From: Rhodanobacter sp.
GTDB lineage: Bacteria > Pseudomonadota > Gammaproteobacteria > Xanthomonadales > Rhodanobacteraceae
Assembly (NCBI GenBank): GCA_024711345.1
Contig: JANJTA010000012.1
Span: forward strand, 1 to 64,000
DNA length: 64,000 nt
Reading direction: 5' to 3'
A program made the position numbers and the translations under genes. Below the pieces are notes generated by a model, which saw only the letters and a list, made by a program, of their open reading frames with translations, was not told the origin of the DNA and ran no database searches. How positions within the stretch are numbered: position 1 is the first letter of the stretch; each line of letters opens with the position of its first letter. Shown piece after piece: positions 1 to 64,000 of this stretch.

Positions 1-252
1 GACGCGAATACAACGAAGAGAGACCAAAGGCCGCCCTCAGCGGGATGACGCCAGCTGCCTATGCACAGCACTTGGCAAAGACAGATACGATCAGCCCCGG
101 ACTCTAAACCCGACCGCTACTGAAAGCGGGGGGACGTCGGGCCCACGATGACGCATCGAGGCGATCTCCGCGTCTCGAACCGGAACAAAAGGTATCAGGG
201 ACAACCTGAGCGCGCGGGCAGCCGGCCGGTCGGCGTCGCGTGCGCGCGCAAC

Positions 253-1128
253 TCAGGCATGTTGCGCGGCCTCGGCGCGCAGCGCGTCCTCGCGGGTCCG
301 GTGCACGGTGCCGGGCGCGTGGTGCGGCGGCGCGTAGATCGTCACCAGCCGCAGGCGCTTGTCGCCGGTGTTGCGGATGTCGTGGCGCGTGCCGGCCGGC
401 ACCAGCAGCACGTCGCCCTTGCCTAGCCGGTGGCGCGCGCCCGCCACCACCGCTTCGCCCTCGCCCTTGGCCACGAGGAAGATCTGGTCGTTGCCGTCGT
501 GCACTTCCTCGCCGATCGCTTCGCCCGGCTGCAGGCACATGAGCACGATCTGGGCATGGGGGCCGGTGGCCACCTCGCGGCGGAAGTCGCGGTTGCGCCT
601 GGCCAGTGCGCGGATCGACTCGTCGGACGTGCTCATGTCGCTTCCCTCGATGGATCTCGGGCGGTCGCCCGCGGAGCACGCGACCAGGTCCGCGTGGCCG
701 AAGCCCTGCGTGTAGTCGAGCACCGAGATCACCGTCGGCTCGACGCGGAAGATGCGCACCTGGTCGGCGGTGGGCATCGGGAAGGGCAGCGGCGTCGCCT
801 GCTCGGCGTACCTGGTGGGCAGCAGGCGCAGGACGCGCTCGGCCTCACCGGGATCGACCACCGGGGTGGCGCGCGCCGCCATGGACAGGCCGGTGATCGC
901 CATGATGTCCGGCGTGTCGTGGTCGATGGTCAGCGACACCCGGTTGTCGCGCGCGAGGTTGCGGGCCTTCTGACTGTCCAGCCCGCACAGGAAGTACAGC
1001 ACCAGGCCTTCGTTGACATAGCCCACGGTGGTGGCCTGCGGCCAGCCGTCCGGGCGCAGCGTGGCGACCGTCATGATGCGGTGCGCGTCGAGCAGGTCGA
1101 GGATCTTGCGCCGGATCGCTTCGTCCAT
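253..1128 (-). CDS. PNPOx-like FMN-binding domain fused to a cupin domain
   Basis: A 291-residue protein with two domains. Residues 1-150 resemble the pyridoxamine 5'-phosphate oxidase-like split-barrel family (start MDEAIRRKILDLL, then TVATLRPDGWPQATTVGYV), which usually binds FMN or another flavin. Residues 165-291 form a small cupin with the metal-site pattern GEEVHDGNDQIF and PAGTRHDIRN. The cupin half begins with a methionine (residue 165, codon at 634-636) preceded by GAGGGAAG at Shine-Dalgarno distance, so it may also be made as a separate 127-residue protein. The gene is divergent from the flavodoxin gene at 1375 and has an FNR-type box about 60 bases upstream. The domain calls are firm; the substrate is unknown. 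Confidence 0.8.
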   Translation of the reverse strand: MDEAIRRKILDLLDAHRIMTVATLRPDGWPQATTVGYVNEGLVLYFLCGLDSQKARNLARDNRVSLTIDHDTPDIMAITGLSMAARATPVVDPGEAERVLRLLPTRYAEQATPLPFPMPTADQVRIFRVEPTVISVLDYTQGFGHADLVACSAGDRPRSIEGSDMSTSDESIRALARRNRDFRREVATGPHAQIVLMCLQPGEAIGEEVHDGNDQIFLVAKGEGEAVVAGARHRLGKGDVLLVPAGTRHDIRNTGDKRLRLVTIYAPPHHAPGTVHRTREDALRAEAAQHA

Positions 1129-1182
1129 TGCCAGCCCTCCTGTCGGGATGGCCCATGCTCCGCCCGCGCGGAAGCCGCGATA

Positions 1183-1196
1183 TTGATGCGGGTCAA
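1183..1196. promoter_or_regulatory. FNR/ANR-type box upstream of the PNPOx-cupin gene
   Basis: The sequence reads TTGAT-GCGG-GTCAA, one mismatch from the FNR/ANR consensus TTGAT-N4-ATCAA. Its centre lies about 61 bases from the minus-strand start codon at 1128, which fits a class II position near -41. This is inference from the motif; regulation has not been shown. Confidence 0.55.
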
Positions 1197-1294
1197 CTCC
1201 GGGTCGGTCGGCGCCCCGCGGGCATCGTGTTCACCGTCCACGGCACGCCGGGACGATCCACCAGCGCATCGTGACCCTCTTTTTGTTTCCCTTC

Positions 1295-1308
1295 TTGACC
1301 TGCATCAA
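1295..1308. promoter_or_regulatory. FNR/ANR-type box upstream of the flavodoxin gene
   Basis: The sequence reads TTGAC-CTGC-ATCAA, one mismatch from the FNR/ANR consensus. It is close to the reverse complement of the box at 1183, and its centre is about 73 bases from the flavodoxin ATG. Each divergent gene therefore has its own box. Confidence 0.55.
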
Positions 1309-1374
1309 CACCACCGCCCGCCACAATTCCAACATGGAGTCCACGACCACCTCGCCGAGCGGAGAGGGCAAGCC

Positions 1375-1911
1375 ATGGCACTCACCAAGCGCACGCTCGT
1401 CGTCTACTACAGCCGCAGCGGCACGACCGCGCACGTGGGCCATGCCCTGGCCCGGCGCCTGGACACGGACGAGGTGATGATCCAGGACCAGCGGGCGCAT
1501 GGCCGCGTGTCCGTCTGGCGGGCGGCACTCGATCGCCTGCTCAATACCTTGCCACCCATCGCCCCGATCGCGGCGCCGCTGGAAAACTACGACCTGATCG
1601 TGCTCGGAACACCGGTCTGGGGAGCGCGCGCCGCGGCCCCGGTGCGCCGATTTCTCAAGGACTACGGGCCGAGCCTGCCTGCGGTGGCGTTCTTCTGCAC
1701 GATGGGCGGCAGCGGTGCCGCCAACACCTTCGAAGACATGCAGGCGCGGCTGGGCAAGCCGCCGCGCGCAAGCTGTTCGTTCGACGCCAAGGCACTGGAC
1801 AACGGCAGTTACCTGGGCGCGCTCGACGACTTCGCGATGCAACTGACCGACGATGCGCACTCGCCGCCTTCACGCCAGCCGGCACCCAACGGTATCCCCA
1901 TGCATCGTTAG
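1375..1911 (+). CDS. flavodoxin family protein
   Basis: A 178-residue soluble protein with a flavodoxin fold. The FMN phosphate-binding loop is at the N terminus (VVYYSRSGTTAHVGHALA) and the isoalloxazine-side loop is LGTPVWGARAAAPVRRFL around residues 75-92. The start at 1375 is chosen because GGAGAGGG lies just upstream and the protein starts directly with the first beta strand; the open frame continues far upstream but without flavodoxin content. Such proteins carry electrons or act as quinone or protoporphyrinogen oxidoreductases, and the partner is not visible here. It diverges from the PNPOx-cupin gene, and both have FNR-type boxes, which suggests induction at low oxygen. Confidence 0.85.
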   Translation: MALTKRTLVVYYSRSGTTAHVGHALARRLDTDEVMIQDQRAHGRVSVWRAALDRLLNTLPPIAPIAAPLENYDLIVLGTPVWGARAAAPVRRFLKDYGPSLPAVAFFCTMGGSGAANTFEDMQARLGKPPRASCSFDAKALDNGSYLGALDDFAMQLTDDAHSPPSRQPAPNGIPMHR

Positions 1912-2157
1912 GCGAACGAAGGCCGGGCACCGTGCATTCCCCGGCAGGTGCTCGTCTGCGCGGCGCCCTGGAAAGCCACGCGCCGAGGGGAAACAAGCCC
2001 CCCTTTTGGGGCCAAGGCACCAAGACCGCGCAATCCCACCGCACCCTGCTACCCGCCAGGCCAATCGCACGCTGTCAGAAAGTGCACTCTGGCCCTGAAG
2101 TTTGCCGCTTTTTCTTGTGCCAGAATTCCGGCTCCAATCCACTGGGCGATGCACGGC

Positions 2158-2877
2158 ATGAAAACCATCGGGCTGATCGGTGGCATGAGCTGGGAATCCA
2201 CTCTGCACTACTACCAGCGCATCAACGAGCTGGTTGCCGCACGTCTGGGCGGCCTGCACTCGGCCAGGTTGCTGCTGTGGAGTGTCGAGTTCGCCGAGAT
2301 CGCGGCCCTGCAACACGCCGATGACTGGGATGCCGCCGGCCGCATCCTCGCCGATGCCGCGCGCCGGCTGGAAAACGCCGGGGCCGAAGGCCTGTTGATC
2401 TGCGCCAACACGATGCATCGGGTGGCGCCCGCGGTCGAGGCGGCCGTCAACGTTCCCGTGCTGCACCTTGCCGACATCACCGCCCGCGCCTTGCTGGCCG
2501 ACGGCCACCGCCGCGCCGCGTTGCTCGGCACCCGCTTCACCATGGCCCAGCCGTTCTACCGCGAACGGCTGGAAAGCCACGGCCTGTCGATCAGCGTGCC
2601 GACGCCGGAAGAACAGGACTCGCTGCACCAGATCATTTTTGACGAGCTGGTGAAGGGGCGCGTGGAAGCGGCATCGCGCGAACGTTTCATCACCATCATG
2701 CGCCGGATGCATACCGCAGGCGCGCAGGCGGTGATCCTCGGCTGCACCGAGTTCGGCATGCTGCTGCGCGCAGTGGACGCGCCGGACATCCCGCGCGTCG
2801 ACACCACCGAACTGCACTGCCAGGCCGCCGTGGACTGGATGCTCGCGGAACACTCCGGCAACAAAGGTGCGATCTGA
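2158..2877 (+). CDS. aspartate/glutamate racemase family protein
   Basis: A 239-residue amino-acid racemase of the Asp/Glu/hydantoin racemase superfamily. The N-terminal IGLIGGMSWEST motif is typical of the RacD/YgeA branch, and the two catalytic cysteines are visible in ICANTMHRV (about residue 82) and ILGCTEFGM (about residue 195). These cofactor-independent enzymes interconvert L- and D-amino acids. The start at 2158 gives the standard N terminus; an ATG at 2149, three codons earlier, is possible, and neither has a strong ribosome site. The upstream region carries a TGCACTCTGGCCC element like those around the RAYT transposase at 5513. Substrate specificity cannot be read from the sequence. 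Confidence 0.85.
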   Translation: MKTIGLIGGMSWESTLHYYQRINELVAARLGGLHSARLLLWSVEFAEIAALQHADDWDAAGRILADAARRLENAGAEGLLICANTMHRVAPAVEAAVNVPVLHLADITARALLADGHRRAALLGTRFTMAQPFYRERLESHGLSISVPTPEEQDSLHQIIFDELVKGRVEAASRERFITIMRRMHTAGAQAVILGCTEFGMLLRAVDAPDIPRVDTTELHCQAAVDWMLAEHSGNKGAI

Positions 2878-3001
2878 TCGAAGCTGACACTGCCCTCTGC
2901 TTTCCAGAAGGTGGCACGACTCGCGGCGCGAAGAAACGGCGCTGAGCCACGGCAGTACAACAAACCCGATGTAGTAACCTGGCGCCATCCAGGGGGATGG
3001 C

Positions 3002-3949
3002 ATGGCGTTCTGGTGGGTCAACCACAAACAAACGCGCGACCACGAAGTTCGTGGCGGTTACCTGTGGTCACCCATGCGAAACGCCAATGGTGCACGCAAC
3101 CAGACCTACGAAAACATGCGTCTGGTTCGCCCCGGCGACATCGTGTTCTCGTACGCCCACGGCCAGATCGGCGCGATCGGGCGCGTCACGGAGGCGGCCA
3201 CCGCATGCCCCAAACCCGACGAATTCGGCGATGTTGGCGGCTACTGGTCCAACGAAGGCTGGATGGTCGAAGTCGATTTCAGGGATGCGCCACGCTCGTT
3301 CCGGCCGAGCCAGAACATGGAGGCCATCGAGCCATTCTTGCCGGAGCGCTACTCACCAATCCAGACGAACGGCCACGGAAACCAAGGCTGCTACCTCGCT
3401 GGCATTTCGGACGCGCTCGGCCATCTTCTTCTTGCCTTGACCGGTACCGAACAAATTGCCGATGGCGACTTGGCTCCGGCCATCGAAGCAGGCGAAAGCA
3501 CCCGCCCCGATGTGCTCGAGGACATCCACCGCATTGAAGGCGATGATTCACTGACCGTGACGCAGCGCCTGCAACTTGCCAAGGCCCGCGTCGGCCAAGG
3601 TCTCTTTCGCAAACGGGTGATCGTGCTGGACGGCGCCTGCCGCGTAACCGGTGTCACCGACACGCGTGTGCTGGTAGCGAGCCACATCAAACCCTGGCGG
3701 GAGGCCGACAACGCTGACCGCCTCAACGGCAACAACGGAATATTGCTGTCGCCGCACGTGGACGCCCTGTTTGACGAGGAACTGCTCAGCTTCGAGGACG
3801 ACGGCCACATGCTGGTGCACCCTTCCTTGTCACCTGATGTCCTGTATCGCTGGTCGATCAATCCCGCCCGGCGCGTCGAGCCATTCCGGGATGAACAACG
3901 AGCCTTCCTCGCGCGCCATCGCGAATTGTTCGCTCAAAAGGCACGCTGA
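3002..3949 (+). CDS. EVE-like domain HNH endonuclease, predicted modification-dependent
   Basis: A 315-residue protein. The N-terminal half (FWWVNHKQTRDHEVRGGYLW, then LVRPGDIVFSYAHGQIGAIG) resembles EVE/PUA-type modified-base-binding domains. The C-terminal part is an HNH_2-type nuclease: CRVTG at about 213, ASHIKPW at about 226-232, NGILLSPHVDALFD at about 245-258. EVE-HNH fusions are known as type IV restriction enzymes that cut DNA with modified cytosine, so a role in excluding foreign modified DNA is likely. It stands alone, with no methyltransferase nearby, as expected for a modification-dependent enzyme. The alternative is a generic HNH nuclease without modification dependence. It is separated from the Mrr nuclease at 6614 by unrelated genes. 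Confidence 0.8.
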   Translation: MAFWWVNHKQTRDHEVRGGYLWSPMRNANGARNQTYENMRLVRPGDIVFSYAHGQIGAIGRVTEAATACPKPDEFGDVGGYWSNEGWMVEVDFRDAPRSFRPSQNMEAIEPFLPERYSPIQTNGHGNQGCYLAGISDALGHLLLALTGTEQIADGDLAPAIEAGESTRPDVLEDIHRIEGDDSLTVTQRLQLAKARVGQGLFRKRVIVLDGACRVTGVTDTRVLVASHIKPWREADNADRLNGNNGILLSPHVDALFDEELLSFEDDGHMLVHPSLSPDVLYRWSINPARRVEPFRDEQRAFLARHRELFAQKAR

Positions 3950-4155
3950 CTGTCAGCGCCCACCATGGCCGAGCTGCGCGAGCCATTGCGGCTTCGCCAA
4001 GATCCCCTTCTCACGTACGTCACCGCGGTCGGCCGCGGTGCTCGGATCGTCCGCTGGCGAGGTTAATTCCCTCCGTCTCTTTTTTCGCAAGCCCGAAGTG
4101 ATTCAACTTCCTCCATCCCGGTTTCGAAGGGCAGCCCGCGCGACCGGCCGTCCGG

Positions 4156-4938
4156 TCAGCGGGTCAATGAGCCTGTCGCCTGTTGCGCACTCGCGCTACT
4201 TTGCGCGAACTCCGGGAAGACCTCCGCGATCGGCGTCTCTTCCGGCAAGATGTAGAACACCCCGCCCCGGTCGAAGGTCGGACGGATGATCTGCTCGTAG
4301 AACTCGGGCGAGACGTTGATACAACCGTGCGTAATGCGGTTGTCGTCCGGCGAAGGCGATGCAAGGCGTTCGGGGCGTCGCTCGGACGGGACGCCCGTCG
4401 CGGTCGGGTGGATGGAGACCGCGGAATCGTAGTCCACCCACAGCACGCGCCCGGCGTCGATCGACGGACCGAAACCGCCCACGAAGCGACCAGCCGGCGT
4501 CGTGCGATCCCGGGCCGGAATCTTGCGTAGCGCCAAACCGGCGACGCCGGGCGCCGAATGATCGCCGACCGCCGATCCGAAGAGCGCAGGGGCCGCGCCA
4601 CGAAGCCGGCCGTCGCCGCCGAAGACCAGGACCTGTGCGGCGGTCTTGTCGATGACCGCGAATGGATAGCCTTGGTTGTCCCTGACGGCGACAACCCAGC
4701 CCGCGAGCGCGATCACCGTCCCGGACACCTTCTGGCCCGGCGGAAGCTGGTCGACGGCAGCGACCGGTTGCGCGGCGGTCTTCTCGGCGCTGGCCACGCC
4801 GAAACTCGCGAACGCCAGCGCAAGTGCCAGTGCGCCACGAACGGCCCCGATCGCAGGGTATGGGCAGGTGCGGATGGGACGGCTCCTTGAAACCAGGATG
4901 GGGTGCAGACAAGGGATCCGGTGGCCAGCAAGGGCCAC
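4156..4938 (-). CDS. L,D-transpeptidase family protein (periplasmic)
   Basis: About 260 residues. A hydrophobic segment (ALALALAFASFGVASA, residues 36-51) looks like a signal peptide with an Ala-X-Ala cleavage site. The YkuD/L,D-transpeptidase signature is near the C terminus (NRITHGCINVS, catalytic Cys at about 206). L,D-transpeptidases form 3-3 peptidoglycan crosslinks or attach proteins to diaminopimelate. The start is uncertain: 4938 is a GTG with a weak ribosome site and gives an unusually long 34-residue region before the hydrophobic stretch, and no in-frame ATG lies closer. The next gene upstream on this strand encodes a small Lpp-like lipoprotein, so a cell-wall role for the pair is plausible. 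Confidence 0.8.
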   Translation of the reverse strand: MALAGHRIPCLHPILVSRSRPIRTCPYPAIGAVRGALALALAFASFGVASAEKTAAQPVAAVDQLPPGQKVSGTVIALAGWVVAVRDNQGYPFAVIDKTAAQVLVFGGDGRLRGAAPALFGSAVGDHSAPGVAGLALRKIPARDRTTPAGRFVGGFGPSIDAGRVLWVDYDSAVSIHPTATGVPSERRPERLASPSPDDNRITHGCINVSPEFYEQIIRPTFDRGGVFYILPEETPIAEVFPEFAQSSASAQQATGSLTR

Positions 4939-4974
4939 CGAATTCCGGTTCAGCCGTTCATCGCGAAGCGATGA

Positions 4975-5262
4975 CTAACCGCGCGGCACGCGGCGCGGCG
5001 CCGTTTCGAGCTTCTGGACGCGGCCTTCCAATTGATCCAGCCGCTGGTTGGCCTGCTGCGCGGACTGATTGGCCTGCTGCGCGGACTGATTGGCGGCTTC
5101 GGCGCTCTGGGCCGCGCTCTGCACCTTCGCATCGAGTTGATCGAGGCGCGAGTTGACCCGCACGAAGTCGTCTTTGTAGGCGCAGGCGCCAAGGCCCCAG
5201 GTGGCAACGATCGCCACGCCGAGCAGACGCGCCATCGCCAGGTGTCGTTTGGTTAGAGACAT
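4975..5262 (-). CDS. Lpp-like alanine-zipper lipoprotein
   Basis: A 95-residue small lipoprotein. A lipobox (WGLGAC, Cys 27) follows a hydrophobic signal segment. The mature part is a coiled coil with an Ala/Gln/Asn/Ser heptad pattern (QSAEAANQSAQQANQSAQQA) and then RLDQLEGRVQKLE, like the trimeric murein lipoprotein Lpp. AAGGAG seven bases before the ATG fixes the start. Unlike Braun lipoprotein it ends in ...RRVPRG and lacks the C-terminal lysine that is linked to peptidoglycan, so covalent wall attachment by the neighbouring L,D-transpeptidase is not obvious. The QSAQQAN unit is encoded by a perfect 21-base direct repeat at 5048-5089. Confidence 0.8.
   Translation of the reverse strand: MSLTKRHLAMARLLGVAIVATWGLGACAYKDDFVRVNSRLDQLDAKVQSAAQSAEAANQSAQQANQSAQQANQRLDQLEGRVQKLETAPRRVPRG
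5048..5089. repeat. 21-bp tandem direct repeat inside the Lpp-like gene
   Basis: Two consecutive copies of a 21-base unit starting TTGGCCTGCTGCG encode the duplicated heptad QSAQQAN on the minus strand. In-frame slippage here would change the coiled-coil length by exactly one heptad. Confidence 0.8.
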
Positions 5263-5512
5263 TTCCTATCTCCTTCGTCTGGTATCGGAAATAAAGCGAC
5301 CTGCGTGCCGGCCTCCCGGCCCGCCTCCGGTGACGCTGGAATACATCCCTGCGTGTGAAGATGAGGTTGAATCCCGAGGCGTGGCTTGGACCAAGACCAC
5401 ATTTTCCGACAGCCGGACGAGGTCCTTGGCTGCGCGCCTGATGGAATCCAACGGCAGCCGCGTCGTGTCGCCATGAGCATGCTGAGCCGACTCATCCCAG
5501 CGGACGCCCACC

Positions 5513-6217
5513 ATGGCCAGACTGCCAAGACTTGACCTGCCAGGCATCCCGCAACACGTCGTGCAACGTGGCAACGATCGGCAGGCATGCTTCGCTACCA
5601 ACGTCGATTACGGACAATACCTGCAGGAACTAGGCGAAGCCGCGCTCAAGCATGACTGCGCCGTACATGCCTTCGTACTGATGACCAACCATGTCCACCT
5701 GCTTGTAACGCCATCCGGCACGGGTGCCGTTTCCCGCATGATGCAAGCGGTTGGGCGTCGCTACGTCGGCAGCTTCAACGCACGCTATCGGCGTACCGGC
5801 ACATTGTGGGAGGGCCGATTCAAGGCCGCACTGATCGACTCGGAGCGCTACCTGATGGCTTGTTATCGCTATATCGAGCTCAACCCGGTCCGAGCCGGCA
5901 TGACCACCATGCCCGGGGATTACCCGTGGTCGAGCTACGCCCACAATGCATGGGGAAAACAGCATCCACTGATCACCCCGCACCAGGAATATCTCAATCT
6001 GGGATCCGATCCCGCCGCGCGCCAAACGGCCTATCGCGAACTGATCCGCGAGCACCTGGACGAACCACAGCTCAGCGCCTTGCGCCAACACACCCGGCAA
6101 CAACGTGCCTGGGGCAGCGACCGTTTCCGCCAACAGATCGAAGCACTGACCCAGCGAGCCGTCAGCGTCCGACCGCGCGGCCGGCCACCGAAGCCACCCG
6201 AAACATTGGGAAAATGA
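5513..6217 (+). CDS. REP-associated tyrosine transposase (RAYT, Y1/IS200-like)
   Basis: A 234-residue protein of the Y1_Tnp (HUH) family, RAYT branch. It starts with RLPRLDLPGIPQHVVQRGN, has the HUH motif TNHVHLLV at residues 58-65, and the family signatures GTLWEGRFKA and YIELNPVRAGM. RAYTs are domesticated single-copy transposases linked to the spread of REP palindromes. The C-terminal tail is basic (RPRGRPPKPP). The last 210 coding bases plus about 17 downstream are duplicated immediately downstream (6235-6462). The gene lies at the edge of an AT-richer accessory block; REP-type palindromes elsewhere in the window (11573, 13268, 38295, 62681) could be substrates, but pairing is unproven. 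Confidence 0.88.
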   Translation: MARLPRLDLPGIPQHVVQRGNDRQACFATNVDYGQYLQELGEAALKHDCAVHAFVLMTNHVHLLVTPSGTGAVSRMMQAVGRRYVGSFNARYRRTGTLWEGRFKAALIDSERYLMACYRYIELNPVRAGMTTMPGDYPWSSYAHNAWGKQHPLITPHQEYLNLGSDPAARQTAYRELIREHLDEPQLSALRQHTRQQRAWGSDRFRQQIEALTQRAVSVRPRGRPPKPPETLGK

Positions 6218-6462
6218 ACCTGACCCTTTTTTTGGATCCCGCCGCGCGCCAAACGGCCCATCGCGAGCTGATCCGCGAGCACCTGGACGAACCACAGCTC
6301 ATCGCCTTGCGCCAACACACCCAGCAACAACGTGCCTGGGGCAGCGACCGTTTCCGCCAACAGATCGAAGCACTGACCCAGCGGGCCGTCAGCGTCCGAC
6401 CGCGTGGCCGGCCACCGAAGCCACCCGAAACATTGGAAAAATGAACCTGACCCCTTTTTTGT
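6008..6462 (+). repeat. 227-bp tandem duplication of the RAYT 3' end
   Basis: Bases 6008-6234 and 6235-6462 are near-identical copies with a 227-base offset and a few substitutions. The unit covers the C-terminal coding region of the RAYT gene, its stop codon and the following AACCTGACCCTTTTTT tract. Copy 2 keeps an open frame for the same C terminus but has no transposase core. Confidence 0.9.
6235..6444 (+). pseudogene. duplicated C-terminal fragment of the RAYT transposase
   Basis: This fragment encodes about the last 69 residues of the RAYT again (DPAARQTAHRELIREHLDEP to the RPRGRPPKPPE tail), then a stop. It lacks the HUH domain and has no recognisable start of its own, so it is most simply a remnant of tandem duplication. 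A change of TAT to CAT (Tyr to His) and a few others separate it from the parent copy. Confidence 0.75.
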
Positions 6463-6468
6463 AGCCGG

Positions 6469-6493
6469 AAAATGCACTCTGACCCGGGTTTTC
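6469..6493. repeat. TGCACTCTGACCC-type dispersed element
   Basis: The sequence AAAATGCACTCTGACCCGGGTTTTC also occurs in diverged forms at 2080-2100 (AAGTGCACTCTGGCCC) and 7971-8021 (AAATGCACTCCGATCC, then GCGCACCTGACCGGGTCTTTC). A related AACCTGACCC(C)TTTTTT string ends both RAYT copies. It looks like a small repeat family associated with the transposase. Confidence 0.55.
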
Positions 6494-6497
6494 GGAA

Positions 6498-6604
6498 AAG
6501 GGGACGTGGCTAATTAAGTCAGACTGACCCTGCCCCGGATGACGATCGAGCTTATTTGCCCCCCTTTATTCCTCGCCAATGAGGCTTAATTAGCTACACC
6601 CCTT
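6498..6604. repeat. imperfect inverted repeat with TAATTAAG arms
   Basis: The left arm AAGGGGACGTGGCTAATTAAG (6498-6518) and the right arm CTTAATTAGCTACACCCCTT (6585-6604) are inverted copies with one gap and two mismatches, separated by 66 bases. It sits between the duplicated RAYT tail and the Mrr nuclease gene and may be a miniature mobile element or a terminator for the converging genes. Confidence 0.55.
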
Positions 6605-6613
6605 TATTCGGGC

Positions 6614-7786
6614 TTAATCGCATATGTCGAAGTGAGCAGGCTTCCCGTCCCACGGAGAGTATAAGTTGCGCCCATCCCAATAACCATAAGGGCCTTTACG
6701 GACGCGCCAAACGTGATCGCTATTAAGCCGACGAAGGCAGTCCTGGTTCAGCTTGGGAATTTCGACGCCCCTCTGACCATAGCCGTCGTGTGCGATTACC
6801 TCGCTAGGAAGGCTCATAAGCAAAGCGGCGTATTTGGTTTCCTTGATCACAAGCGCAAACGAGTTGGCTACGGTGTTGTAGCCGGTGGATGCATGCAAGA
6901 CCCGGTTCTCCAACGAATGTGTCGCCTGCACAAGAAGCGAACGTACCGATTCGGGGCTCACTAACGTGGACTTATCTGAGATCACACCCTCGCCGGCGGT
7001 CCGACACCATTCCACGACATCGGCGGCACTCTTCAAGGTCAAGACCCCCGAGGATCGTTCCGCGAATCGCCTTGCACTGGGCAAATAGGACGAAGTTGTA
7101 ACAAATACGCCATGGCTCGCACCCTCGTTTGCTACGACCCCTCTCAGAGCAGCGACGGCATCAAGGGGAATCTTCCTATCGGGTCTATAGCGCTTTACTT
7201 GGACAAGAGTGCAGACATCACCCAAAGGGTCACGCCATAGTCGGACATCGGCGCCACCGTCATTCGTCCCAGGCCCCAGTTCTGCGCGAAACCCTTGATT
7301 CTGGAACAACCGAAATAACAAAGTCTCGAACTGACGCCAATCTAGTCTTTGCAAATCTTCTGGACGGCGGGCAAAGTGCTGGTAGAGCTCTTCATAGACA
7401 TCTGCGCAATCAGGCTCGATCAAGCTACAAATCCATTGCCAGCGGAAGTAGTCGGCAAAAGCCGAGACGCGATCAATATCGTCTTCGTCTGGATAAATCC
7501 AACCACTAACCCCGTCATTGTTTTCGAAGTGAAAGCCGTGCTCTTCGACTAAAGCATAGAATTCGTCTTGGAGCCCGCCGTCAGCCGAACCGTCGATAAC
7601 GCTTTGCAACGGCCCTTCGAAGTACATCACTAAAACAACTGGAAGCTCTCCCTGCTCGCCGTCAACATGTTCTGCGTATGATTTGAAGCCTGCATCATGC
7701 CAAAGGTCATTCCGCTCTGCCCATCGTTGGATAGCGATCTTGAGGCTCTCGATCTGTGCTTCGAGTTCAAAGTCATCTAACTTCAT
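6614..7786 (-). CDS. Mrr-type restriction endonuclease domain protein
   Basis: About 390 residues counted from the ATG at 7786 (a TTG at 7810 would add eight). The first 145 residues are acidic and unrecognised. A PD-(D/E)XK nuclease domain of the Mrr_cat family follows: DWRQFETLLFRLFQNQGF (Glu 154), GTNDGGADVRL (Asp 180), TLVQVKRYRP (Gln 196, Lys 198), and a helix with GVFVTTSSYLPSARRFAER. All expected catalytic residues are present. A C-terminal region of about 130 residues is unrecognised. Mrr nucleases cut methylated or otherwise modified DNA. The gene is visibly AT-richer than its surroundings and is preceded on the same strand by an ATPase gene, with about 240 bases between them; the two may act together. 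Confidence 0.78.
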   Translation of the reverse strand: MKLDDFELEAQIESLKIAIQRWAERNDLWHDAGFKSYAEHVDGEQGELPVVLVMYFEGPLQSVIDGSADGGLQDEFYALVEEHGFHFENNDGVSGWIYPDEDDIDRVSAFADYFRWQWICSLIEPDCADVYEELYQHFARRPEDLQRLDWRQFETLLFRLFQNQGFRAELGPGTNDGGADVRLWRDPLGDVCTLVQVKRYRPDRKIPLDAVAALRGVVANEGASHGVFVTTSSYLPSARRFAERSSGVLTLKSAADVVEWCRTAGEGVISDKSTLVSPESVRSLLVQATHSLENRVLHASTGYNTVANSFALVIKETKYAALLMSLPSEVIAHDGYGQRGVEIPKLNQDCLRRLNSDHVWRVRKGPYGYWDGRNLYSPWDGKPAHFDICD

Positions 7787-8022
7787 AGCGATGTCGTCGA
7801 ATTCGTGCAAAGGGATCGGTGGAGCAGATCACAACAAAAAGGGAGCGGAGAGAGCTTAGGGGCAGCGATCCAAGGTGGACGCTAACTCGTCCTTTTACAG
7901 CGAACAAAAGTTCAATCTGACTCTCGCTTTGCCTCGCCTAAGTTGCCAACGAACCCAAGGCGGTTAACAGAAATGCACTCCGATCCGCGCTCTTGTCAAA
8001 GCGCACCTGACCGGGTCTTTCT

Positions 8023-9600
8023 TTATCCCGGGCCATCCTCATTTTCGACCACAGGCCGCGGTAGCCCTGTCTCCGGCACATCGCTCCTATCTTCGACTTC
8101 GACTGACTCAACAATTTCCTCCACCGGCGCTAGACCTGCGTTTGCAACGGCAGCCGCCGCGCGTCCAAGTGCATAGTCAGGCGACTCGCGAACACCAATA
8201 GGTCTGCGTTGCTCGTCCACTTTCCAGAACTCGACAATCTCGATGCCACGGCGCCGTGGCTCCATAAAAATGGAAAAATCGAGCGTATAGGCCACATACC
8301 GCCCCTGCCGTCCGGATGCGGCAGAAGTATTCTGCGAAATGACATGAATGAGCTTGAAATCCATCAGCTGCTGAAGCAACTCGTGCTGCTCGGGGTGCTG
8401 CCTGGAGTCATCGATGCTGACAAGAAAAGCCGTTTTCTTCTTCTCCTTCAGGCAGAAGGTAACCAAATCCCCGTAGACCCTACTTAGTGCTTCAGCGTCG
8501 TAGCCAGCCTCCTCCTGGATGTTCGCCAACTTACTCTTATAGGAATGCTGCGCAGCAGCCTTGTAGATGAAGGTCGGTGTGAGGCGATCCGTTTTACCAG
8601 CTTGGACTGACATATCAACCGCATCAACAAAGATGTTCAGAAAGTCTCGGGGAACTCCACCTGAGGCTAAGGTGAGAGCCCTGGGGGCATCAGCATTGAA
8701 GAGAGCGGCCACGTCCATGTTCTTGTTACCGACCCGGGCCATCTCCAAGAGCATCGAATGCAAGTAGGTATTCGTCTCCTCGAAGCTTTCAAAGGTTTTG
8801 TCGAGGCTGATTCCTTCGACATCCTGCTCTAACTCGACGCCAATCGTCTGACCCTCATGCACTCTTAGCTGTGTCCGATGACGAATGGTACCTATCTTCA
8901 AATAGGCGTCGGTGCCCCGAAACAGCCTATGCAGGTAGTCAACCACATATGGCTGAAGGTCTTTTCTTATCAAATAAAAATCGTCGACAAGTACAAAAAC
9001 GGTGGGCCATTTGCCTTTGATCGCCCCCCGCAGCGCCTCTTTATAATCTTGGAGGTGACGTTCTAGGTGGTCTAGCTTCTTGCTCTTAAACGTGGTCGTA
9101 ACTTCGCGACCGCGCTGAGCCTTGATCTTCATCGCGGGACCGTTAGCGGGCTGCAGCCCGAGATCGCCTTCGGTATGGCGAGTGTCTTTCTTACTGACGT
9201 CCGCATGCTCTGGATCGTCCAGCAACTCTCGAAGGCTGGCGACTATTTTGCTCTGAGGTGTCTTCAGGATGCCGAAACATCGTCCTTTTGCATTGGGCAG
9301 ACGCTGGAAAACGCCAAGCAGAATTCGAATCAAGACGTCTGGAAACCCCAATCGCTTAATTTCATCCACACCGATATAGATTGCCAGCGGATCTCCGTTG
9401 CTTTCCGCCTGTCGCAAAAAATGAACTTGTAGGCACGACTTGCCAGACCCGCGGCGCCCAAATAGGACTTGATGCTGGGCACTAGAAAAGCGCTGCAGAT
9501 TTCCGCCAAGATCCACATAGACCGGATTTTGGTTCTCCCGGATCCGGAAGCTGTCCCGTATAAGGTTTTGCAGCGTTCGCACATCCTGTGAAATAAGCAT
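8023..9600 (-). CDS. P-loop (ORC/CDC6-like AAA) ATPase, possible defence component
   Basis: A 525-residue ATPase. Walker A is GRRGSGKS (residues 48-55), Walker B is VFVLVDDFYL (201-210), and a sensor-like strand follows (LKIGTIRHRTQL, 234-245). The middle part (about 140-180) is charged and probably disordered. The last 150 residues include a likely winged-helix region (HELLQQLMDFKLIHVI) and an acidic tail. The arrangement resembles ORC-CDC6/STAND-type ATPases found in phage-defence loci; a specific function is not recognised. The start at 9600 has GGGGGCG upstream. A GTG at 9621 overlaps the icmF stop (ATGTGA) and is the alternative. The gene is AT-rich against its neighbours, indicating transfer, and lies upstream of the Mrr nuclease. 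Confidence 0.72.
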   Translation of the reverse strand: MLISQDVRTLQNLIRDSFRIRENQNPVYVDLGGNLQRFSSAQHQVLFGRRGSGKSCLQVHFLRQAESNGDPLAIYIGVDEIKRLGFPDVLIRILLGVFQRLPNAKGRCFGILKTPQSKIVASLRELLDDPEHADVSKKDTRHTEGDLGLQPANGPAMKIKAQRGREVTTTFKSKKLDHLERHLQDYKEALRGAIKGKWPTVFVLVDDFYLIRKDLQPYVVDYLHRLFRGTDAYLKIGTIRHRTQLRVHEGQTIGVELEQDVEGISLDKTFESFEETNTYLHSMLLEMARVGNKNMDVAALFNADAPRALTLASGGVPRDFLNIFVDAVDMSVQAGKTDRLTPTFIYKAAAQHSYKSKLANIQEEAGYDAEALSRVYGDLVTFCLKEKKKTAFLVSIDDSRQHPEQHELLQQLMDFKLIHVISQNTSAASGRQGRYVAYTLDFSIFMEPRRRGIEIVEFWKVDEQRRPIGVRESPDYALGRAAAAVANAGLAPVEEIVESVEVEDRSDVPETGLPRPVVENEDGPG

Positions 9601-9617
9601 TGCGCCCCCAATGTTGG

Positions 9618-12600
9618 TCACATATTCCGCCGATACTCCCCACCCACCTCATACAACGCATGGCTAATCTGCCCCAGCGAGTTGTACTTCACCGCCTCGA
9701 TCAGCTGCTCAAACACATTCCGCCGATCCCGCGCCGTCGTTTGTAGCACCTTCAAGCTGTCGGCAGCCAGCGCATTGCGCGCCTCGCCGTAGCGCCGCAC
9801 GTTCGCAATCTGCTGCCCCTTCTCTTCTTCGGTCGACCGAATCAACTCGATCTCGGTCGCAATCTCCCCGCCATGGTCCTTCGGCAGGAAGGTGTTGACG
9901 CCAATTAGCGGCAACGACCCATCATGCTTTTTGTGCTCGTAATACAGGCTCTCTTCCTGGATCTTGCCGCGCTGGTACATGGTGTCCATCGCGCCGAGCA
10001 CGCCGCCGCGTTCGCTGATCGCCTCGAACTCCTTGTACACGGCCTCTTCCACCAGGTCGGTGAGTTCCTCGACCACGTAGCTGCCCTGCCAGGGGTTCTC
10101 GTTGAAGTTGAGGCCCAGTTCCTTGTTGATGATCATCTGGATCGCCACGGCGCGGCGCACGCTTTCTTCGGTGGGCGTGGTGATCGCTTCGTCGTAGGCG
10201 TTGGTGTGCAGGGAGTTGCAGTTGTCGAACAGCGCGTACAGCGCCTGCAGCGTGGTGCGGATGTCGTTGAACTGGATTTCCTGCGCGTGCAGCGAGCGGC
10301 CGCTGGTCTGGATGTGGTACTTCATCATCTGGCTGCGCGCGCTGGCGCCGTAGCGCTCGCGCATGGCGCGGGCCCAGATGCGGCGGGCGACGCGGCCGAT
10401 CACGGTGTATTCCGGGTCCATGCCGTTGGAGAAGAAGAACGACAGGTTGGGCGCGAAGTCGTCGATCTTCATGCCGCGCGCGAGGTAGTACTCCACGATG
10501 GTGAAGCCGTTGCTCAGGGTGAAGGCGAGCTGGCTGATCGGGTTCGCGCCGGCTTCGGCGATGTGGTAGCCGGAGATGGACACCGAGTAGAAGTTGCGGA
10601 CCTTGTGCTCCACGAAGTACTGCTGGATGTCGCCCATCATGCGCAAGGCGAACTCGGTGGAGAAGATGCAGGTGTTCTGCGCCTGGTCCTCCTTCAGGAT
10701 GTCGGCCTGCACGGTGCCGCGCACCTTGGTCAGCGTGTCGGCCTTGATGCGGGCGTAGGTTTCCGCATCGACCAGCTGGTCGCCGGTCACGCCGAGCAGC
10801 CCCAGGCCCAGGCCGTCGTTGCCTTTGGGCAGCTCGCCGGAATACTGCGGGCGGCCGTTCGGGTACATCGCGGCGATCTTCTTTTCCGCCGCGGCCCAGC
10901 GCGCGGGATCTTCCTTGAGGTGCTTCTCCACATTCTGGTCGATCGCGGTGTTCATGAACATCGCCAGGATCATCGGCGCCGGGCCGTTGATGGTCATCGA
11001 CACCGAGGTGTCGGGCGCGCTCAAGTCGAAGCCGGAGTACAGCTTCTTCATGTCGTCCAGGGTGGCGATGTTGACGCCGGAGTTGCCGATCTTGCCGTAG
11101 ATGTCCGGGCGCGGCGCCGGGTCCTCGCCGTACAGGGTGACCGAGTCGAACGCGGTGGACAGGCGCGTGGCCGCGCCGCCCTGGCTGAGGTAATGGAAGC
11201 GGCGGTTGGTGCGCTCGGGCGTGCCCTCGCCGGCGAACATGCGGGTGGGGTCCTCGCCGCTGCGGCGGTACGGGTACACGCCGCCGGTGTAGGGGTAGTG
11301 GCCGGGCAGGTTTTCCTTGCCGAGGAACAGGAGCTGGCCGCCCCAGCTGTCGGTCTTCGGCGGCGCCACCTTGGGGATCTTCTGGTGGCTCAGTGACTCG
11401 CGGTAGTTCTCCACGCGGATCAGCTTGTCGCGCACCTTGTATTCGTTGACGTCCTTGGTGACGGACTCGCGCAGCGCCGGCCAGTCGCGCAGCAGGTGGA
11501 TGGACTCGTGGCTGAGTTCCTTCAGCGCGGCGTTGTAGCGCTGGCGCAGCAGCAGCAGGGTGCGGTCGGTTTCCCCCCTCTCCCCACGGGAGAGGGGTTG
11601 GGGGTGAGGGTTCGGGGCTTGCATGGAGTTGGCCACTCCGACCGAACCCTCACCCTCGGTCCCTCTCCCGGAGGGAGAGGGAAGCGAAGCGGGGTGCAGG
11701 TCCTCGCCGTGGTACAGCTCCAGCGGCTTCGGCAGCCTGGCGTCGCCCAGTTCCTTCAGCGACTCGTAGTAGTGCTGCGCCTTGCTGGCGGCTTCGGCCT
11801 GGTGCGCGACCGAGGCGTTGATGCCGCGCCCCTGCTCGGCGATCTCGGCCAGGTAGCGCACGCGGGCGCCGGGGATCAGCACGGTGGCGCGCGGCTCCTT
11901 CAGCGTGGTGTCGACCTGCGGCGTCCACTTCTCCGCCGGCAGGTGCAGCTTGTCGCGCAGCAGCCGGCACAGGTTGGCGAACATCCAGGTGACGCCGGGG
12001 TCGTTGAACTGGCTGGCGATGGTCGGATATACCGGCACGTCCTCGTCGGCCACCTTGAACGCGGTGCGGTTGCGCTTCCACTGCTTGCGCACGTCGCGCA
12101 GCGCGTCCTCGGCGCCGCGCTTGTCGAACTTGTTGAGCACGATGAGCTCGGCGAAGTCGATCATGTCGATCTTCTCCAGCTGGCTGGCCGCGCCGTAGTC
12201 GCTGGTCATCACGTAGACCGGGAAGTCGACCAGGTCGACGATCTCCGAATCGCTCTGGCCGATGCCGGCGGTCTCGACGATGACCAGGTCGTACGGCTGG
12301 CTCTTCAGGAAATTGATGCAGTCGTGCAGCACCACGCTGGTGGCGGCGTGCTGGCGGCGCGTGGCCATCGAGCGCATGTAGACGCGCTTGGAGCGCAGCG
12401 AATTCATGCGGATGCGGTCGCCCAGCAGCGCACCGCCGGAACGGCGCCGGGTGGGGTCGACCGCGAGCACGGCGATGCGCATCTGCGGGAACGCGTGCAG
12501 GAAGCGCAGCAGCAGTTCGTCCACCACGCTGGATTTGCCCGCGCCGCCGGTGCCGGTGAGGCCGAGCACGGGCGTGTGCTTGCCGGCCAGCTTCCACTGC

Positions 12601-13193
12601 TTGCGCTGGTGTTCCAGCTCGGCATCGGAGAGCTTGCCCTCCTCGATCGCCGACAGCATGTGGCCGATCGAGATCTCGTCGTCGATGTCGACCCTGGGCA
12701 ACGCGCCGGTTTCGGAGGCGGCGCGTTTGGCGGCGGCGCTGCCGGCGCGCTGCACCACGTCCTCGATCATGTGCACCAGGCCCATGTGCATGCCGTCGTT
12801 CGGGTGGTAGATGCGCTCCACGCCGTAGGCTTCCAGCTCGCGGATCTCCTCCGGCGTGATGGTGCCGCCGCCGCCGCCGAACACGCGCACGTGGCCGGCA
12901 CCGCGCTCGCGCAGCATGTCGACCATGTACTTGAAGTACTCCACGTGGCCGCCCTGGTAGGAACTCAGCGCGATCGCGTCGGCGTCTTCCTGCAGCGCGG
13001 CGCGCACCACGTCTTCGACCGAGCGGTTGTGGCCGAGATGGATCACTTCCGCGCCCTGGGCCTGGATGATCCGCCGCATGATGTTGATCGCCGCGTCGTG
13101 ACCATCGAACAGGCTGGCCGCGGTGACGAAACGCAGCGGGGTGGTTTCCGTCTGCGTGGCGCTGGCGGGGACGTGCTTGGCGGGGGAACTCAT
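9618..13193 (-). CDS. icmF: fused isobutyryl-CoA mutase IcmF
   Basis: A 1191-residue adenosylcobalamin enzyme that interconverts isobutyryl-CoA and n-butyryl-CoA. The order is an N-terminal B12-binding domain ([13 protein letters not shown] at 29-41, with the [10 protein letters not shown] and [13 protein letters not shown] stretches), a MeaB-like G-protein chaperone ([14 protein letters not shown]-loop), then the substrate-binding mutase barrel ([24 protein letters not shown] to the C terminus). The start at 13193 has GGAG six bases upstream. Residues about 502-542, in the linker between the G domain and the mutase domain, are encoded by an inserted REP pair read in frame ([13 protein letters not shown]...[13 protein letters not shown]). 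It is metabolically linked to branched-chain amino acid use. Its stop codon marks the edge of the AT-rich accessory block. Confidence 0.95.
11573..11681. repeat. REP pair (BIME-like) inserted in frame inside icmF
   Basis: Two self-complementary units, CCCCTCTCC-CCACG-GGAGAGGGG (11575-11597) and CCCTCTCCC-GGA-GGGAGAGGG (11661-11681), flank a perfect 14-base inverted repeat (GGGTGAGGGTTCGG 11602-11615 with CCGAACCCTCACCC 11642-11655). This is the layout of an inverted REP pair. It lies wholly inside the icmF reading frame and introduces no stop. Confidence 0.88.
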
Positions 13194-13267
13194 GGCAACT
13201 CCGACATCGGTGCTTGAACTTGTCGATTCTAGTGGATCGACGGCAGGCACGCGGAATGGACGCCGTC

Positions 13268-13421
13268 TCCCTTTGGCGACCGTAGGAAGTCCCCTTGTGG
13301 GTGAGATGGTTGAGATGAGGGTACGGGGCGCGCGGAAATTGAAGGCCGCGCAGGATTCGGTACTTCGCTTCGCACGTACCCTCATCCGCCCTTCGGGCAC
13401 CTTCTCCCGGAGGGAGAAGGG
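13268..13421. repeat. REP pair between icmF and the hydrolase gene
   Basis: It is related to the element inside icmF. CCTTCTCCCGGAGGGAGAAGG (13400-13420) is self-complementary, and GATGAGGGTACG (13314-13325) pairs with CGTACCCTCATC (13375-13386). The left unit (from about 13268, TCCCTTTGGCGACCGTAGGAAG) is degenerate. It fills most of the gap between the hydrolase stop and the icmF start, both on the minus strand. Confidence 0.8.
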
Positions 13422-13424
13422 AAA

Positions 13425-14327
13425 TCACATGCAGAGTGCGCGGTCCGGACTGCCGACCACCCGCTGACCCACCGGCTCGCCGCGCACGAAGGCCAGCGCG
13501 GCGTCGATCACTTCGGGCGCGTCCAGCACACGGCGGTGGCCCAGGCCCTGGGTGGTGTACAGGCGGGCGCCGGGCCAAAGCCGGGCGTAGCGTTCGCCTT
13601 CGGCCCACGGCACGTCGGCGTCGTCGAGGTCGTGCACGATCAGCGCGGGCTGGCCCAGCGCGGGCAGCCGGCGTTCCACCTTCAACTCGTCGATGTGCAC
13701 GCCGGTGCGCCGGTGCAGCCAGGCGTAGAACGGCGGGCGCAGGTAACCGGCCAGGTGCACGAAGCGGAAGAAGCGCCGGGTCGCGGCCTTCATGTCCACC
13801 GCCGGCGCCACCAGGATCAGCCGCTCGGCCTGCCAGTGTTCATCCTGCGCGAGGGCGAGCGCGGCGCCGCCGAGCGAGTGGCCGATCGCCAGCGCCGCGT
13901 TGCCGTGGCGCGCGCCGATCGCGCGGATCGTCGCGATGAACTCCGGCAGGGTGCACAGCTGGCCGCTGCTGCGGCCGTGGCCGGGCTGGTCGAAGGTGAC
14001 CACGGCGTAGCCCTGCGCGCGCAGCTGCGCCACCCACGGCAGGAAGCGCAGGCCGAAGCTGGACCAGCCGTGCGCCAGCAGTGCGTAGGGCTGGGTCGAC
14101 GGATCGCCCCAGACGTAGGTGGCGATGGTTTCGCCGCCGACCTGCAGTTCGCTGCGCTGCATGTCCGCATCGCCCTGCGCCGCCTGCGCGCGGCGGCGGC
14201 TGCTGGCGAACGGCGTGGCGAACAGGCGCGCGGCGCGGTTCACCGTGCGCTGCGGGGCGAGCCGGCCGCCCAGCACGAAGCCGGTGCGCACGGTGGTGAG
14301 CTTGAGTCGGTCGATGACGGTGGACAT
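13425..14327 (-). CDS. alpha/beta hydrolase family protein
   Basis: About 300 residues with an alpha/beta-hydrolase fold. It has an oxyanion-loop motif LLAHGWSSFGLRF, the strand TFDQPGHGRSSG, the nucleophile elbow AIGHSLGGAAL, the acid in HDLDDADVPW and the histidine in TQGLGHRRVL, so the triad is complete. The start at 14327 (MSTVIDRL) is preferred because GAGG lies eight bases upstream; the ATG two codons earlier (14333) is too close to it. It follows the TetR gene by a few bases and is probably co-transcribed and controlled by it. Esterase or thioesterase activity is possible; the substrate is unknown. Confidence 0.85.
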   Translation of the reverse strand: MSTVIDRLKLTTVRTGFVLGGRLAPQRTVNRAARLFATPFASSRRRAQAAQGDADMQRSELQVGGETIATYVWGDPSTQPYALLAHGWSSFGLRFLPWVAQLRAQGYAVVTFDQPGHGRSSGQLCTLPEFIATIRAIGARHGNAALAIGHSLGGAALALAQDEHWQAERLILVAPAVDMKAATRRFFRFVHLAGYLRPPFYAWLHRRTGVHIDELKVERRLPALGQPALIVHDLDDADVPWAEGERYARLWPGARLYTTQGLGHRRVLDAPEVIDAALAFVRGEPVGQRVVGSPDRALCM

Positions 14328-14337
14328 GGGCATGGCC

Positions 14338-14940
14338 TCAGGGTTGCCAGCTGCGCCACAGGCGCTCGAACGCGGCGCGGGTGCGCTGACCGGCCTCGTC
14401 GAAGCCGAACAGTCCGGCGTCGTGGTGCAGGCCGAGCATCAGCGCGTAGATCTCGAAGGCGAGCTGGGCGACGTCGGTGTCGGTGCGCAGGTGGCCCAGC
14501 TCGATCGCCTGCGCAATCGCCTTCTGCAACTCGTCGCGCCAGCCGGCCTGCTGCCGCACCACGCCGTCGTGCAGCGCGCCGTCGCGGCCGTCGTATTCGC
14601 TGGCGGCGGACAGCAGCACGCAGCCGCTCTGGTGCTCGCGCGCCCACTCGAACCAGTTCGCCACGATCGCGCGCAGCCGCGGCAGGCCGCGCGGCTGGCG
14701 CAACGCCGGCAGCAGCACCTGGGTCACGAAGCGCTGGCGGCCGGTGTCGAGCACGGCCAGCTGCAGGTCTTCGCGCGAGCCGAAGTGGGCGAACACGCCG
14801 CTCTTGGACATGCCCACGTCGCCCGCCAGGCCGCCGATCGACAGGCCTTCCAACCCGTCGCGGCGGGCCAGCGCATAGGCGTGGTCGAGGATGGTGTCGC
14901 GGGTGGCCGCGCGCTTGCCCGGGTGGGTGGTTGACGTCAT
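14338..14940 (-). CDS. TetR/AcrR family transcriptional regulator
   Basis: A 200-residue regulator. The N-terminal TetR helix-turn-helix is clear (RDTILDHAYALARRDGLEGLSIGGLA, then GMSKSGVFAHFGSREDLQLAVLD, residues 14-70), and an all-helical ligand domain with a TetR_C-type end follows (LMLGLHHDAGLFG). It is first in an apparent two-gene unit with the alpha/beta hydrolase. A 20-base palindrome just upstream of its start (14951-14970) is a likely autoregulatory operator. The ligand is unknown. Confidence 0.9.
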   Translation of the reverse strand: MTSTTHPGKRAATRDTILDHAYALARRDGLEGLSIGGLAGDVGMSKSGVFAHFGSREDLQLAVLDTGRQRFVTQVLLPALRQPRGLPRLRAIVANWFEWAREHQSGCVLLSAASEYDGRDGALHDGVVRQQAGWRDELQKAIAQAIELGHLRTDTDVAQLAFEIYALMLGLHHDAGLFGFDEAGQRTRAAFERLWRSWQP

Positions 14941-14950
14941 GCGCGAAAAA

Positions 14951-14970
14951 TAGCACGACCGTTCGTTCTA
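14951..14970. promoter_or_regulatory. palindromic operator candidate for the TetR regulator
   Basis: The sequence TAGCACGA-CCGT-TCGTTCTA has 8-base arms matching at seven positions. It lies 11-30 bases upstream of the TetR start codon, where TetR-type repressors normally bind. The core ACGACCGTTCGT resembles operators of AcrR-like regulators. Confidence 0.5.
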
Positions 14971-15045
14971 TATCAACGCCTGCTCACGCGGCCTCCTCAA
15001 ACCGGGCAGGTATGCTCCACCGTGGCAAGCCGAGAGGGATTCCGC

Positions 15046-15843
15046 ATGAACATCCGCAACCTGACCATTCCACTCGCCACCGCCCTGCTGGCCGCCTGCG
15101 TCACCTCGCCCACCGGCCGCTCGCAGCTGATGGTGGTGTCGGACAGCCAGATGAGCCAGATGGGCCTGGCGGCGTTCAACGACATGCGCAAGCAGGGCAA
15201 GTTCGTCGACGACCCGCGCGAACGTGCCTATGCCACCTGCGTGTCGAACGCGCTGATCGCGGTGCTGCCGCCGCCGTGGAACACCCAGCAGTGGGAGGTG
15301 CAGATCATCGGCGACGACACGGCCAACGCATTCGCCCTGCCCGGCGGCCGCATCGGCGTGAACCGCGGCATGTTCAAGCTCGCCACCGACCAGGACCAGC
15401 TGGCGGTGGTGCTGGGCCACGAGCTGTCGCACGTGGTGGCGCGGCATGGCGCCGAGCGCGTGTCCGACAACATGGCGGCGCAGGCGGCGGTGGCCGCAGG
15501 CACCATCTACGCCGGCACGCGCGGCAGCGACACCGGCAACGTCGCAGCGCTGCTCGGCGCGGGTGCGCAAGTAGGCATCCTGCTGCCGTTCTCGCGCACC
15601 CAGGAGAGCGAGGCCGACACGCTGGGTCAGCGCTACATGGCGCAGGCCGGTTTCGATCCGCGCGCCGCGGCAGCGCTGTGGGGCAAGATGGGCGCGCAGG
15701 GCGGCAGCAAGCCGCCGGCATTCCTGTCCACCCACCCTTCTTCCGGCAACCGCGCGCAGGCGCTGGACCGGCAGGCACAGCAACTGCTGCCGGTGTACCA
15801 GCAGGCGCGCGCCAGCGGCCACGCGCCGAACTGCCGCCTGTGA
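15046..15843 (+). CDS. M48 family metalloprotease, lipoprotein (LoiP/Oma1-like)
   Basis: A 265-residue outer-membrane-type lipoprotein protease. The signal peptide ends in a lipobox (ATALLAAC, Cys 18). The zinc site is HELSH (HExxH) with the downstream glutamate in QESEADTLGQRYM. This is the short M48 peptidase form without repeats, like E. coli LoiP (YggG), which helps envelope quality control. GAGAGGG upstream supports the start at 15046. It is transcribed divergently from the TetR gene. A second M48 protease starts at 63506. Confidence 0.9.
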   Translation: MNIRNLTIPLATALLAACVTSPTGRSQLMVVSDSQMSQMGLAAFNDMRKQGKFVDDPRERAYATCVSNALIAVLPPPWNTQQWEVQIIGDDTANAFALPGGRIGVNRGMFKLATDQDQLAVVLGHELSHVVARHGAERVSDNMAAQAAVAAGTIYAGTRGSDTGNVAALLGAGAQVGILLPFSRTQESEADTLGQRYMAQAGFDPRAAAALWGKMGAQGGSKPPAFLSTHPSSGNRAQALDRQAQQLLPVYQQARASGHAPNCRL

Positions 15844-15953
15844 TCGTCCGCCCGGCCCGCGGCTGAACGGGCCAGGGGGACGGGTCAACTGCGCGCGCGG
15901 CCCGTCGTTTCCGGTCCTGTCCGCCGCATGCCGCGGCGCAGACGGAGACCTCC

Positions 15954-16280
15954 ATGAGAAATACGCTGCTCCCCAAGCTGGCCCTGTTCGCCGGGATCGG
16001 CCTGACCTTCGCCGGCATGACCTATGTGCCGCCCGCCGCGGCGCAGGTTTCCGTGGGCGTGGCCGTGCGCGTCGGGCCGCCGCCGCCGCGCTTCGAGCGC
16101 GTGCCGCCGCCGCGACGCGGCTACGTCTGGGCGCCCGGCTACTGGCGCTGGGACGGACACCGCCACCTGTGGGCCGGCGGACATTGGGTACGCGCCCATC
16201 GCGGTTATCGGTATGTGCCGGCGCGCTGGGTCCACCACCGCGACGGCTGGCGTTTCCGTGACGGCTACTGGCACCGCTGA
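15954..16280 (+). CDS. YXWGXW repeat-containing small exported protein
   Basis: A 108-residue protein with a signal peptide (FAGIGLTFAGMTYVPPAAAQ) and a mature part rich in Pro, Arg, Trp, Tyr and His, built of short W/Y-G-x-W units (GYVWAPGYWRWDGHRH, LWAGGHWVRAHRGYRY, ARWVHHRDGWRFRDG). This family is common in proteobacteria and its function is unknown. The start at 15954 follows a GGAGA sequence. It sits alone between the M48 protease and leucine dehydrogenase genes. Confidence 0.8.
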   Translation: MRNTLLPKLALFAGIGLTFAGMTYVPPAAAQVSVGVAVRVGPPPPRFERVPPPRRGYVWAPGYWRWDGHRHLWAGGHWVRAHRGYRYVPARWVHHRDGWRFRDGYWHR

Positions 16281-16380
16281 GCGGATCGCGCCGCCCCGCG
16301 GCCGCGCGCCATGCGCCCGCGACTTGCTGCGCCGCATCACGACCAGCCGGGGCGACGTATTAAACTTGTCGCTTTGATTC

Positions 16381-16406
16381 ATCGCCCCGGCTCCGGTCGG
16401 GGCGAT
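16381..16406 (+). terminator. hairpin upstream of leucine dehydrogenase
   Basis: ATCGCCCCG-GCTCCGGT-CGGGGCGAT is a perfect 9-base stem in the gap before the dehydrogenase gene. The following CAGTTTC tract is a weak U-run, so it may terminate the preceding gene or act in the 5' leader. Confidence 0.4.
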
Positions 16407-16509
16407 CAGTTTCAGGCATTTTCATCACCCTCCGGCGGATTCCCGCATTCCCTTCCGCCACCCTCTGTAGATGCCACCGGCACCGCAAATCAATGGAGTC
16501 ACCGTTCCA

Positions 16510-17613
16510 ATGATCTTTGAAACCATCGCCAACACGGGTCACGAAGAAGTCGTCTTCTGCCACAACAAGGACGCCGGCCTGAAGGCCATCATCGCGATCC
16601 ACAACACGGTGCTGGGCCCCGCGCTCGGCGGTCTGCGCATGTGGCCGTACAAGACCGAGCAGGAGGCGCTGAACGACGTGCTGCGCCTGTCGCGCGGCAT
16701 GACCTTCAAGAACGCCGTGGCCGGCCTGAACCTGGGCGGCGGCAAGGCGGTGATCATCGGCGACCCGAGCAAGAACAAGTCCGAGGCGCTGTTCCGCGCG
16801 TTCGGCCGCTTCGTCAACTCGTTGAACGGCCGCTACATCACCGCCGAGGACGTCGGCATCGACGTCAACGACATGGAATACGTGTTCCGCGAGACCGAGT
16901 ACGTCACCGGCGTGCACCAGGTGCACGGCGGCTCGGGCGACCCGTCGCCGTTCACCGCCTACGGCTCGCTGCAGGGCCTGATGGCCGCGCTGCAGTTCAA
17001 GCACGGCAACGAGGACGTGGGCAAGTACAGCTACGCCGTGCAGGGCGCCGGCCACGTCGGCGGCGAGTTCATCAAGCTGCTGCGCGAGCAGGGTGCCAAG
17101 GTGTTCGTCACCGACATCAACAAGGAAGCGGTGCAGCGCTGCGTGGACGAGCTGGGCTGCGAGGCGGTGGGCCTGGACGAGATCTACGACGTCGACGCCG
17201 ACGTGTACTCGCCGTGCGCGCTGGGCGGCACGCTGAACGAGCAGACCATCGACCGCATCAAGGCCAAGATCATCTGCGGCCCGGCCAACAACCAGCTGGC
17301 CACCGACGCGATCGGCGACGAGCTGAACCGCCGCGGCGTGCTGTACGCGCCGGACTACGCGGTGAACGCCGGCGGCGTGATGAACGTGTCGCTGGAGATC
17401 GACGGCTACAACCGCGAGCGCGCGATGCGCATGATGCGCACGATCTACTACAACCTGGGCCGCATCTTCGAGATCTCCAAGACCGAGAACATTCCCACCT
17501 ACAAGGCGGCCGACCGCCTCGCCGAGGAGCGCATCAGCGCGATCGGCAAGCTGAAGCTGTCGCATATGGGCAATGGCGGGACCCGCTTCCAGGGCCGCAT
17601 GCGCGGCCAGTAA
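16510..17613 (+). CDS. leucine dehydrogenase (Glu/Leu/Phe/Val dehydrogenase family)
   Basis: A 367-residue NAD-dependent oxidative deaminase, the first step of branched-chain amino acid breakdown. Family marks are [12 protein letters not shown], the catalytic-lysine region [38 protein letters not shown], and the NAD-binding [11 protein letters not shown]. The start at 16510 gives the canonical N terminus ([16 protein letters not shown]) with GGAG about ten bases upstream; an ATG at 16471 would add 13 residues. Length matches the leucine dehydrogenase family. A GC-rich hairpin follows. Isovaleryl-CoA dehydrogenase lies 1.8 kb downstream, in line with leucine catabolism. Confidence 0.92.
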
Positions 17614-17626
17614 GCTTCGCCGGTAC

Positions 17627-17651
17627 GGGCAGGCCGGTTTTCGGCCTGCCC
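17627..17651 (+). terminator. hairpin terminator after leucine dehydrogenase
   Basis: GGGCAGGCCG-GTTTT-CGGCCTGCCC is a perfect 10-base stem just 14 bases after the stop codon, followed by CGGTTTC. The U-run is short, so termination strength is uncertain. Confidence 0.6.
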
Positions 17652-17736
17652 CGGTTTCAACCAGGGCCTGCCGCCACCCGCGGCGGGCCTTTGCTTGTGC
17701 GGGGCGTTGATCGAATAATCAGCCGCAGGAGAGGGG

Positions 17737-19302
17737 GTGCCAGAGGTGCGCAGGATGATGATCTGGCTGGGTTGGGGTCTGTTCGCGCTGGTGGGGCTGG
17801 TGGTCAGCGGGCTGTTGCTGGCCGACCGCCTGACTCCGCGCGCCAGCGGCGCGCCGGGCATGGCCTTGCCGCTGCAGCCGGCACAAACCCCGATCGACCG
17901 CGAACTGGCCCCGTACCTGGCCGCGCATCCCGGCAAGACCGCGGCGACCCTGCTGCCCGACGGGCTGGACGCGTTCGCCGCGCGCGCCGCTTCCGCGCGC
18001 CTCGCCGGGCGCAGCCTCGACCTGCAGTACTACATGTGGCACGACGACCTGGTCGGCCATCTGCTGGCGCGCGAGGTGTACGCCGCCGCCGAGCGCGGCG
18101 TGCGCGTGCGCCTGCTGCTGGACGACATCAACACCAAGGGGCTGGACCCGGCGCTGCTGGCGCTGGATGCGCACCCGAACATCGAGGTGCGGCTGTACAA
18201 CCCGTTCCGCAATCGCGATGGCGTGCGGCGCCTGCTGGAGATAGTGCAGCGCTTCTTCAGCGTCAACCACCGCATGCACAACAAGGCGTGGATCGCCGAC
18301 GGCCGGGTCGCCCTGGTCGGCGGCCGCAACATCGGCAACGAGTATTTCGACGCCGACCAGCGCGTGAACTTCCGCGACCTCGACATGTTGCTGCTCGGCC
18401 CGGCGGTGGCCGACGCCAGCGCCATCTTCGACGACTTCTGGAACTCCAGCGCGGCCGTACCGATCGAGGCGCTGAACCCGCAGACGCCGGAGAACCTGCA
18501 CAAACTGGTGGTGGCGCTCGCCCACGAGTGCACCGACGCCACTGCGCAGGTCTACCTGGACCGGGTCGCCGCCTCGCCTTCGGCGCAACGCCTGGCCAAC
18601 CACGAACTGTCACCGCACTGGATCGCGAACATCACGGTGGCCTCCGATCCGCCGCTGAAGACGAAAAGCGCCGACCGCCGCGACTGGCTGCAGCCGCGGC
18701 TGGCCGCGCACCTGGGTGGCGTGCACAGCGAGGTGCTGCTGATCTCGCCCTACTTCGTTCCCGGCCGGCAGGGCACGGCGACCCTGCTCGGCCTGGTGCG
18801 CGGCGGCAGCCGCGTCGGCGTGATCACCAACTCGCTGGCCGCCAACGACGTGCCCGCCGTGCACAGCGGCTACGAGCGCTACCGCAGCCAGCTGCTGAAC
18901 GGCGGCGTGAGCCTGTTCGAAATCCGCCGCCATGGCCTGGTCGCCACCCACGGCCTGTTCGGCAGCAGCGGCGCCAGCCTGCACACCAAGGCGTTCGTGA
19001 TCGACGGCGCGCGCGGCTTCGTCGGCTCGTTCAACCTCGACCCGCGCTCGGCCAACCTCAATACCGAAATGGGCGTGCTGTTCGACGACCCCGGCCTGGC
19101 CCACGATCTGCGCCAGGAATACCTGCGGCTGGCCATGCCGGAGCTGAGCTATCAGCTGCGCCGCGGCGCGAACGGCTCGCCGCAATGGCTGGACCGCAGC
19201 GTGCAGCCGCCCGCGGTGCTCGACCACGAGCCCGACGCCGGCTGGTGGCTGCGCACGGTTACCCGCGCGATCAGCTGGCTGCCGATCGAATCGCAGCTGT
19301 AG
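17737..19302 (+). CDS. phospholipase D family protein (cardiolipin synthase-like)
   Basis: A 521-residue protein with an N-terminal membrane anchor ([19 protein letters not shown]) and two HKD active-site motifs: [18 protein letters not shown] around residue 185 and [20 protein letters not shown] around residue 418. The arrangement matches ClsC/YmdC-like phosphatidyltransferases or related phospholipase D proteins acting on membrane phospholipids. The start is the GTG at 17737, five bases after AGGAG; an ATG at 17755 after GAGG is nearly as good and starts right at the membrane segment. There is no partner gene of the ymdB type next to it. Confidence 0.85.
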
Positions 19303-19370
19303 CGCGTCGCGCGGCCGGCGCCGTACAGCCGCATGCGCTAAAATCGCGTTCTGCCCCCATGGAGTTCGCC

Positions 19371-20528
19371 ATGCGTCCGTTTCCGCTCGGAGAAGACATC
19401 GACCTGCTGCGCGAATCCGTGCATGCCTTCGCCGAAAAGGAGATCGCCCCGCGCGCCGACCGCATCGACCGCGACAACCTGTTTCCGGCCGACCTGTGGC
19501 GCAAGTTCGGCGAAATGGGCCTGCTCGGGGTGACCGTTCCCGAAACCTACGGCGGCAGCGGCATGGGCTTTCTGGCGCACATGGTGGCGATGGAGGAGAT
19601 CTCGCGCGCATCCGGCTCGGTGGGCCTGTCCTACGGCGCGCACTCCAACCTTTGCCTCAACAACATCCACCACAACGGCAACGAGGCGCAGCGCCGCAAG
19701 TACCTGCCGAAACTGTGCAGCGGCGAACACGTCGGCGCACTGGCGATGAGCGAGCCGGGCGCCGGCTCCGACGTGGTCGGCTCGATGGGCTGCAAGGCCG
19801 AGCTGCATGGCGACACCTGGGTCGCCAACGGCAACAAGATGTGGATCACCAACGGCCCTGACGCCGACGTGCTGCTGGTCTACATGCGCACCGCGCCGCG
19901 CCCGGCCGGCAGTCGCTGCATGACCGCCTTCATCATCGAGAAGGGCATGAAGGGCTTCTCCACCGCGCAGAAGCTGGACAAGCTCGGCATGCGCGGCTCC
20001 AACACCTGCGAGCTGGTGTTCGAGAATTGCGAGATCCCGGCCGAGAACGTCGTCGGCGAGGTGAACGAGGGCGTGCGCGTGCTGATGAGCGGCCTGGACA
20101 CCGAGCGGCTGGTGCTGTCCGGCGGCCCGATCGGCCTGATGCAGGCGGCGCTGGACCTTACCCTGCCCTACGTGCGCGAGCGCAAGCAGTTCAACGCGCC
20201 GATCGGTACCTTCGAGATCATGCAGGCCAAGGTCGCCGACATGTACACCGCGCTGCAGTCTTCGCGCGGCTTTGCCTACATGGTCGCGCAGCAGTTCGAC
20301 GCCGGCGTGAAGTCGCGCATCGATCCGGCCGCCTGTCTGCTCAATGCCTCGGTCAACGCGGTGAAGGTCGCGCTGGAGGCGATCCAGTCGCTGGGCGGCA
20401 ACGGCTACATCAACGAGTTCCCCGCTGGCCGCCTGTTGCGCGACGCCAAGCTGTACGAGATCGGCGCGGGTACCAACGAGATCCGCCGCATGCTGATCGG
20501 CCGCGAGCTGTTCCACGGCAAGGCGTGA
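19371..20528 (+). CDS. ivd: isovaleryl-CoA dehydrogenase
   Basis: A 385-residue acyl-CoA dehydrogenase. It has the FAD signatures [17 protein letters not shown] and [12 protein letters not shown] and the C-terminal pattern [16 protein letters not shown]...[20 protein letters not shown]. The ERLVLSGGP segment, with Glu at the position known for isovaleryl-CoA dehydrogenase, together with length and start ([15 protein letters not shown]), indicates the leucine-pathway enzyme that makes 3-methylcrotonyl-CoA. GGAG six bases before 19371 decides the start over an ATG at 19359. A strong bidirectional terminator follows. The MCC beta subunit and thiolase of the same pathway lie downstream, interrupted by a converging autotransporter gene. 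Confidence 0.93.
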
Positions 20529-20541
20529 TTCCACCATGCAA

Positions 20542-20574
20542 AAAAAAAGCCCGCGTCATGCGGGCTTTTTTTTT
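20542..20574. terminator. bidirectional terminator between ivd and the autotransporter
   Basis: AAAAAAAAGCCCGC-GTCAT-GCGGGCTTTTTTTT is a perfect stem with A- and T-runs on both sides, sitting between two converging genes, so it can serve both. Confidence 0.92.
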
Positions 20575-20589
20575 GCTTGCTCCAAGCGC

Positions 20590-23433
20590 TCAGAACGCCC
20601 AGCTGAAACTGGCGCTGGCCATCTGGGCCTGCCGGCCCTGGCCCAGGTAACGGTCGTAGCCGAACTGCAGGCTGGCGCGTGGCATCATCTTCCAGTCCAG
20701 CGTGGCGCCGAGCATGCCGCCGTAACGCGCCAGGCCGATACCGCCCACCGGGGCGAACTGGTTGATGCCGCTGAAGCTGGCATCGAATGTCTCGCCGCGC
20801 AGGCCGAATGACTGCTGCCACAGCATGCGCCCCTGCAGGCTGAGGCTCCCGCCCCTGGCCAGCGTCCATTCGCGGCTGGCACGCAGGCCCGCGCCGGCCT
20901 GCCAGCGCGCCGTGCTCTGCGCACCCGACTTCAGGCCAAAGCCGTAGGCGCCCAGCTCGTCGAAACCATCCCGCCGGATCTGCGCGTATTGCAGGTTCAC
21001 GTATGGGGTGAGCTGCGCGGGGCCCCAGGCGAAGCGGTAGCCGCTTTCGCCATAGGCCACGCCGTAGCGGCCATGGACGTCGCTGCTGACCCCGGCGAAC
21101 TGCTCGCCCAATTGCAATTGACGGCGCATCGTCTCGCGGTAGTCGCCGATGCCGAAGCGGCCCATGGTGTACCAGGAGCCGTGGACCGCGCCGCCGTACA
21201 GCATGCCTTCCAGCGCGCGGCTGCGGCCCTGGTCCGCGCTTTCGGCCAGCCGTCCCAGCCCCTGGCTCTGGCTCAGCGCATAGCCGGCGAAGCCGTTGCT
21301 GCCGACACGCAAGTCCTGTCCCACCAGCGCACCGCTGAGGTCGTAGCCGACGTGCCCATAGCCGCTGCGCGACATGCCGCCGTGGTAACCCAGGCCCTGC
21401 GTCCAGGCACCGGCCTGCGGCGCATCGAGCAGGCTGTCGAAACGGTCGGACAGCGCCCGCGTACCCGCGTCGATCGCCTCGAAGGTCATCGCCGCGCTGG
21501 CGGCGTGCAACTGGCCGGAAAGACTTTCCAGCGAATGTTGCGCCGCAGCCAGTGAGGCCGATTGCTGCAGGCTGGCAGCACCGGCGACAAATGCCGTCGC
21601 CACCGGCGTGGCGCCCGTGGCAGCCGTACCGGAGCCGAGCTGGGCATTGATCAGCCCGAACGCGCCGTCCACCCGCTGCGCAGCGCCATACGAAGCGGCG
21701 GTGTATGTCATGCCCTGCACCGCCGTGGCCTGTACCTGGGTCACGTCGAGCCACGCACTGCTGGCATCGTAGTTGAGCGTGGCATCGAGCAGGACGACGT
21801 TGCTCGCCTTGTTCAAGGCGCTGAACGTACCGCTCAATCCGCCGCCCGCACTGAGCACATTGGTATGCGAATTGGCGACGTAACCCGGGTTGGTGCCGAT
21901 CACGTAGAGGTCGCCGCCGGCGAGGCTGGCCGTGCCGGTGATCCGCAGCGACGAGCCCAGCGATACCGCCAGTCGGCCATTGCCCTGCTGCACGTAGTTG
22001 CCGTTCACGACGACGTCGCTGCCGACGGCAATGCCGCTGATCCCAAGTACTCCGGCATTAGTGACATCACCGAGGATGGTCTGTGCGCCGGCCAGCGTGC
22101 CGGCTGCCCCGATGCTGACGCTCCCGGCCAATGACTTGGCGTTCAACGTGCCGCCCTGCACCTGGGTCAGGCCGGTGTAGCTCGCCGGCTGAATGAGATT
22201 GAGCGTGCCGCTGCCCTGCTTGATCAGGCCGCCTGCACCACTGATCGGATTGCTCCAGTTGGAAGTGCCGCTGAAGTTCACCGTGACGTCGCCCCAGTCG
22301 AACTTCATCGGCCCGTTCACCGCGCGCCCTACGTTCAATTCGCCGTAGCCGAACACCGGGTCGGGACCGGTGGCGCCGAGATCATCCGCCGTGCCGAGCA
22401 GCGTCTGCCGCACCAGGTCATTGCTGAAGTACGGGAAGGCCTGCCATACCAGTGCGGCCGCGCCGGAAACTTCCGGCGCCGCGAACGAGGTACCGCTGAC
22501 CACCCAGTAGGTCGGACTGACACCGACGACCGCGTCCTTGTCGCTGACGATCACGTCGCCCGGCGCGGCAAGGCAATAGGTCATCGCCCTGCCGCAGGCG
22601 TTCGAGTAACTCGCCAGTTGGGTCGGGTGATTGCTGTCGACCGCCACCGCGACCAGCCAGCCCGACGCCAGTTGCGGCGCCAGGCTGGGCAGGCTGGCGA
22701 TGTCGCTGGGGTCGCTGCGCGATTCGTTGCCGGCTGCAAACACCACCAGGCCGCCGTGCTGCAGCACGAACGGTTCATAAGCCTGGGCAAAAGCCTGGTT
22801 GATCGAGGCATCGGCGGTGTTCCAGTAGATGCCGCCCCAGGAGTTGTTCATCACCTGCACGCCGGCTTTGATCAGATCCGGGTTGAGAGTCTGCGCGAAG
22901 AAAGCCGCATCGGCGGCGGTCACCGCATTGCCCTGGCCCGAGCCGTCGTCCTTCGGTTCGACATCACTGATGATGCGGGCCGAGACCAGGCTGGCGCCGG
23001 GCGCGATGCCGCCGGGAAACTTGTCGAACGCCTTGCCGGCAGCGATCTGCGAGACCCAGGTGCCGTGGCCGACCACGTCGTCGATCGCGGTGTTGTTGGT
23101 AGCCGGATCGACGTAGATCAATTCCTGCTTGACCCGTCCAGTCAGCGCCGGATGGTTGCGCATGATGCCGCTGTCGACCACGCCGATGGTCACGCCGGCA
23201 CCGGTATAGCCCAGGCTGTGCGCGGCATCGGCGTTGGTGAGCGTCAACTGGGCATCCAGTGGCGGCTGGTTGGTCGGGGTGGTCGGCGGCGGCGGCGACG
23301 AACTCGGTATCGACGGCGGCGACGTCGGCCTGACGTTGCCGTTGCCACCTCCGCCGCAGGCACTCAGCCCCAGTGCCATGGCCACCAGCCAGGCCACGTC
23401 GCGACGCCGCCAACCCGAGTCGAGCATTTTCAT
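20590..23433 (-). CDS. autotransporter subtilisin-like serine protease with lipobox
   Basis: A 947-residue type V secreted protease. A signal segment ends in LGLSAC followed by a glycine run (Cys 26), so it is probably lipidated. A Pro/Ser linker precedes an S8 protease domain with Asp 87 (GVVDSGI), His 123 (VGHGTW), Asn 236 (AAGNES) and Ser 315 (SGTSFAAP). A passenger region with an autotransporter-associated repeat (QVQGGTLNAKSL) follows, and the C-terminal 270 residues form an autotransporter beta-barrel ending in ASFSWAF. The start at 23433 has AGGGGGACGA upstream. NalP of Neisseria has the same lipoprotein/S8/barrel plan. It is transcribed convergently to ivd and divergently from the thiolase gene. 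Confidence 0.93.
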   Translation of the reverse strand: MKMLDSGWRRRDVAWLVAMALGLSACGGGGNGNVRPTSPPSIPSSSPPPPTTPTNQPPLDAQLTLTNADAAHSLGYTGAGVTIGVVDSGIMRNHPALTGRVKQELIYVDPATNNTAIDDVVGHGTWVSQIAAGKAFDKFPGGIAPGASLVSARIISDVEPKDDGSGQGNAVTAADAAFFAQTLNPDLIKAGVQVMNNSWGGIYWNTADASINQAFAQAYEPFVLQHGGLVVFAAGNESRSDPSDIASLPSLAPQLASGWLVAVAVDSNHPTQLASYSNACGRAMTYCLAAPGDVIVSDKDAVVGVSPTYWVVSGTSFAAPEVSGAAALVWQAFPYFSNDLVRQTLLGTADDLGATGPDPVFGYGELNVGRAVNGPMKFDWGDVTVNFSGTSNWSNPISGAGGLIKQGSGTLNLIQPASYTGLTQVQGGTLNAKSLAGSVSIGAAGTLAGAQTILGDVTNAGVLGISGIAVGSDVVVNGNYVQQGNGRLAVSLGSSLRITGTASLAGGDLYVIGTNPGYVANSHTNVLSAGGGLSGTFSALNKASNVVLLDATLNYDASSAWLDVTQVQATAVQGMTYTAASYGAAQRVDGAFGLINAQLGSGTAATGATPVATAFVAGAASLQQSASLAAAQHSLESLSGQLHAASAAMTFEAIDAGTRALSDRFDSLLDAPQAGAWTQGLGYHGGMSRSGYGHVGYDLSGALVGQDLRVGSNGFAGYALSQSQGLGRLAESADQGRSRALEGMLYGGAVHGSWYTMGRFGIGDYRETMRRQLQLGEQFAGVSSDVHGRYGVAYGESGYRFAWGPAQLTPYVNLQYAQIRRDGFDELGAYGFGLKSGAQSTARWQAGAGLRASREWTLARGGSLSLQGRMLWQQSFGLRGETFDASFSGINQFAPVGGIGLARYGGMLGATLDWKMMPRASLQFGYDRYLGQGRQAQMASASFSWAF

Positions 23434-23568
23434 TCGTCCCCCTGACCACACCATCCGATCCCATGCCGCGACGGCATGCGCCGACCGCTTGCCCCGACGC
23501 GCATCTTGGCACAACGAAAACCCAATGAAACCGGCGCAAATCCAGGCGTCGCAAGGACTTGCGGTTGT

Positions 23569-23598
23569 TTGCCGAGATTTGCAGCGGGCTGCGATAAT
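23569..23598 (+). promoter_or_regulatory. sigma-70-type promoter candidate for the thiolase gene
   Basis: TTGCCG (23569-23574), an 18-base spacer, then GATAAT (23593-23598), about 56 bases before the thiolase ATG. This is a motif match only. Confidence 0.4.
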
Positions 23599-23654
23599 TG
23601 CGCAGTTGTCTGTCAGGCGTTCGCGCCCCTCAAGTCTTGCAAGCGGAGTTCTCC

Positions 23655-24839
23655 ATGTCGGATGTCAACGTCGTCATCGTCGGTGCCAAGCGCACCGCCA
23701 TCGGCTCGTTCCTCGGCCAGTTCACCGGCGTGCCCTCCCCGAAGCTCGGCGCCGTCGCGATCCGCGCCGCGCTGGAGCAGTCGGGCGTGGCACCGGCCGA
23801 GGTCAGCGAGGTGATCATGGGCTGCGTGCTGTCGGCCAACCTCGGCCAGGCGCCCGCACGCCAGGCCTCGCTGGGCGCCGATCTGCCGGCCGGCACCGGC
23901 TGCACGACCATCAACAAGGTGTGCGGCTCGGGCATGAAGGCGATCATGCTGGGCCACGACCTGATCAGGGCCGGCTCGGCAAGCGTGGTGGTCGCCGGCG
24001 GCATGGAGTCGATGACCAATGCGCCGCACATGGTGCAGGCGCGCACCGGCATCCGCTACGGCGACGGAACGCTGGTCGATCACATGGCCTGGGACGGTCT
24101 GACCAACCCGTATGACGGCAAGGCAATGGGCGTGTTCGGCGAACTGTGCGCCGACAAGTACCACTTCACCCGCGAGCAGCAGGATGCGTTCGCCATCGAG
24201 TCGGTCAACCGCGCCAAGGCGGCGCAGCAGAATGGCGGCTTCGCCGACGAGATCGCGCCGGTGACGGTGAGCGGCCGCAAGGGTGACGTGGTGGTCGACA
24301 CCGACGAGCAGCCCGGCCGCTCCGACGTGGCCAAGGTCCCCTCGCTGAAGCCGGCCTTCCGCAAGGAGAACGGCACGATCACCGCGGCCAGTTCCTCCAG
24401 CATCTCCGACGGCGCTGCGGCAGTGGTGCTGCTTTCCGCCGACGACGCCGCCAAACGCGGCCTCAAGCCGCTGGCGCGCATCGTGGCGCATGCCACCCAT
24501 TCGCAGGAGCCGGAGTGGTTTACCACCGCGCCGGTGGGTGCGATCCAGAAGGTGCTGGACAAGGCCGGCTGGAAAGTCGGCGACGTCGACCTGTTCGAGA
24601 TCAACGAAGCATTCGCGGTGGTGGCGATGACGCCGATGAAGGAACTCGGCATTCCCCACGACAAGCTCAACGTCAATGGCGGTGCCTGTGCGCTCGGCCA
24701 TCCGATCGGCGCCAGCGGCGCGCGTCTGGTGGTGACCCTGCTGAACGCGCTGAAAACGCGTGGCCTGAAGCGCGGCGTCGCCTCACTGTGCATCGGCGGC
24801 GGCGAGGCGACGGCGATTGCGGTGGAATGCATCGGCTGA
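23655..24839 (+). CDS. acetyl-CoA C-acetyltransferase (thiolase)
   Basis: A 394-residue thiolase of the biosynthetic/acetoacetyl-CoA type. The acyl-accepting Cys 90 is in NKVCGSGMKA, the catalytic His is in GGACALGHPIGASG (about 350), and the second Cys is in SLCIGGGEA (about 380). GGAG six bases before 23655 supports the start. It condenses or cleaves acetoacetyl-CoA, the last step of leucine breakdown after HMG-CoA lyase and CoA transfer, or feeds ketone/PHB synthesis. It lies in the same orientation as the MCC beta subunit gene, with a small lipoprotein gene between them. Confidence 0.92.
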   Translation: MSDVNVVIVGAKRTAIGSFLGQFTGVPSPKLGAVAIRAALEQSGVAPAEVSEVIMGCVLSANLGQAPARQASLGADLPAGTGCTTINKVCGSGMKAIMLGHDLIRAGSASVVVAGGMESMTNAPHMVQARTGIRYGDGTLVDHMAWDGLTNPYDGKAMGVFGELCADKYHFTREQQDAFAIESVNRAKAAQQNGGFADEIAPVTVSGRKGDVVVDTDEQPGRSDVAKVPSLKPAFRKENGTITAASSSSISDGAAAVVLLSADDAAKRGLKPLARIVAHATHSQEPEWFTTAPVGAIQKVLDKAGWKVGDVDLFEINEAFAVVAMTPMKELGIPHDKLNVNGGACALGHPIGASGARLVVTLLNALKTRGLKRGVASLCIGGGEATAIAVECIG

Positions 24840-25003
24840 CGTGCGCCGCGTCGCCAATGACCGACGCGTGATATTCAGATGACGGCCGGATAAATCGGTT
24901 TTTAATACGCACTGAAGCTCCCCACATAAAGATGTGGCGCAACTACCGCGAAAGCGCTATTAATACACGGCCAAACGGCATTCCACGGCAAAGGAGATCC
25001 ACC

Positions 25004-25411
25004 ATGAAGTTTACGCGTACCCTACTCGCCGCCGCGCTCGTCGCGCTGTTGGCGGCATGCAGCAACGGCGCGCAGGATTCCGCGCAAGACGCCCAGAAGT
25101 CGGCCGACACCGCCCAGCAAGCTGCCGACACCGCGCAGCAGGCTGCCGCGGCCACCCCGACCCCGGCGACCGAGCAGGCTGCAGACCAGGCCAAGACCGC
25201 TGCCGAGGCAGCTGGCCAGGCCGCCGACCAGGCTGCCCAGGCGGCCACGGCGGCTTCCGCCGCTCCGGCTGCGACTTCCACCAGTGCTGCTGACCAGGCC
25301 AAGGACGCCGCGGCCAACGCCGCCAACGCCGCCGACAAGGCTGCGGACGCTGCGAAGGACGCCGCCAGCAACGCCAAGGAAGCTGCCAAGGACGCCACCA
25401 AAGGTCACTGA
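25004..25411 (+). CDS. alanine-rich small lipoprotein
   Basis: A 135-residue protein. The signal peptide ends in a lipobox ([10 protein letters not shown], Cys 19). The mature part is low-complexity, almost entirely Ala, Gln, Asp and Lys in short heptad-like repeats ([15 protein letters not shown], then [18 protein letters not shown]), as in LEA-like or alanine-zipper lipoproteins. AAGGAGATCCACC gives a strong start at 25004. A good terminator follows the gene, so it is probably its own transcription unit. The function is unknown; an envelope or stress role is a guess. Confidence 0.8.
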
Positions 25412-25433
25412 CCTTTCCTGGTTGCCCAAGAAA

Positions 25434-25461
25434 ACGGCCGCCTCGCGCGGCCGTTTTTTTT
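25434..25461 (+). terminator. rho-independent terminator after the alanine-rich lipoprotein
   Basis: ACGGCCG-CCTCGCG-CGGCCGT followed by eight Ts, 22 bases after the stop codon. Confidence 0.88.
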
Positions 25462-25563
25462 GCCGACTGCCGGCCGCTGCGCCCGCCGATTTTGGCCGCC
25501 GGCCGGCGACCGTTATCATCCGTGGTTTGGCCTTGTTGGCAGCCCAACCGTGAGTCCGCATCC

Positions 25564-27171
25564 ATGAGCGTCATTGCTTCGCAGGTCGATCCGCGTTCCG
25601 CCGAGTTCCAGGCCAGCAGCAGCCAGCTGCGTGCCGTGGTGGAGGACCTGCAGCGCGAGCTGGCGCGCAGCGCGGAAGGCGGTGGCGCCAAGGCCCGCCA
25701 GAAGCACGTCGCCCGCGGCAAGCTGCTGCCGCGCGAGCGCATCCGTGCCTTGCTGGACCCCGGCTCGCCCTTCCTCGAGCTCTCGCCGCTGGCCGCCCAT
25801 GGCATGTACGACGACGCCGCGCCGGCCGCCGGCCTGATCACCGGCATCGGCCGGGTCAACGGCACCGAGATGGTAGTGGTCGCCAACGATGCCACGGTCA
25901 AGGGTGGCACCTACTTCCCGGTCACGGTGAAGAAGCACCTGCGCGCGCAGGAAGTGGCGCTGGAAAACAATCTGCCCTGCGTCTACCTGGTCGACTCCGG
26001 CGGCGCGTTCCTGCCGCTGCAGGACGAGGTATTCCCGGACAAGGAACATTTCGGGCGGATCTTCTACAACCAGGCGCGGATGTCCGCGCTCAACATCCCG
26101 CAGATCGCCGTGGTGATGGGCTCGTGCACCGCCGGCGGCGCGTACGTGCCGGCGATGAGCGACGAGACGATCATCGTGCGCGAGCAGGGCACCATCTTCC
26201 TTGGCGGCCCGCCGCTGGTGAAGGCCGCCACCGGCGAAGTGGTGGATGCCGAGACGCTGGGTGGTGCGGACGTCCATACGTCCATCTCCGGCGTAGCCGA
26301 CCACTACGCCGAGAACGACGCGCACGCGCTGTCGATCGCGCGCGACATCGTCGGCCACCTGAACCGCAGGAAGGACATGCCGCTGGCGCTGCGCGCACCG
26401 GTCGAGCCGAAATACCCGGCCGAGGAACTCTACGGGGTGATCCCGCAGGACACTCGTCGCCCGTTCGACATCCGCGAGGTGATCGCGCGCATCGTCGACG
26501 GCTCCGAGTTCCACGAGTTCAAGGCGCGCTACGGCAAGACCCTGGTGTGCGGCTTCGCGCACATCCACGGTTACCCGGTGGGCATCGTCGCCAACAACGG
26601 CATCCTGTTCGCCGAAAGCGCGCTCAAGGGCGCGCACTTCATCGAGCTGTGCAACCAGCGCAACGTGCCGCTGGTGTTTTTGCAGAACATCACCGGCTTC
26701 ATGGTCGGCCGGAAATACGAACAGGCGGGCATCGCCAAGGACGGCGCCAAGATGGTCACCGCGGTCGCCTGCTCGCATGTGCCGAAGTTCACCGTGGTGA
26801 TTGGCGGCAGCTTCGGCGCCGGCAACTACGCCATGTGCGGCCGCGCCTACGGCGCCCGCTTCCTGTGGATGTGGCCGAACGCGCGCATCAGCGTGATGGG
26901 TGGCGAGCAGGCCGCCAGCGTGCTGGCCACGGTCAAGCGCGACGGCATCGAGGCGCGCGGCGGCGAGTGGTCGGCGGACGAGGAAGCCGCCTTCAAGGCG
27001 CCGATCCGCGACCAGTACGAACGCCAGGGCCACCCCTACTACGCCAGCGCGCGGCTGTGGGACGACGGCATCATCGACCCGGTCGACACCCGCCGCGTGC
27101 TCGGCCTGGCGATCTCCGCCTCGCTCAACGCACCGATCGAACCGCAGCGCTACGGCGTGTTCCGCATGTGA
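25564..27171 (+). CDS. 3-methylcrotonyl-CoA carboxylase carboxyltransferase (beta) subunit
   Basis: A 535-residue acyl-CoA carboxylase carboxyltransferase. Length and patterns fit the MCC beta subunit ([94 protein letters not shown], and the [15 protein letters not shown] end). It carboxylates 3-methylcrotonyl-CoA in leucine degradation together with a biotin-carrying alpha subunit, which is not in this window. The start at 25564 begins the typical N terminus ([15 protein letters not shown]), although the ribosome site is weak. It is in line with ivd and thiolase. Confidence 0.92.
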
Positions 27172-27276
27172 GCGTTCGCCCCGTGCGCAACGATCGCACG
27201 GGACTGCCCGGCGACGATTCGCGACCGCCGCGCGCGCAATGCGTCGGCGCGGGACAGGCCTCGCGCGGCCGCCCCG

Positions 27277-28122
27277 TCAGCCGACCGGGTGCGCGGCAGC
27301 CCTGCCGTCCACGGCCCCGCCGGTCGAGGATTGGCGCCCGGCGAACCGCGCGCCCAGCCACAGCGCGAGCAGGGTCAGGCCGTAGAACACCAGCTGCATG
27401 CCGGCCGGCTGCGCGTCGTAACCGACCAGAATGTGGGCGGTCTGCCCCGGCACTGAACCGTTGCCCAGCAACCACGAGCTGTCCCACAGCTGGTTGCCCC
27501 AGGCCGGCAACAGGTCGGCCTGGATCAGGTAGCGCGCGGCCGTCGAAGCCAGTCCTGCGGCCAGCAACACCAGCATGGCGTTGGTGACGCCGAAGAAGTG
27601 CCGCATCGGAATGCGCAGCAGGCCTGCGTACAGCGCGAACCCCAGCGCCGCGCCGGCCGCCATGCCGATCGCCAGGCCGGTCCACAGGTGACTGGCGCCG
27701 CCGGCACGCATGCCGTACAGGAACAACACCACCTCGGAGCCTTCGCGCAGCACCGCCAGCGCCACCACCGCCAGCAGCAAGCCCAGCGAACTGGCCCCGC
27801 TGTGCACCGCACTGCCCAGCTCGCGCATCTGCCGGCTCAGTTCGCGGCCGTGGCTGGACATCCACAGCACGTGCCAGCCGATCATCAGCACCGCGGCCAG
27901 CAGCACGACGGCATTGAACAGTTCCTGCCCGGCGCCGCTGAACGCCGAGGCCAGCAGGTCGGCCGACAGCGCCACCAGGACGGCGCCGAACACGCCCAGC
28001 GCGATCCCGCCGCCGATGAACCAGGCGCGTCGCAGCACGCCTCGGGTGGCAGCCGCCACCACGCTGACGATCAACGCTGCCTCCAGCACTTCACGAAACA
28101 CCAGCAGGGCTACGGCTCCCAT
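27277..28122 (-). CDS. FTR1 family iron permease
   Basis: A 281-residue inner-membrane protein with about seven membrane helices. Both REXXE iron-binding motifs are present: LVFREVLEAALIV near the N terminus and AVLREGSEVVLFLY around residue 130. FTR1 permeases import iron, often with a periplasmic cupredoxin or ferroxidase partner. The start at 28122 follows GGAG by seven bases and is four bases after the cupredoxin stop codon, so the two genes form one unit. A Fur box upstream of the pair predicts iron repression. Confidence 0.92.
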   Translation of the reverse strand: MGAVALLVFREVLEAALIVSVVAAATRGVLRRAWFIGGGIALGVFGAVLVALSADLLASAFSGAGQELFNAVVLLAAVLMIGWHVLWMSSHGRELSRQMRELGSAVHSGASSLGLLLAVVALAVLREGSEVVLFLYGMRAGGASHLWTGLAIGMAAGAALGFALYAGLLRIPMRHFFGVTNAMLVLLAAGLASTAARYLIQADLLPAWGNQLWDSSWLLGNGSVPGQTAHILVGYDAQPAGMQLVFYGLTLLALWLGARFAGRQSSTGGAVDGRAAAHPVG

Positions 28123-28126
28123 GGCG

Positions 28127-28453
28127 CTACTCCACCACCAACGTGCCCTGCGCGGTGGGCTGGTGGAAATCGCCATAGAAGCGGTAGTGCCCGCGCTTGA
28201 GCGGGCCAATGAGCAAGCTGGTGCGGCTGTTCGGCATCACGATCTTCTCCGCGGGAAAGTCGTCGCTCTCGAACTCCTCGGGTGAGGGGTCATGGTTGAC
28301 GAGCTCCAGCCTGACCCGGGTGGCCGCCGGAATGCGCAGCTCACTCGGCTGGTAGCGGTGATCCTTCAAGATCAGCGTATAGCTGGGAACGTCCGCCGCG
28401 CTGGCCAGCAGCGGCAGCGACATGGCGAACACGAACGGCAACAGGCGGCGCAT
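28127..28453 (-). CDS. periplasmic cupredoxin domain protein (iron uptake partner)
   Basis: A 108-residue exported protein with a signal peptide (LPFVFAMSLPLLASA) and a cupredoxin_1-type fold (YTLILKDHRYQPSELRIPA, LELVNHDPSPEEFES, GHYRFYGDFH). The Glu/Met/His-rich end suits metal binding, but a classical blue-copper Cys is not seen. Small cupredoxins of this kind occur next to FTR1 permeases and probably handle iron in the periplasm. GGGAG six bases upstream supports the start. It is the first gene of the Fur-boxed pair. Confidence 0.85.
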   Translation of the reverse strand: MRRLLPFVFAMSLPLLASAADVPSYTLILKDHRYQPSELRIPAATRVRLELVNHDPSPEEFESDDFPAEKIVMPNSRTSLLIGPLKRGHYRFYGDFHQPTAQGTLVVE

Positions 28454-28482
28454 GCAAAGCTCCCGTATCCAAAATGACTAAC

Positions 28483-28497
28483 TGATAGTCATTATCA
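28483..28497. promoter_or_regulatory. Fur box upstream of the cupredoxin-FTR1 operon
   Basis: TGATAGT-C-ATTATCA fits the 7-1-7 Fur consensus TGATAAT-N-ATTATCA with one mismatch. It lies 30-44 bases before the cupredoxin start codon and overlaps the expected promoter. Confidence 0.75.
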
Positions 28498-28627
28498 TTC
28501 AGAGGCATGGTACTCCATCACCCGGCGTGACGCCAAGCGGGCGGCCGACCAAGCCCTGCCTCGATGAGAGTCGCAGAAACCGCGCCCCGGCGACTCCGCT
28601 GGCACGGCGGGGCCGTCGACGGCGAGC

Positions 28628-29828
<1,201 letters not shown>

Positions 29829-29830
29829 GC

Positions 29831-29859
29831 AAAAACGAAAAGCCCCGCCGAAGCGGGGC
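29831..29859 (-). terminator. rho-independent terminator after rpmA
   Basis: On the minus strand GCCCCGC-TTCG-GCGGGGC is followed by TTTTCGTTTTT. It has the stable UUCG tetraloop and lies 24 bases past the rpmA stop codon. Confidence 0.9.
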
Positions 29860-29883
29860 CCTCGCTGCCGCGTCGCGGGAGGC

Positions 29884-30141
29884 TTACGCCGGGACGACGT
29901 CGACGAAACGGCGGTTCTTGTCGCCGCGGATCTTGAACTCGACCTTGCCGTCGACCAGCGCGAACAGCGTGTGGTCGCGACCCAGGCCCACGCCGGTGCC
30001 CGGATGGAACTGGGTACCGCGCTGGCGCACGATGATGTTGCCGGCCTCGATGGCCTGGCCACCGTAGACCTTGACGCCGAGGTACTTCGGGTTCGAATCG
30101 CGACCGTTGCGGCTGGAACCTACGCCTTTTTTATGTGCCAT
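29884..30141 (-). CDS. rpmA: 50S ribosomal protein L27
   Basis: An 85-residue L27 with the standard N terminus [19 protein letters not shown] and the [18 protein letters not shown] core. The N-terminal tail reaches the peptidyl-transferase centre. It is co-transcribed with rplU, 19 bases upstream. No N-terminal leader as found in Firmicutes L27 is present. Confidence 0.98.
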
Positions 30142-30160
30142 GACTCAATGCTCCAGTTGC

Positions 30161-30475
30161 TCAGGCGTTGATGCCCGTGATCTCGATTTCGGTGAAATGC
30201 TGCCGATGGCCCTGCTGACGCTTGTAATGCTTGCGGCGGCGGAACTTGATGATGCGGATCTTGTCGGCGCGGCCGTGCTTGCGCACGGTGGCGCTGACGG
30301 TGGCACCCGCCACGGTCGGCGCGCCGACGGTGACCGACTCGCCGGAACCGACCAGCAGCACCTGGTCGAAGCTCACGCTGGCGCCTTCGTCGGCGGTCAG
30401 CAGCTCCACGCGCAGCACGTCGCCCTGCTGCACCCGGTACTGCTTGCCACCGGTCTTGATGACTGCATAACTCAT
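30161..30475 (-). CDS. rplU: 50S ribosomal protein L21
   Basis: A 104-residue L21 with the family start [19 protein letters not shown] and the [19 protein letters not shown] signature. It binds 23S rRNA in the large subunit. It is first of the rplU-rpmA unit, with obgE further downstream. Confidence 0.98.
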
Positions 30476-30587
30476 GGGAATGCCCTTCTGTCGTTATTCT
30501 CTTGGGTATCGCCGCAACCGCTTCCGGCGTGGCGAACTGCGGATTTTAGCGACAGAGCTGCCTGCTGGTCAAATACTGACCACCCGG

Positions 30588-31202
30588 CTAGGAACGGGCC
30601 GCTGCCGGCGCCGTCGGCTTGGCCTTGGGTTTGGGCTTGGCTGCCGGCTTGCGATGGTGCGCGGCCTTGTGCCGGACATGCTTCTTCGCCGGCGCGCTGG
30701 CGGGCGTGGGCTCGCCCGTCGCCTCGGCGCCTGCTGCCGCCGGACACCGTCCCTGCGCGTCGAGGCTGCCCTTCTGCTGCAGCTCCTGCAGCATCGTGCG
30801 GGTACGCTCCTGCCCCCATTGCTGGCCAACCTGGGTCGCCTCGGCCATGGCCGCCGGCATTTCGGTCAGCACCTTCTGGCCCAGCGGCGAACGGTAGAAC
30901 TTGAGCAACCCGTCGATCTCCTCGCCGCTGAAATGGCGCTGGAATACCGGCACCATGCGCTGCGCCACGGCGCTGGCGCCCTCGCCGTCGATGAACCCCT
31001 GCCAGTACTCCGCCGGTATGCATGGCAGTTGCTCCCGCATCTGTGCCGCCACCTGCGCGTTCATCCGGCCAAGCGTCTGCTCCACCTGCATCACCTTGAA
31101 CAGCTCGCGCACCTGCTGCTCGCTGGGCGCCACCACGGCGGCGGCCGAGCCGCACAAGACGAGCAGCCATGACAGGACGCCGAGCTGAATCCGGCTGTGC
31201 AT
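30588..31202 (-). CDS. DUF2059 domain-containing exported protein
   Basis: A 204-residue protein with a signal peptide ([19 protein letters not shown]), a DUF2059 helical domain ([16 protein letters not shown], then [17 protein letters not shown]) and a basic Ala/Pro/Lys/His-rich tail of about 35 residues. The family is widespread in proteobacteria and of unknown function. The ATG at 31202 has GGAG ten bases upstream. It is divergent from uvrA. The basic tail might contact DNA, RNA or anionic lipids, but this is only inference from charge. Confidence 0.78.
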
Positions 31203-31351
31203 GGACGATGATCTCCGACGAAGCGGCCCCGCGGCCGCGAAACCGTGCATTAGGCCATACGTCGCGCCCGATCGGAACTTTCCGGCTGAAGCGGCAATAA
31301 CTGACCTGTCCAGGTTGGTATAGTGTTCGTTCCCCCCCATATCCGGCGTCC

Positions 31352-34281
<2,930 letters not shown>

Positions 34282-34285
<4 letters not shown>

Positions 34286-34725
34286 GCTCCACCGGGACCG
34301 CCGGCGCAGGCGAACCGCAGGCCGAGGCTGGCCAGCCGCTGCACGTCGCCGCGATCGGCGTGCGCTGGCGCGACCTCGATGCGTTCAACCACGTCAACAA
34401 TTCCAACTACCTCACCTACCTCGAGGAAGCGCGGCTGCAGTGGCTGAGCCATGTGCCGGGGCCGTGGTTCGACGAACACGCGATGCCGGTGATGGCTGCC
34501 AGCCAGGTCAACTACCGCCGCCCCATCGCCTGGCCGGCGCAGCTGCAGGTGCAGCTGTTCTGCCAGCGCATGGGCAACAGCTCGATGACCATCGCGCACC
34601 GGGTGATCGACGCCGAACGGCCCGACCAGCTGTACTGCGACGGCCACGTGGTGATGGTGTGGATGGATCCGGCCAGCGGCAAGCCGGTGCCGCTACCCGA
34701 GGCGATCCGCCGCGCGGTCGGCTAA
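34282..34725 (+). CDS. acyl-CoA thioesterase (4HBT hotdog fold)
   Basis: A 147-residue hotdog thioesterase of the YbgC/4-hydroxybenzoyl-CoA thioesterase type. The active-site stretch is [25 protein letters not shown], with Asp in the catalytic position. The start overlaps the uvrA stop by four bases (ATGA), so it is translationally coupled. The link to repair is probably only positional. The acyl substrate is unknown. Confidence 0.88.
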
Positions 34726-34732
34726 GCGATCC

Positions 34733-35371
34733 ATGCTCGCCGCGGCTGCCCGCACCTCCTTCGCAGTCGGCGCAACCGGCGCGGGCCACGTTGAAACGAT
34801 CGCCGGCGCACGCCACGCCTGGTGCTTCCGCCCGCATTTCCATGTCGGCGACGAGATCGTGCAGGTGCTGGCCGGACGGGCGCGGCTGCGCCTCCCCGCT
34901 GCCTGCCGCGAGGTCTCCGCCGGCGATACCGTGGTGGTGCCGGCCGGCGTGATCCATCGCTTCGAGCCGGTGGACGGCAGCGGCTGGGCCTTCAGCTCGC
35001 GCTTCGTGCCGCGCATCGCAAATGGCACCGCCGGTCCCGGTTCCCTCGATACGCTCGGCGCACAGGCAATGGCCTTGCTCGCCGGGCGGCCTTCACTGCG
35101 TACCGACGTGGAAGCGATCGCGCAAACCTGCGCGGTTTCCGCCGGCCACCTGGCGCGCGCGTTCCGCCGGGCGACCGGCACCAGCGTGCACAACTTCCAT
35201 GTCCTGCTGGCCCTGCACAGGGCGAAGGCGCTGCTGCGCAATGGGGCATCGATCGTCGAGGCCGCGCTCGATGGCGGCTTCTACGACCAGGCCCATCTCA
35301 ACCGCGAATTCGTGAAGACGTTCGGCCTGACCCCGGCCGCCTTCCGCGCCGGCTGGGCGATGGCCGCCTAG
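34733..35371 (+). CDS. AraC family transcriptional regulator
   Basis: A 212-residue regulator. The N-terminal cupin sensor is HVGDEIVQVLAGRARLRL and VVVPAGVIHRFEPV, and a C-terminal double helix-turn-helix follows (DVEAIAQTCAVSAGHLARAFRRATG, then GGFYDQAHLNREFVKTFGLTPAAFR). It follows the thioesterase gene by seven bases. Its end overlaps the converging GNAT gene by four bases. The effector and targets are unknown. Confidence 0.9.
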   Translation: MLAAAARTSFAVGATGAGHVETIAGARHAWCFRPHFHVGDEIVQVLAGRARLRLPAACREVSAGDTVVVPAGVIHRFEPVDGSGWAFSSRFVPRIANGTAGPGSLDTLGAQAMALLAGRPSLRTDVEAIAQTCAVSAGHLARAFRRATGTSVHNFHVLLALHRAKALLRNGASIVEAALDGGFYDQAHLNREFVKTFGLTPAAFRAGWAMAA

Positions 35372-35868
35372 GGCGTACCGGGCTCCAGCTCCAGCGCCAT
35401 GTACCACGTGCCCGGCACCGGGTTGTCGTAATACGGTGCCTCGCGGCGGAAACCCAGCGCGACGTAGAGCCCCCGAGCTGCCTGCATCGAAGCCAGCGTG
35501 TCGAGCAGTACGCGCCGGTAGCCAGTTTGGGCGGCCCACGCGATCACCGCCTCGGCCAGTCGCCGTCCCAGCGCCTGCCCACGCGCCGCGGGCCGCACGT
35601 AGAGACGCTTGATCTCGCCCACGCCCGGCTGTGGCCAGGGGCGCAGCGCCACGCAGCCGAGCACCGCGCCGACGCCGTCGCGCGCGAGCAGGATCACGCC
35701 CCGCGGCGGCGCGTACTTGCCGGGCAGCTGCGCCAGCTCCGCGCCCACATCCTGGAAAGAAAGGTCGACACCGAGGCTGTCGACGTATTCAGCGAACAGC
35801 CCACGCACGGCCTGGATATCGTCCGGCAACCGGGCGGGTGCGATGGCGATCGTCGTGGATGCGGACAT
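35368..35868 (-). CDS. GNAT family N-acetyltransferase
   Basis: A 166-residue acetyltransferase with the acetyl-CoA loop VRPAARGQALGRRLAEAVIAWA preceded by GVGEIKRLYV, then the C-terminal strand LYVALGFRREAPYYDNP. Substrate unknown. It converges on the AraC gene with a 4-base overlap (35368-35371). Confidence 0.88.
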   Translation of the reverse strand: MSASTTIAIAPARLPDDIQAVRGLFAEYVDSLGVDLSFQDVGAELAQLPGKYAPPRGVILLARDGVGAVLGCVALRPWPQPGVGEIKRLYVRPAARGQALGRRLAEAVIAWAAQTGYRRVLLDTLASMQAARGLYVALGFRREAPYYDNPVPGTWYMALELEPGTP

Positions 35869-36046
35869 GTTCGGTCACCGGCTGGAAACTCGCCGCGCCA
35901 CGATAGTGAACTCCTGACCCCGGCGCTTGGACAATCCTGACCGGTGGCGCACGACACCGGCAGGGCACGCAGTGATGCGATCGACGCACGGCCTGCGCAT
36001 GCCGTCGCTATGATGACGATCCGCTCCCCACGATGGAATGCGCCCC

Positions 36047-37504
36047 ATGACGACAGCACATCACCCCGCCCTGGCCCTCGCCTGCGTCGCCGCCCTCGCC
36101 AGCACACCGGCGGCACGGGCCGTCGATACCACGGCGCTCACCCTGTACCGCAGCGACAGCCCTGCACTCTACGCCAGCCATGGCGGCGGCGAGGTCGACG
36201 AAGGCTATGCGGTGGTGCGCGAGCAGCGTTCGCTGAGCCTTGTCGCCGGCACCCATGACGTGGTGATCGGCGACCTGCCCAACGCACTCGACGCCGAGGC
36301 GCTGGCACTGGGCTTTCCCGATGGCAACGCGAAAGTGATCTCGCAGCGCCTGCTGCTGGCGCAAGGTGCGGACGCGGCGCTGAGTGGCCTGCTCGGGCAC
36401 CAGGTGAGCGTGCTCGGCAGCAACGGTGAAGCGCTGGCCAGCGGCACCCTGCTGCGCGCGGGCAACGGCCTGCTGGTGCGCGGTGCCAACGGCACCACCC
36501 TGGTGCGCGATTACGCTGCCGTGCGCAGCGCCGAAGGTGACTTCCCGCTCGGCTCCAGCCTCAACCTGCGCGTGGACGCCGCGCGCAGCGGCCAGGCCCG
36601 CGCGGTGCTCAGCTACCCCACCTCCGGCCTCGGCTGGCGCGCTGCCTACGTGGCCACGCTGCAGCCCGGCACGGCCTGCCGCCTGCGCTTCGAGTCGCGT
36701 GCCAGCATCGCCAATCGCAGTGGCCGCGACTGGCGCGACGCGCAACTCACCCTGATCGCCGGCCAGCCGAACATGGCCAAGGCTTCGGCACCGCGGCCGA
36801 TGATGTCGATGGTGCGCGGGCCGCAGGACATGGTTGCCGGTACCCTACCGCAGCAAGAGAGCCTCGGCGACTACCGCAGCTACACCCTGCCCGGCACCGT
36901 CGAACTGCCTGACGGCAGCGTCAGCCAGGTGCCGCTGTACACCGACCGCACGCTGGACTGCGAACGCACCGCGCTGTACGAAAACGGGAACCGCTACCAG
37001 CCGCCGCGGCCGATCGTGGAACGCGACTTCAACCTCGACGGCGGCAGCGCCATCGTCAGCACGCTGAAGCTGACCGCGTTCGACAGCCTGCCGGCCGGCT
37101 ACCTGCGCGTGCTTACCGCCGACCGTCACGGCACGCCACAGTTCATCGGCGAAGGCCGCGTCGAGGACACCCCGAAAGGCAGCGACGCCAGCATCACCCT
37201 GGGCACCGCCTTCGACCTGCGCGCCACGCGCGAGCGCACCGCCTTCCACGTCGACAAGGCCGGCCGCACGCTGGACGAGGCGTTCCGCATCAACCTCAGC
37301 AACGCCGGCGACAGCGCCCGCACGGTGACCGTGCGCGAGCACCCCGGCCGCTGGCGCCAGTGGACGCTGGTTTCCTCCAGCAGCAAGCCGAGCGCGCAAA
37401 CGCCGGATACGCTGGAGTTCCGCGTCGACGTGCCGGCCAGCGGCAAGGCCGTGCTGGATTATGCGGTGCGCTACCAGTGGACCGCCGACGACCAACCGCT
37501 ATGA
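36047..37504 (+). CDS. DUF4139 domain-containing exported protein
   Basis: A 485-residue protein with a signal peptide (ALALACVAALASTPAARA) and DUF4139-type content (TTLVRDYAAVRSAEGDFPL, SYPTSGLGWRAAYVATL, GRDWRDAQLTLIAGQPN, FDLRATRERTAFHVD, RTVTVREHPGRWRQW). The family is of unknown function. The start at 36047 is chosen over an ATG three codons earlier because GGAA lies about nine bases before it. The stop overlaps the ATG at 37501, near the crotonase gene start. Confidence 0.82.
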   Translation: MTTAHHPALALACVAALASTPAARAVDTTALTLYRSDSPALYASHGGGEVDEGYAVVREQRSLSLVAGTHDVVIGDLPNALDAEALALGFPDGNAKVISQRLLLAQGADAALSGLLGHQVSVLGSNGEALASGTLLRAGNGLLVRGANGTTLVRDYAAVRSAEGDFPLGSSLNLRVDAARSGQARAVLSYPTSGLGWRAAYVATLQPGTACRLRFESRASIANRSGRDWRDAQLTLIAGQPNMAKASAPRPMMSMVRGPQDMVAGTLPQQESLGDYRSYTLPGTVELPDGSVSQVPLYTDRTLDCERTALYENGNRYQPPRPIVERDFNLDGGSAIVSTLKLTAFDSLPAGYLRVLTADRHGTPQFIGEGRVEDTPKGSDASITLGTAFDLRATRERTAFHVDKAGRTLDEAFRINLSNAGDSARTVTVREHPGRWRQWTLVSSSSKPSAQTPDTLEFRVDVPASGKAVLDYAVRYQWTADDQPL

Positions 37505-37521
37505 CCCGACCGGAGTTTTCC

Positions 37522-38280
37522 ATGCTCAAGCTCAGCAACCACGACCACGGCATCCGCGAGATCCAGCTTGCCCGCCCGCCGGTCAACGCCCTGAACCTGG
37601 AGCTGCTGCGTGCGCTGCATGGCGCGCTCGACGAGGCCGTGCGGGACGGTGTGCGCGGCATCGTGCTGTCCGGCGCGCCGGGGTTGTTCTCCGCCGGCGT
37701 CGACGTGCCGGCGCTGATCCAGCGCGACCGCGCCGGCGTGCGCGAGTACTGGCGCGAGTTCTTCGCGCTGTGCGGCGCCCTGGCGCGCGCGCCGATCCCG
37801 CTGGTGGCCGCGATCACCGGCCACAGCCCGGCCGGCGGCGCGGTGCTGGCGCTGTTCTGCGACTACCGGGTGATGGCCCAAGGGCCGTACCGGATCGGCC
37901 TCAACGAGGTGCAGGTCGGGCTGATCGTGCCGGAGGCGATCCAGCTGGCGCTGCGCCGGGTGGTCGGCACCTATCGCGCCGAGCGGCTGCTGGTGGCCGG
38001 CGCGATGATCGAGTCGGCCGAGGCGTTGGCCTGCGGCTTCGTCGACGAAGTCACCGGCGTCGACCAGGTCACCGTGCGTGCCCTGCACTGGCTCGGCGAA
38101 CTGTTGGCGCTGCCCTCGCACGCCATGCTGACCACCCGCGCGCTGGCCCGTGCCGACCTTGCCGCCGCCTACGCCGACCTGGATGCGCTGCCGCTGGACG
38201 ATTTCGTCGAGGCATTCTTCCATCCGGAAACGCAGGCCACACTGCAGGCGCTGGTGGAGCGACTCAAGAGCAAGAAATAA
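37522..38280 (+). CDS. enoyl-CoA hydratase/isomerase family protein
   Basis: A 252-residue crotonase. The oxyanion-hole segments are LFSAGVDVPAL and GHSPAGGAVLALFCDYRVM, and the later segment NEVQVGLIVPEAIQLALRRVVG is present. The spot of the second catalytic glutamate is Pro-Glu-Ala rather than the usual Pro-Gly-Phe-Gly-Gly-Thr, so it may be an isomerase such as a delta3-delta2-enoyl-CoA isomerase rather than a hydratase. The start at 37522 has GGAG six bases upstream; an ATG at 37501 overlaps the preceding stop and would add seven residues. A 26-base inverted repeat follows the stop. Confidence 0.85.
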   Translation: MLKLSNHDHGIREIQLARPPVNALNLELLRALHGALDEAVRDGVRGIVLSGAPGLFSAGVDVPALIQRDRAGVREYWREFFALCGALARAPIPLVAAITGHSPAGGAVLALFCDYRVMAQGPYRIGLNEVQVGLIVPEAIQLALRRVVGTYRAERLLVAGAMIESAEALACGFVDEVTGVDQVTVRALHWLGELLALPSHAMLTTRALARADLAAAYADLDALPLDDFVEAFFHPETQATLQALVERLKSKK

Positions 38281-38294
38281 AGCCGCTGGCTTGC

Positions 38295-38375
38295 AGGAGC
38301 CCGCTCGCGGGCGATGCTTTTTTGGCGCAGATTCCGGATTGACGAAACGAAAGCATCGCCCGCGAGCGGGCTCCT
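38295..38375. repeat. perfect 26-bp inverted repeat (REP pair)
   Basis: The arms 38295-38320 (AGGAGCCCGCTCGCGGGCGA...) and 38350-38375 are perfect inverted copies separated by 29 bases. Each arm contains the inner palindrome CCCGCTCGCGGG. It lies between the converging crotonase and sulfurtransferase genes, where it can also act as a terminator. The right arm supplies the TAG stop of the sulfurtransferase. Confidence 0.9.
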
Positions 38376-39228
38376 ACGCGTTGCCCGTCGCCACCGGCCG
38401 CGACGGGTCGCTGACCCAGCCGCTCCACGAGGGCGCGTATAGCCGCGAGCCCGTCAGGCCGGCGTGTTCCATCGCCAGCAGGTTGTAGCAGGCGGTGACG
38501 CCGGAGCCGCACATGTGCACCACCTGGTCGGGCGTCGCTTCGCCCAGTACCGCGGCGAATTCCTCGCGCAGCTGCGCCGGCGGCTTGAAGTGGCCGTCGG
38601 CCAGCAGGTTGTCGAGGTAGGGCCGGTTGCGCGCACCGGGTACGTGGCCGGCGGCGCGGTCCAGCGGTTCGATCTCGCCGCGGTAGCGCGCGACGGCGCG
38701 CGCATCGATGAGCAGCGGCGCCGGTGCGGCGTGCAACGCCGCGTGGTCGACGATCACCTGCCGCGCATCCCAGGTCAGCGTGACCCGCGTCGGCGTGCGC
38801 GCCGGCACGGCCGTTTCCAGCGGCTGCCCGGCCGCCTGCCAGGCGGCGAAGCCGCCGTCGAGCACCGCCGCTTCCCGTACGCCGGCCAGCCGCAGCAGCC
38901 ACCACAAGCGTGCGGCCGCCAGCGCACCCGGCCCGGCGTCGTAGCACACCATCTGCAGGCCCGGCGTCCAGCCCCAGCGGCCGAGCACGGCGCCGAACGC
39001 TGCCGACGACGGGAGCGGATGCCGGCCCAATCCCTCGGCCACACGCGACATGTCGGAGAGGTCGCGCTCCAGGTCGGCATACACGGCGCCGGGGATGTGC
39101 GCGGCCAGATAGCTGCGCTCGCCCTGCGTGCGGTCAGCCAGATCGATACGGCAGTCGACGATCAGCACCTCGTTCGCCGGCAAGGCGGCCAGCGCGGCGA
39201 CATTGATCAGGGTGGTCCTCAGCGTCAT
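38374..39228 (-). CDS. sseA: sulfurtransferase (3-mercaptopyruvate/thiosulfate, two rhodanese domains)
   Basis: A 284-residue protein with two rhodanese domains. The inactive N-terminal one has VDCRIDLAD...HIPGAVYADLERDLS. The C-terminal one carries the active-site loop MCGSGVTACYNLLAM, the CGSGVTA type usual for 3-mercaptopyruvate sulfurtransferase. It moves sulfur from mercaptopyruvate or thiosulfate to an acceptor such as cyanide or a thiol. It overlaps the upstream NUDIX gene by four bases. Its TAG stop lies inside a REP arm (38295-38375), so the C terminus may have been set by that insertion. Confidence 0.93.
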   Translation of the reverse strand: MTLRTTLINVAALAALPANEVLIVDCRIDLADRTQGERSYLAAHIPGAVYADLERDLSDMSRVAEGLGRHPLPSSAAFGAVLGRWGWTPGLQMVCYDAGPGALAAARLWWLLRLAGVREAAVLDGGFAAWQAAGQPLETAVPARTPTRVTLTWDARQVIVDHAALHAAPAPLLIDARAVARYRGEIEPLDRAAGHVPGARNRPYLDNLLADGHFKPPAQLREEFAAVLGEATPDQVVHMCGSGVTACYNLLAMEHAGLTGSRLYAPSWSGWVSDPSRPVATGNA

Positions 39229-39818
39229 GTCCGTCCCATCCTCCTGAGCAGGTTGTACAGCATCGCGGCAGTGGCGCCCCAGATGCGGTGGCCGCCGTGG
39301 ACGAATTCCACCATCGGCCGGGCGTGGCCGCGGAATTCCATCGTATAGCGGCGCAGGTTCGCCGGTTCCAGCAGGAACGCCAGCGGCACTTCGAACACTT
39401 CGGCCACCTCGGCCGGCGCCGGATACAGCCGGGCGTCGGCGGCGATGCGCGCCACCACCGGCGTGATGCAGTAGCCGCTGATCGTCTCGAAGCGGTCGAG
39501 GTAGCCCAGCGGCTTCACCAGCGCGCGATCGAGGCCGATCTCCTCCTCGCTCTCGCGCAGCGCGGTGGCCAGCGCATCGCCGTCGCCGGGGTCACTGCGC
39601 CCGCCGGGAAACGCCACCTGGCCGGCGTGCGCCTGCAGCTGGTCGGTGCGCACGGTGAGCACCAGCCGCGGCTGCACGCCTTCGCGAAAACCCACCAGCA
39701 CCGCGGCTGGCAAACGCAAGCTGCTGCCGAGCAGTTCGGTCATCTCCGCGTGGTTCCAGCCCGGCCCGCTGGGCGGCGCCGACAACGGCCGCAGCGCGGC
39801 CTCCAGTTCGTCCATCAT
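39225..39818 (-). CDS. CoA pyrophosphatase, NUDIX hydrolase
   Basis: A 197-residue NUDIX hydrolase. The Nudix box is FPGGRSDPGDGDALATALRE followed by SEEEIGL, and the neighbouring DQLQAHAGQVAFPGG pattern marks the CoA pyrophosphatase (NudL/YeaB) group. It would cleave CoA to 3',5'-ADP and phosphopantetheine. It lies in a chain of 4-base overlaps between the DUF1289 and sulfurtransferase genes, so these are co-translated. Confidence 0.9.
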   Translation of the reverse strand: MMDELEAALRPLSAPPSGPGWNHAEMTELLGSSLRLPAAVLVGFREGVQPRLVLTVRTDQLQAHAGQVAFPGGRSDPGDGDALATALRESEEEIGLDRALVKPLGYLDRFETISGYCITPVVARIAADARLYPAPAEVAEVFEVPLAFLLEPANLRRYTMEFRGHARPMVEFVHGGHRIWGATAAMLYNLLRRMGRT

Positions 39819-40006
39819 GGCGACGATCGCCGCGGCAGCACGTCGCGCATCAGGCGCAGTCGTTCGGCGTCGCTCATGCCGCGCCAGCGGCCGATCTCTT
39901 CGCCGGTGCGGCGGCAGCCGACGCAGTAGCCCTGAGCATCCAGGCGGCAGATGCCGATGCAGGGCGTCAAGGGGGGAATGGCGGTGGAATCGGCGGCGTT
40001 CGGCAT
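39815..40006 (-). CDS. DUF1289 domain-containing small protein
   Basis: A 63-residue protein with the DUF1289 cysteine pattern PCIGICRLDAQGYCVGCRRT followed by EEIGRWRGMSDAER. Four cysteines probably bind a metal or Fe-S cluster. It overlaps the NUDIX start by four bases. Family function is unknown; it often travels with metabolic genes. Confidence 0.88.
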   Translation of the reverse strand: MPNAADSTAIPPLTPCIGICRLDAQGYCVGCRRTGEEIGRWRGMSDAERLRLMRDVLPRRSSP

Positions 40007-40032
40007 GCCACGCGATGCTACCACCGCGCCGT

Positions 40033-40767
40033 TCAGGGCTTGCCGGTATCCGGCTTGATCGCCAGCAGTTCGATCTCGAACACCAGCGCCTCGTTCGGGC
40101 CGATCCGCGGCAGCGCGCCGGTTTCGCCGTACGCCAGTTGCGGCGGGATCACCACCTTCCAGCGGTCGCCCACGTGCATGCGCGGGATCACGTCCTGCCA
40201 GCCGCGGATCACCTTGTCGACGGTGAAGCTGACCGGTGCGCCGTGCGCCCAGGTGCTGTCGAACTCGGTGCCGTCCACCAGCATGCCGCGGTAGTTCACG
40301 GTAACCGTGCTGGTCACCGTGGGGCTGACCGTGCCGCTGCCGGCGCTGAGCACCGCGTACTGGATGCCCGACGGCAGCTGCACCACGCCGGGGCGCTGCC
40401 GGTTCTGCGCCATGTACTGCGCGCTCTTGCGCGCGTTGGCGGCGGCGACCCGCTTGAACTCGGCCAGCGCATCGGCGTGCATCTGCTGGTCGAGCCGCTG
40501 CAGCTGCTGGTGCATGTCCTGCATCGACACGCTGGGGCGGCGCTTGGCGTAGGCATCCTGGATCGCTCGCACCAGCACCGGGATCTCCACGTCCGGCTTG
40601 CCGTCGGCGAACTGGCTGCCGATCTGGTAGCCGATCGCGTACGACAGCTTGGCCTTGTCCGGCTTGGTCGCCGGCAACGACGCGGCGCTCTGCGCATGGG
40701 CCGCGCCCCCCAGCAACAGCGCTGCGCCGAGCAACCCGCAACGCAGATGTGTGATGCCTTTCTCCAC
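40033..40767 (-). CDS. FKBP-type peptidyl-prolyl isomerase (Mip/FkpA-like)
   Basis: A 244-residue periplasmic chaperone with a signal peptide (LLGAALLLGGAAHAQ), an N-terminal dimerisation helix region (KLSYAIGYQIGSQF to MAQNRQRPGV) and a C-terminal FKBP domain (VTVNYRGMLVDGTEFDSTW, FTVDKVIRGWQDVIPRMHVGD, IPPQLAYGE). It helps fold envelope proteins. It lies 26 bases upstream of the DUF1289 gene in the same direction. Confidence 0.93.
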   Translation of the reverse strand: MEKGITHLRCGLLGAALLLGGAAHAQSAASLPATKPDKAKLSYAIGYQIGSQFADGKPDVEIPVLVRAIQDAYAKRRPSVSMQDMHQQLQRLDQQMHADALAEFKRVAAANARKSAQYMAQNRQRPGVVQLPSGIQYAVLSAGSGTVSPTVTSTVTVNYRGMLVDGTEFDSTWAHGAPVSFTVDKVIRGWQDVIPRMHVGDRWKVVIPPQLAYGETGALPRIGPNEALVFEIELLAIKPDTGKP

Positions 40768-40922
40768 CGGGCCTTGTTCCTGTCGGACAGTCGATCCTGA
40801 CGATTCATCCTAAGCGGTCCGCGCGATTCGTGCAGCGGCGGCGCTCGTGGTTTGAGAAACCCCGCGGCGGCAAAGGTTCCCGCTGCTACCATCGCGGACC
40901 TGCACTCATCAGGAGCCGATCC

Positions 40923-41705
40923 ATGGCCTATCGCAATCTGGAAATCCGCAACCGCGGCGCCGTCCGCACGATCGTGGTCAATCGACCGGACAAGCTCAAC
41001 GCGCTGAACCGCGACACGCTCAACGAGCTGAGCCTGGTGTTCGCGCAAGCCGCGCAGGACGACGCGGTGCGCGTGGTGGTGCTGACCGGCGCCGGCGAGA
41101 AGGCGTTCGTCGCCGGTGCCGACATCGCCGAGATGAGCGGCTACACGAGCGTGCAGGCGCAGGGTTTCTCGCGCGCCGGCCAGCGCCTGATGGCGTCGAT
41201 CGAGCGGCTCGGCAAGCCGGTGGTCGCGCGCATCCAGGGCTTCGCGCTGGGCGGTGGCATGGAGCTGGCGATGGCCTGCCACCTGCGCGTGGCCAGCGAG
41301 AAGGCGAAGCTCGGCCAGCCGGAAATCAACCTCGGCCTGATCCCCGGCTTCGGCGGCACCCAGCGCCTGCTGCGCCTGGCCGGCCGCGGCGCCGCCCTGG
41401 AGCTGTGCCTGACCGGCGCGCCGATCGGCGCGCAGCGCGCGTACGAGCTGGGCCTGGTCAATCGCGTGGTGGCGCCCGACGCGCTGGACGAAACGGTGGA
41501 TGCGCTGGCCGACCAGCTCGCCGCCGCCGCGCCGCTGGCCGCCGCCGGCATCCTCGATGCGGTGTTGCAAGGCGGCGAGACCGCCATCGACCAGGGCCTG
41601 GAATTCGAGACGCAGGGCTTCGCGCTGGTGTTCTCCACCGCGGACATGCGCGAAGGCACCAGCGCGTTCCTGGAAAAGCGCAAGGCAGTGTTCAAGGGCG
41701 TCTGA
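40923..41705 (+). CDS. enoyl-CoA hydratase
   Basis: A 260-residue crotonase with both catalytic glutamates in place: GFALGGGMELAMACHLRVAS and EINLGLIPGFGGTQRLLRLAGR. The oxyanion segment is FVAGADIAEMSGYT. It hydrates trans-2-enoyl-CoA in fatty-acid or branched-chain breakdown. The start at 40923 (MAYRNLEIRNRG) is close to an upstream AGGAGC sequence. A second crotonase without the PGFGG motif lies at 37522, so the two probably do different jobs. Confidence 0.93.
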   Translation: MAYRNLEIRNRGAVRTIVVNRPDKLNALNRDTLNELSLVFAQAAQDDAVRVVVLTGAGEKAFVAGADIAEMSGYTSVQAQGFSRAGQRLMASIERLGKPVVARIQGFALGGGMELAMACHLRVASEKAKLGQPEINLGLIPGFGGTQRLLRLAGRGAALELCLTGAPIGAQRAYELGLVNRVVAPDALDETVDALADQLAAAAPLAAAGILDAVLQGGETAIDQGLEFETQGFALVFSTADMREGTSAFLEKRKAVFKGV

Positions 41706-41750
41706 CCGCCTCCGGCCAGGCAGGCCTGGCGCCCGCCGCCGACGCGACGG

Positions 41751-42656
41751 TCAATGCGCGCCGGCGTACTTCTTCTCGCCGGCGGTCACGCGCAGGTCCA
41801 GCCGGTTTTCCGGCGGGGCCAGCGGACAGGTGGCGAACGGCGTGAACGCACACGGCGGGTTGTAGGCCTTGTTGAAATCCAGCACGACCTTGCCGTCCTG
41901 CGGCGGGTCGACGTACAGGAAGCGCGCGGCACCGTAGGTTTCCTTGCCGCTGGTGCGGTCGGCGAACACGATGAAGTACTGCGCGTCGCCCGGCACCTCG
42001 ATCACCGGCAGGAGCTCGAAGTGCTTGCCGTCGCGGCTGAACTCCAGCTTGCCCGGCACCGGGTACTTGTCGATGGTGCCGATGGCCGTGCCCATCTCCA
42101 GCGTCTCGCCGGGCGGCGCCGGCACCCAGCTCGCCTCGATGCGCCACGACGGGTCGATCGCAAACGCGTCGATGCCGGCGAAATGCCTGCGCGACGGCGC
42201 CTCGGTGTCCTTCACCCGCAGCCCCTTGCGGCCGTCGCGATCGATCACGTAGAAGCTCGCGCTGCCGAACGCCACTCGCGTCGGCGCGGCGTCGCCCTCG
42301 ACATGGGCGTCGTCCACCAGCGTCGCCGCACCGACGGCCTTGCCGTCGATCGTCGCGCCGCTGTCCTTGTCCAGCACGATGCGCAGGCTGCCGTCGCGCT
42401 CCAGTGTGACCACGCCCAGGTGCGCAGGCCCGACGCCCAGCACGAGGTCGTTGTCGGCCGCGCTGCCGATGCGGTTGGCGCCCTCCTTCAGCCATTCCAG
42501 CGCGACCAGGCTCAGCCAGCCGTCCGGCGCAGTGAGCCGCTCGATCCGCCCGGCGCGCCATTGCTCGATGCCCTGCTTGTAGTTGTCGATGGTGGTGGCT
42601 GGCACGGCGGCGACTCCCAGAATGGCGGCGGCGACGAACAGGCTGGTACGTATCAT
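41751..42656 (-). CDS. DUF1684 domain-containing exported protein
   Basis: A 301-residue protein with a signal peptide (LFVAAAILGVAAVPA) and DUF1684 content: WRAGRIERLTAPDGWLSLVAL near the N terminus, then the FNKAYNPPCAFTPFATCPL and PENRLDLRVTAGEK end pattern. The family is unknown in function, and the conserved C-terminal Cys/Pro block suggests a catalytic or metal site. GGAG six bases upstream gives the start at 42656. It is just downstream of mutL on the same strand. Confidence 0.85.
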   Translation of the reverse strand: MIRTSLFVAAAILGVAAVPATTIDNYKQGIEQWRAGRIERLTAPDGWLSLVALEWLKEGANRIGSAADNDLVLGVGPAHLGVVTLERDGSLRIVLDKDSGATIDGKAVGAATLVDDAHVEGDAAPTRVAFGSASFYVIDRDGRKGLRVKDTEAPSRRHFAGIDAFAIDPSWRIEASWVPAPPGETLEMGTAIGTIDKYPVPGKLEFSRDGKHFELLPVIEVPGDAQYFIVFADRTSGKETYGAARFLYVDPPQDGKVVLDFNKAYNPPCAFTPFATCPLAPPENRLDLRVTAGEKKYAGAH

Positions 42657-42687
42657 CAAGATCTCCGGCGGAACTTTGGAAGGTGCG

Positions 42688-44514
42688 TCAACGGCCGCGC
42701 ATGAACAACTTGTCGAGTTCGGCCAGGCCCAGCTGGACCCAGGTCGGGCGCCCATGATTGCATTGCCCGGAGCGTTCGGTCGCCTCCATCTCGCGCAGCA
42801 GCGCATTCATCTCCGGAAGCGTCAGGCGGCGTCCCGCGCGTACCGAACCGTGGCAGGCCATGGTGGAAAGCAGCTCGTTCTCCAGCTCCTGCAGGCGGCG
42901 TGAGCTGCCGTGCTGGGCCAGTTCCGCCAGCACATCACGGCTGAGCTGGGCCACGTCGGCGCCTTCCAGCAGCGCGGGAATGCGCCGTACCACCACCGTC
43001 GACGGGCCACTGCGCGAGAGCTCCAGGCCCCACTCGGCCAGTGCTTCGGCATGTTCCTCGGCAGCCGCCACCTCCCTTGCGCTGACCGCGATCGACAGCG
43101 GCACCAGCAGCAGCTGCGAGCGCAGGTTGCTGCAGGCGCGGCCGGACTTCAGCTTCTCGTAGGTGATCCGCTCGTGCGCCGCGTGCATGTCGACCAGTAC
43201 CAGGCCCTGCGCATTCTCGGCCAGCACGTAGATGTTCTTCAGCTGCGCGATGGCGTAGCCCAACGGCGGCGATTCGGCGTCGTCGGCGACCGGCGTCGGC
43301 ATGGCGGCAGCAATGCGCGGCGATTCGCCCAGCAGCGCGGCGTAGTCGCCCAGCGGCGCATCACGCACGCCCAGCGCCAGCCGGCTCTGTCCGGCGCGTC
43401 CCAGCCAGGCCGACGACGCGGCGAACGCCGGCGCGGCGGCCGGCGAGGAGGCACTGGCGGTGGCCAGGCGCAGATGGCCGTCTTCCGCCTGCGCCGGCGA
43501 CGCCACCTGCCCCGCGCGGGTCTGCGCCAGCGCCTCGTGCAGGGTGCGGAACAGGAAATCGCGCACCAGCCGCTGTTCGCGGAAACGCACTTCATGCTTG
43601 GCCGGGTGCACGTTCACGTCGACGCCGGCCGGATCGAGCTCCAGGTACAGCACGAAGGCGGCGTAGCGGCCGTGGAACAGCACGTCGGCGTAGGCCTGGC
43701 GCACCGCATGGGCGACGATGCGGTCGCGCACCAGCCGGCCGTTGACGTAGAAATACTGCGCGTCGGCCTGCGCGCGCGATGCAGTCGGCAGGCCGACCCA
43801 GCCGGACAGGTGCAACCCTGCTGCCGCGTGGTCGATGCGCAGGCTGTGCGCAGGGAAATCCTCGCCCAGCACCTCGGCCACCCGCTGCAGCTGTGCCTGC
43901 TCGTCGCGCGCGGCCTTCCAGATGCGCACCGGCTTGCCGTTGTGGCTGAGCCGGAATTCCACCGCGCTGCGCGCCAGCGCCAGCGATTTCAGCAGGTCGT
44001 CGATATGCGCAAACTCGGTGCGCTCGGCGCGCATGAACTTCTTGCGCACCGGCACGTTGTAGAACAGATCGCGCACCTCGACGCTGGTGCCCTGCGGATG
44101 CTGCGCCGGTCGCGCCGCCTGCAGCCTGCCGCCATCGACCTCGATGCGGAACGCGGCGTCCTGGCCGCGCGCCCGCGAGGTCAGCGCAAAGCGCGCCACC
44201 GACGACACCGAGGCCAGTGCCTCGCCGCGGAAGCCCATGCTGGCGACGTGTTCCAGGTCGTCGAAGCTGCCGATCTTGCTGGTGGCGTGCGAGGCCACCG
44301 CCAAGGGCAGTTCCTCGGCATGGATGCCGTCGCCGTCGTCACGCACGCGGATCAGCCGCGCACCGCCGGCCTCGATCTCCACTTCGACGCGCGTGGCACC
44401 GGCGTCGAGGCTGTTCTCGACCAGCTCCTTGACCACCGAGGAGGGGCGCTCGATGACCTCGCCGGCGGCGATCTGGTTGATGAGCTCGGGGGGAAGCGGA
44501 CGGATGACGGTCAT
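42688..44514 (-). CDS. mutL: DNA mismatch repair protein MutL
   Basis: A 608-residue MutL. The GHKL ATPase region shows [27 protein letters not shown], and [15 protein letters not shown]. The C-terminal dimerisation domain has [17 protein letters not shown] and the [16 protein letters not shown] end motif. The DQHA(X)2E(X)4E endonuclease motif is not present, so it is the E. coli-like, non-nuclease form that works with MutH-type systems. It lies downstream of the amidase gene amiC and tsaE, as in other gammaproteobacteria. Confidence 0.97.
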
Positions 44515-44560
44515 CCGCGAACTTTAGCAGCGAACACCGGCCACGCTGCCGGCGGCGGGA

Positions 44561-46072
44561 TCAACCGGCGGGAATGGTCAGCGTAGTCCCGGCGCGGACC
44601 GTGTTGCTGCTGAGCTGGTTCGCGTTCTTCAGCGCGCCGACGCTCACGCCATACTGCTTGGCGATGCTGCTCAGGCTCTCGCCGCGCCCGACCTTGTGCA
44701 CGTCGCGCGCCGAGGCCTGCGCACGGAGCGTGGAGCGATCGGCCGGCGCCAGCGCCTCGTCGTCGCCGGCACCGGAAGCGGACGCCAGTTGCACGCCGTT
44801 GCGGCGCGCCGCCTCGGCCGCGAACCAGGTGCCTGGCGGCGGCGTGGATTCGAAGTAATTGCGCACGCCGCCCATCACCGCTTCGGCCAGCCGCTTCTGG
44901 TGCGCCGGATCGCGCAGCTTGCGCTCCTCGGCCGGGTTGCTGATGAACGCCGTCTCGACCAGGATCGACGGCACGTCGGGCGAGCGCAGCACCACGAAAT
45001 TCGCGCGCTCGACGTAACCGCGGTGGGTCGGCCCGAGCTGGGACAGGGCCTTCAGCACGTTGCCGGCGACCACGTCGCTGGCCTGCATGGCCCAGCCCTG
45101 CTGCATGTCCAGCAGCACCTTGGCCAGGCTGTCGTCCTTGTCGTCCAGCGTGGTGCCGCCGATCAGGTCGGCGCGGTTCTCGCGGTCGGCCAGCCAGCGT
45201 GCCGCCTCGCTGGTCTTGCCGCGCGGCGACAGCACCCATACCGACGAGCCCTTGGCGTCGTCGCGGGTGAAGGCGTCGGCGTGGATCGACACGAACAGGT
45301 CCGCGTTGTGCTCGCGGGCGATCCGGTAGCGCTGCGCCAGCGGAATGAAGAAGTCGCTGCTGCGGGTCAGCACCGCCTTCATGCCGGGCTGGCGGTTGAT
45401 CTGCGCCGCCAGTTCGCGCGCCACCGCGAGGGTGACGTTCTTCTCCAGCGTGCCGCCGGGGCCGTGCGAACCGGGGTCCTTGCCGCCGTGGCCGGCGTCG
45501 ATCGCCACCACCACCTGACGCTGGCCATTGAGCAGCGCCGCCGCATGCTCGGCCGCGACCCGGCGGCTGTGCGTGGGGTTGCTGTACGGCGCTGGCGCAG
45601 GCGCGGCGGCGACCTTCGCCGGAGCAGCCTTGGGCGTGGCCGCGGGCACGCTGGCCACGGCGCCTTCGCTGGCGGGATACAGATCCAGCACCAGGCGATA
45701 GTTCGAACCGCTGGTCGGCTTCAGCTCGAAGGTTTTCAGCCGGCTGGCCGGAGCAACCCTGGCGGTCAGCTGCAGGTTGTCGCCGATGCGGGCGTGACTC
45801 ATGCCCCGGTACAGGCCCTGCGCGGCCGGATCGGCGAAGTCGTGAGCCAACCGGCTCCCGCTCAGATCGACCACGACCTGACCGTCCTTCTGGCTGATCG
45901 TGTAACGCAGCGGGCCGGTGGCATCGAGCACCACGCGGGTGTAGTCGGGGCCGGCCCAGACCCGCGCCCCCTTCAGATCCACCGCCCGCGCCGCGCACAG
46001 CGGCGCGGTCGCCAGGAACGTGGCGACGACCAATCCACCCAGCTTGTTCAGGTTGGCGGGCATGGGCCGCAT
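44561..46072 (-). CDS. amiC: N-acetylmuramoyl-L-alanine amidase (AmiC-like, AMIN + LysM)
   Basis: About 503 residues. A signal peptide (VVATFLATAPLCAARA) precedes an AMIN localisation domain (VDLKGARVWAGPDYTRVVLDA), a zinc amidase_3 domain with AIDAGHGGKDPGSHGPGG, SIHADAF and LVETAFISN, and a C-terminal LysM (HKVGRGESLSSIAKQYGVSV). It splits septal peptidoglycan in daughter-cell separation. The start at 46072 (MRPMPANL) is one of several candidates (46063 is nine bases further in; 46123 would add a long n-region); none has a strong ribosome site. It lies between tsaE and mutL. Confidence 0.93.
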   Translation of the reverse strand: MRPMPANLNKLGGLVVATFLATAPLCAARAVDLKGARVWAGPDYTRVVLDATGPLRYTISQKDGQVVVDLSGSRLAHDFADPAAQGLYRGMSHARIGDNLQLTARVAPASRLKTFELKPTSGSNYRLVLDLYPASEGAVASVPAATPKAAPAKVAAAPAPAPYSNPTHSRRVAAEHAAALLNGQRQVVVAIDAGHGGKDPGSHGPGGTLEKNVTLAVARELAAQINRQPGMKAVLTRSSDFFIPLAQRYRIAREHNADLFVSIHADAFTRDDAKGSSVWVLSPRGKTSEAARWLADRENRADLIGGTTLDDKDDSLAKVLLDMQQGWAMQASDVVAGNVLKALSQLGPTHRGYVERANFVVLRSPDVPSILVETAFISNPAEERKLRDPAHQKRLAEAVMGGVRNYFESTPPPGTWFAAEAARRNGVQLASASGAGDDEALAPADRSTLRAQASARDVHKVGRGESLSSIAKQYGVSVGALKNANQLSSNTVRAGTTLTIPAG

Positions 46073-46227
46073 TGAAACGCAGCCACGCGCTGAATGCAAG
46101 AAGGTTTTCCCTTGAATATCCATAACCTGCAGACCCTTTATCAGGTCATATCAAGTTATGGGCCGCAAACCGCCCCTGCCAGACAGCCGCTTGCCAGAAT
46201 CGCCAAACCGGTAATTCCCTGAGGAAA

Positions 46228-46719
46228 TCAGTACTTGGCCAGCCGCGCCAGCCACCGTTGGCCGCGCGCGGTCAGTGCGCGCAGCGACGCGTGACGGCCT
46301 TGGCCGGCGTAACCCAGGCGCACGTCGAGGTCGGCCGCCGGCAAGGCGCCGGTGCCGCGCTCGGGCCACTCCACCAGCACCAGCGCATTCGGCTCGGCCA
46401 GCGCATCGAGGCCCAGCCACTCCAGTTCGCCGGGGCCGGCGATCCGGTACAGGTCCAGGTGCCAGGCCGGGCGATCCCGCGCCGCATAACCTTCGATCAG
46501 GCTGTAGGTGGGGCTCTTGACCCGCTCGCCCACGCCCAGCGCCGTCAGCAGGGCCCGCGCGAAGCTGGTCTTGCCGGCACCCAGCGGGCCGTGCAAGTAC
46601 ACCACCATGCCTTCGTCCAGCACGCCGGCCAAGCGTGTGGCCAGTGCCGTCGTGGCTGCCTCGTCAGGCAAGGCCCAGTCCAGGTCGGTATCGGTTGCCT
46701 CAATCATGCTCACGCTCAT
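46228..46719 (-). CDS. tsaE: tRNA threonylcarbamoyladenosine biosynthesis ATPase TsaE
   Basis: A 163-residue ATPase with the P-loop YLHGPLGAGKTSFARAL at about 41-57 and the family motifs VKSPTYSLIEGY, HLDLYR and VLVEWPERG. It acts with TsaB/TsaD in making the t6A base of ANN-decoding tRNAs. The 5' end overlaps the nnr 3' end by 20 bases. An in-frame ATG at 46707 is an alternative start. Confidence 0.95.
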   Translation of the reverse strand: MSVSMIEATDTDLDWALPDEAATTALATRLAGVLDEGMVVYLHGPLGAGKTSFARALLTALGVGERVKSPTYSLIEGYAARDRPAWHLDLYRIAGPGELEWLGLDALAEPNALVLVEWPERGTGALPAADLDVRLGYAGQGRHASLRALTARGQRWLARLAKY

Positions 46720-48199
46720 AACCCGTCATGCCGTTGCCCAGCGCCCGCAGGTGAGCCAGCAGGTCGCTCGCCAGCAAGCCGCGCTCGCCCTGCTGCGCGG
46801 CACGATCGCCGGCCCGCGCATGCAGGCCCGTGCCAAGACAGGCGGCCTGCCATGCACTGCAACCCTGCGCCAGCAGGGCCGCCACGATGCCGGTCAGCAG
46901 GTCGCCCATGCCGCCCGAGGCCATGCCCGGGTTGCCCCATGGACAGACGTCCAGACGTCCATCGGGATCGGCAATCAGGCTGCCGGCGCCTTTCAGCACG
47001 ACGACCGCGCCGCAACGTCGCGCCAGTTCGCGCGCCGCGGCGAAACGGTCCTGCTCCACGCTGGCGGTGGTCACAGCGAGCAGCCGCGCCGCCTCGCCGG
47101 GATGTGGCGTCAGCACCGTCGGCGCGCCGAACCGGCGCGGCTCGCGCGCCAGCAGGTTCAGCCCGTCGGCATCGAGCACCAGCGGCTTGCCCGCACCCAG
47201 CGCGGTGAGCCACAGCGCGTGGCCCCAGGCGGCCTGCCCCAGCCCCGGCCCCAGCGCCAGCACGCTGGCCCGTTCGAGCAGCGGCTCCAGCGCCTGCGGT
47301 CCGTCGACACCATGCGCCATCAGTTCCGGCCGCGCGGCGTTCAGTGCGGACACGTGCCCGGCCCGGGTCGCCACGCTGACCAGACCGGCACCGGCACGCA
47401 ATGCCGACTCGCCGGCCAGGCGCACCGCACCGGCCATGCCGTGCTCGCCGCCGATCACCAGCAGGTGGCCGTAGTTGCCCTTGTTCGCGTAGCGGGCGCG
47501 CGGCGGCAACGCCTCGGCAGCCAGCAGCTGCGCATCGGGCGGCACATCGGCATACACGCTGTCCGGCACGCCCAGGGTGGCCAACTCGAGCACGCCGACC
47601 TGGTCGGCCGCGCGCCCGGTGTGCAGGCCGCGCTTGCCGGCGATGAAAGTCAGCGTGACATCCGCGCGGATCACCGCCCCAGGACAGTGACCGGTATCCG
47701 CATCGAGCCCGCTGGGCACGTCCAGCGCGAGCACCGGGCGGCCGCTGTCGTTGATCGCCTCGATCAGGCTGGCCGCCCCCGGCTCCGGCGCACGGTTGAG
47801 GCCGATGCCGTACAGCGCATCGACGTGCAGCTCGGCGCCGGGCAACTCGCCGTGCGCGTCCCACAAATGCACGCGCCCGCCGCCTGCCTCCCACGCCGCG
47901 CGCGCCGCTGCAGCGTCGCCGTGCGAAGCGGCCGTCAACGCCACCAGCTCGACCCGCAGCCCGGCCTCGCGCGCCAGCACGCCGAGCAGGAAACCGTCGC
48001 CGCCGTTGTTGCCGGGGCCGCAGTGGATGCAGATGTGCTGCAGTTGCGGCCAATGCCGACTCAGGCTGTTCAGCGCGGCGCTGGCCGCGCGACGCATCAG
48101 CCCGGGTCCGGCCATGCCCAGCGCCGACAGCGCCGCACGCTCCATCACGCGCAACTGCTCGACGGTATGGAGATTGCGGCTGTACGGGTGGACGGGCAT
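46700..48199 (-). CDS. nnr: bifunctional NAD(P)HX epimerase/dehydratase
   Basis: A 499-residue repair enzyme. The N-terminal YjeF_N epimerase domain has HICIHCGPGNNGGDGF and VLALDVPSGLDADTG. The C-terminal ADP/ATP-dependent dehydratase domain has LTPHPGEAARLL, CPWGNPGMASGGMGDLLTGI. It restores hydrated NADH/NADPH. The start at 48199 is followed by MPVHPYSRNLHTVEQLRVMERA, typical of the family. It is divergent from queG and upstream of tsaE-amiC-mutL. Confidence 0.95.
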   Translation of the reverse strand: MPVHPYSRNLHTVEQLRVMERAALSALGMAGPGLMRRAASAALNSLSRHWPQLQHICIHCGPGNNGGDGFLLGVLAREAGLRVELVALTAASHGDAAAARAAWEAGGGRVHLWDAHGELPGAELHVDALYGIGLNRAPEPGAASLIEAINDSGRPVLALDVPSGLDADTGHCPGAVIRADVTLTFIAGKRGLHTGRAADQVGVLELATLGVPDSVYADVPPDAQLLAAEALPPRARYANKGNYGHLLVIGGEHGMAGAVRLAGESALRAGAGLVSVATRAGHVSALNAARPELMAHGVDGPQALEPLLERASVLALGPGLGQAAWGHALWLTALGAGKPLVLDADGLNLLAREPRRFGAPTVLTPHPGEAARLLAVTTASVEQDRFAAARELARRCGAVVVLKGAGSLIADPDGRLDVCPWGNPGMASGGMGDLLTGIVAALLAQGCSAWQAACLGTGLHARAGDRAAQQGERGLLASDLLAHLRALGNGMTGYEREHD

Positions 48200-48238
48200 G
48201 CGCGGATTATAGGCATGCGCCGCATCTACAATGGCCGG

Positions 48239-49312
48239 ATGTCCAACAGCGAAACCCGCGCCACTCCCGATTACGTCGCACTCGCCCGCGATATCAAGCG
48301 CTGGGCGATCGAGCTGGGCTTTGCCGACGCCGGCATCAGTGGCACCGAGCTGGGCGAGGACGAGCAGCATCTGCAGCGCTGGCTCGACGGCGGCCACCAC
48401 GGCGAGATGGAGTACATGGCTCGCCACGGCACCAAGCGCACCCGCCCGGCCGAGCTGGAGCCGGGCACGCAGCGCGTGATTTCGGTGCGCATGGACTACA
48501 CGCCGCCGGGCACCGCGAACGCCTGGGATGTGCTGGGCGACGCCGAGGCCGGCTACGTGTCGCGCTACGCGCTGGGACGCGACTACCACAAGCTGATGCG
48601 CAACCGCCTGCAGAAGCTGGCCGAGCGCATCCACGGCGTGGTCGGCGACTTCGGCTACCGCGCCTACGTCGATTCCGCACCGGTGCTGGAAAAGGCGTTG
48701 GCGCGCAATGCGGGGCTGGGCTGGATCGGCAAGCACACCGTGCTGATCAACCGCCACGCCGGCTCGTACTTCTTCCTCGGCGAGCTGTACACCGACCTGC
48801 CGCTGCCGGTGGACGAACCGGCCGGCGCGCACTGCGGCAGCTGCACGCGCTGCATCGAGGTGTGCCCGACCCAGGCGATCCTGGGACCGTACCGGCTCGA
48901 CGCCAAACGCTGCATCTCCTATCTCACCATCGAGCTGAAAGGCAGCATCCCGGAAGAGCTACGCACGCCGATGGGCAACCGCATCTTCGGTTGCGACGAC
49001 TGCCAGCTGGTGTGCCCGTGGAACAAGTTCGCGCAGATCACCGCCGAGCCGGACTTCGCGCCGCGGCACAGCCTGGATGGCGCGAAGCTGGTCGAGCTGT
49101 TCGCGTGGAGCGAGGAGGAATTCCTCAGGCGCACCGAAGGCATGGCGATCCGCCGCACCGGCTACGAGGGCTGGCTGCGCAATATCGCGGTGGCGCTGGG
49201 CAACGCGCCGAAGTCAGCCGCGGTGGTCGCGGCGCTCGAAACCCGCGCTGACCACCCGTCGGCGATCGTGCGGGAACATGTGGCGTGGGCGCTGGCGAAG
49301 CAGCGCGGCTAA
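48239..49312 (+). CDS. queG: epoxyqueuosine reductase QueG
   Basis: A 357-residue cobalamin-dependent reductase catalysing the last step of tRNA queuosine synthesis. Two 4Fe-4S motifs are visible: HCGSCTRCIEVCPTQAI and CDDCQLVCPWNKFAQ. The family start is VALARDIKRWAIELGFADAGI. The C-terminal HEAT-like end (LRNIAVALGNAPKSAAVVAAL) is present. The ATG at 48239 is 39 bases from the divergent nnr start; the frame continues upstream, but only as antisense to nnr. Confidence 0.96.
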   Translation: MSNSETRATPDYVALARDIKRWAIELGFADAGISGTELGEDEQHLQRWLDGGHHGEMEYMARHGTKRTRPAELEPGTQRVISVRMDYTPPGTANAWDVLGDAEAGYVSRYALGRDYHKLMRNRLQKLAERIHGVVGDFGYRAYVDSAPVLEKALARNAGLGWIGKHTVLINRHAGSYFFLGELYTDLPLPVDEPAGAHCGSCTRCIEVCPTQAILGPYRLDAKRCISYLTIELKGSIPEELRTPMGNRIFGCDDCQLVCPWNKFAQITAEPDFAPRHSLDGAKLVELFAWSEEEFLRRTEGMAIRRTGYEGWLRNIAVALGNAPKSAAVVAALETRADHPSAIVREHVAWALAKQRG

Positions 49313-49328
49313 GAGCCTGATCGAGGGC

Positions 49329-49721
49329 TCAGGCCGCGGCCATCTGCTTCGGGATGGAATGGTTGGTGTGGCTGATGCGATTGCCCGGGCCCGCTGCGAT
49401 GTAGACGCAGGTGGGCTGGTACTGCTCCAGCTCCGCCTCGCTCAGCTGGGCGAACGCGGCGATGATGACGATGTCGCCGGCCTGCGCGCTGCGCGCGGCG
49501 CTGCCGTTGACCGAGATGATGCCCGAGCCTTCCTCGGCGCGCAGCGCGTAGGTGACGAAGCGCTGGCCGCTGTTGACGTTCCAGGCGTGGATCTGCTCGT
49601 ACTCGCGGATGCCCGCGGCATCCAGCAACAGACCGTCGATCGCGATCGAGCCCTCGTAGTGCAGCTCGGCGTGGGTCACCGTGGCGCGGTGGATCTTGGC
49701 CTTGAGCATGTTCAGGTGCAT
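49329..49721 (-). CDS. panD: aspartate 1-decarboxylase proenzyme
   Basis: A 130-residue proenzyme making beta-alanine. The self-cleavage site YEGSIAID (Gly-Ser) generates the pyruvoyl group, and the [20 protein letters not shown] start and [12 protein letters not shown] segment are typical. The ATG at 49721 is used; GGAA lies about eight bases upstream. It is the last gene of the pcnB-folK-panB-panC-panD run, converging with queG. Confidence 0.95.
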
Positions 49722-49821
49722 GACGTTCTTTCCGGCAGGGACAGCCTGCAAAGTCGGCGATTATCGAACCGATGACGCTGCGCCGCAACATCGCACGGCG
49801 CAGGCTCGATATGCGGCCGGC

Positions 49822-50667
49822 TCAGTCGAAGCGCAAGTTGTCGATCAGGCGGGTGCCGCCCAGGCGCGCCGCGATGAGCGCCAGCAGCCCTTCGCGCTCG
49901 CCCTCGGCCGGTTCGGCCAGGTCCTCGGCGCGGCGGATCGCCACGTAGTCGGGCACGAAACCGGCGCGCTCCAGGCGGGCGGCGGCGGTCTGCTCGACCG
50001 CCTGCCACGGGTGGCCCTGCGCCAGCAGTTCGCGCATCTTCTGCAGGGTGTCGTGGAGCAGCGGCGCGCGCGCGCGTTCCTCGGCGCTCAGGTACTGGTT
50101 GCGCGAACTCAGCGCCAGGCCGTCATCGGCGCGCAGGATCGGCGCGGCCACCACCTTCACCGGCAGCCCCAGGTCGCGCACCATCCGCTCGACCACCTTC
50201 AGCTGCTGGAAATCCTTCTGACCGAACACCGCCACGTCCGGCTGCACCAGGTTGAACAGCTTGCACACCACGGTGGCCATGCCGTCGAAATGGCCGGGGC
50301 GATGCGCGCCCTCCAGCGTGTCGGTGATCTGCGGCACACGCACGCTGACGCTATGCGCGGGGCCGTACGGGTACATCGTGGCCACGTCCGGCGCAAACAG
50401 CAGGTCGCAATCCTGCTCGGCTAGCGCCGCCTGGTCCTGCACCAGGGTGCGCGGGTAACGGTCGTAATCTTCGTTCGGGCCGAACTGGGTGGGGTTGACG
50501 AACACGCTGGCCACCACCCGTTCGGCGCGCGCCCGCGCCAGCTTGATCAGCGACTGGTGGCCCGCGTGCAGGTTGCCCATGGTCGGCACGAAGCCCACCG
50601 TCTGGCCCTGCGCGCGCCAGCCGCGGATCGCGGCGCGCAGGGCCTGAACGTCTTGTACGGTCTGCAT
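49822..50667 (-). CDS. panC: pantothenate synthetase
   Basis: A 281-residue ATP-dependent ligase joining pantoate and beta-alanine. The nucleotide-binding motif is VPTMGNLHAGHQSLI (HxGH), with FVNPTQFGPNEDYDRYPR and GQKDFQQ downstream and the KMSSS-like LSSRNQYLS. It lies 18 bases after panB and 100 before panD. Confidence 0.97.
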   Translation of the reverse strand: MQTVQDVQALRAAIRGWRAQGQTVGFVPTMGNLHAGHQSLIKLARARAERVVASVFVNPTQFGPNEDYDRYPRTLVQDQAALAEQDCDLLFAPDVATMYPYGPAHSVSVRVPQITDTLEGAHRPGHFDGMATVVCKLFNLVQPDVAVFGQKDFQQLKVVERMVRDLGLPVKVVAAPILRADDGLALSSRNQYLSAEERARAPLLHDTLQKMRELLAQGHPWQAVEQTAAARLERAGFVPDYVAIRRAEDLAEPAEGEREGLLALIAARLGGTRLIDNLRFD

Positions 50668-50685
50668 GGGGCAGGCTCGCTCAGC

Positions 50686-51516
50686 TCAGTTGAAGCAATG
50701 TTCGGGTGCCGGGAACGCGCCGCTGCGCACGTCCTCGGCGTAGGCAGCGATCGCCGCGCCGACCGAATCGCGCCCGGCCAGGAAATCCTTGCTGAACTTC
50801 GGCCGCTTGCCGGGCGTGATGCCCAGCATGTCGTGGATCACCAGCACCTGGCCGTCGCAATGCGGGCCGGCGCCGATGCCGATCACCGGAATCTTCAGCG
50901 CCGCGGTTACCCGCTGGCCCAGCTCGACCGGCACGCCTTCCATCACCAGCAGGTCCGCCCCGGCCGCCTGCACCGCCAGCGCCTCGGCCAGCACGCGCTC
51001 GGCGGCGGCCTGTTCGCGGCCCTGGATCCTGAAACCGCCGAACTTGTGCACCGACTGCGGAGTCAGCCCGAGGTGCGCGCAGACCGGGATCGCGCGCGCG
51101 GTGAGCGCCGCGATCGCCTCCAGTACGTGCGGCGCGGCGCCCTCGATCTTCACCATCGCCGCGCCGGCCTCGCCGACCAGCCGAGCGCCTGCCTCCAGCG
51201 CATGCGCCACGTCGCGGTCGGCCATGAACGGCAGGTCGGCCACCAGCATCGTGGCCGACAGCCCGCGCGCCACCGCGGCGGTGTGGTAGACCATGTGCTC
51301 CAGCGTCACCGGCAACGTGCTGGCGTGGCCCTGGATCACCATGCCGAGCGAATCGCCGACCAGGGCGATGTCGATGCCGGCGGCCTCCAGCTGCCAGGCG
51401 AAGCTGGCGTCGTAGGCGGTGAGCATCACGATGCGCCGTCCCTGCGCCTTCATCGCAAGCAGGCCCGGCACGGTCACCGGCTTGCGGTCGGGGACACTGG
51501 CGTTCTGCACGTACAC
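50686..51516 (-). CDS. panB: 3-methyl-2-oxobutanoate hydroxymethyltransferase
   Basis: A 276-residue TIM-barrel enzyme that adds a hydroxymethyl group from methylenetetrahydrofolate to ketoisovalerate. Signatures are MLTAYDASFAWQLEAAG, VGDSLGMVIQGH and the metal-site ADLPFM. The folate link with folK directly upstream is metabolically sensible. It is followed closely by panC. Confidence 0.97.
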   Translation of the reverse strand: MYVQNASVPDRKPVTVPGLLAMKAQGRRIVMLTAYDASFAWQLEAAGIDIALVGDSLGMVIQGHASTLPVTLEHMVYHTAAVARGLSATMLVADLPFMADRDVAHALEAGARLVGEAGAAMVKIEGAAPHVLEAIAALTARAIPVCAHLGLTPQSVHKFGGFRIQGREQAAAERVLAEALAVQAAGADLLVMEGVPVELGQRVTAALKIPVIGIGAGPHCDGQVLVIHDMLGITPGKRPKFSKDFLAGRDSVGAAIAAYAEDVRSGAFPAPEHCFN

Positions 51517-51571
51517 GGCAATTCCTGGGAATGGGGTGGCTGTCGATTATCCGGCGCGCCACGGCAATGGC

Positions 51572-52051
51572 TCAAGCCACGCGTTCGCAGCCGCTCGGAT
51601 CGAGCCGGGCGAGCAGCTCCGCCACCGTGGCCTGGCCGTACGGTCGCAGCGTGGGCGCAATGTCGCACAAGGGCAACAGCGCGAACGCCCGCTCGGCCAT
51701 GCGCGGGTGCGGCAGGGTCAGCTGCGGGTCGGCGAGCTGCACGCCGTCGACGTGCAGCAGGTCCAGGTCCAGCGTGCGCGGCCCATTGCGCTCGGCGCGT
51801 ACGCGGCCGGCGCGCTGCTCGATGGCCAGCAGGGCCTCCAGCAGGGCGTGCGGCGACAGCGCGGTATCCAGCTCCACCGCGGCGTTGATGAAGGGTGGTT
51901 GCTCCAGCACGCCCCACGGCGGCGTGCGGTACAGCGGCGAACGCTGCAGCAGGCGGGTACCGGGCAGTTTCGCCAGCGCGTCCATGGCGTCGAGCAACTG
52001 TTGCCGCGGATTGCCGAGATTGCTGCCCAGCGCGACGTAGGCCAGGGTCAT
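51572..52051 (-). CDS. folK: 2-amino-4-hydroxy-6-hydroxymethyldihydropteridine pyrophosphokinase
   Basis: A 159-residue HPPK of folate synthesis. It starts MTLAYVALGSNLGNP, has the conserved WGVLEQPPFINAAVEL and the signature RNGPRTLDLDLLHVDGV. Its ATG overlaps the pcnB stop codon by four bases, so it is translationally coupled to the poly(A) polymerase gene. Confidence 0.96.
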   Translation of the reverse strand: MTLAYVALGSNLGNPRQQLLDAMDALAKLPGTRLLQRSPLYRTPPWGVLEQPPFINAAVELDTALSPHALLEALLAIEQRAGRVRAERNGPRTLDLDLLHVDGVQLADPQLTLPHPRMAERAFALLPLCDIAPTLRPYGQATVAELLARLDPSGCERVA

Positions 52052-53403
52052 GCGGAACCGGATTTGTCGGCCGGCCGACGGCGGCGGCGGCGCGGGCGCG
52101 GCGGGCGGGCGACGATCGGCGGCGCCACGGCATCGCCGGGGCCACCGCCACCGGCCGGCAGCGCGTTGGCCAGCAGATCCGGCGGCAACTGCTGCGCATG
52201 CGCCCACCACTGGCCCAGTTCGCGCATCGCCGGCGACTCGTCGCCGCGCAGCAACAGGAAGTCGAACGCGGCCCGGAACCGCGGGTGCGCCATCAAGCGG
52301 AACACCCGCTTGCGCTGGATCTGCTCGAAGCGCGGTTGCAGCGACCAGATCTCCTCCATGGTGAAGGTGAACCGGCGCGGGATCGCCACCCGCTGGCACT
52401 GCTCGCCGACCACCTGCGCCGCGGCGCGCGACCACGCCTCGTTGCCCTCGATGCCGCGTTCGATCAGCTGGTGCGCCACATCGCGTACCTCGCCCCACAG
52501 CAGCACCGCGAACAGGAACGCCGGAGTCACCGACTTGCCCTCGGCGATGCGCGCATCGGTGTTCGCCAGGCCCTGCTCGATCAGCGCGCGCAGCGCCTCG
52601 TCGCCGCGCCGGAGCGCACGCGTGGTGGCCGGGAACAGGAATTTCAGCAGGCCGCACTGCTCCAGCATGCGGAAGCTCTTCAGGCCGTGGCCGGCCAGGA
52701 ACATCTTCAACGACTCGTCGAACAGCCGCGCCGGCGCGGCGTCGCCCAGCAGCGGCCCCAGCGTCTCGAACGGGGCCACCGCCGCGGCGTCGATGCGCAT
52801 GCCGAGCTTCGCCGCCAGTCGCGCCGCGCGCAGCATGCGCACCGGGTCCTCGTGGTAGCGCGTGTCGGGGTCGCCGATCAGGCGCAGCACGCGCTCTTCG
52901 AGATCCTGCATGCCGCCGACGTAATCGCGCACCGAGAAGTCGCTGATGTCGTAGTACATCGCATTGACGCGGAAGTCGCGGCGCAGCGCGTCCTCCTCGA
53001 TCGTCCCCCAGATGTTGTCGCGCACGATGCGGCCATCGACGATGTGGCGGTCGCCCTCGCCGCCTTCCTCGCCGGTGCCGCGGAAGGTGGCCACCTCGAT
53101 GATCTCCGGGCCGAACACCACGTGCGCCAGCCGGAAGCGGCGGCCGATCAGGCGGCAGTTGCGGAACAGCTTCTTCACCTCGTCCGGCGTGGCGTCGGTG
53201 GCCACGTCGAAGTCCTTCGGCCGCAGTCCCAGCAGCAGGTCGCGTACCGCGCCACCGACCAGGTAGGCGGCAAAGCCGGCCTCGTTGAGGCGGTACAGCA
53301 CGCGCAACGCCGCTTTGCTGATGTTCTTGCGCGAGATGATGTGCTGGTCGCGCGGAATGATCCGCAGCGTCGGCGTGGCGTCGATCCTCGATTCGAGATT
53401 CAA
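52048..53403 (-). CDS. pcnB: polynucleotide adenylyltransferase PcnB (poly(A) polymerase I)
   Basis: About 451 residues if it starts at the TTG at 53403, ten bases after AAGGA. The family begins with IIPRDQHIISRKNISKAALRVLYRLN, then has the catalytic VGGAVRDLLLGLRPKDFDVAT and the RRFRLAHVVFGPEIIEVATFRG block, and ends in a basic tail ([12 protein letters not shown]). The only in-frame ATG (53544) would add 47 residues of non-conserved sequence that overlaps the tRNA-Glu promoter; E. coli pcnB is also known to use a non-AUG start. It adds poly(A) tails that speed RNA decay. It is first of the folK-panBCD operon. Confidence 0.93.
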   Translation of the reverse strand: MNLESRIDATPTLRIIPRDQHIISRKNISKAALRVLYRLNEAGFAAYLVGGAVRDLLLGLRPKDFDVATDATPDEVKKLFRNCRLIGRRFRLAHVVFGPEIIEVATFRGTGEEGGEGDRHIVDGRIVRDNIWGTIEEDALRRDFRVNAMYYDISDFSVRDYVGGMQDLEERVLRLIGDPDTRYHEDPVRMLRAARLAAKLGMRIDAAAVAPFETLGPLLGDAAPARLFDESLKMFLAGHGLKSFRMLEQCGLLKFLFPATTRALRRGDEALRALIEQGLANTDARIAEGKSVTPAFLFAVLLWGEVRDVAHQLIERGIEGNEAWSRAAAQVVGEQCQRVAIPRRFTFTMEEIWSLQPRFEQIQRKRVFRLMAHPRFRAAFDFLLLRGDESPAMRELGQWWAHAQQLPPDLLANALPAGGGGPGDAVAPPIVARPPRPRRRRRRPADKSGSA

Positions 53404-53547
53404 GCGGTCGAAATCCTTGCGGGGCGAAGCCGCCCGTGGATGGCAATATATCGCGGCGTGCAACACCGCGAACCGTCCCGCCGGGGGCGCGGGACATCTG
53501 CGCCAGCGGGCCTGTCCCGGACCGAGCAAGCCGATGGCTGCCAAGCA

Positions 53548-53575
53548 TTGCCGGGCGAAACAATTCCGCTATACT
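53548..53575 (+). promoter_or_regulatory. promoter of tRNA-Glu
   Basis: The -35 TTGCCG (53548-53553), a 16-base spacer and the -10 TATACT (53570-53575) end 20 bases before the tRNA. A GC-rich GCGCGC stretch follows the -10, as expected for a stringently controlled stable-RNA promoter. Confidence 0.65.
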
Positions 53576-53595
53576 AGCGCGCTTCGGAAGTCAGC

Positions 53596-53671
53596 GCTCC
53601 CTTCGTCTAGTGGCCCAGGACACCGCCCTCTCAAGGCGGGAACACGAGTTCGAACCTCGTAGGGAGCGCCA
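53596..53671 (+). tRNA. tRNA-Glu (anticodon CTC)
   Basis: A 76-base cloverleaf. The acceptor stem is GCTCCCT/AGGGAGC, the anticodon stem-loop CCGCC-CTCTCAA-GGCGG has anticodon CTC (decodes GAG), the T-arm is CGAGTTCGAACCTCG, and CCA is encoded. It is divergent from pcnB. A 108-base tandem repeat array follows instead of an obvious terminator or an integrated element. Confidence 0.96.
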
Positions 53672-53680
53672 TTAGCTTTT

Positions 53681-54000
53681 GCAATCTTCCATGATTGCTC
53701 CAGCCTGGCGGTCCAGCGCCAATGTGTGCAGCTCGACGCGACTGGCTGGATCAAAAGCGGCCATCCATGGCCGCACTCTTCATCACCTGTGCGATCGTCC
53801 ATGATCGCCGCCATCTGGAAGAGCTTGGACGAGCCACATTGCTTGGCCGTTGGCTAGACTAAAGGCGGCCATCCATGGCCGCACTCTTCATCACCTGTGC
53901 GATCGTCCATGATCGCCGCCATCTGGAAGAGCTTGGACGAGCCACATTGCTTGGCCGTTGGCTAGACTAAAGGCGGCCATCCATGGCCGCACTCTTCAAC
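53681..54000. repeat. 108-bp tandem repeat array with paired hairpins after tRNA-Glu
   Basis: Units A (53757-53864) and B (53865-53972) are identical 108-base repeats, followed by a partial third copy (53973-about 54000) and preceded by a diverged copy (53681-53756). Each unit holds two palindromes with CCAT cores: GCGGCCAT-CC-ATGGCCGC (53757, 53865, 53973) and GCGATC-GTCCAT-GATCGC (53791, 53899; GCAATC-TTCCAT-GATTGC at 53681). No gene is evident in this 369-base gap. Confidence 0.92.
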
Positions 54001-54040
54001 AAGAGCGCTCCGATTCGCTTCTCTCAGAGCAGAGCCGCCC

Positions 54041-54364
54041 ATGACTTTCGTTGTCATCGACAACTGCATCAAGTGCAAGTACACCGACTGCGTCGAGGTC
54101 TGCCCGGTCGATGCCTTCCATGAAGGGCCCAATTTCCTGGCGATCGACCCCGACGAGTGCATCGACTGCACCCTGTGCGAGCCGGAGTGCCCGATCAACG
54201 CCATCTATCCGGAAGACGACGTGCCGGCCGGCCAGGAAGGTTTCGTGGCGCTGAATGCCGAGCTGGCCAAGAGCTGGCCGGTGATCACCGAACGCAAGGA
54301 CGCCCTGCCCGACGCCAAGGACTGGGAAGGCAAGCCGGACAAGCTCAAGCTGCTGCAGCGCTGA
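54041..54364 (+). CDS. fdxA: ferredoxin FdxA (7Fe type)
   Basis: A 107-residue ferredoxin. The cluster motifs [18 protein letters not shown] and [14 protein letters not shown] match the FdxA family with one 3Fe-4S and one 4Fe-4S cluster. It is a small soluble electron carrier. It lies right after the 108-base repeat array and before a bidirectional-looking terminator. Confidence 0.96.
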
Positions 54365-54386
54365 AACTCCGCCACCTGCCAAAGAA

Positions 54387-54415
54387 AACGCCGCCCCAGG
54401 GGCGGCGTTCTTTTT
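54387..54415. terminator. terminator between fdxA and bamC
   Basis: AACGCCGCCCC-A-GGGGCGGCGTT followed by CTTTTT on the plus strand, and AAGAAAA on the other side gives a T-run on the minus strand. It serves the two converging genes. Confidence 0.88.
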
Positions 54416-54432
54416 GATCTTGTGCCCGGCGA

Positions 54433-55023
54433 TCAGCCACCCAGGCGCGATTTCAGCGCGTCGATCACCTTGCCCACCGCCGCGGCGTTGCCTTCGGCAC
54501 GAACTTCGCTCGAGGTCGTGCCGCTGTTGTTGATGCTGATCTGCACCTGGTGCGAGCCGGCACCCGGCGCGGCCGCGGAACCTCCCTTGTCGCGCCCGAA
54601 CAGGCGACCGAAGAAGCCCTTCTTCTTCGGCTGCACCATGGCGTCGGAAACATTCAGCGTGTAGCTGTGCGCGGCATCGTCGTGGCCGGCCAGTTCGCCC
54701 AGGCTGCCGCTCTCCAGCACCTCGCCGACCCGACGGTAGGCATTGTCGACGCTGTCGGCCAGTACGAAGCCGTCGCTGATCTGGCCGCCGGCCGAGCTGA
54801 CGCGCGCGGTGGCACCGTTGGCGGTCGGCAGGTTCGCGCCCGGCGGCGGGATCACCAGGGCCTCGCTGGTCGAGGGCCGGTCGAGGCTCGGCGGGATCTC
54901 CAGCGGAGCTTCCTGCACGGCCTTGTCCCACGCCTTGTGCGAGCGGAATATGCCGCAACCGGAAAGCAGCAGGCCAGCGAGGGCTACGGCCGGCAGGGCC
55001 ACGAGGAGCGAGGTTTTCTTCAT
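54433..55023 (-). CDS. bamC: outer membrane assembly lipoprotein BamC
   Basis: A 196-residue lipoprotein. The signal peptide ends in LLLSGCGIF (Cys in the lipobox), followed by IPPSLDRPSTSEALVIPPP, typical of the BamC N-terminal extension, and one helix-grip-like domain (DNAYRRVGEVLESG...YTLNVSDAM). It is shorter than E. coli BamC (about 340 residues), so it may keep only one of the two grip domains. Its position directly after dapA matches the E. coli dapA-bamC (dapX) order. The start at 55023 is chosen because it opens the signal peptide. Confidence 0.82.
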   Translation of the reverse strand: MKKTSLLVALPAVALAGLLLSGCGIFRSHKAWDKAVQEAPLEIPPSLDRPSTSEALVIPPPGANLPTANGATARVSSAGGQISDGFVLADSVDNAYRRVGEVLESGSLGELAGHDDAAHSYTLNVSDAMVQPKKKGFFGRLFGRDKGGSAAAPGAGSHQVQISINNSGTTSSEVRAEGNAAAVGKVIDALKSRLGG

Positions 55024-55056
55024 GTAAGCGGATTCCGTGAGTAAGTCGGGCAACCG

Positions 55057-55953
55057 TCAACCGGCCACAGTCGCCAAGGATGCCAGAGTGGACAGCGCCT
55101 GGTGCAATCGGGCGCGATCCGGACCATCGTTCAATTCCACCAGCGGCAACCTCGGTTGCGCCAGGCCCAGCCCCAGCATGGGCAGACCGGCCTTGACCGC
55201 AATCGGGTTGGGCGCGCAGTTGAGCGCCTGCAGCAGCGGCTCCAGCGCCCCATGGCAACGCTCCGTCGCCGCCCGGTCGCCGGCGGCGGCCGCATCGCAC
55301 AGAGCGCGGAACGCCTGCGGCACCAGGTTGGCCACCACCGAGACGGTGCCGGCAGCACCGGCCAGCATCGCCTCGCCGGCACTGCCGTCATCGCCGGACA
55401 GATAGACGAAATCCTCGCGCACAAGTTCCGCCAGCGCCGCGATCCGCTCGCGATCGCCGCGCGCCTCCTTGAGGCCGACGATCGCCGGGTGCTCGCGCAG
55501 CACGGCCACGGTCGAGGGCAGCAGGTCGCAGCCGGTGCGGGTCGGCACGTTGTACAGCAGCACCGGCAGGCCGCCGTGCTCGGCCACTTCCAGGAAATGC
55601 CGGCGCAGGCCTTCCTGGGTCGGTCGCACGTAATAGGGCGTCACCACCAGCGCCGCGTCGGCCCCCAGGTTCTTTGCACGGCGGGTCAGCGCCACCGTCT
55701 TGGCGGTGCCGGCCTCGCCGGTGCCGGCGATCACCGGCACCCGTCCGGCCACGCGCTCGAGCACGAACGCCAGCAGACGGTCGAACTCGTCGTGCTCCAG
55801 CATGTGCGCCTCGCCGGTGGAACCGGCCACCACCAGCGCCTGGGTGCCGCCGGCGAGCTGGTAATCGAGCAGTCGGCCGAACGCATCCAGGTCGAGTGCA
55901 CCGTCGGCCGCGAACGGCGTGGCCAGCGCGCAGATGCTTCCGCGAATGTTCAA
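55057..55953 (-). CDS. dapA: 4-hydroxy-tetrahydrodipicolinate synthase
   Basis: A 298-residue TIM-barrel enzyme of lysine and diaminopimelate synthesis. The Schiff-base lysine is in IVGLKEARGD, the catalytic tyrosine in VLLYNVPTRTGCDL, and the substrate loop is GSTGEAHML. It precedes bamC by 33 bases and is divergent from the gcvR-like gene. Confidence 0.95.
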   Translation of the reverse strand: MNIRGSICALATPFAADGALDLDAFGRLLDYQLAGGTQALVVAGSTGEAHMLEHDEFDRLLAFVLERVAGRVPVIAGTGEAGTAKTVALTRRAKNLGADAALVVTPYYVRPTQEGLRRHFLEVAEHGGLPVLLYNVPTRTGCDLLPSTVAVLREHPAIVGLKEARGDRERIAALAELVREDFVYLSGDDGSAGEAMLAGAAGTVSVVANLVPQAFRALCDAAAAGDRAATERCHGALEPLLQALNCAPNPIAVKAGLPMLGLGLAQPRLPLVELNDGPDRARLHQALSTLASLATVAG

Positions 55954-56079
55954 GGCACGATTCCGCTACAAGGCAAGCTGGCCATGTTACTTGCCGCCTC
56001 GCGAGGCGGGCAAGTAAGCTCGACCGGAGTAGTCTCATGGCCCCGCACCACGCGGGCAGACGTCCACAGGCAGACTTCC

Positions 56080-56655
56080 TTGAAACCTTCACCCGGCCCC
56101 TCTCCCGCCGTCACGCGTTCGGGCAACGACAACCAGTTGCTGATCCACGCGCTCACCGCGACGAACCGGTCGCCGCTGCTGGCGCTGGCCAGGCGCGTTG
56201 CGGACGCCGGCTGCAACCTGTCCGAGTCGCGCGTGTCCACCATCGGCACGGAAGTTTCGCTGATGCTGCTGGCCACCGGGGCGTGGGATGCGCTGGCCAA
56301 GCTGGAAACCGCACTGGCCAAGCTGGCCCGCGACGAGAGCATGCACCTGGTGCATTACCGCACCGGCCCGCGCCAGAACAGCTCGCACCTGCTGCCCTAC
56401 CTGGTGGAAGTGGTGGCCGCGGACCGTCCCGGCATCGTGGCGCGCATCGTGGATTTCTTCAGCCAGCACGGCATCAGCGTGGAGCAGTTGAACTCCACCC
56501 GCTACCAGGCCATGCAGACCGGGGCGGAAATGTTCCAGGCCCAGTTCACCATCGGCATCCCGGCGGAGATCCACATCGCCGCGCTGCGCGACGACTTCCT
56601 CGAACTGTGCGACGGCCTGAACCTGGACGCGATCATGGATCCGGTGAAGTTCTAG
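56080..56655 (+). CDS. gcvR: glycine cleavage system regulator-like ACT-domain protein (GcvR family)
   Basis: About 191 residues with two ACT domains: LLIHALTATNRSPLLALARRVADAGC and YLVEVVAADRPGIVARIVDFF, matching GcvR, a post-translational repressor of the glycine cleavage operon with GcvA. The best start is the TTG at 56080, with AGG nine bases upstream; no ATG lies before the first ACT domain in this frame. Divergent placement to dapA is conserved in Xanthomonads. A link to small-molecule control of one-carbon metabolism is family knowledge, not shown here. Confidence 0.85.
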   Translation: MKPSPGPSPAVTRSGNDNQLLIHALTATNRSPLLALARRVADAGCNLSESRVSTIGTEVSLMLLATGAWDALAKLETALAKLARDESMHLVHYRTGPRQNSSHLLPYLVEVVAADRPGIVARIVDFFSQHGISVEQLNSTRYQAMQTGAEMFQAQFTIGIPAEIHIAALRDDFLELCDGLNLDAIMDPVKF

Positions 56656-56798
56656 CAACCACGGCGGCGCGAACACGCCGCAGAGGCGCCTAGGATGCCT
56701 CCTGCGCGACAAGCCTGACAAGGCTGTCATCCGCCGCACCCATCGCGCTAGTCTCTGCTCGCACACAGGCGAAACCCCGTCGGGTTTCCGGAGAGACC

Positions 56799-57260
56799 AT
56801 GCCAGACATCGGAAAGAAGGCTCCTGCCCTCAGCGGCACCACCGGCGACGGCAGCACCCTGAAGCTCGCCGACCTCAAGGGTCAGTGGGTAGTGCTGTAC
56901 TTCTACCCCAAGGATTCCACCCCCGGCTGCACCAGCGAGGCGAAGGACTTCCGCGACCTCTACCCGAAGTTCAAGAAGCGCCATGCGCAGATCATCGGCG
57001 TCTCGCGCGATTCGCCGAAGTCGCACGCCAACTTCGCCGCCAAGCAGGAACTGCCGTTCCCGCTGGTATCCGACGCGGACGAAAGCTGGTGCCGCGCGTT
57101 CGACGTGATCCACGAGAAGGTGCTGTACGGCAAGCGCCACCTGGGCATCGTGCGCAGCACCTTCCTGATCGACCCCGACGGCAAGCTGGCACGCGAGTGG
57201 CGCGGCGTGAAAGTGCCCGGCCACGCCCAGGCCGTGCTCGACGCCATCCCCGCCGGTTGA
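56799..57260 (+). CDS. bcp: thioredoxin-dependent peroxiredoxin (Bcp/PrxQ)
   Basis: A 153-residue peroxiredoxin. The peroxidatic Cys 44 is in PKDSTPGCTSEAKDF. The usual resolving Cys five residues later is replaced by Lys 49, and another cysteine at about 98 (DESWCRAF) could serve instead or the enzyme may be 1-Cys. It reduces peroxides. It sits between gcvR and the PIN-PhoH gene. Confidence 0.93.
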   Translation: MPDIGKKAPALSGTTGDGSTLKLADLKGQWVVLYFYPKDSTPGCTSEAKDFRDLYPKFKKRHAQIIGVSRDSPKSHANFAAKQELPFPLVSDADESWCRAFDVIHEKVLYGKRHLGIVRSTFLIDPDGKLAREWRGVKVPGHAQAVLDAIPAG

Positions 57261-57324
57261 CCGCACCGCTCTCCATGACGATGGCCCGCAGGCTCCCTCC
57301 ACCCACCAGCGAGGACACTTCCGC

Positions 57325-58707
57325 ATGACCGGAAGCAAGCGCATCTACGCTCTCGACACCAACGTCCTGCTGCACGACCCGACCTCGCTGTTCCGCTTCG
57401 AGGAACACGACGTCTTCATTCCGATGACCGTGCTGGAGGAGCTGGACGAAAAAAAGAAGGGTGCCTCCGAAGTCTCGCGCAACGGCCGCCAGGCCAGCCG
57501 CTTCCTCAACGAACTGATCGAGCGCGGCAAGCAGCACGACCTCGCCGACGGCCTGGAGCTGAGCAATCCGCAGGGCGTCAAGCTCAAGCGCGGCACCTCG
57601 GTCGGCCGGCTGTACTTCCAGCACCGCACCAGCAGCAACGGCCACGCCAAGGCGGACAACCAGATCCTGGCGGCGGTGATCGAGCTGCGTGACCAGAACC
57701 CGGGCCGCGACGTCATCCTGGTCACCAAGGACATCAACCTGCGGATCAAGGCCAGCATCAACGGACTGGTCGCCGAGGATTACGAGAACGACCGCGCGCT
57801 GGACGATTTCTCCCTGCTCTACACCGGCTCGACCGCGTTGCCGGAGGATTTCTGGGAGCTGCACCCGGAAGTGCGCTCGTGGACCGAGCGCGGCCGCACC
57901 TTCTACGAGCTGAAGCGGCGCGAGGAAGAAGCCTGGTTCCCCAACGAATGCCTGTACCTGCCCGGCGAGAACGCGATCGAACTGCGCGTGCTGCATCTGG
58001 ACGAGGCCAGCGCCACGCTGGTGCTGCTGGACGACCACTCGCACGCCAACCACCACGTATGGGGCATCGGCGCGCGCAACCGCGAGCAGAACTTCGCGCT
58101 CAACGCGCTGATGGACCCGGACATCGACTTCGTCACCCTGCTCGGCAACGCTGGCACCGGCAAGACCCTGCTCGCCCTGGCCGCCGGCCTGGCCCAGGTG
58201 ATGGACCAGCAGCGCTACCGCGAGATCATCATGACCCGCGCCACCGTGTCGGTGGGCGAGGACATCGGCTTCCTGCCCGGCACTGAAGAGGAAAAGATGA
58301 CGCCGTGGATGGGCGCGCTCACCGACAACCTCGAGGTGCTGGCCAACCCCGAGGACGGCGGCAGCTGGGGCCGCCAGGCCACCAACGACCTGCTCGCCTC
58401 GCGCATCAAGATCCGCTCGCTGAACTTCATGCGCGGGCGCACTTTCCTCAGCCGCTACCTGATCATCGACGAGGCGCAGAACCTCACCCCGAAGCAGATG
58501 AAGACGCTGATCACCCGCGCCGGCCCCGGCACCAAGATCGTCTGCCTCGGCAACGTCGAGCAGATCGACACGCCCTACCTCACCGAAACCACCTCCGGCC
58601 TCACCTACGCGGTGGACCGCTTCAAGAACTGGGAGCATTCGGCGCACGTCACCCTGCGCCGCGGCGAGCGTTCGCGGCTGGCGGATTTTGCGGCGGAGGC
58701 GCTGTAG
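57325..58707 (+). CDS. PIN-PhoH fusion protein (PhoH2-type RNase/ATPase)
   Basis: A 460-residue protein. The N-terminal PIN domain opens with YALDTNVLLHDP (metal-binding Asp 11) and has ILVTKDINLRIKA. The C-terminal PhoH ATPase has the P-loop VTLLGNAGTGKTLLA (about 270-284) and Walker B LIIDEAQNLTP. PhoH2 proteins of this layout unwind and cut RNA in mycobacteria; the same role is inferred here. A separate antitoxin gene was not seen, so a toxin-antitoxin pair is not supported. Confidence 0.93.
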   Translation: MTGSKRIYALDTNVLLHDPTSLFRFEEHDVFIPMTVLEELDEKKKGASEVSRNGRQASRFLNELIERGKQHDLADGLELSNPQGVKLKRGTSVGRLYFQHRTSSNGHAKADNQILAAVIELRDQNPGRDVILVTKDINLRIKASINGLVAEDYENDRALDDFSLLYTGSTALPEDFWELHPEVRSWTERGRTFYELKRREEEAWFPNECLYLPGENAIELRVLHLDEASATLVLLDDHSHANHHVWGIGARNREQNFALNALMDPDIDFVTLLGNAGTGKTLLALAAGLAQVMDQQRYREIIMTRATVSVGEDIGFLPGTEEEKMTPWMGALTDNLEVLANPEDGGSWGRQATNDLLASRIKIRSLNFMRGRTFLSRYLIIDEAQNLTPKQMKTLITRAGPGTKIVCLGNVEQIDTPYLTETTSGLTYAVDRFKNWEHSAHVTLRRGERSRLADFAAEAL

Positions 58708-58877
58708 GGCCGGCATTCGGGATTCGGGGGAAGCGCAAACTCCAGACTGCCCCGCGAAGGCGGAAACCGGCACCGCCCGCAAGGGACGAGGATGAACGGC
58801 AGGCGCCCGGGCCGAAGCCCGCGCGCCGCATCCGGGTAGAATGCAGTTCTCGATAGCTTTCCCCTGCCCGCCTCGCC

Positions 58878-59831
58878 ATGGTCCTGACTCCGCGCCTGAT
58901 CCTGCTGCTCCTGCTTGCCGTGTTCGTGCTGTGCGTGCTGCTGGTGCACCTGCGCGGCCGCGTGCGACTGCGCTTCGACCGCCAGCTGGTCGACCACTCG
59001 GCGGTATTCGCGCCGTACAACCTGCTGATGTACGCGTTCTCGGCGGTACCGGCCAAGCCGATCCTCGACCGCCGTGGCTTCCCCGAGCTGGACCTGCTGC
59101 AGGCGAACTGGCAGACCATCCGCGACGAGGCGTTGCAGCTGACCGAAGCCGGTCACATCCGCGGCACCACGAAGAACGACGACGCCAGCTTCAACAGCTT
59201 CATCAAGCAGGGCTGGAAGCGCTTCTACCTGAAGTGGTACGGCGAGCCGCTGGCCTCGGCCGAGGCGCTGTGCCCGAAGACGGTCGCGCTGCTCAACGCC
59301 ATTCCCGGCATCAAGGCGGCGATGTTCGCCACGCTGGCGCCGAACAGCAAGCTCAACCCCCATCGTGATCCGTTCGCCGGTTCGCTGCGCTACCACCTTG
59401 GCCTGATCACGCCGAACTCGCGCGACTGCCGCATCTTCGTCGACGGCGAGGAGCATGCCTGGGGCGACGGCAAGGATGTGGTGTTCGACGAAACCTACGT
59501 GCACTGGGTGGAGAACAAGACCGACCAGACCCGCGTGATCCTGTTCGCCGACGTGGAGCGCCCGCTGCGCACGCGCTGGATGAGCGCGATCAACCACCGC
59601 GTCGGCGCGTTCATGGGCCGCATCACCGCTTCGCCCAACAGCGACGCCGGCGCCGACAAGACCGGTTTCGTGAACCGGCTGTACGCATGGAGCCAGCGCA
59701 AGGGCGCCCTGCACCACTGGAAAGCAGCGTTCAAGCGCCGGCACAAGAAGCTGTACAAGGCCGGCAAGTACGCCGGCATCGTGCTGCTGATGTGGCTGGT
59801 TTTCCTGGCACCCTGGCCGTTGTTCCGCTGA
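58878..59831 (+). CDS. aspartyl/asparaginyl beta-hydroxylase family, LpxO-like
   Basis: A 317-residue Fe(II)/2-oxoglutarate dioxygenase anchored at both ends (LILLLLLAVFVLCVLLVHL and IVLLMWLVFLAPWPLF). The catalytic core has LNPHRDPFAGSLRYHLGL, with the metal-ligand histidines, and HVWVENKTDQTRVILF-type end pattern (YVHWVENKTDQTRVILFADVERP). This is the LpxO family that 2-hydroxylates lipid A secondary acyl chains. An aspartyl-protein hydroxylase is the alternative. Confidence 0.85.
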   Translation: MVLTPRLILLLLLAVFVLCVLLVHLRGRVRLRFDRQLVDHSAVFAPYNLLMYAFSAVPAKPILDRRGFPELDLLQANWQTIRDEALQLTEAGHIRGTTKNDDASFNSFIKQGWKRFYLKWYGEPLASAEALCPKTVALLNAIPGIKAAMFATLAPNSKLNPHRDPFAGSLRYHLGLITPNSRDCRIFVDGEEHAWGDGKDVVFDETYVHWVENKTDQTRVILFADVERPLRTRWMSAINHRVGAFMGRITASPNSDAGADKTGFVNRLYAWSQRKGALHHWKAAFKRRHKKLYKAGKYAGIVLLMWLVFLAPWPLFR

Positions 59832-59834
59832 GCC

Positions 59835-59861
59835 GTCACGTTTCGCGGGGGCAGCGCGTCC
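59835..59861 (+). promoter_or_regulatory. ECF41-type promoter upstream of the sigma factor gene
   Basis: CGTCACG (59835-59841), a 16-base spacer, then CGTC (59858-59861), 27 bases before the sigma-factor ATG. It matches the known ECF41 pattern TGTCACA-N15/16-CGTC and is shared with 60758-60784. Confidence 0.7.
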
Positions 59862-59888
59862 TGGCTGGGTCATCCCCCGGAGCGTCCC

Positions 59889-60794
59889 ATGGACCCGCAA
59901 ACCGCCCTGTTCCAGCAACACCGCCAGCGCCTGTTCGGCCTGGCCTACCGCATGCTCGGCACGCCCAGCGACGCCGAGGACGTGCTGCATGACGCCTGGC
60001 TGCGCTGGCATGCCCAGGACACCGACGAGCTGGACGATCCGGAGGCGTGGCTGGTCACCGTGACCACGCGCATTGCGCTGGATCGGCTGCGCCGGGCCAA
60101 GACCGAGCGCGCGCACTACTCCGGCCCGTGGCTGCCGGAGCCGCTGACCGTCGATGCCGACCAGCCCGAGGCGCAACTGGAGCGCGCCGAAAGCCTCACC
60201 CTCACCTTCCTGCTGTTGCTGGAGCGGCTGAGCCCCGAGGAGCGCGCCGCCTTCCTGTTGCGCGAGGTGTTCGACTACAGCCACGCCGAGACGGCCGCGA
60301 TGCTGGAGATCAGCGAGGACGCCTGCCGCCAGCGCGTGCATCGCGCGAAGCAGCGGCTGCGCGAGGATCGCCCGCGCCAGGTAATGCCTGACATCGATAC
60401 CCAGCGGCGGCTGCTCGAACGCTTCATGCAGGCGCTTCAGCAGCCGGACATGCCCACGTTGCGTGCCTTGTTTGCCGAAGACGCCATGAGCGTCTCCGAC
60501 GGCGGCGGCCTGGCGCGGGCCACCCTGCACCCGCTGCACGGCGCCGAGCGGCTGGCCCGGCTGTACATGCAGATCGCGCTGCAGCAACAGCGCCACGGTG
60601 GCGTGCGCTACGAGATCCACCAGCTCAATGGCATGCCGGCCCTGCTCGGCTGGCAGGGCGACACGCTGGTCTCGGCCAGCTGGATCGACGACGACGGCGA
60701 GCGCATCACCGCGGTGCACGCGCTGCGCCACCCCGGCAAGCTCGCCCGCCTGGCGGCTGTCACGAAAGCGGCGGCATCCCCGTCCTTGCATTGA
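59889..60794 (+). CDS. ECF41-family RNA polymerase sigma factor (SigJ-like)
   Basis: A 301-residue ECF sigma factor. Sigma region 2 is FGLAYRMLGTPSDAEDVLHDAWLRW, region 4 is ERLSPEERAAFLLREVFDYSHAETAAML, and a long SnoaL-like C-terminal domain follows with the conserved DGGG linker (SVSDGGGLAR). In ECF41 this extension acts as a built-in anti-sigma domain. Its own promoter and the promoter of the next gene share one motif, indicating autoregulation and control of the following gene. The two are co-oriented, 35 bases apart. Confidence 0.93.
   Translation: MDPQTALFQQHRQRLFGLAYRMLGTPSDAEDVLHDAWLRWHAQDTDELDDPEAWLVTVTTRIALDRLRRAKTERAHYSGPWLPEPLTVDADQPEAQLERAESLTLTFLLLLERLSPEERAAFLLREVFDYSHAETAAMLEISEDACRQRVHRAKQRLREDRPRQVMPDIDTQRRLLERFMQALQQPDMPTLRALFAEDAMSVSDGGGLARATLHPLHGAERLARLYMQIALQQQRHGGVRYEIHQLNGMPALLGWQGDTLVSASWIDDDGERITAVHALRHPGKLARLAAVTKAAASPSLH
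60758..60784 (+). promoter_or_regulatory. ECF41-type promoter upstream of the CMD-family gene
   Basis: TGTCACG (60758-60764), a 16-base spacer, then CGTC (60781-60784), 46 bases before the ATG at 60830. It lies inside the 3' end of the sigma-factor gene and repeats the motif at 59835. Confidence 0.75.
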
Positions 60795-60829
60795 ACGGCC
60801 AATCCCGGCCGCACTGCAAGGAAACCCCC

Positions 60830-61285
60830 ATGCCCCGTTTCGATGTCACCAAGCGCCCCGACGCCATCAAGCCGCTGCTCGCGCTGAGCGAATACGTCAA
60901 GAACAGCGGCCTCGAACCGAACCTGATCGAACTGGTGCTGATGCGCGTCTCGCAGCTCAACGGCTGCGCCTACTGCCTGGACATGCACAGCAAGGACGCG
61001 CGCGCCGCCGGCGAGACCGAGCAGCGCCTGTACCTGTTGCAGGCCTGGCGTGAAGCGCCGTTCTACAGCCCGCGCGAACGCGCCGCGCTGGCCTGGTGCG
61101 AGGCGGTGACCCGGCTCGACCCGATCCACGGCGTGCCGGACGAGGTCTACGACGAGGCTCGCGCCCGGTTCAGCGCGGAAGAGCTGATCGACCTCAACAT
61201 GGCGGTGATCGTGATCAACGGCTGGAACCGCATCGCCATCCCGTCGCGCGCGGAGCCTGGCCACTACAAGCCAGCCAGGCACTGA
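60830..61285 (+). CDS. carboxymuconolactone decarboxylase family protein (AhpD-like)
   Basis: A 151-residue protein with the AhpD/CMD active-site pattern LNGCAYCLDMHSKDA (CxxC and His) and a C-terminal GWNRIAIPSRAEPG. Proteins of this type are peroxidase-like or bind small ligands. AAGGAAACCCCC gives a clear start at 60830. It is the expected target of the ECF41 sigma upstream, whose family is known to occur next to carboxymuconolactone decarboxylase, oxidoreductase or epimerase genes. Confidence 0.9.
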   Translation: MPRFDVTKRPDAIKPLLALSEYVKNSGLEPNLIELVLMRVSQLNGCAYCLDMHSKDARAAGETEQRLYLLQAWREAPFYSPRERAALAWCEAVTRLDPIHGVPDEVYDEARARFSAEELIDLNMAVIVINGWNRIAIPSRAEPGHYKPARH

Positions 61286-61425
61286 ACGAGCGCCGCCATG
61301 GCCGCAGCCAGGCCGCACACCGCCACCCTTGCAAGGTGGAATGCGCACGCTACGCGCGGTGGGCCCGCCTTCGATCGGCCGGGCCGGTTCGCTTCAGTCC
61401 CCGCTCACGCAGGCGTCGATCCAAC

Positions 61426-61455
61426 AAAAAAGCCGCGGGCGACCGCGGCTTTTTT
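61426..61455. terminator. bidirectional terminator between the CMD gene and isocitrate dehydrogenase
   Basis: AAAAAAGCCGCGG-GCGA-CCGCGGCTTTTTT, a perfect stem with runs on both sides, between converging genes. Confidence 0.92.
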
Positions 61456-61473
61456 GACGACCCGCTTCCCGGA

Positions 61474-62487
61474 TCAGGCCGCGAGTCGCTTCACGATCGC
61501 GTCGGCGAAACTGCTGGTGCTGCCCTTGCCGCCGATGTCCGGCGTCACGCTGTCGCGGTCGTTCGTCATCGTGTCGCGGATCGCTGCGCGCAGCTTGTCG
61601 CCCTTGGCCACCATGTCCAGGTGATCGAGCATGTCGGCGGCGGCCAGCAGCAGCGCGCACGGGTTGGCGATGCCCTTGCCGGCGATGTCCGGCGCCGAGC
61701 CGTGCACCGCCTCGAAGATCGCCGCGTGCTCGCCGATGTTGTCGCCCGGCGCCAGCCCGAGGCCGCCGACCAGGCCGGCGCACAGGTCCGAGAGGATGTC
61801 GCCGAACAGGTTGGTGGTGACGATCACGTCGAACTGGTACGGGTTCATCACCAGCTGCATGCAGGTGTTGTCCACGATCATCTCGTTGAACTCGATCTGC
61901 GGGTATTCCTTCGCGATCTCGCGCGCCACGTTGAGGAACAGGCCCGAGCTGGTCTTCAGGATGTTCGCCTTGTGCACCGCGGTGATCTTCTTGCGGCCCT
62001 TCTTCACCGCGAGCTCGAACGCGTAGCGCACGATGCGGCTGCTGCCCTTGCGCGTGTTGCGCGCGACCGACTCGGCGATCTCGCCGTCGGCGGACAGGGT
62101 CTGCCCCTCGGAGCGGTAGGCGCCCTCGGTGTTTTCGCGCACGGTGATGATGTCGATGTTCTCGTAGCGCGACTTGGTGCCGGGGAAGCTCACCGCCGGG
62201 CGCACGTTCGCGTACAGGTCGAAGTGCCGGCGCAGGGTCACGTTGACCGAGGTGAAGCCGCCGCCGATCGGCGTGGTGAGCGGGCCCTTCAGCGCCACCC
62301 TGTGCTCGGCGATCTTGTCCAGCGTGGCCTTCGGCAGCAGGTCGCCATGCTTCTCCAGCGCCACCATGCCGGCGTCGACGAAGTCGTACTTCAGGCCGCA
62401 GTCCAGCGCGTCGAGCACGCGCAGCGTGGCAGTCATGATCTCCGGGCCGATGCCGTCGCCGGGGATCACGGCAATCGTCTTGCTCAT
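61474..62487 (-). CDS. NAD-dependent isocitrate dehydrogenase
   Basis: A 337-residue member of the isocitrate/isopropylmalate dehydrogenase family (start MSKTIAVIPGDGIGPEI, IITVRENTEGAYRSEGQTL, NLFGDILSDLCAGL, IFEAVHGSAPDIAGKGIANP). The short length and these patterns fit an NAD-linked isocitrate dehydrogenase of the TCA cycle rather than the long NADP monomer. AAGGAG upstream gives the start at 62487. Family alternatives are homoisocitrate or tartrate dehydrogenase. Confidence 0.88.
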   Translation of the reverse strand: MSKTIAVIPGDGIGPEIMTATLRVLDALDCGLKYDFVDAGMVALEKHGDLLPKATLDKIAEHRVALKGPLTTPIGGGFTSVNVTLRRHFDLYANVRPAVSFPGTKSRYENIDIITVRENTEGAYRSEGQTLSADGEIAESVARNTRKGSSRIVRYAFELAVKKGRKKITAVHKANILKTSSGLFLNVAREIAKEYPQIEFNEMIVDNTCMQLVMNPYQFDVIVTTNLFGDILSDLCAGLVGGLGLAPGDNIGEHAAIFEAVHGSAPDIAGKGIANPCALLLAAADMLDHLDMVAKGDKLRAAIRDTMTNDRDSVTPDIGGKGSTSSFADAIVKRLAA

Positions 62488-62680
62488 GGGGGAACTCCTT
62501 GAAACGAAAGCTACGGGCAGTGCGTCCGCATGGGGATGCGCACGCACTGAAACCGGTCAATTATCGCCGATAAGCCCCGGCGCGAACAGGGTGAACGTCC
62601 TGCAAGACGTTGAAAATGCTCGCACGCAGCGTTGCAAAAAGCCGCAGGCCCGTCTCCGCACCGAAGGCAACCGCTGCGCA

Positions 62681-62735
62681 GGACGGGCACCGCCCGCCGG
62701 CTTTCCGGCATACAGCGGCGGGCAGTGCCCGCCCT
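62681..62735. repeat. REP pair upstream of isocitrate dehydrogenase
   Basis: GGGCACCGCCCGCCG (62685-62699) and CGGCGGGCAGTGCCC (62716-62730) are inverted copies with one mismatch, each also self-complementary around GGCGGGCA/GTGCCCGCC. It lies in the 269-base gap between the isocitrate dehydrogenase and AhpD-like genes, both on the minus strand. Confidence 0.75.
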
Positions 62736-62756
62736 ACACGACCGAAGGCATCGCAC

Positions 62757-63134
62757 TCAGGCGTGGTCGGCGCATTCCGGCGCGGTGGGTTCGCCACCTT
62801 CCAGCTGGTCCAGAAAATCCACCGCACGGCGCAGATGCGGGATCACGATCGAGCCGCCCACCACCAGGCCCACGCTGAACACCTCGAAGAACTCGTCGCG
62901 CTGCACGCCGGCCTCCTTGCACTGCGCCACGTGGTAGCTGATGCAGTCGTCGCAGCGCAGTACCAGCGAGGCGACCAGACCCAGCATCTCCTTGGTCTTC
63001 ACGTCGAGCGCGCCGGCCTTGTAGGTCTGCGTGTCCAGCGCGAAGAAGCGCCGCACGACCTGGTTGTCCTCGGCCAGGATGCGCTCGTTCATGCGCTGGC
63101 GGAACGCGGTGAACTCGGCGAGGCGGTCGCTCAT
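62757..63134 (-). CDS. carboxymuconolactone decarboxylase family protein
   Basis: A 125-residue AhpD-fold protein with the redox motif VLRCDDCISYHVAQC (CxxC and His) and KTKEMLGLVASLV, typical of the CMD domain. A thioredoxin/AhpC-like role is possible; specificity is unknown. Its ATG overlaps the glutaredoxin stop (ATGA), so the two genes are coupled. Confidence 0.88.
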   Translation of the reverse strand: MSDRLAEFTAFRQRMNERILAEDNQVVRRFFALDTQTYKAGALDVKTKEMLGLVASLVLRCDDCISYHVAQCKEAGVQRDEFFEVFSVGLVVGGSIVIPHLRRAVDFLDQLEGGEPTAPECADHA

Positions 63135-63394
63135 GCGGCTTGCCCCAGCAGTTCGCCCAGCCGGCCGCTGCGGTCGGCGGCGACCAGGTCGTCGTAGCCA
63201 CCCACGTGCTGGTCGTTGATGAAGATCTGCGGCACCGTGCGGCGACCGCCGCTGCGCGCCAGCATGGCCTCGCGCTGCGCCGGGTCGGCGTCGACGCGCA
63301 CCTCGGTCCACTCCAGCCCCTTGGACTTGAGCAGGTTCTTCGCCGCCACGCAGTACGGGCATACCGCGGTGGAATAGACCTCGATCTTCGACAT
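63131..63394 (-). CDS. grxC: glutaredoxin 3
   Basis: An 87-residue glutaredoxin with active site YSTAVCPYCVAAKNLLKSKG and the glutathione-binding TVPQIFINDQHVGGYDDL. It reduces protein disulfides with glutathione. The start at 63394 is the family start (MSKIEVYST). It is coupled to the CMD-family gene downstream. Confidence 0.95.
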   Translation of the reverse strand: MSKIEVYSTAVCPYCVAAKNLLKSKGLEWTEVRVDADPAQREAMLARSGGRRTVPQIFINDQHVGGYDDLVAADRSGRLGELLGQAA

Positions 63395-63505
63395 CACGAC
63401 ACTCCGCAACTTGGGAAAGGCCACCCTCACATGGGGACGCACGCCGGCAGCTCAAGCGGAACCGACTCGGCCAGCCACGGTCTCAATGCTATTGTCACCC
63501 ACCTG

Positions 63506-64000
63506 ATGAGCATGGCACCACGACTACTCGCACCACGTCTGCTGGCGGCGCTGATCAGCGCCGGGCTGGCCTGCACCGCCGGCGCCCAGCAGGACGTGCG
63601 CCTGCCCGACCTGGGCAGTTCGGCGAACGCGTTGATCTCGCCGCAGGAAGCGCAGGATTACGGCGCCTCCATGCTGCGCCAGATGCGTGCACTGGACATG
63701 GTGGTGGACGACCCGCTGCTGGACGACTACATCAACGACCTCGGCTACCGGCTGGTCGCCAGCAGCGACAAGCCGAAGGATCACTTCGCGTTCTTCGTGG
63801 TCAAGGACCCGGAGATCAACGCGTTTGCCGCCCCCGGCGGCTACATCGCGGTGAACGCCGGGTTGATGACGATCACCCGCGACGAGAGCGAGCTGGCCGG
63901 CGTGGTCGCGCACGAAATCGGCCACATCACCCAGAACCACCTGCAGCGTGCGTTCGAGGACTCCAAGAAGGATGCGCCGCTGATGGCGCTGGTGCTGCTC
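63506..64000 (+). CDS. M48 family metalloprotease, 5' part (BepA-like)
   Basis: The open frame runs from the ATG at 63506 past the window end (165 codons visible). A signal peptide (LLAALISAGLACTAGAQ) precedes an M48 domain with the zinc motif VVAHEIGHITQNHLQRAFED and AFAAPGGYIAVNAGLM. It resembles BepA (YfgC), which clears failed LptD/BAM substrates in the periplasm; the TPR part expected in BepA lies beyond the window. It is divergent from grxC. Confidence 0.88.
   Translation, partial: MSMAPRLLAPRLLAALISAGLACTAGAQQDVRLPDLGSSANALISPQEAQDYGASMLRQMRALDMVVDDPLLDDYINDLGYRLVASSDKPKDHFAFFVVKDPEINAFAAPGGYIAVNAGLMTITRDESELAGVVAHEIGHITQNHLQRAFEDSKKDAPLMALVLL

Follow-up and report, generated by a model that had tools for sequence, protein, structure and literature searches.

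The icmF gene of this Rhodanobacter genome carried a palindromic element that was inserted in frame into the stretch encoding the G-protein–mutase linker, and relatives of this element lay outside the domains of several other proteins. The explanation we favor, with a probability of roughly 80%, is passive capture, in which mobile palindromes are retained where a linker between domains tolerates them. A non-autonomous repeat of about 110–120 bp, composed of two inverted palindromes and REP/BIME- or MITE-like, would have inserted in frame into icmF, landing in the region that codes for this linker, and the inserted sequence would persist as a tolerated, disordered peptide.

Position and coding of the element in icmF

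The window (the whole stretch of DNA analyzed, 64 kb) was part of contig C8 of a 3.80-Mb genome. The features at the center of this study were as follows.

9618..13193, minus strand: icmF, encoding a fused isobutyryl-CoA mutase/GTPase of 1191 aa (B12-binding, G-protein, linker, mutase)
11570..11690, minus strand: the inserted palindromic element including its ends, GCTTCGCTT...GGAAA, in frame in icmF
11661..11681, 21 nt: the first of the two palindromes in mRNA order, CCCTCTCCC GGA GGGAGAGGG on the plus strand
11576..11596, 21 nt: the second of the two palindromes in mRNA order, CCCTCTCCC CAC GGGAGAGGG on the plus strand

IcmF is a B12-dependent enzyme. The identity of the window protein was established by NCBIfam model NF045497, which it matched at the equivalog level (1675.8 bits against a cutoff of 1500), and by the fusion of B12-binding, G-protein, and mutase domains in one protein. 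The reading frame (9618..13400, minus strand) contained no stop throughout, and the 1191 residues were counted from the ATG at 13193.

Both palindromes had the general form CCCTCTCCC-NNN-GGGAGAGGG, with a loop of 3 nt, and stood in inverted order within 40-nt inverted repeats (11576-11615 and 11642-11681) that were 85% complementary and separated by a 26-nt spacer; the complete inverted pair that the preliminary description had placed inside icmF was thus present. Positions 11576-11681 were translated in frame into about 36 residues (505-540). Across residues 480-560 the window IcmF had 81 residues, compared with 42 in the shortest orthologues, a net gain of ca. 39 that agreed with the stop-free translation of about 40 residues described earlier. 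The element also lay outside the domain envelopes, in the linker that joins the G-protein domain to the mutase domain, as had been proposed. In a structure model of IcmF, residues 505-542 were coil with pLDDT below 50, flanked by helices at 70-88, in a model that was poor overall (mean 50.3), too poor for placing the insert in three dimensions.

Four of the six reading frames of the element were without a stop (two open and one stopped on each strand), and the open frames encoded hydrophilic sequence rich in Pro, Ser, Gly, Arg, and Glu. With four stop-free frames and a hydrophilic product, an insertion that keeps the frame would only lengthen a joint that was already variable in length, and the resulting peptide may be nearly neutral. 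At the RNA level, the 121-nt element folded with -84.2 kcal/mol compared with a shuffle mean of -54.7 (n = 200; z = -6.6), and on paper a strong hairpin is therefore predicted in the icmF mRNA, in line with the hairpins anticipated by the preliminary description. An Rfam search of the hairpin returned sub-gathering matches only, nearly all to microRNA families, which were taken as chance.

Insertion relative to IcmF orthologues

Orthologues were compared at 117 loci, comprising the best 80 of at least 588 confirmed named stretches and 37 genus genomes; these 37 were drawn from 39 matching genus genomes, the match in each of the remaining two being limited to a fragment or to the repeat. The loci corresponded to 111 distinct proteins, of which L158, L164, and L167 were truncated where their contigs ended. 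A long insert at the position of the element, designated site B, was missing from 35 of the 111, and 22 of the 111 had no long insert either there or at a second linker site (site A, described below). R. lindaniclasticus (L076), which groups with the window in a supported clade, had a 21-residue stretch in place of the element.

That orthologues without the segment were conserved on both of its flanks argues for an insertion rather than an old linker, and on the strength of this alignment the element in icmF was an insertion relative to the orthologues. The same comparison had been suggested in the preliminary description, and the segment did not recur at equal length in a distant IcmF: between matched stretches, the solved C. 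metallidurans IcmF had ca. 34 residues where the window IcmF had ca. 91. An ordinary old linker that happened to resemble a REP would be compatible with the variable linker length among IcmF proteins, but this reading was refuted by nucleotide copies elsewhere in the genome, by the empty orthologues, and by the occurrence of different repeats at the same place, and we regard it as hardly conceivable.

A repeat family with in-frame copies in several proteins

The pattern TCTCCCNNNGGGAGA, with at most one mismatch, occurred three times in the window compared with a mean of 0.12 and a largest count of 2 in 100 shuffles, and its exact form occurred at 37 sites in the whole genome, every one of them matched in both orientations; a reversed control pattern had 1. 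BLAST of the element against its own genome gave 53 matches at E≤10, a number inflated by half copies and by copies matched on both strands; the best non-self match had 83% identity over 106 bases. The element's repeat family comprised roughly 30 sites. One diverged copy lay close by.

13305..13423: second, diverged family copy, directly upstream of icmF; the codon test gave no open coding frame here

Seven of 32 examined family sites were in frame, in six proteins; four of the 32 were defined by a 15-nt palindrome alone and are possibly not family members. The in-frame copies were found in IcmF, in an Lpd-like protein (between the lipoyl and FAD domains), in ValRS (between the catalytic and anticodon domains), in HrpB, in Lhr (two copies), and in PolI (between the 5' and 3' exonuclease domains). 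Domain scans covered the frames at 16 of the 32 sites, and none of the seven in-frame copies overlapped a domain envelope. The joint chance of this was 5.5e-05 by a simple calculation that assumes uniform insertion points from the first to the last domain and in which one IcmF mutase envelope (566-763) came from a PDB alignment. A codon test, which requires the sequence left and right of a site to share a single open coding frame, was passed by 6/7 in-frame copies and by 0/25 of the others, a test that favors the six host genes because it was trained on those same genes. The second Lhr copy failed it, and its in-frame call comes from the domains. Excluded from the in-frame count was site C27:23111, identified by the 15-nt palindrome only, which lay upstream of the first domain in a threonine-dehydratase-like frame.

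If selection eliminates copies that interrupt a folded domain, surviving copies would accumulate at joints, and survival at joints would in turn make the two IcmF sites, A (around residue 419) and B (around 499-545), places of recurrent gain, replacement, and loss. Repeat masking or rules that admit such elements as "intergenic only" would miss these in-frame copies.

Two other hosts were followed into related genomes. Among 30 Lpd loci, taken from 44 genus genomes with a match, the lipoyl-FAD linker held the window-family element in 4 and a GEGRGEG-kind segment in ca. 10, the rest being mostly Ala/Pro-rich. Linker palindromicity exceeded the controls in 22/30, yet about ten of these high-scoring linkers were Ala/Pro-rich, with scores up to 12.5, so the score is unspecific in Lpd. 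In the PolI of genomes G008 and G014, the element occupied the same linker between the two exonuclease domains. Four other matches in genus genomes that looked in frame lay in shorter frames, with no domain in the two that were scanned.

Recurrent occupation of two IcmF linker sites

Site A corresponded approximately to residues 416-425 in the alignment and site B to residues 499-545.

11931..11951, minus strand: site A, residues 415-421, at the boundary of the G-protein domain and the linker; empty in the window, with other repeats in relatives

Its counterpart in the solved C. metallidurans IcmF lay at about residue 442, the point at which the model in PMC10481361 is divided into a Cbl/G-protein part and a linker/substrate part.

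Long segments were present at site B in 70/111 distinct IcmF orthologues and at site A in 26/111. Insert palindromicity was above all 12 same-gene controls in 50/70 (B) and 20/26 (A), where chance would give ca. 5.4 and 2.0, and a palindromicity score of at least 15 was reached by 40/70 (B) and 15/26 (A), with three of the B rows also having a control window at or above 15. The inserts were assigned to types by our own peptide patterns, with 20 rows (B) and 25 rows (A) lumped as "other"; the site A insert of L061 was missed by the pattern of its type.

Site B: window element family 13, AGEG-type 14, CGTC-type 11, AERSPQG 6, GTAG 5, ERR 7, other 20, none 35
Site A: none 59, other 25, SPSRGGQGG 7, GTAG-AHPVRD 6, GQSHFS 6, GNGESG 4, GTAG-AAEAAPT 4

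Near-identical IcmF proteins carried different insert types, and on the tree (FastTree, local support only) the type changed at least 56 times at site B and at least 35 times at site A. The ERR segment at site B (7 rows) looked older. Repeat status was verified for the window element family and for the GTAG- and CGTC-tagged inserts, the other types being named by look. The CGTC-type insert had at least 29, at least 7, and at least 18 further matches in three bearing genomes, the GTAG AHPVRD-type at least 8, at least 8, and at least 20, and the GTAG AAEAAPT-type at least 61, at least 47, and at least 51; half sites, matches on either strand, and the copy in icmF are all part of these counts, for which up to 40 candidates were scored per genome. 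The tag visible in the sequence gave these types their names. In each of its two genomes the GQSHFS-type insert matched nothing but itself, on both strands, which counts against the capture reading, as do the high-scoring control windows at site B. As read from the alignment and tree, the two IcmF linker sites gain and lose lineage-specific, mostly palindromic inserts, a recurrence hidden from the preliminary description, which had the window alone.

Several inserts were composite. At site B of L209, L210, and L223, half of a window-family element was followed by an AERSPQG-type segment, and in L049 and L167 a short extra insert (approximately AAGGGGACTCCC..GGTCGCC) lay in one palindrome loop as a nested repeat; this short insert was also found beside element copies elsewhere in the window's own genome. 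Separate partial copies of the C-terminal part of icmF (ca. residues 1056-1191) were observed in G004, G010, G026, and others, located ca. 0.7 to 2.4 kb from icmF in these three genomes.

The concentration of inserts at two places could instead reflect target choice by the elements, for example through TTGCA/CTGCA microhomology or GC-rich DNA, rather than loss of copies elsewhere. Many carriers shared a junction in which TTGCAT was followed directly by CCCTCTCCC, where empty orthologues had CTGCAC or CTGCAG, and other carriers showed the element's own end, GCTTTGCAT. However, the copies in the window, L049, and L088 lay three codons further on, one joint was used by different families, and one family was found in joints of unrelated proteins, which makes target choice unlikely in our view. 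Under passive capture, the clustering would reflect selection against copies at other sites.

Closely related enzymes with a joint that is empty or differently filled constitute a natural series. Future studies could use this series to test directly whether the inserts are neutral filler or a useful linker or hairpin.

An arm subtype nearly confined to icmF

One arm of the element belonged to a subtype with an uneven distribution.

11647..11669, minus strand: arm subtype GGGAGAGGGACCGAGGGTGAGGG, found in the searched genomes almost exclusively in icmF

In the family (233 genomes), GGGAGAGGGACCGAGGGTGAGGG had 22 matches in 20 genomes, 19 in icmF and 3 elsewhere; within the genus (45 genomes), 9/9 matches were in icmF. 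A draw from the order (398 genomes) gave 14 matches, of which 12 were known, one was a new icmF, and one was in frame in a new Lpd linker. Overall, 20/24 distinct exact matches were in icmF and 1 was in Lpd, and carriers spanned seven genera of the family plus one of another family. By this distribution, the copies in icmF do not look as if they had recently come from the repeats resident in the genome. In L224 (genome G051), icmF had the element at site A as well as at site B, the two copies sharing inner sequence, and this double occupancy suggests copying within icmF.

The shared subtype, found in the genus in icmF only, and the many identical left junctions would also fit a single old insertion at site B, ancestral to all family copies and lost or replaced in most lineages. 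Against such an origin, the site B copies had two positions three codons apart, site A copies occurred in G045 and G051, and the tree required 13 changes for 13 carriers, a count in which gains and losses are not separated. We consider a single old insertion possible, if somewhat doubtful.

Where the right arm was the sole selection criterion (11 carriers), the left arm differed by 2.8% (6.6% at 11 third codon positions), while in the same carriers the hairpin loop differed by 36% and flanking four-fold sites by 22-24%. Among 13 carriers selected by the left arm, the right arm differed by 5.4% and the middle by 36%; a left-arm figure of 0.9% is biased, as its carriers had been selected by that arm. 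Local allele exchange was considered as a cause of the conserved arms and rejected: four-fold divergence was 0.243 close to the insert and 0.223 at a distance, and as the near flanks were no more alike than the far ones, such exchange was not indicated.

A subtype present almost only in icmF, together with stems better conserved than neutral sites, makes a constraint on the nucleic acid possible. The very stable hairpin would then slow ribosomes at the domain boundary or stabilize the mRNA, the G-protein/linker part would fold before the mutase part during the pause, and the different repeats at the same joints would be convergent hairpin recruits. The strength of the predicted hairpin fits this proposal, as do stems far better conserved than flanking four-fold sites when loop and middle are not, the spread of the nearly icmF-confined subtype over eight genera and one Lpd linker, and the filling of the same joints by palindromic inserts from different families. 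However, the insert is dispensable, since so many orthologues are empty at site B or at both sites, conserved stems are expected of any mobile family, and the unbiased arm figures come from 11 and 13 sequences. We therefore regard a nucleic-acid function as improbable, and it is equally improbable that a gene-bound repeat lineage settled in the IcmF joints with its stems, but not its loop, under nucleic-acid selection. Were it so, ribosomes might pause, for example, between chaperone and mutase, other hairpin repeats would have been recruited for the same reason, and selfish repeats would supply ready-made linkers and pause sites.

For the arm conservation itself, we favor, with low confidence, young repeated arrivals of one subtype mixed with old retention over a constraint on the stems. 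The icmF-bound subtype and the conserved stems nevertheless count against passive capture; such conservation is not expected of a sequence that drifted neutrally once an old insertion had occurred.

Class of the element and comparison with known systems

The preliminary description had called the element a REP pair. Like classic REPs, it consisted of many-copy short palindromes, often in inverted pairs, and this part of the assignment held. The tags GTAG, CTAC, CGTC, and GACG were absent from 11570-11690, and the window element was not among the five largest repeats per locus around the three Y1_Tnp matches of its own genome (one below cutoff, one in the window). Without a tag, and with the only bracketed transposase carrying GTAG REPs, the element is not a REP in the strict sense, and "REP-like palindromic element" is the safer name. 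Terminal inverted repeats, as expected of a MITE, were present, with ends GCTTT...AAAGC in several icmF copies. That the element was inserted, repeated, and translated bore out its description as a palindrome captured in a protein, while transposition as its source is likely rather than observed: no clear target-site duplication was seen by eye at the junctions, the nearest empty site (L076) having diverged, and no transposase was tied to the element, both of which count against passive capture. An origin from phage or plasmid was tested lightly and set aside, as the exact 23-nt arm had no match in viral contigs and the plasmid search gave three weak records.

The preliminary description had also held REPs to be strictly intergenic, which is incorrect, as in-frame elements are reported in PMC3733652 and PMC10969869. 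In its account of intragenic copies, PMC3733652 (Di Nocera et al. 2013) places GTAG/CGTC REPs, often dimers, inside polA, tRNA synthetase, and helicase genes, raises the possibility that those in a flexible loop or linker are neutral, and mentions that the recB genes of two Xanthomonas have different REPs at approximately one position. The window element resembled those intragenic REPs in being palindromic and within genes, including PolI, tRNA synthetase, and helicase hosts. It differed from the REPs of that account in its missing GTAG/CGTC tag, its IcmF host, the refilling of two joints by several repeats, and an arm subtype bound nearly to one gene. By the description in PMC10969869, Rickettsia palindromic elements (Ogata et al. 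2000, 2002), of ca. 150 bp, are similarly palindromic and in frame in unrelated genes; they belong to a different order, and here inter-domain joints and turnover at one site were shown in addition. Other in-frame MITEs are mentioned in PMC10969869 and PMC5896051. Our literature search, which covered few subscription papers and no supplementary gene lists, found no report of an IcmF hotspot, and with the same coverage of subscription papers nothing on palindromic repeat elements of Rhodanobacter.

The genome shared inverted palindrome pairs and Y1 transposase genes with RAYT/REP systems, but its bracketed Y1 gene carried GTAG REPs and not the window element. This gene (L259, contig C41) was bracketed by GTAG-REP dimers at 1276-1362 and 1915-2001, 87-nt copies that were 93% alike. 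In the window, a REP-associated tyrosine transposase-like gene at 5513-6217 on the plus strand scored 73.5 bits against NF047646 (cutoff 80), and its 3' end was tandemly duplicated (6008-6234 and 6235-6461, 96%).
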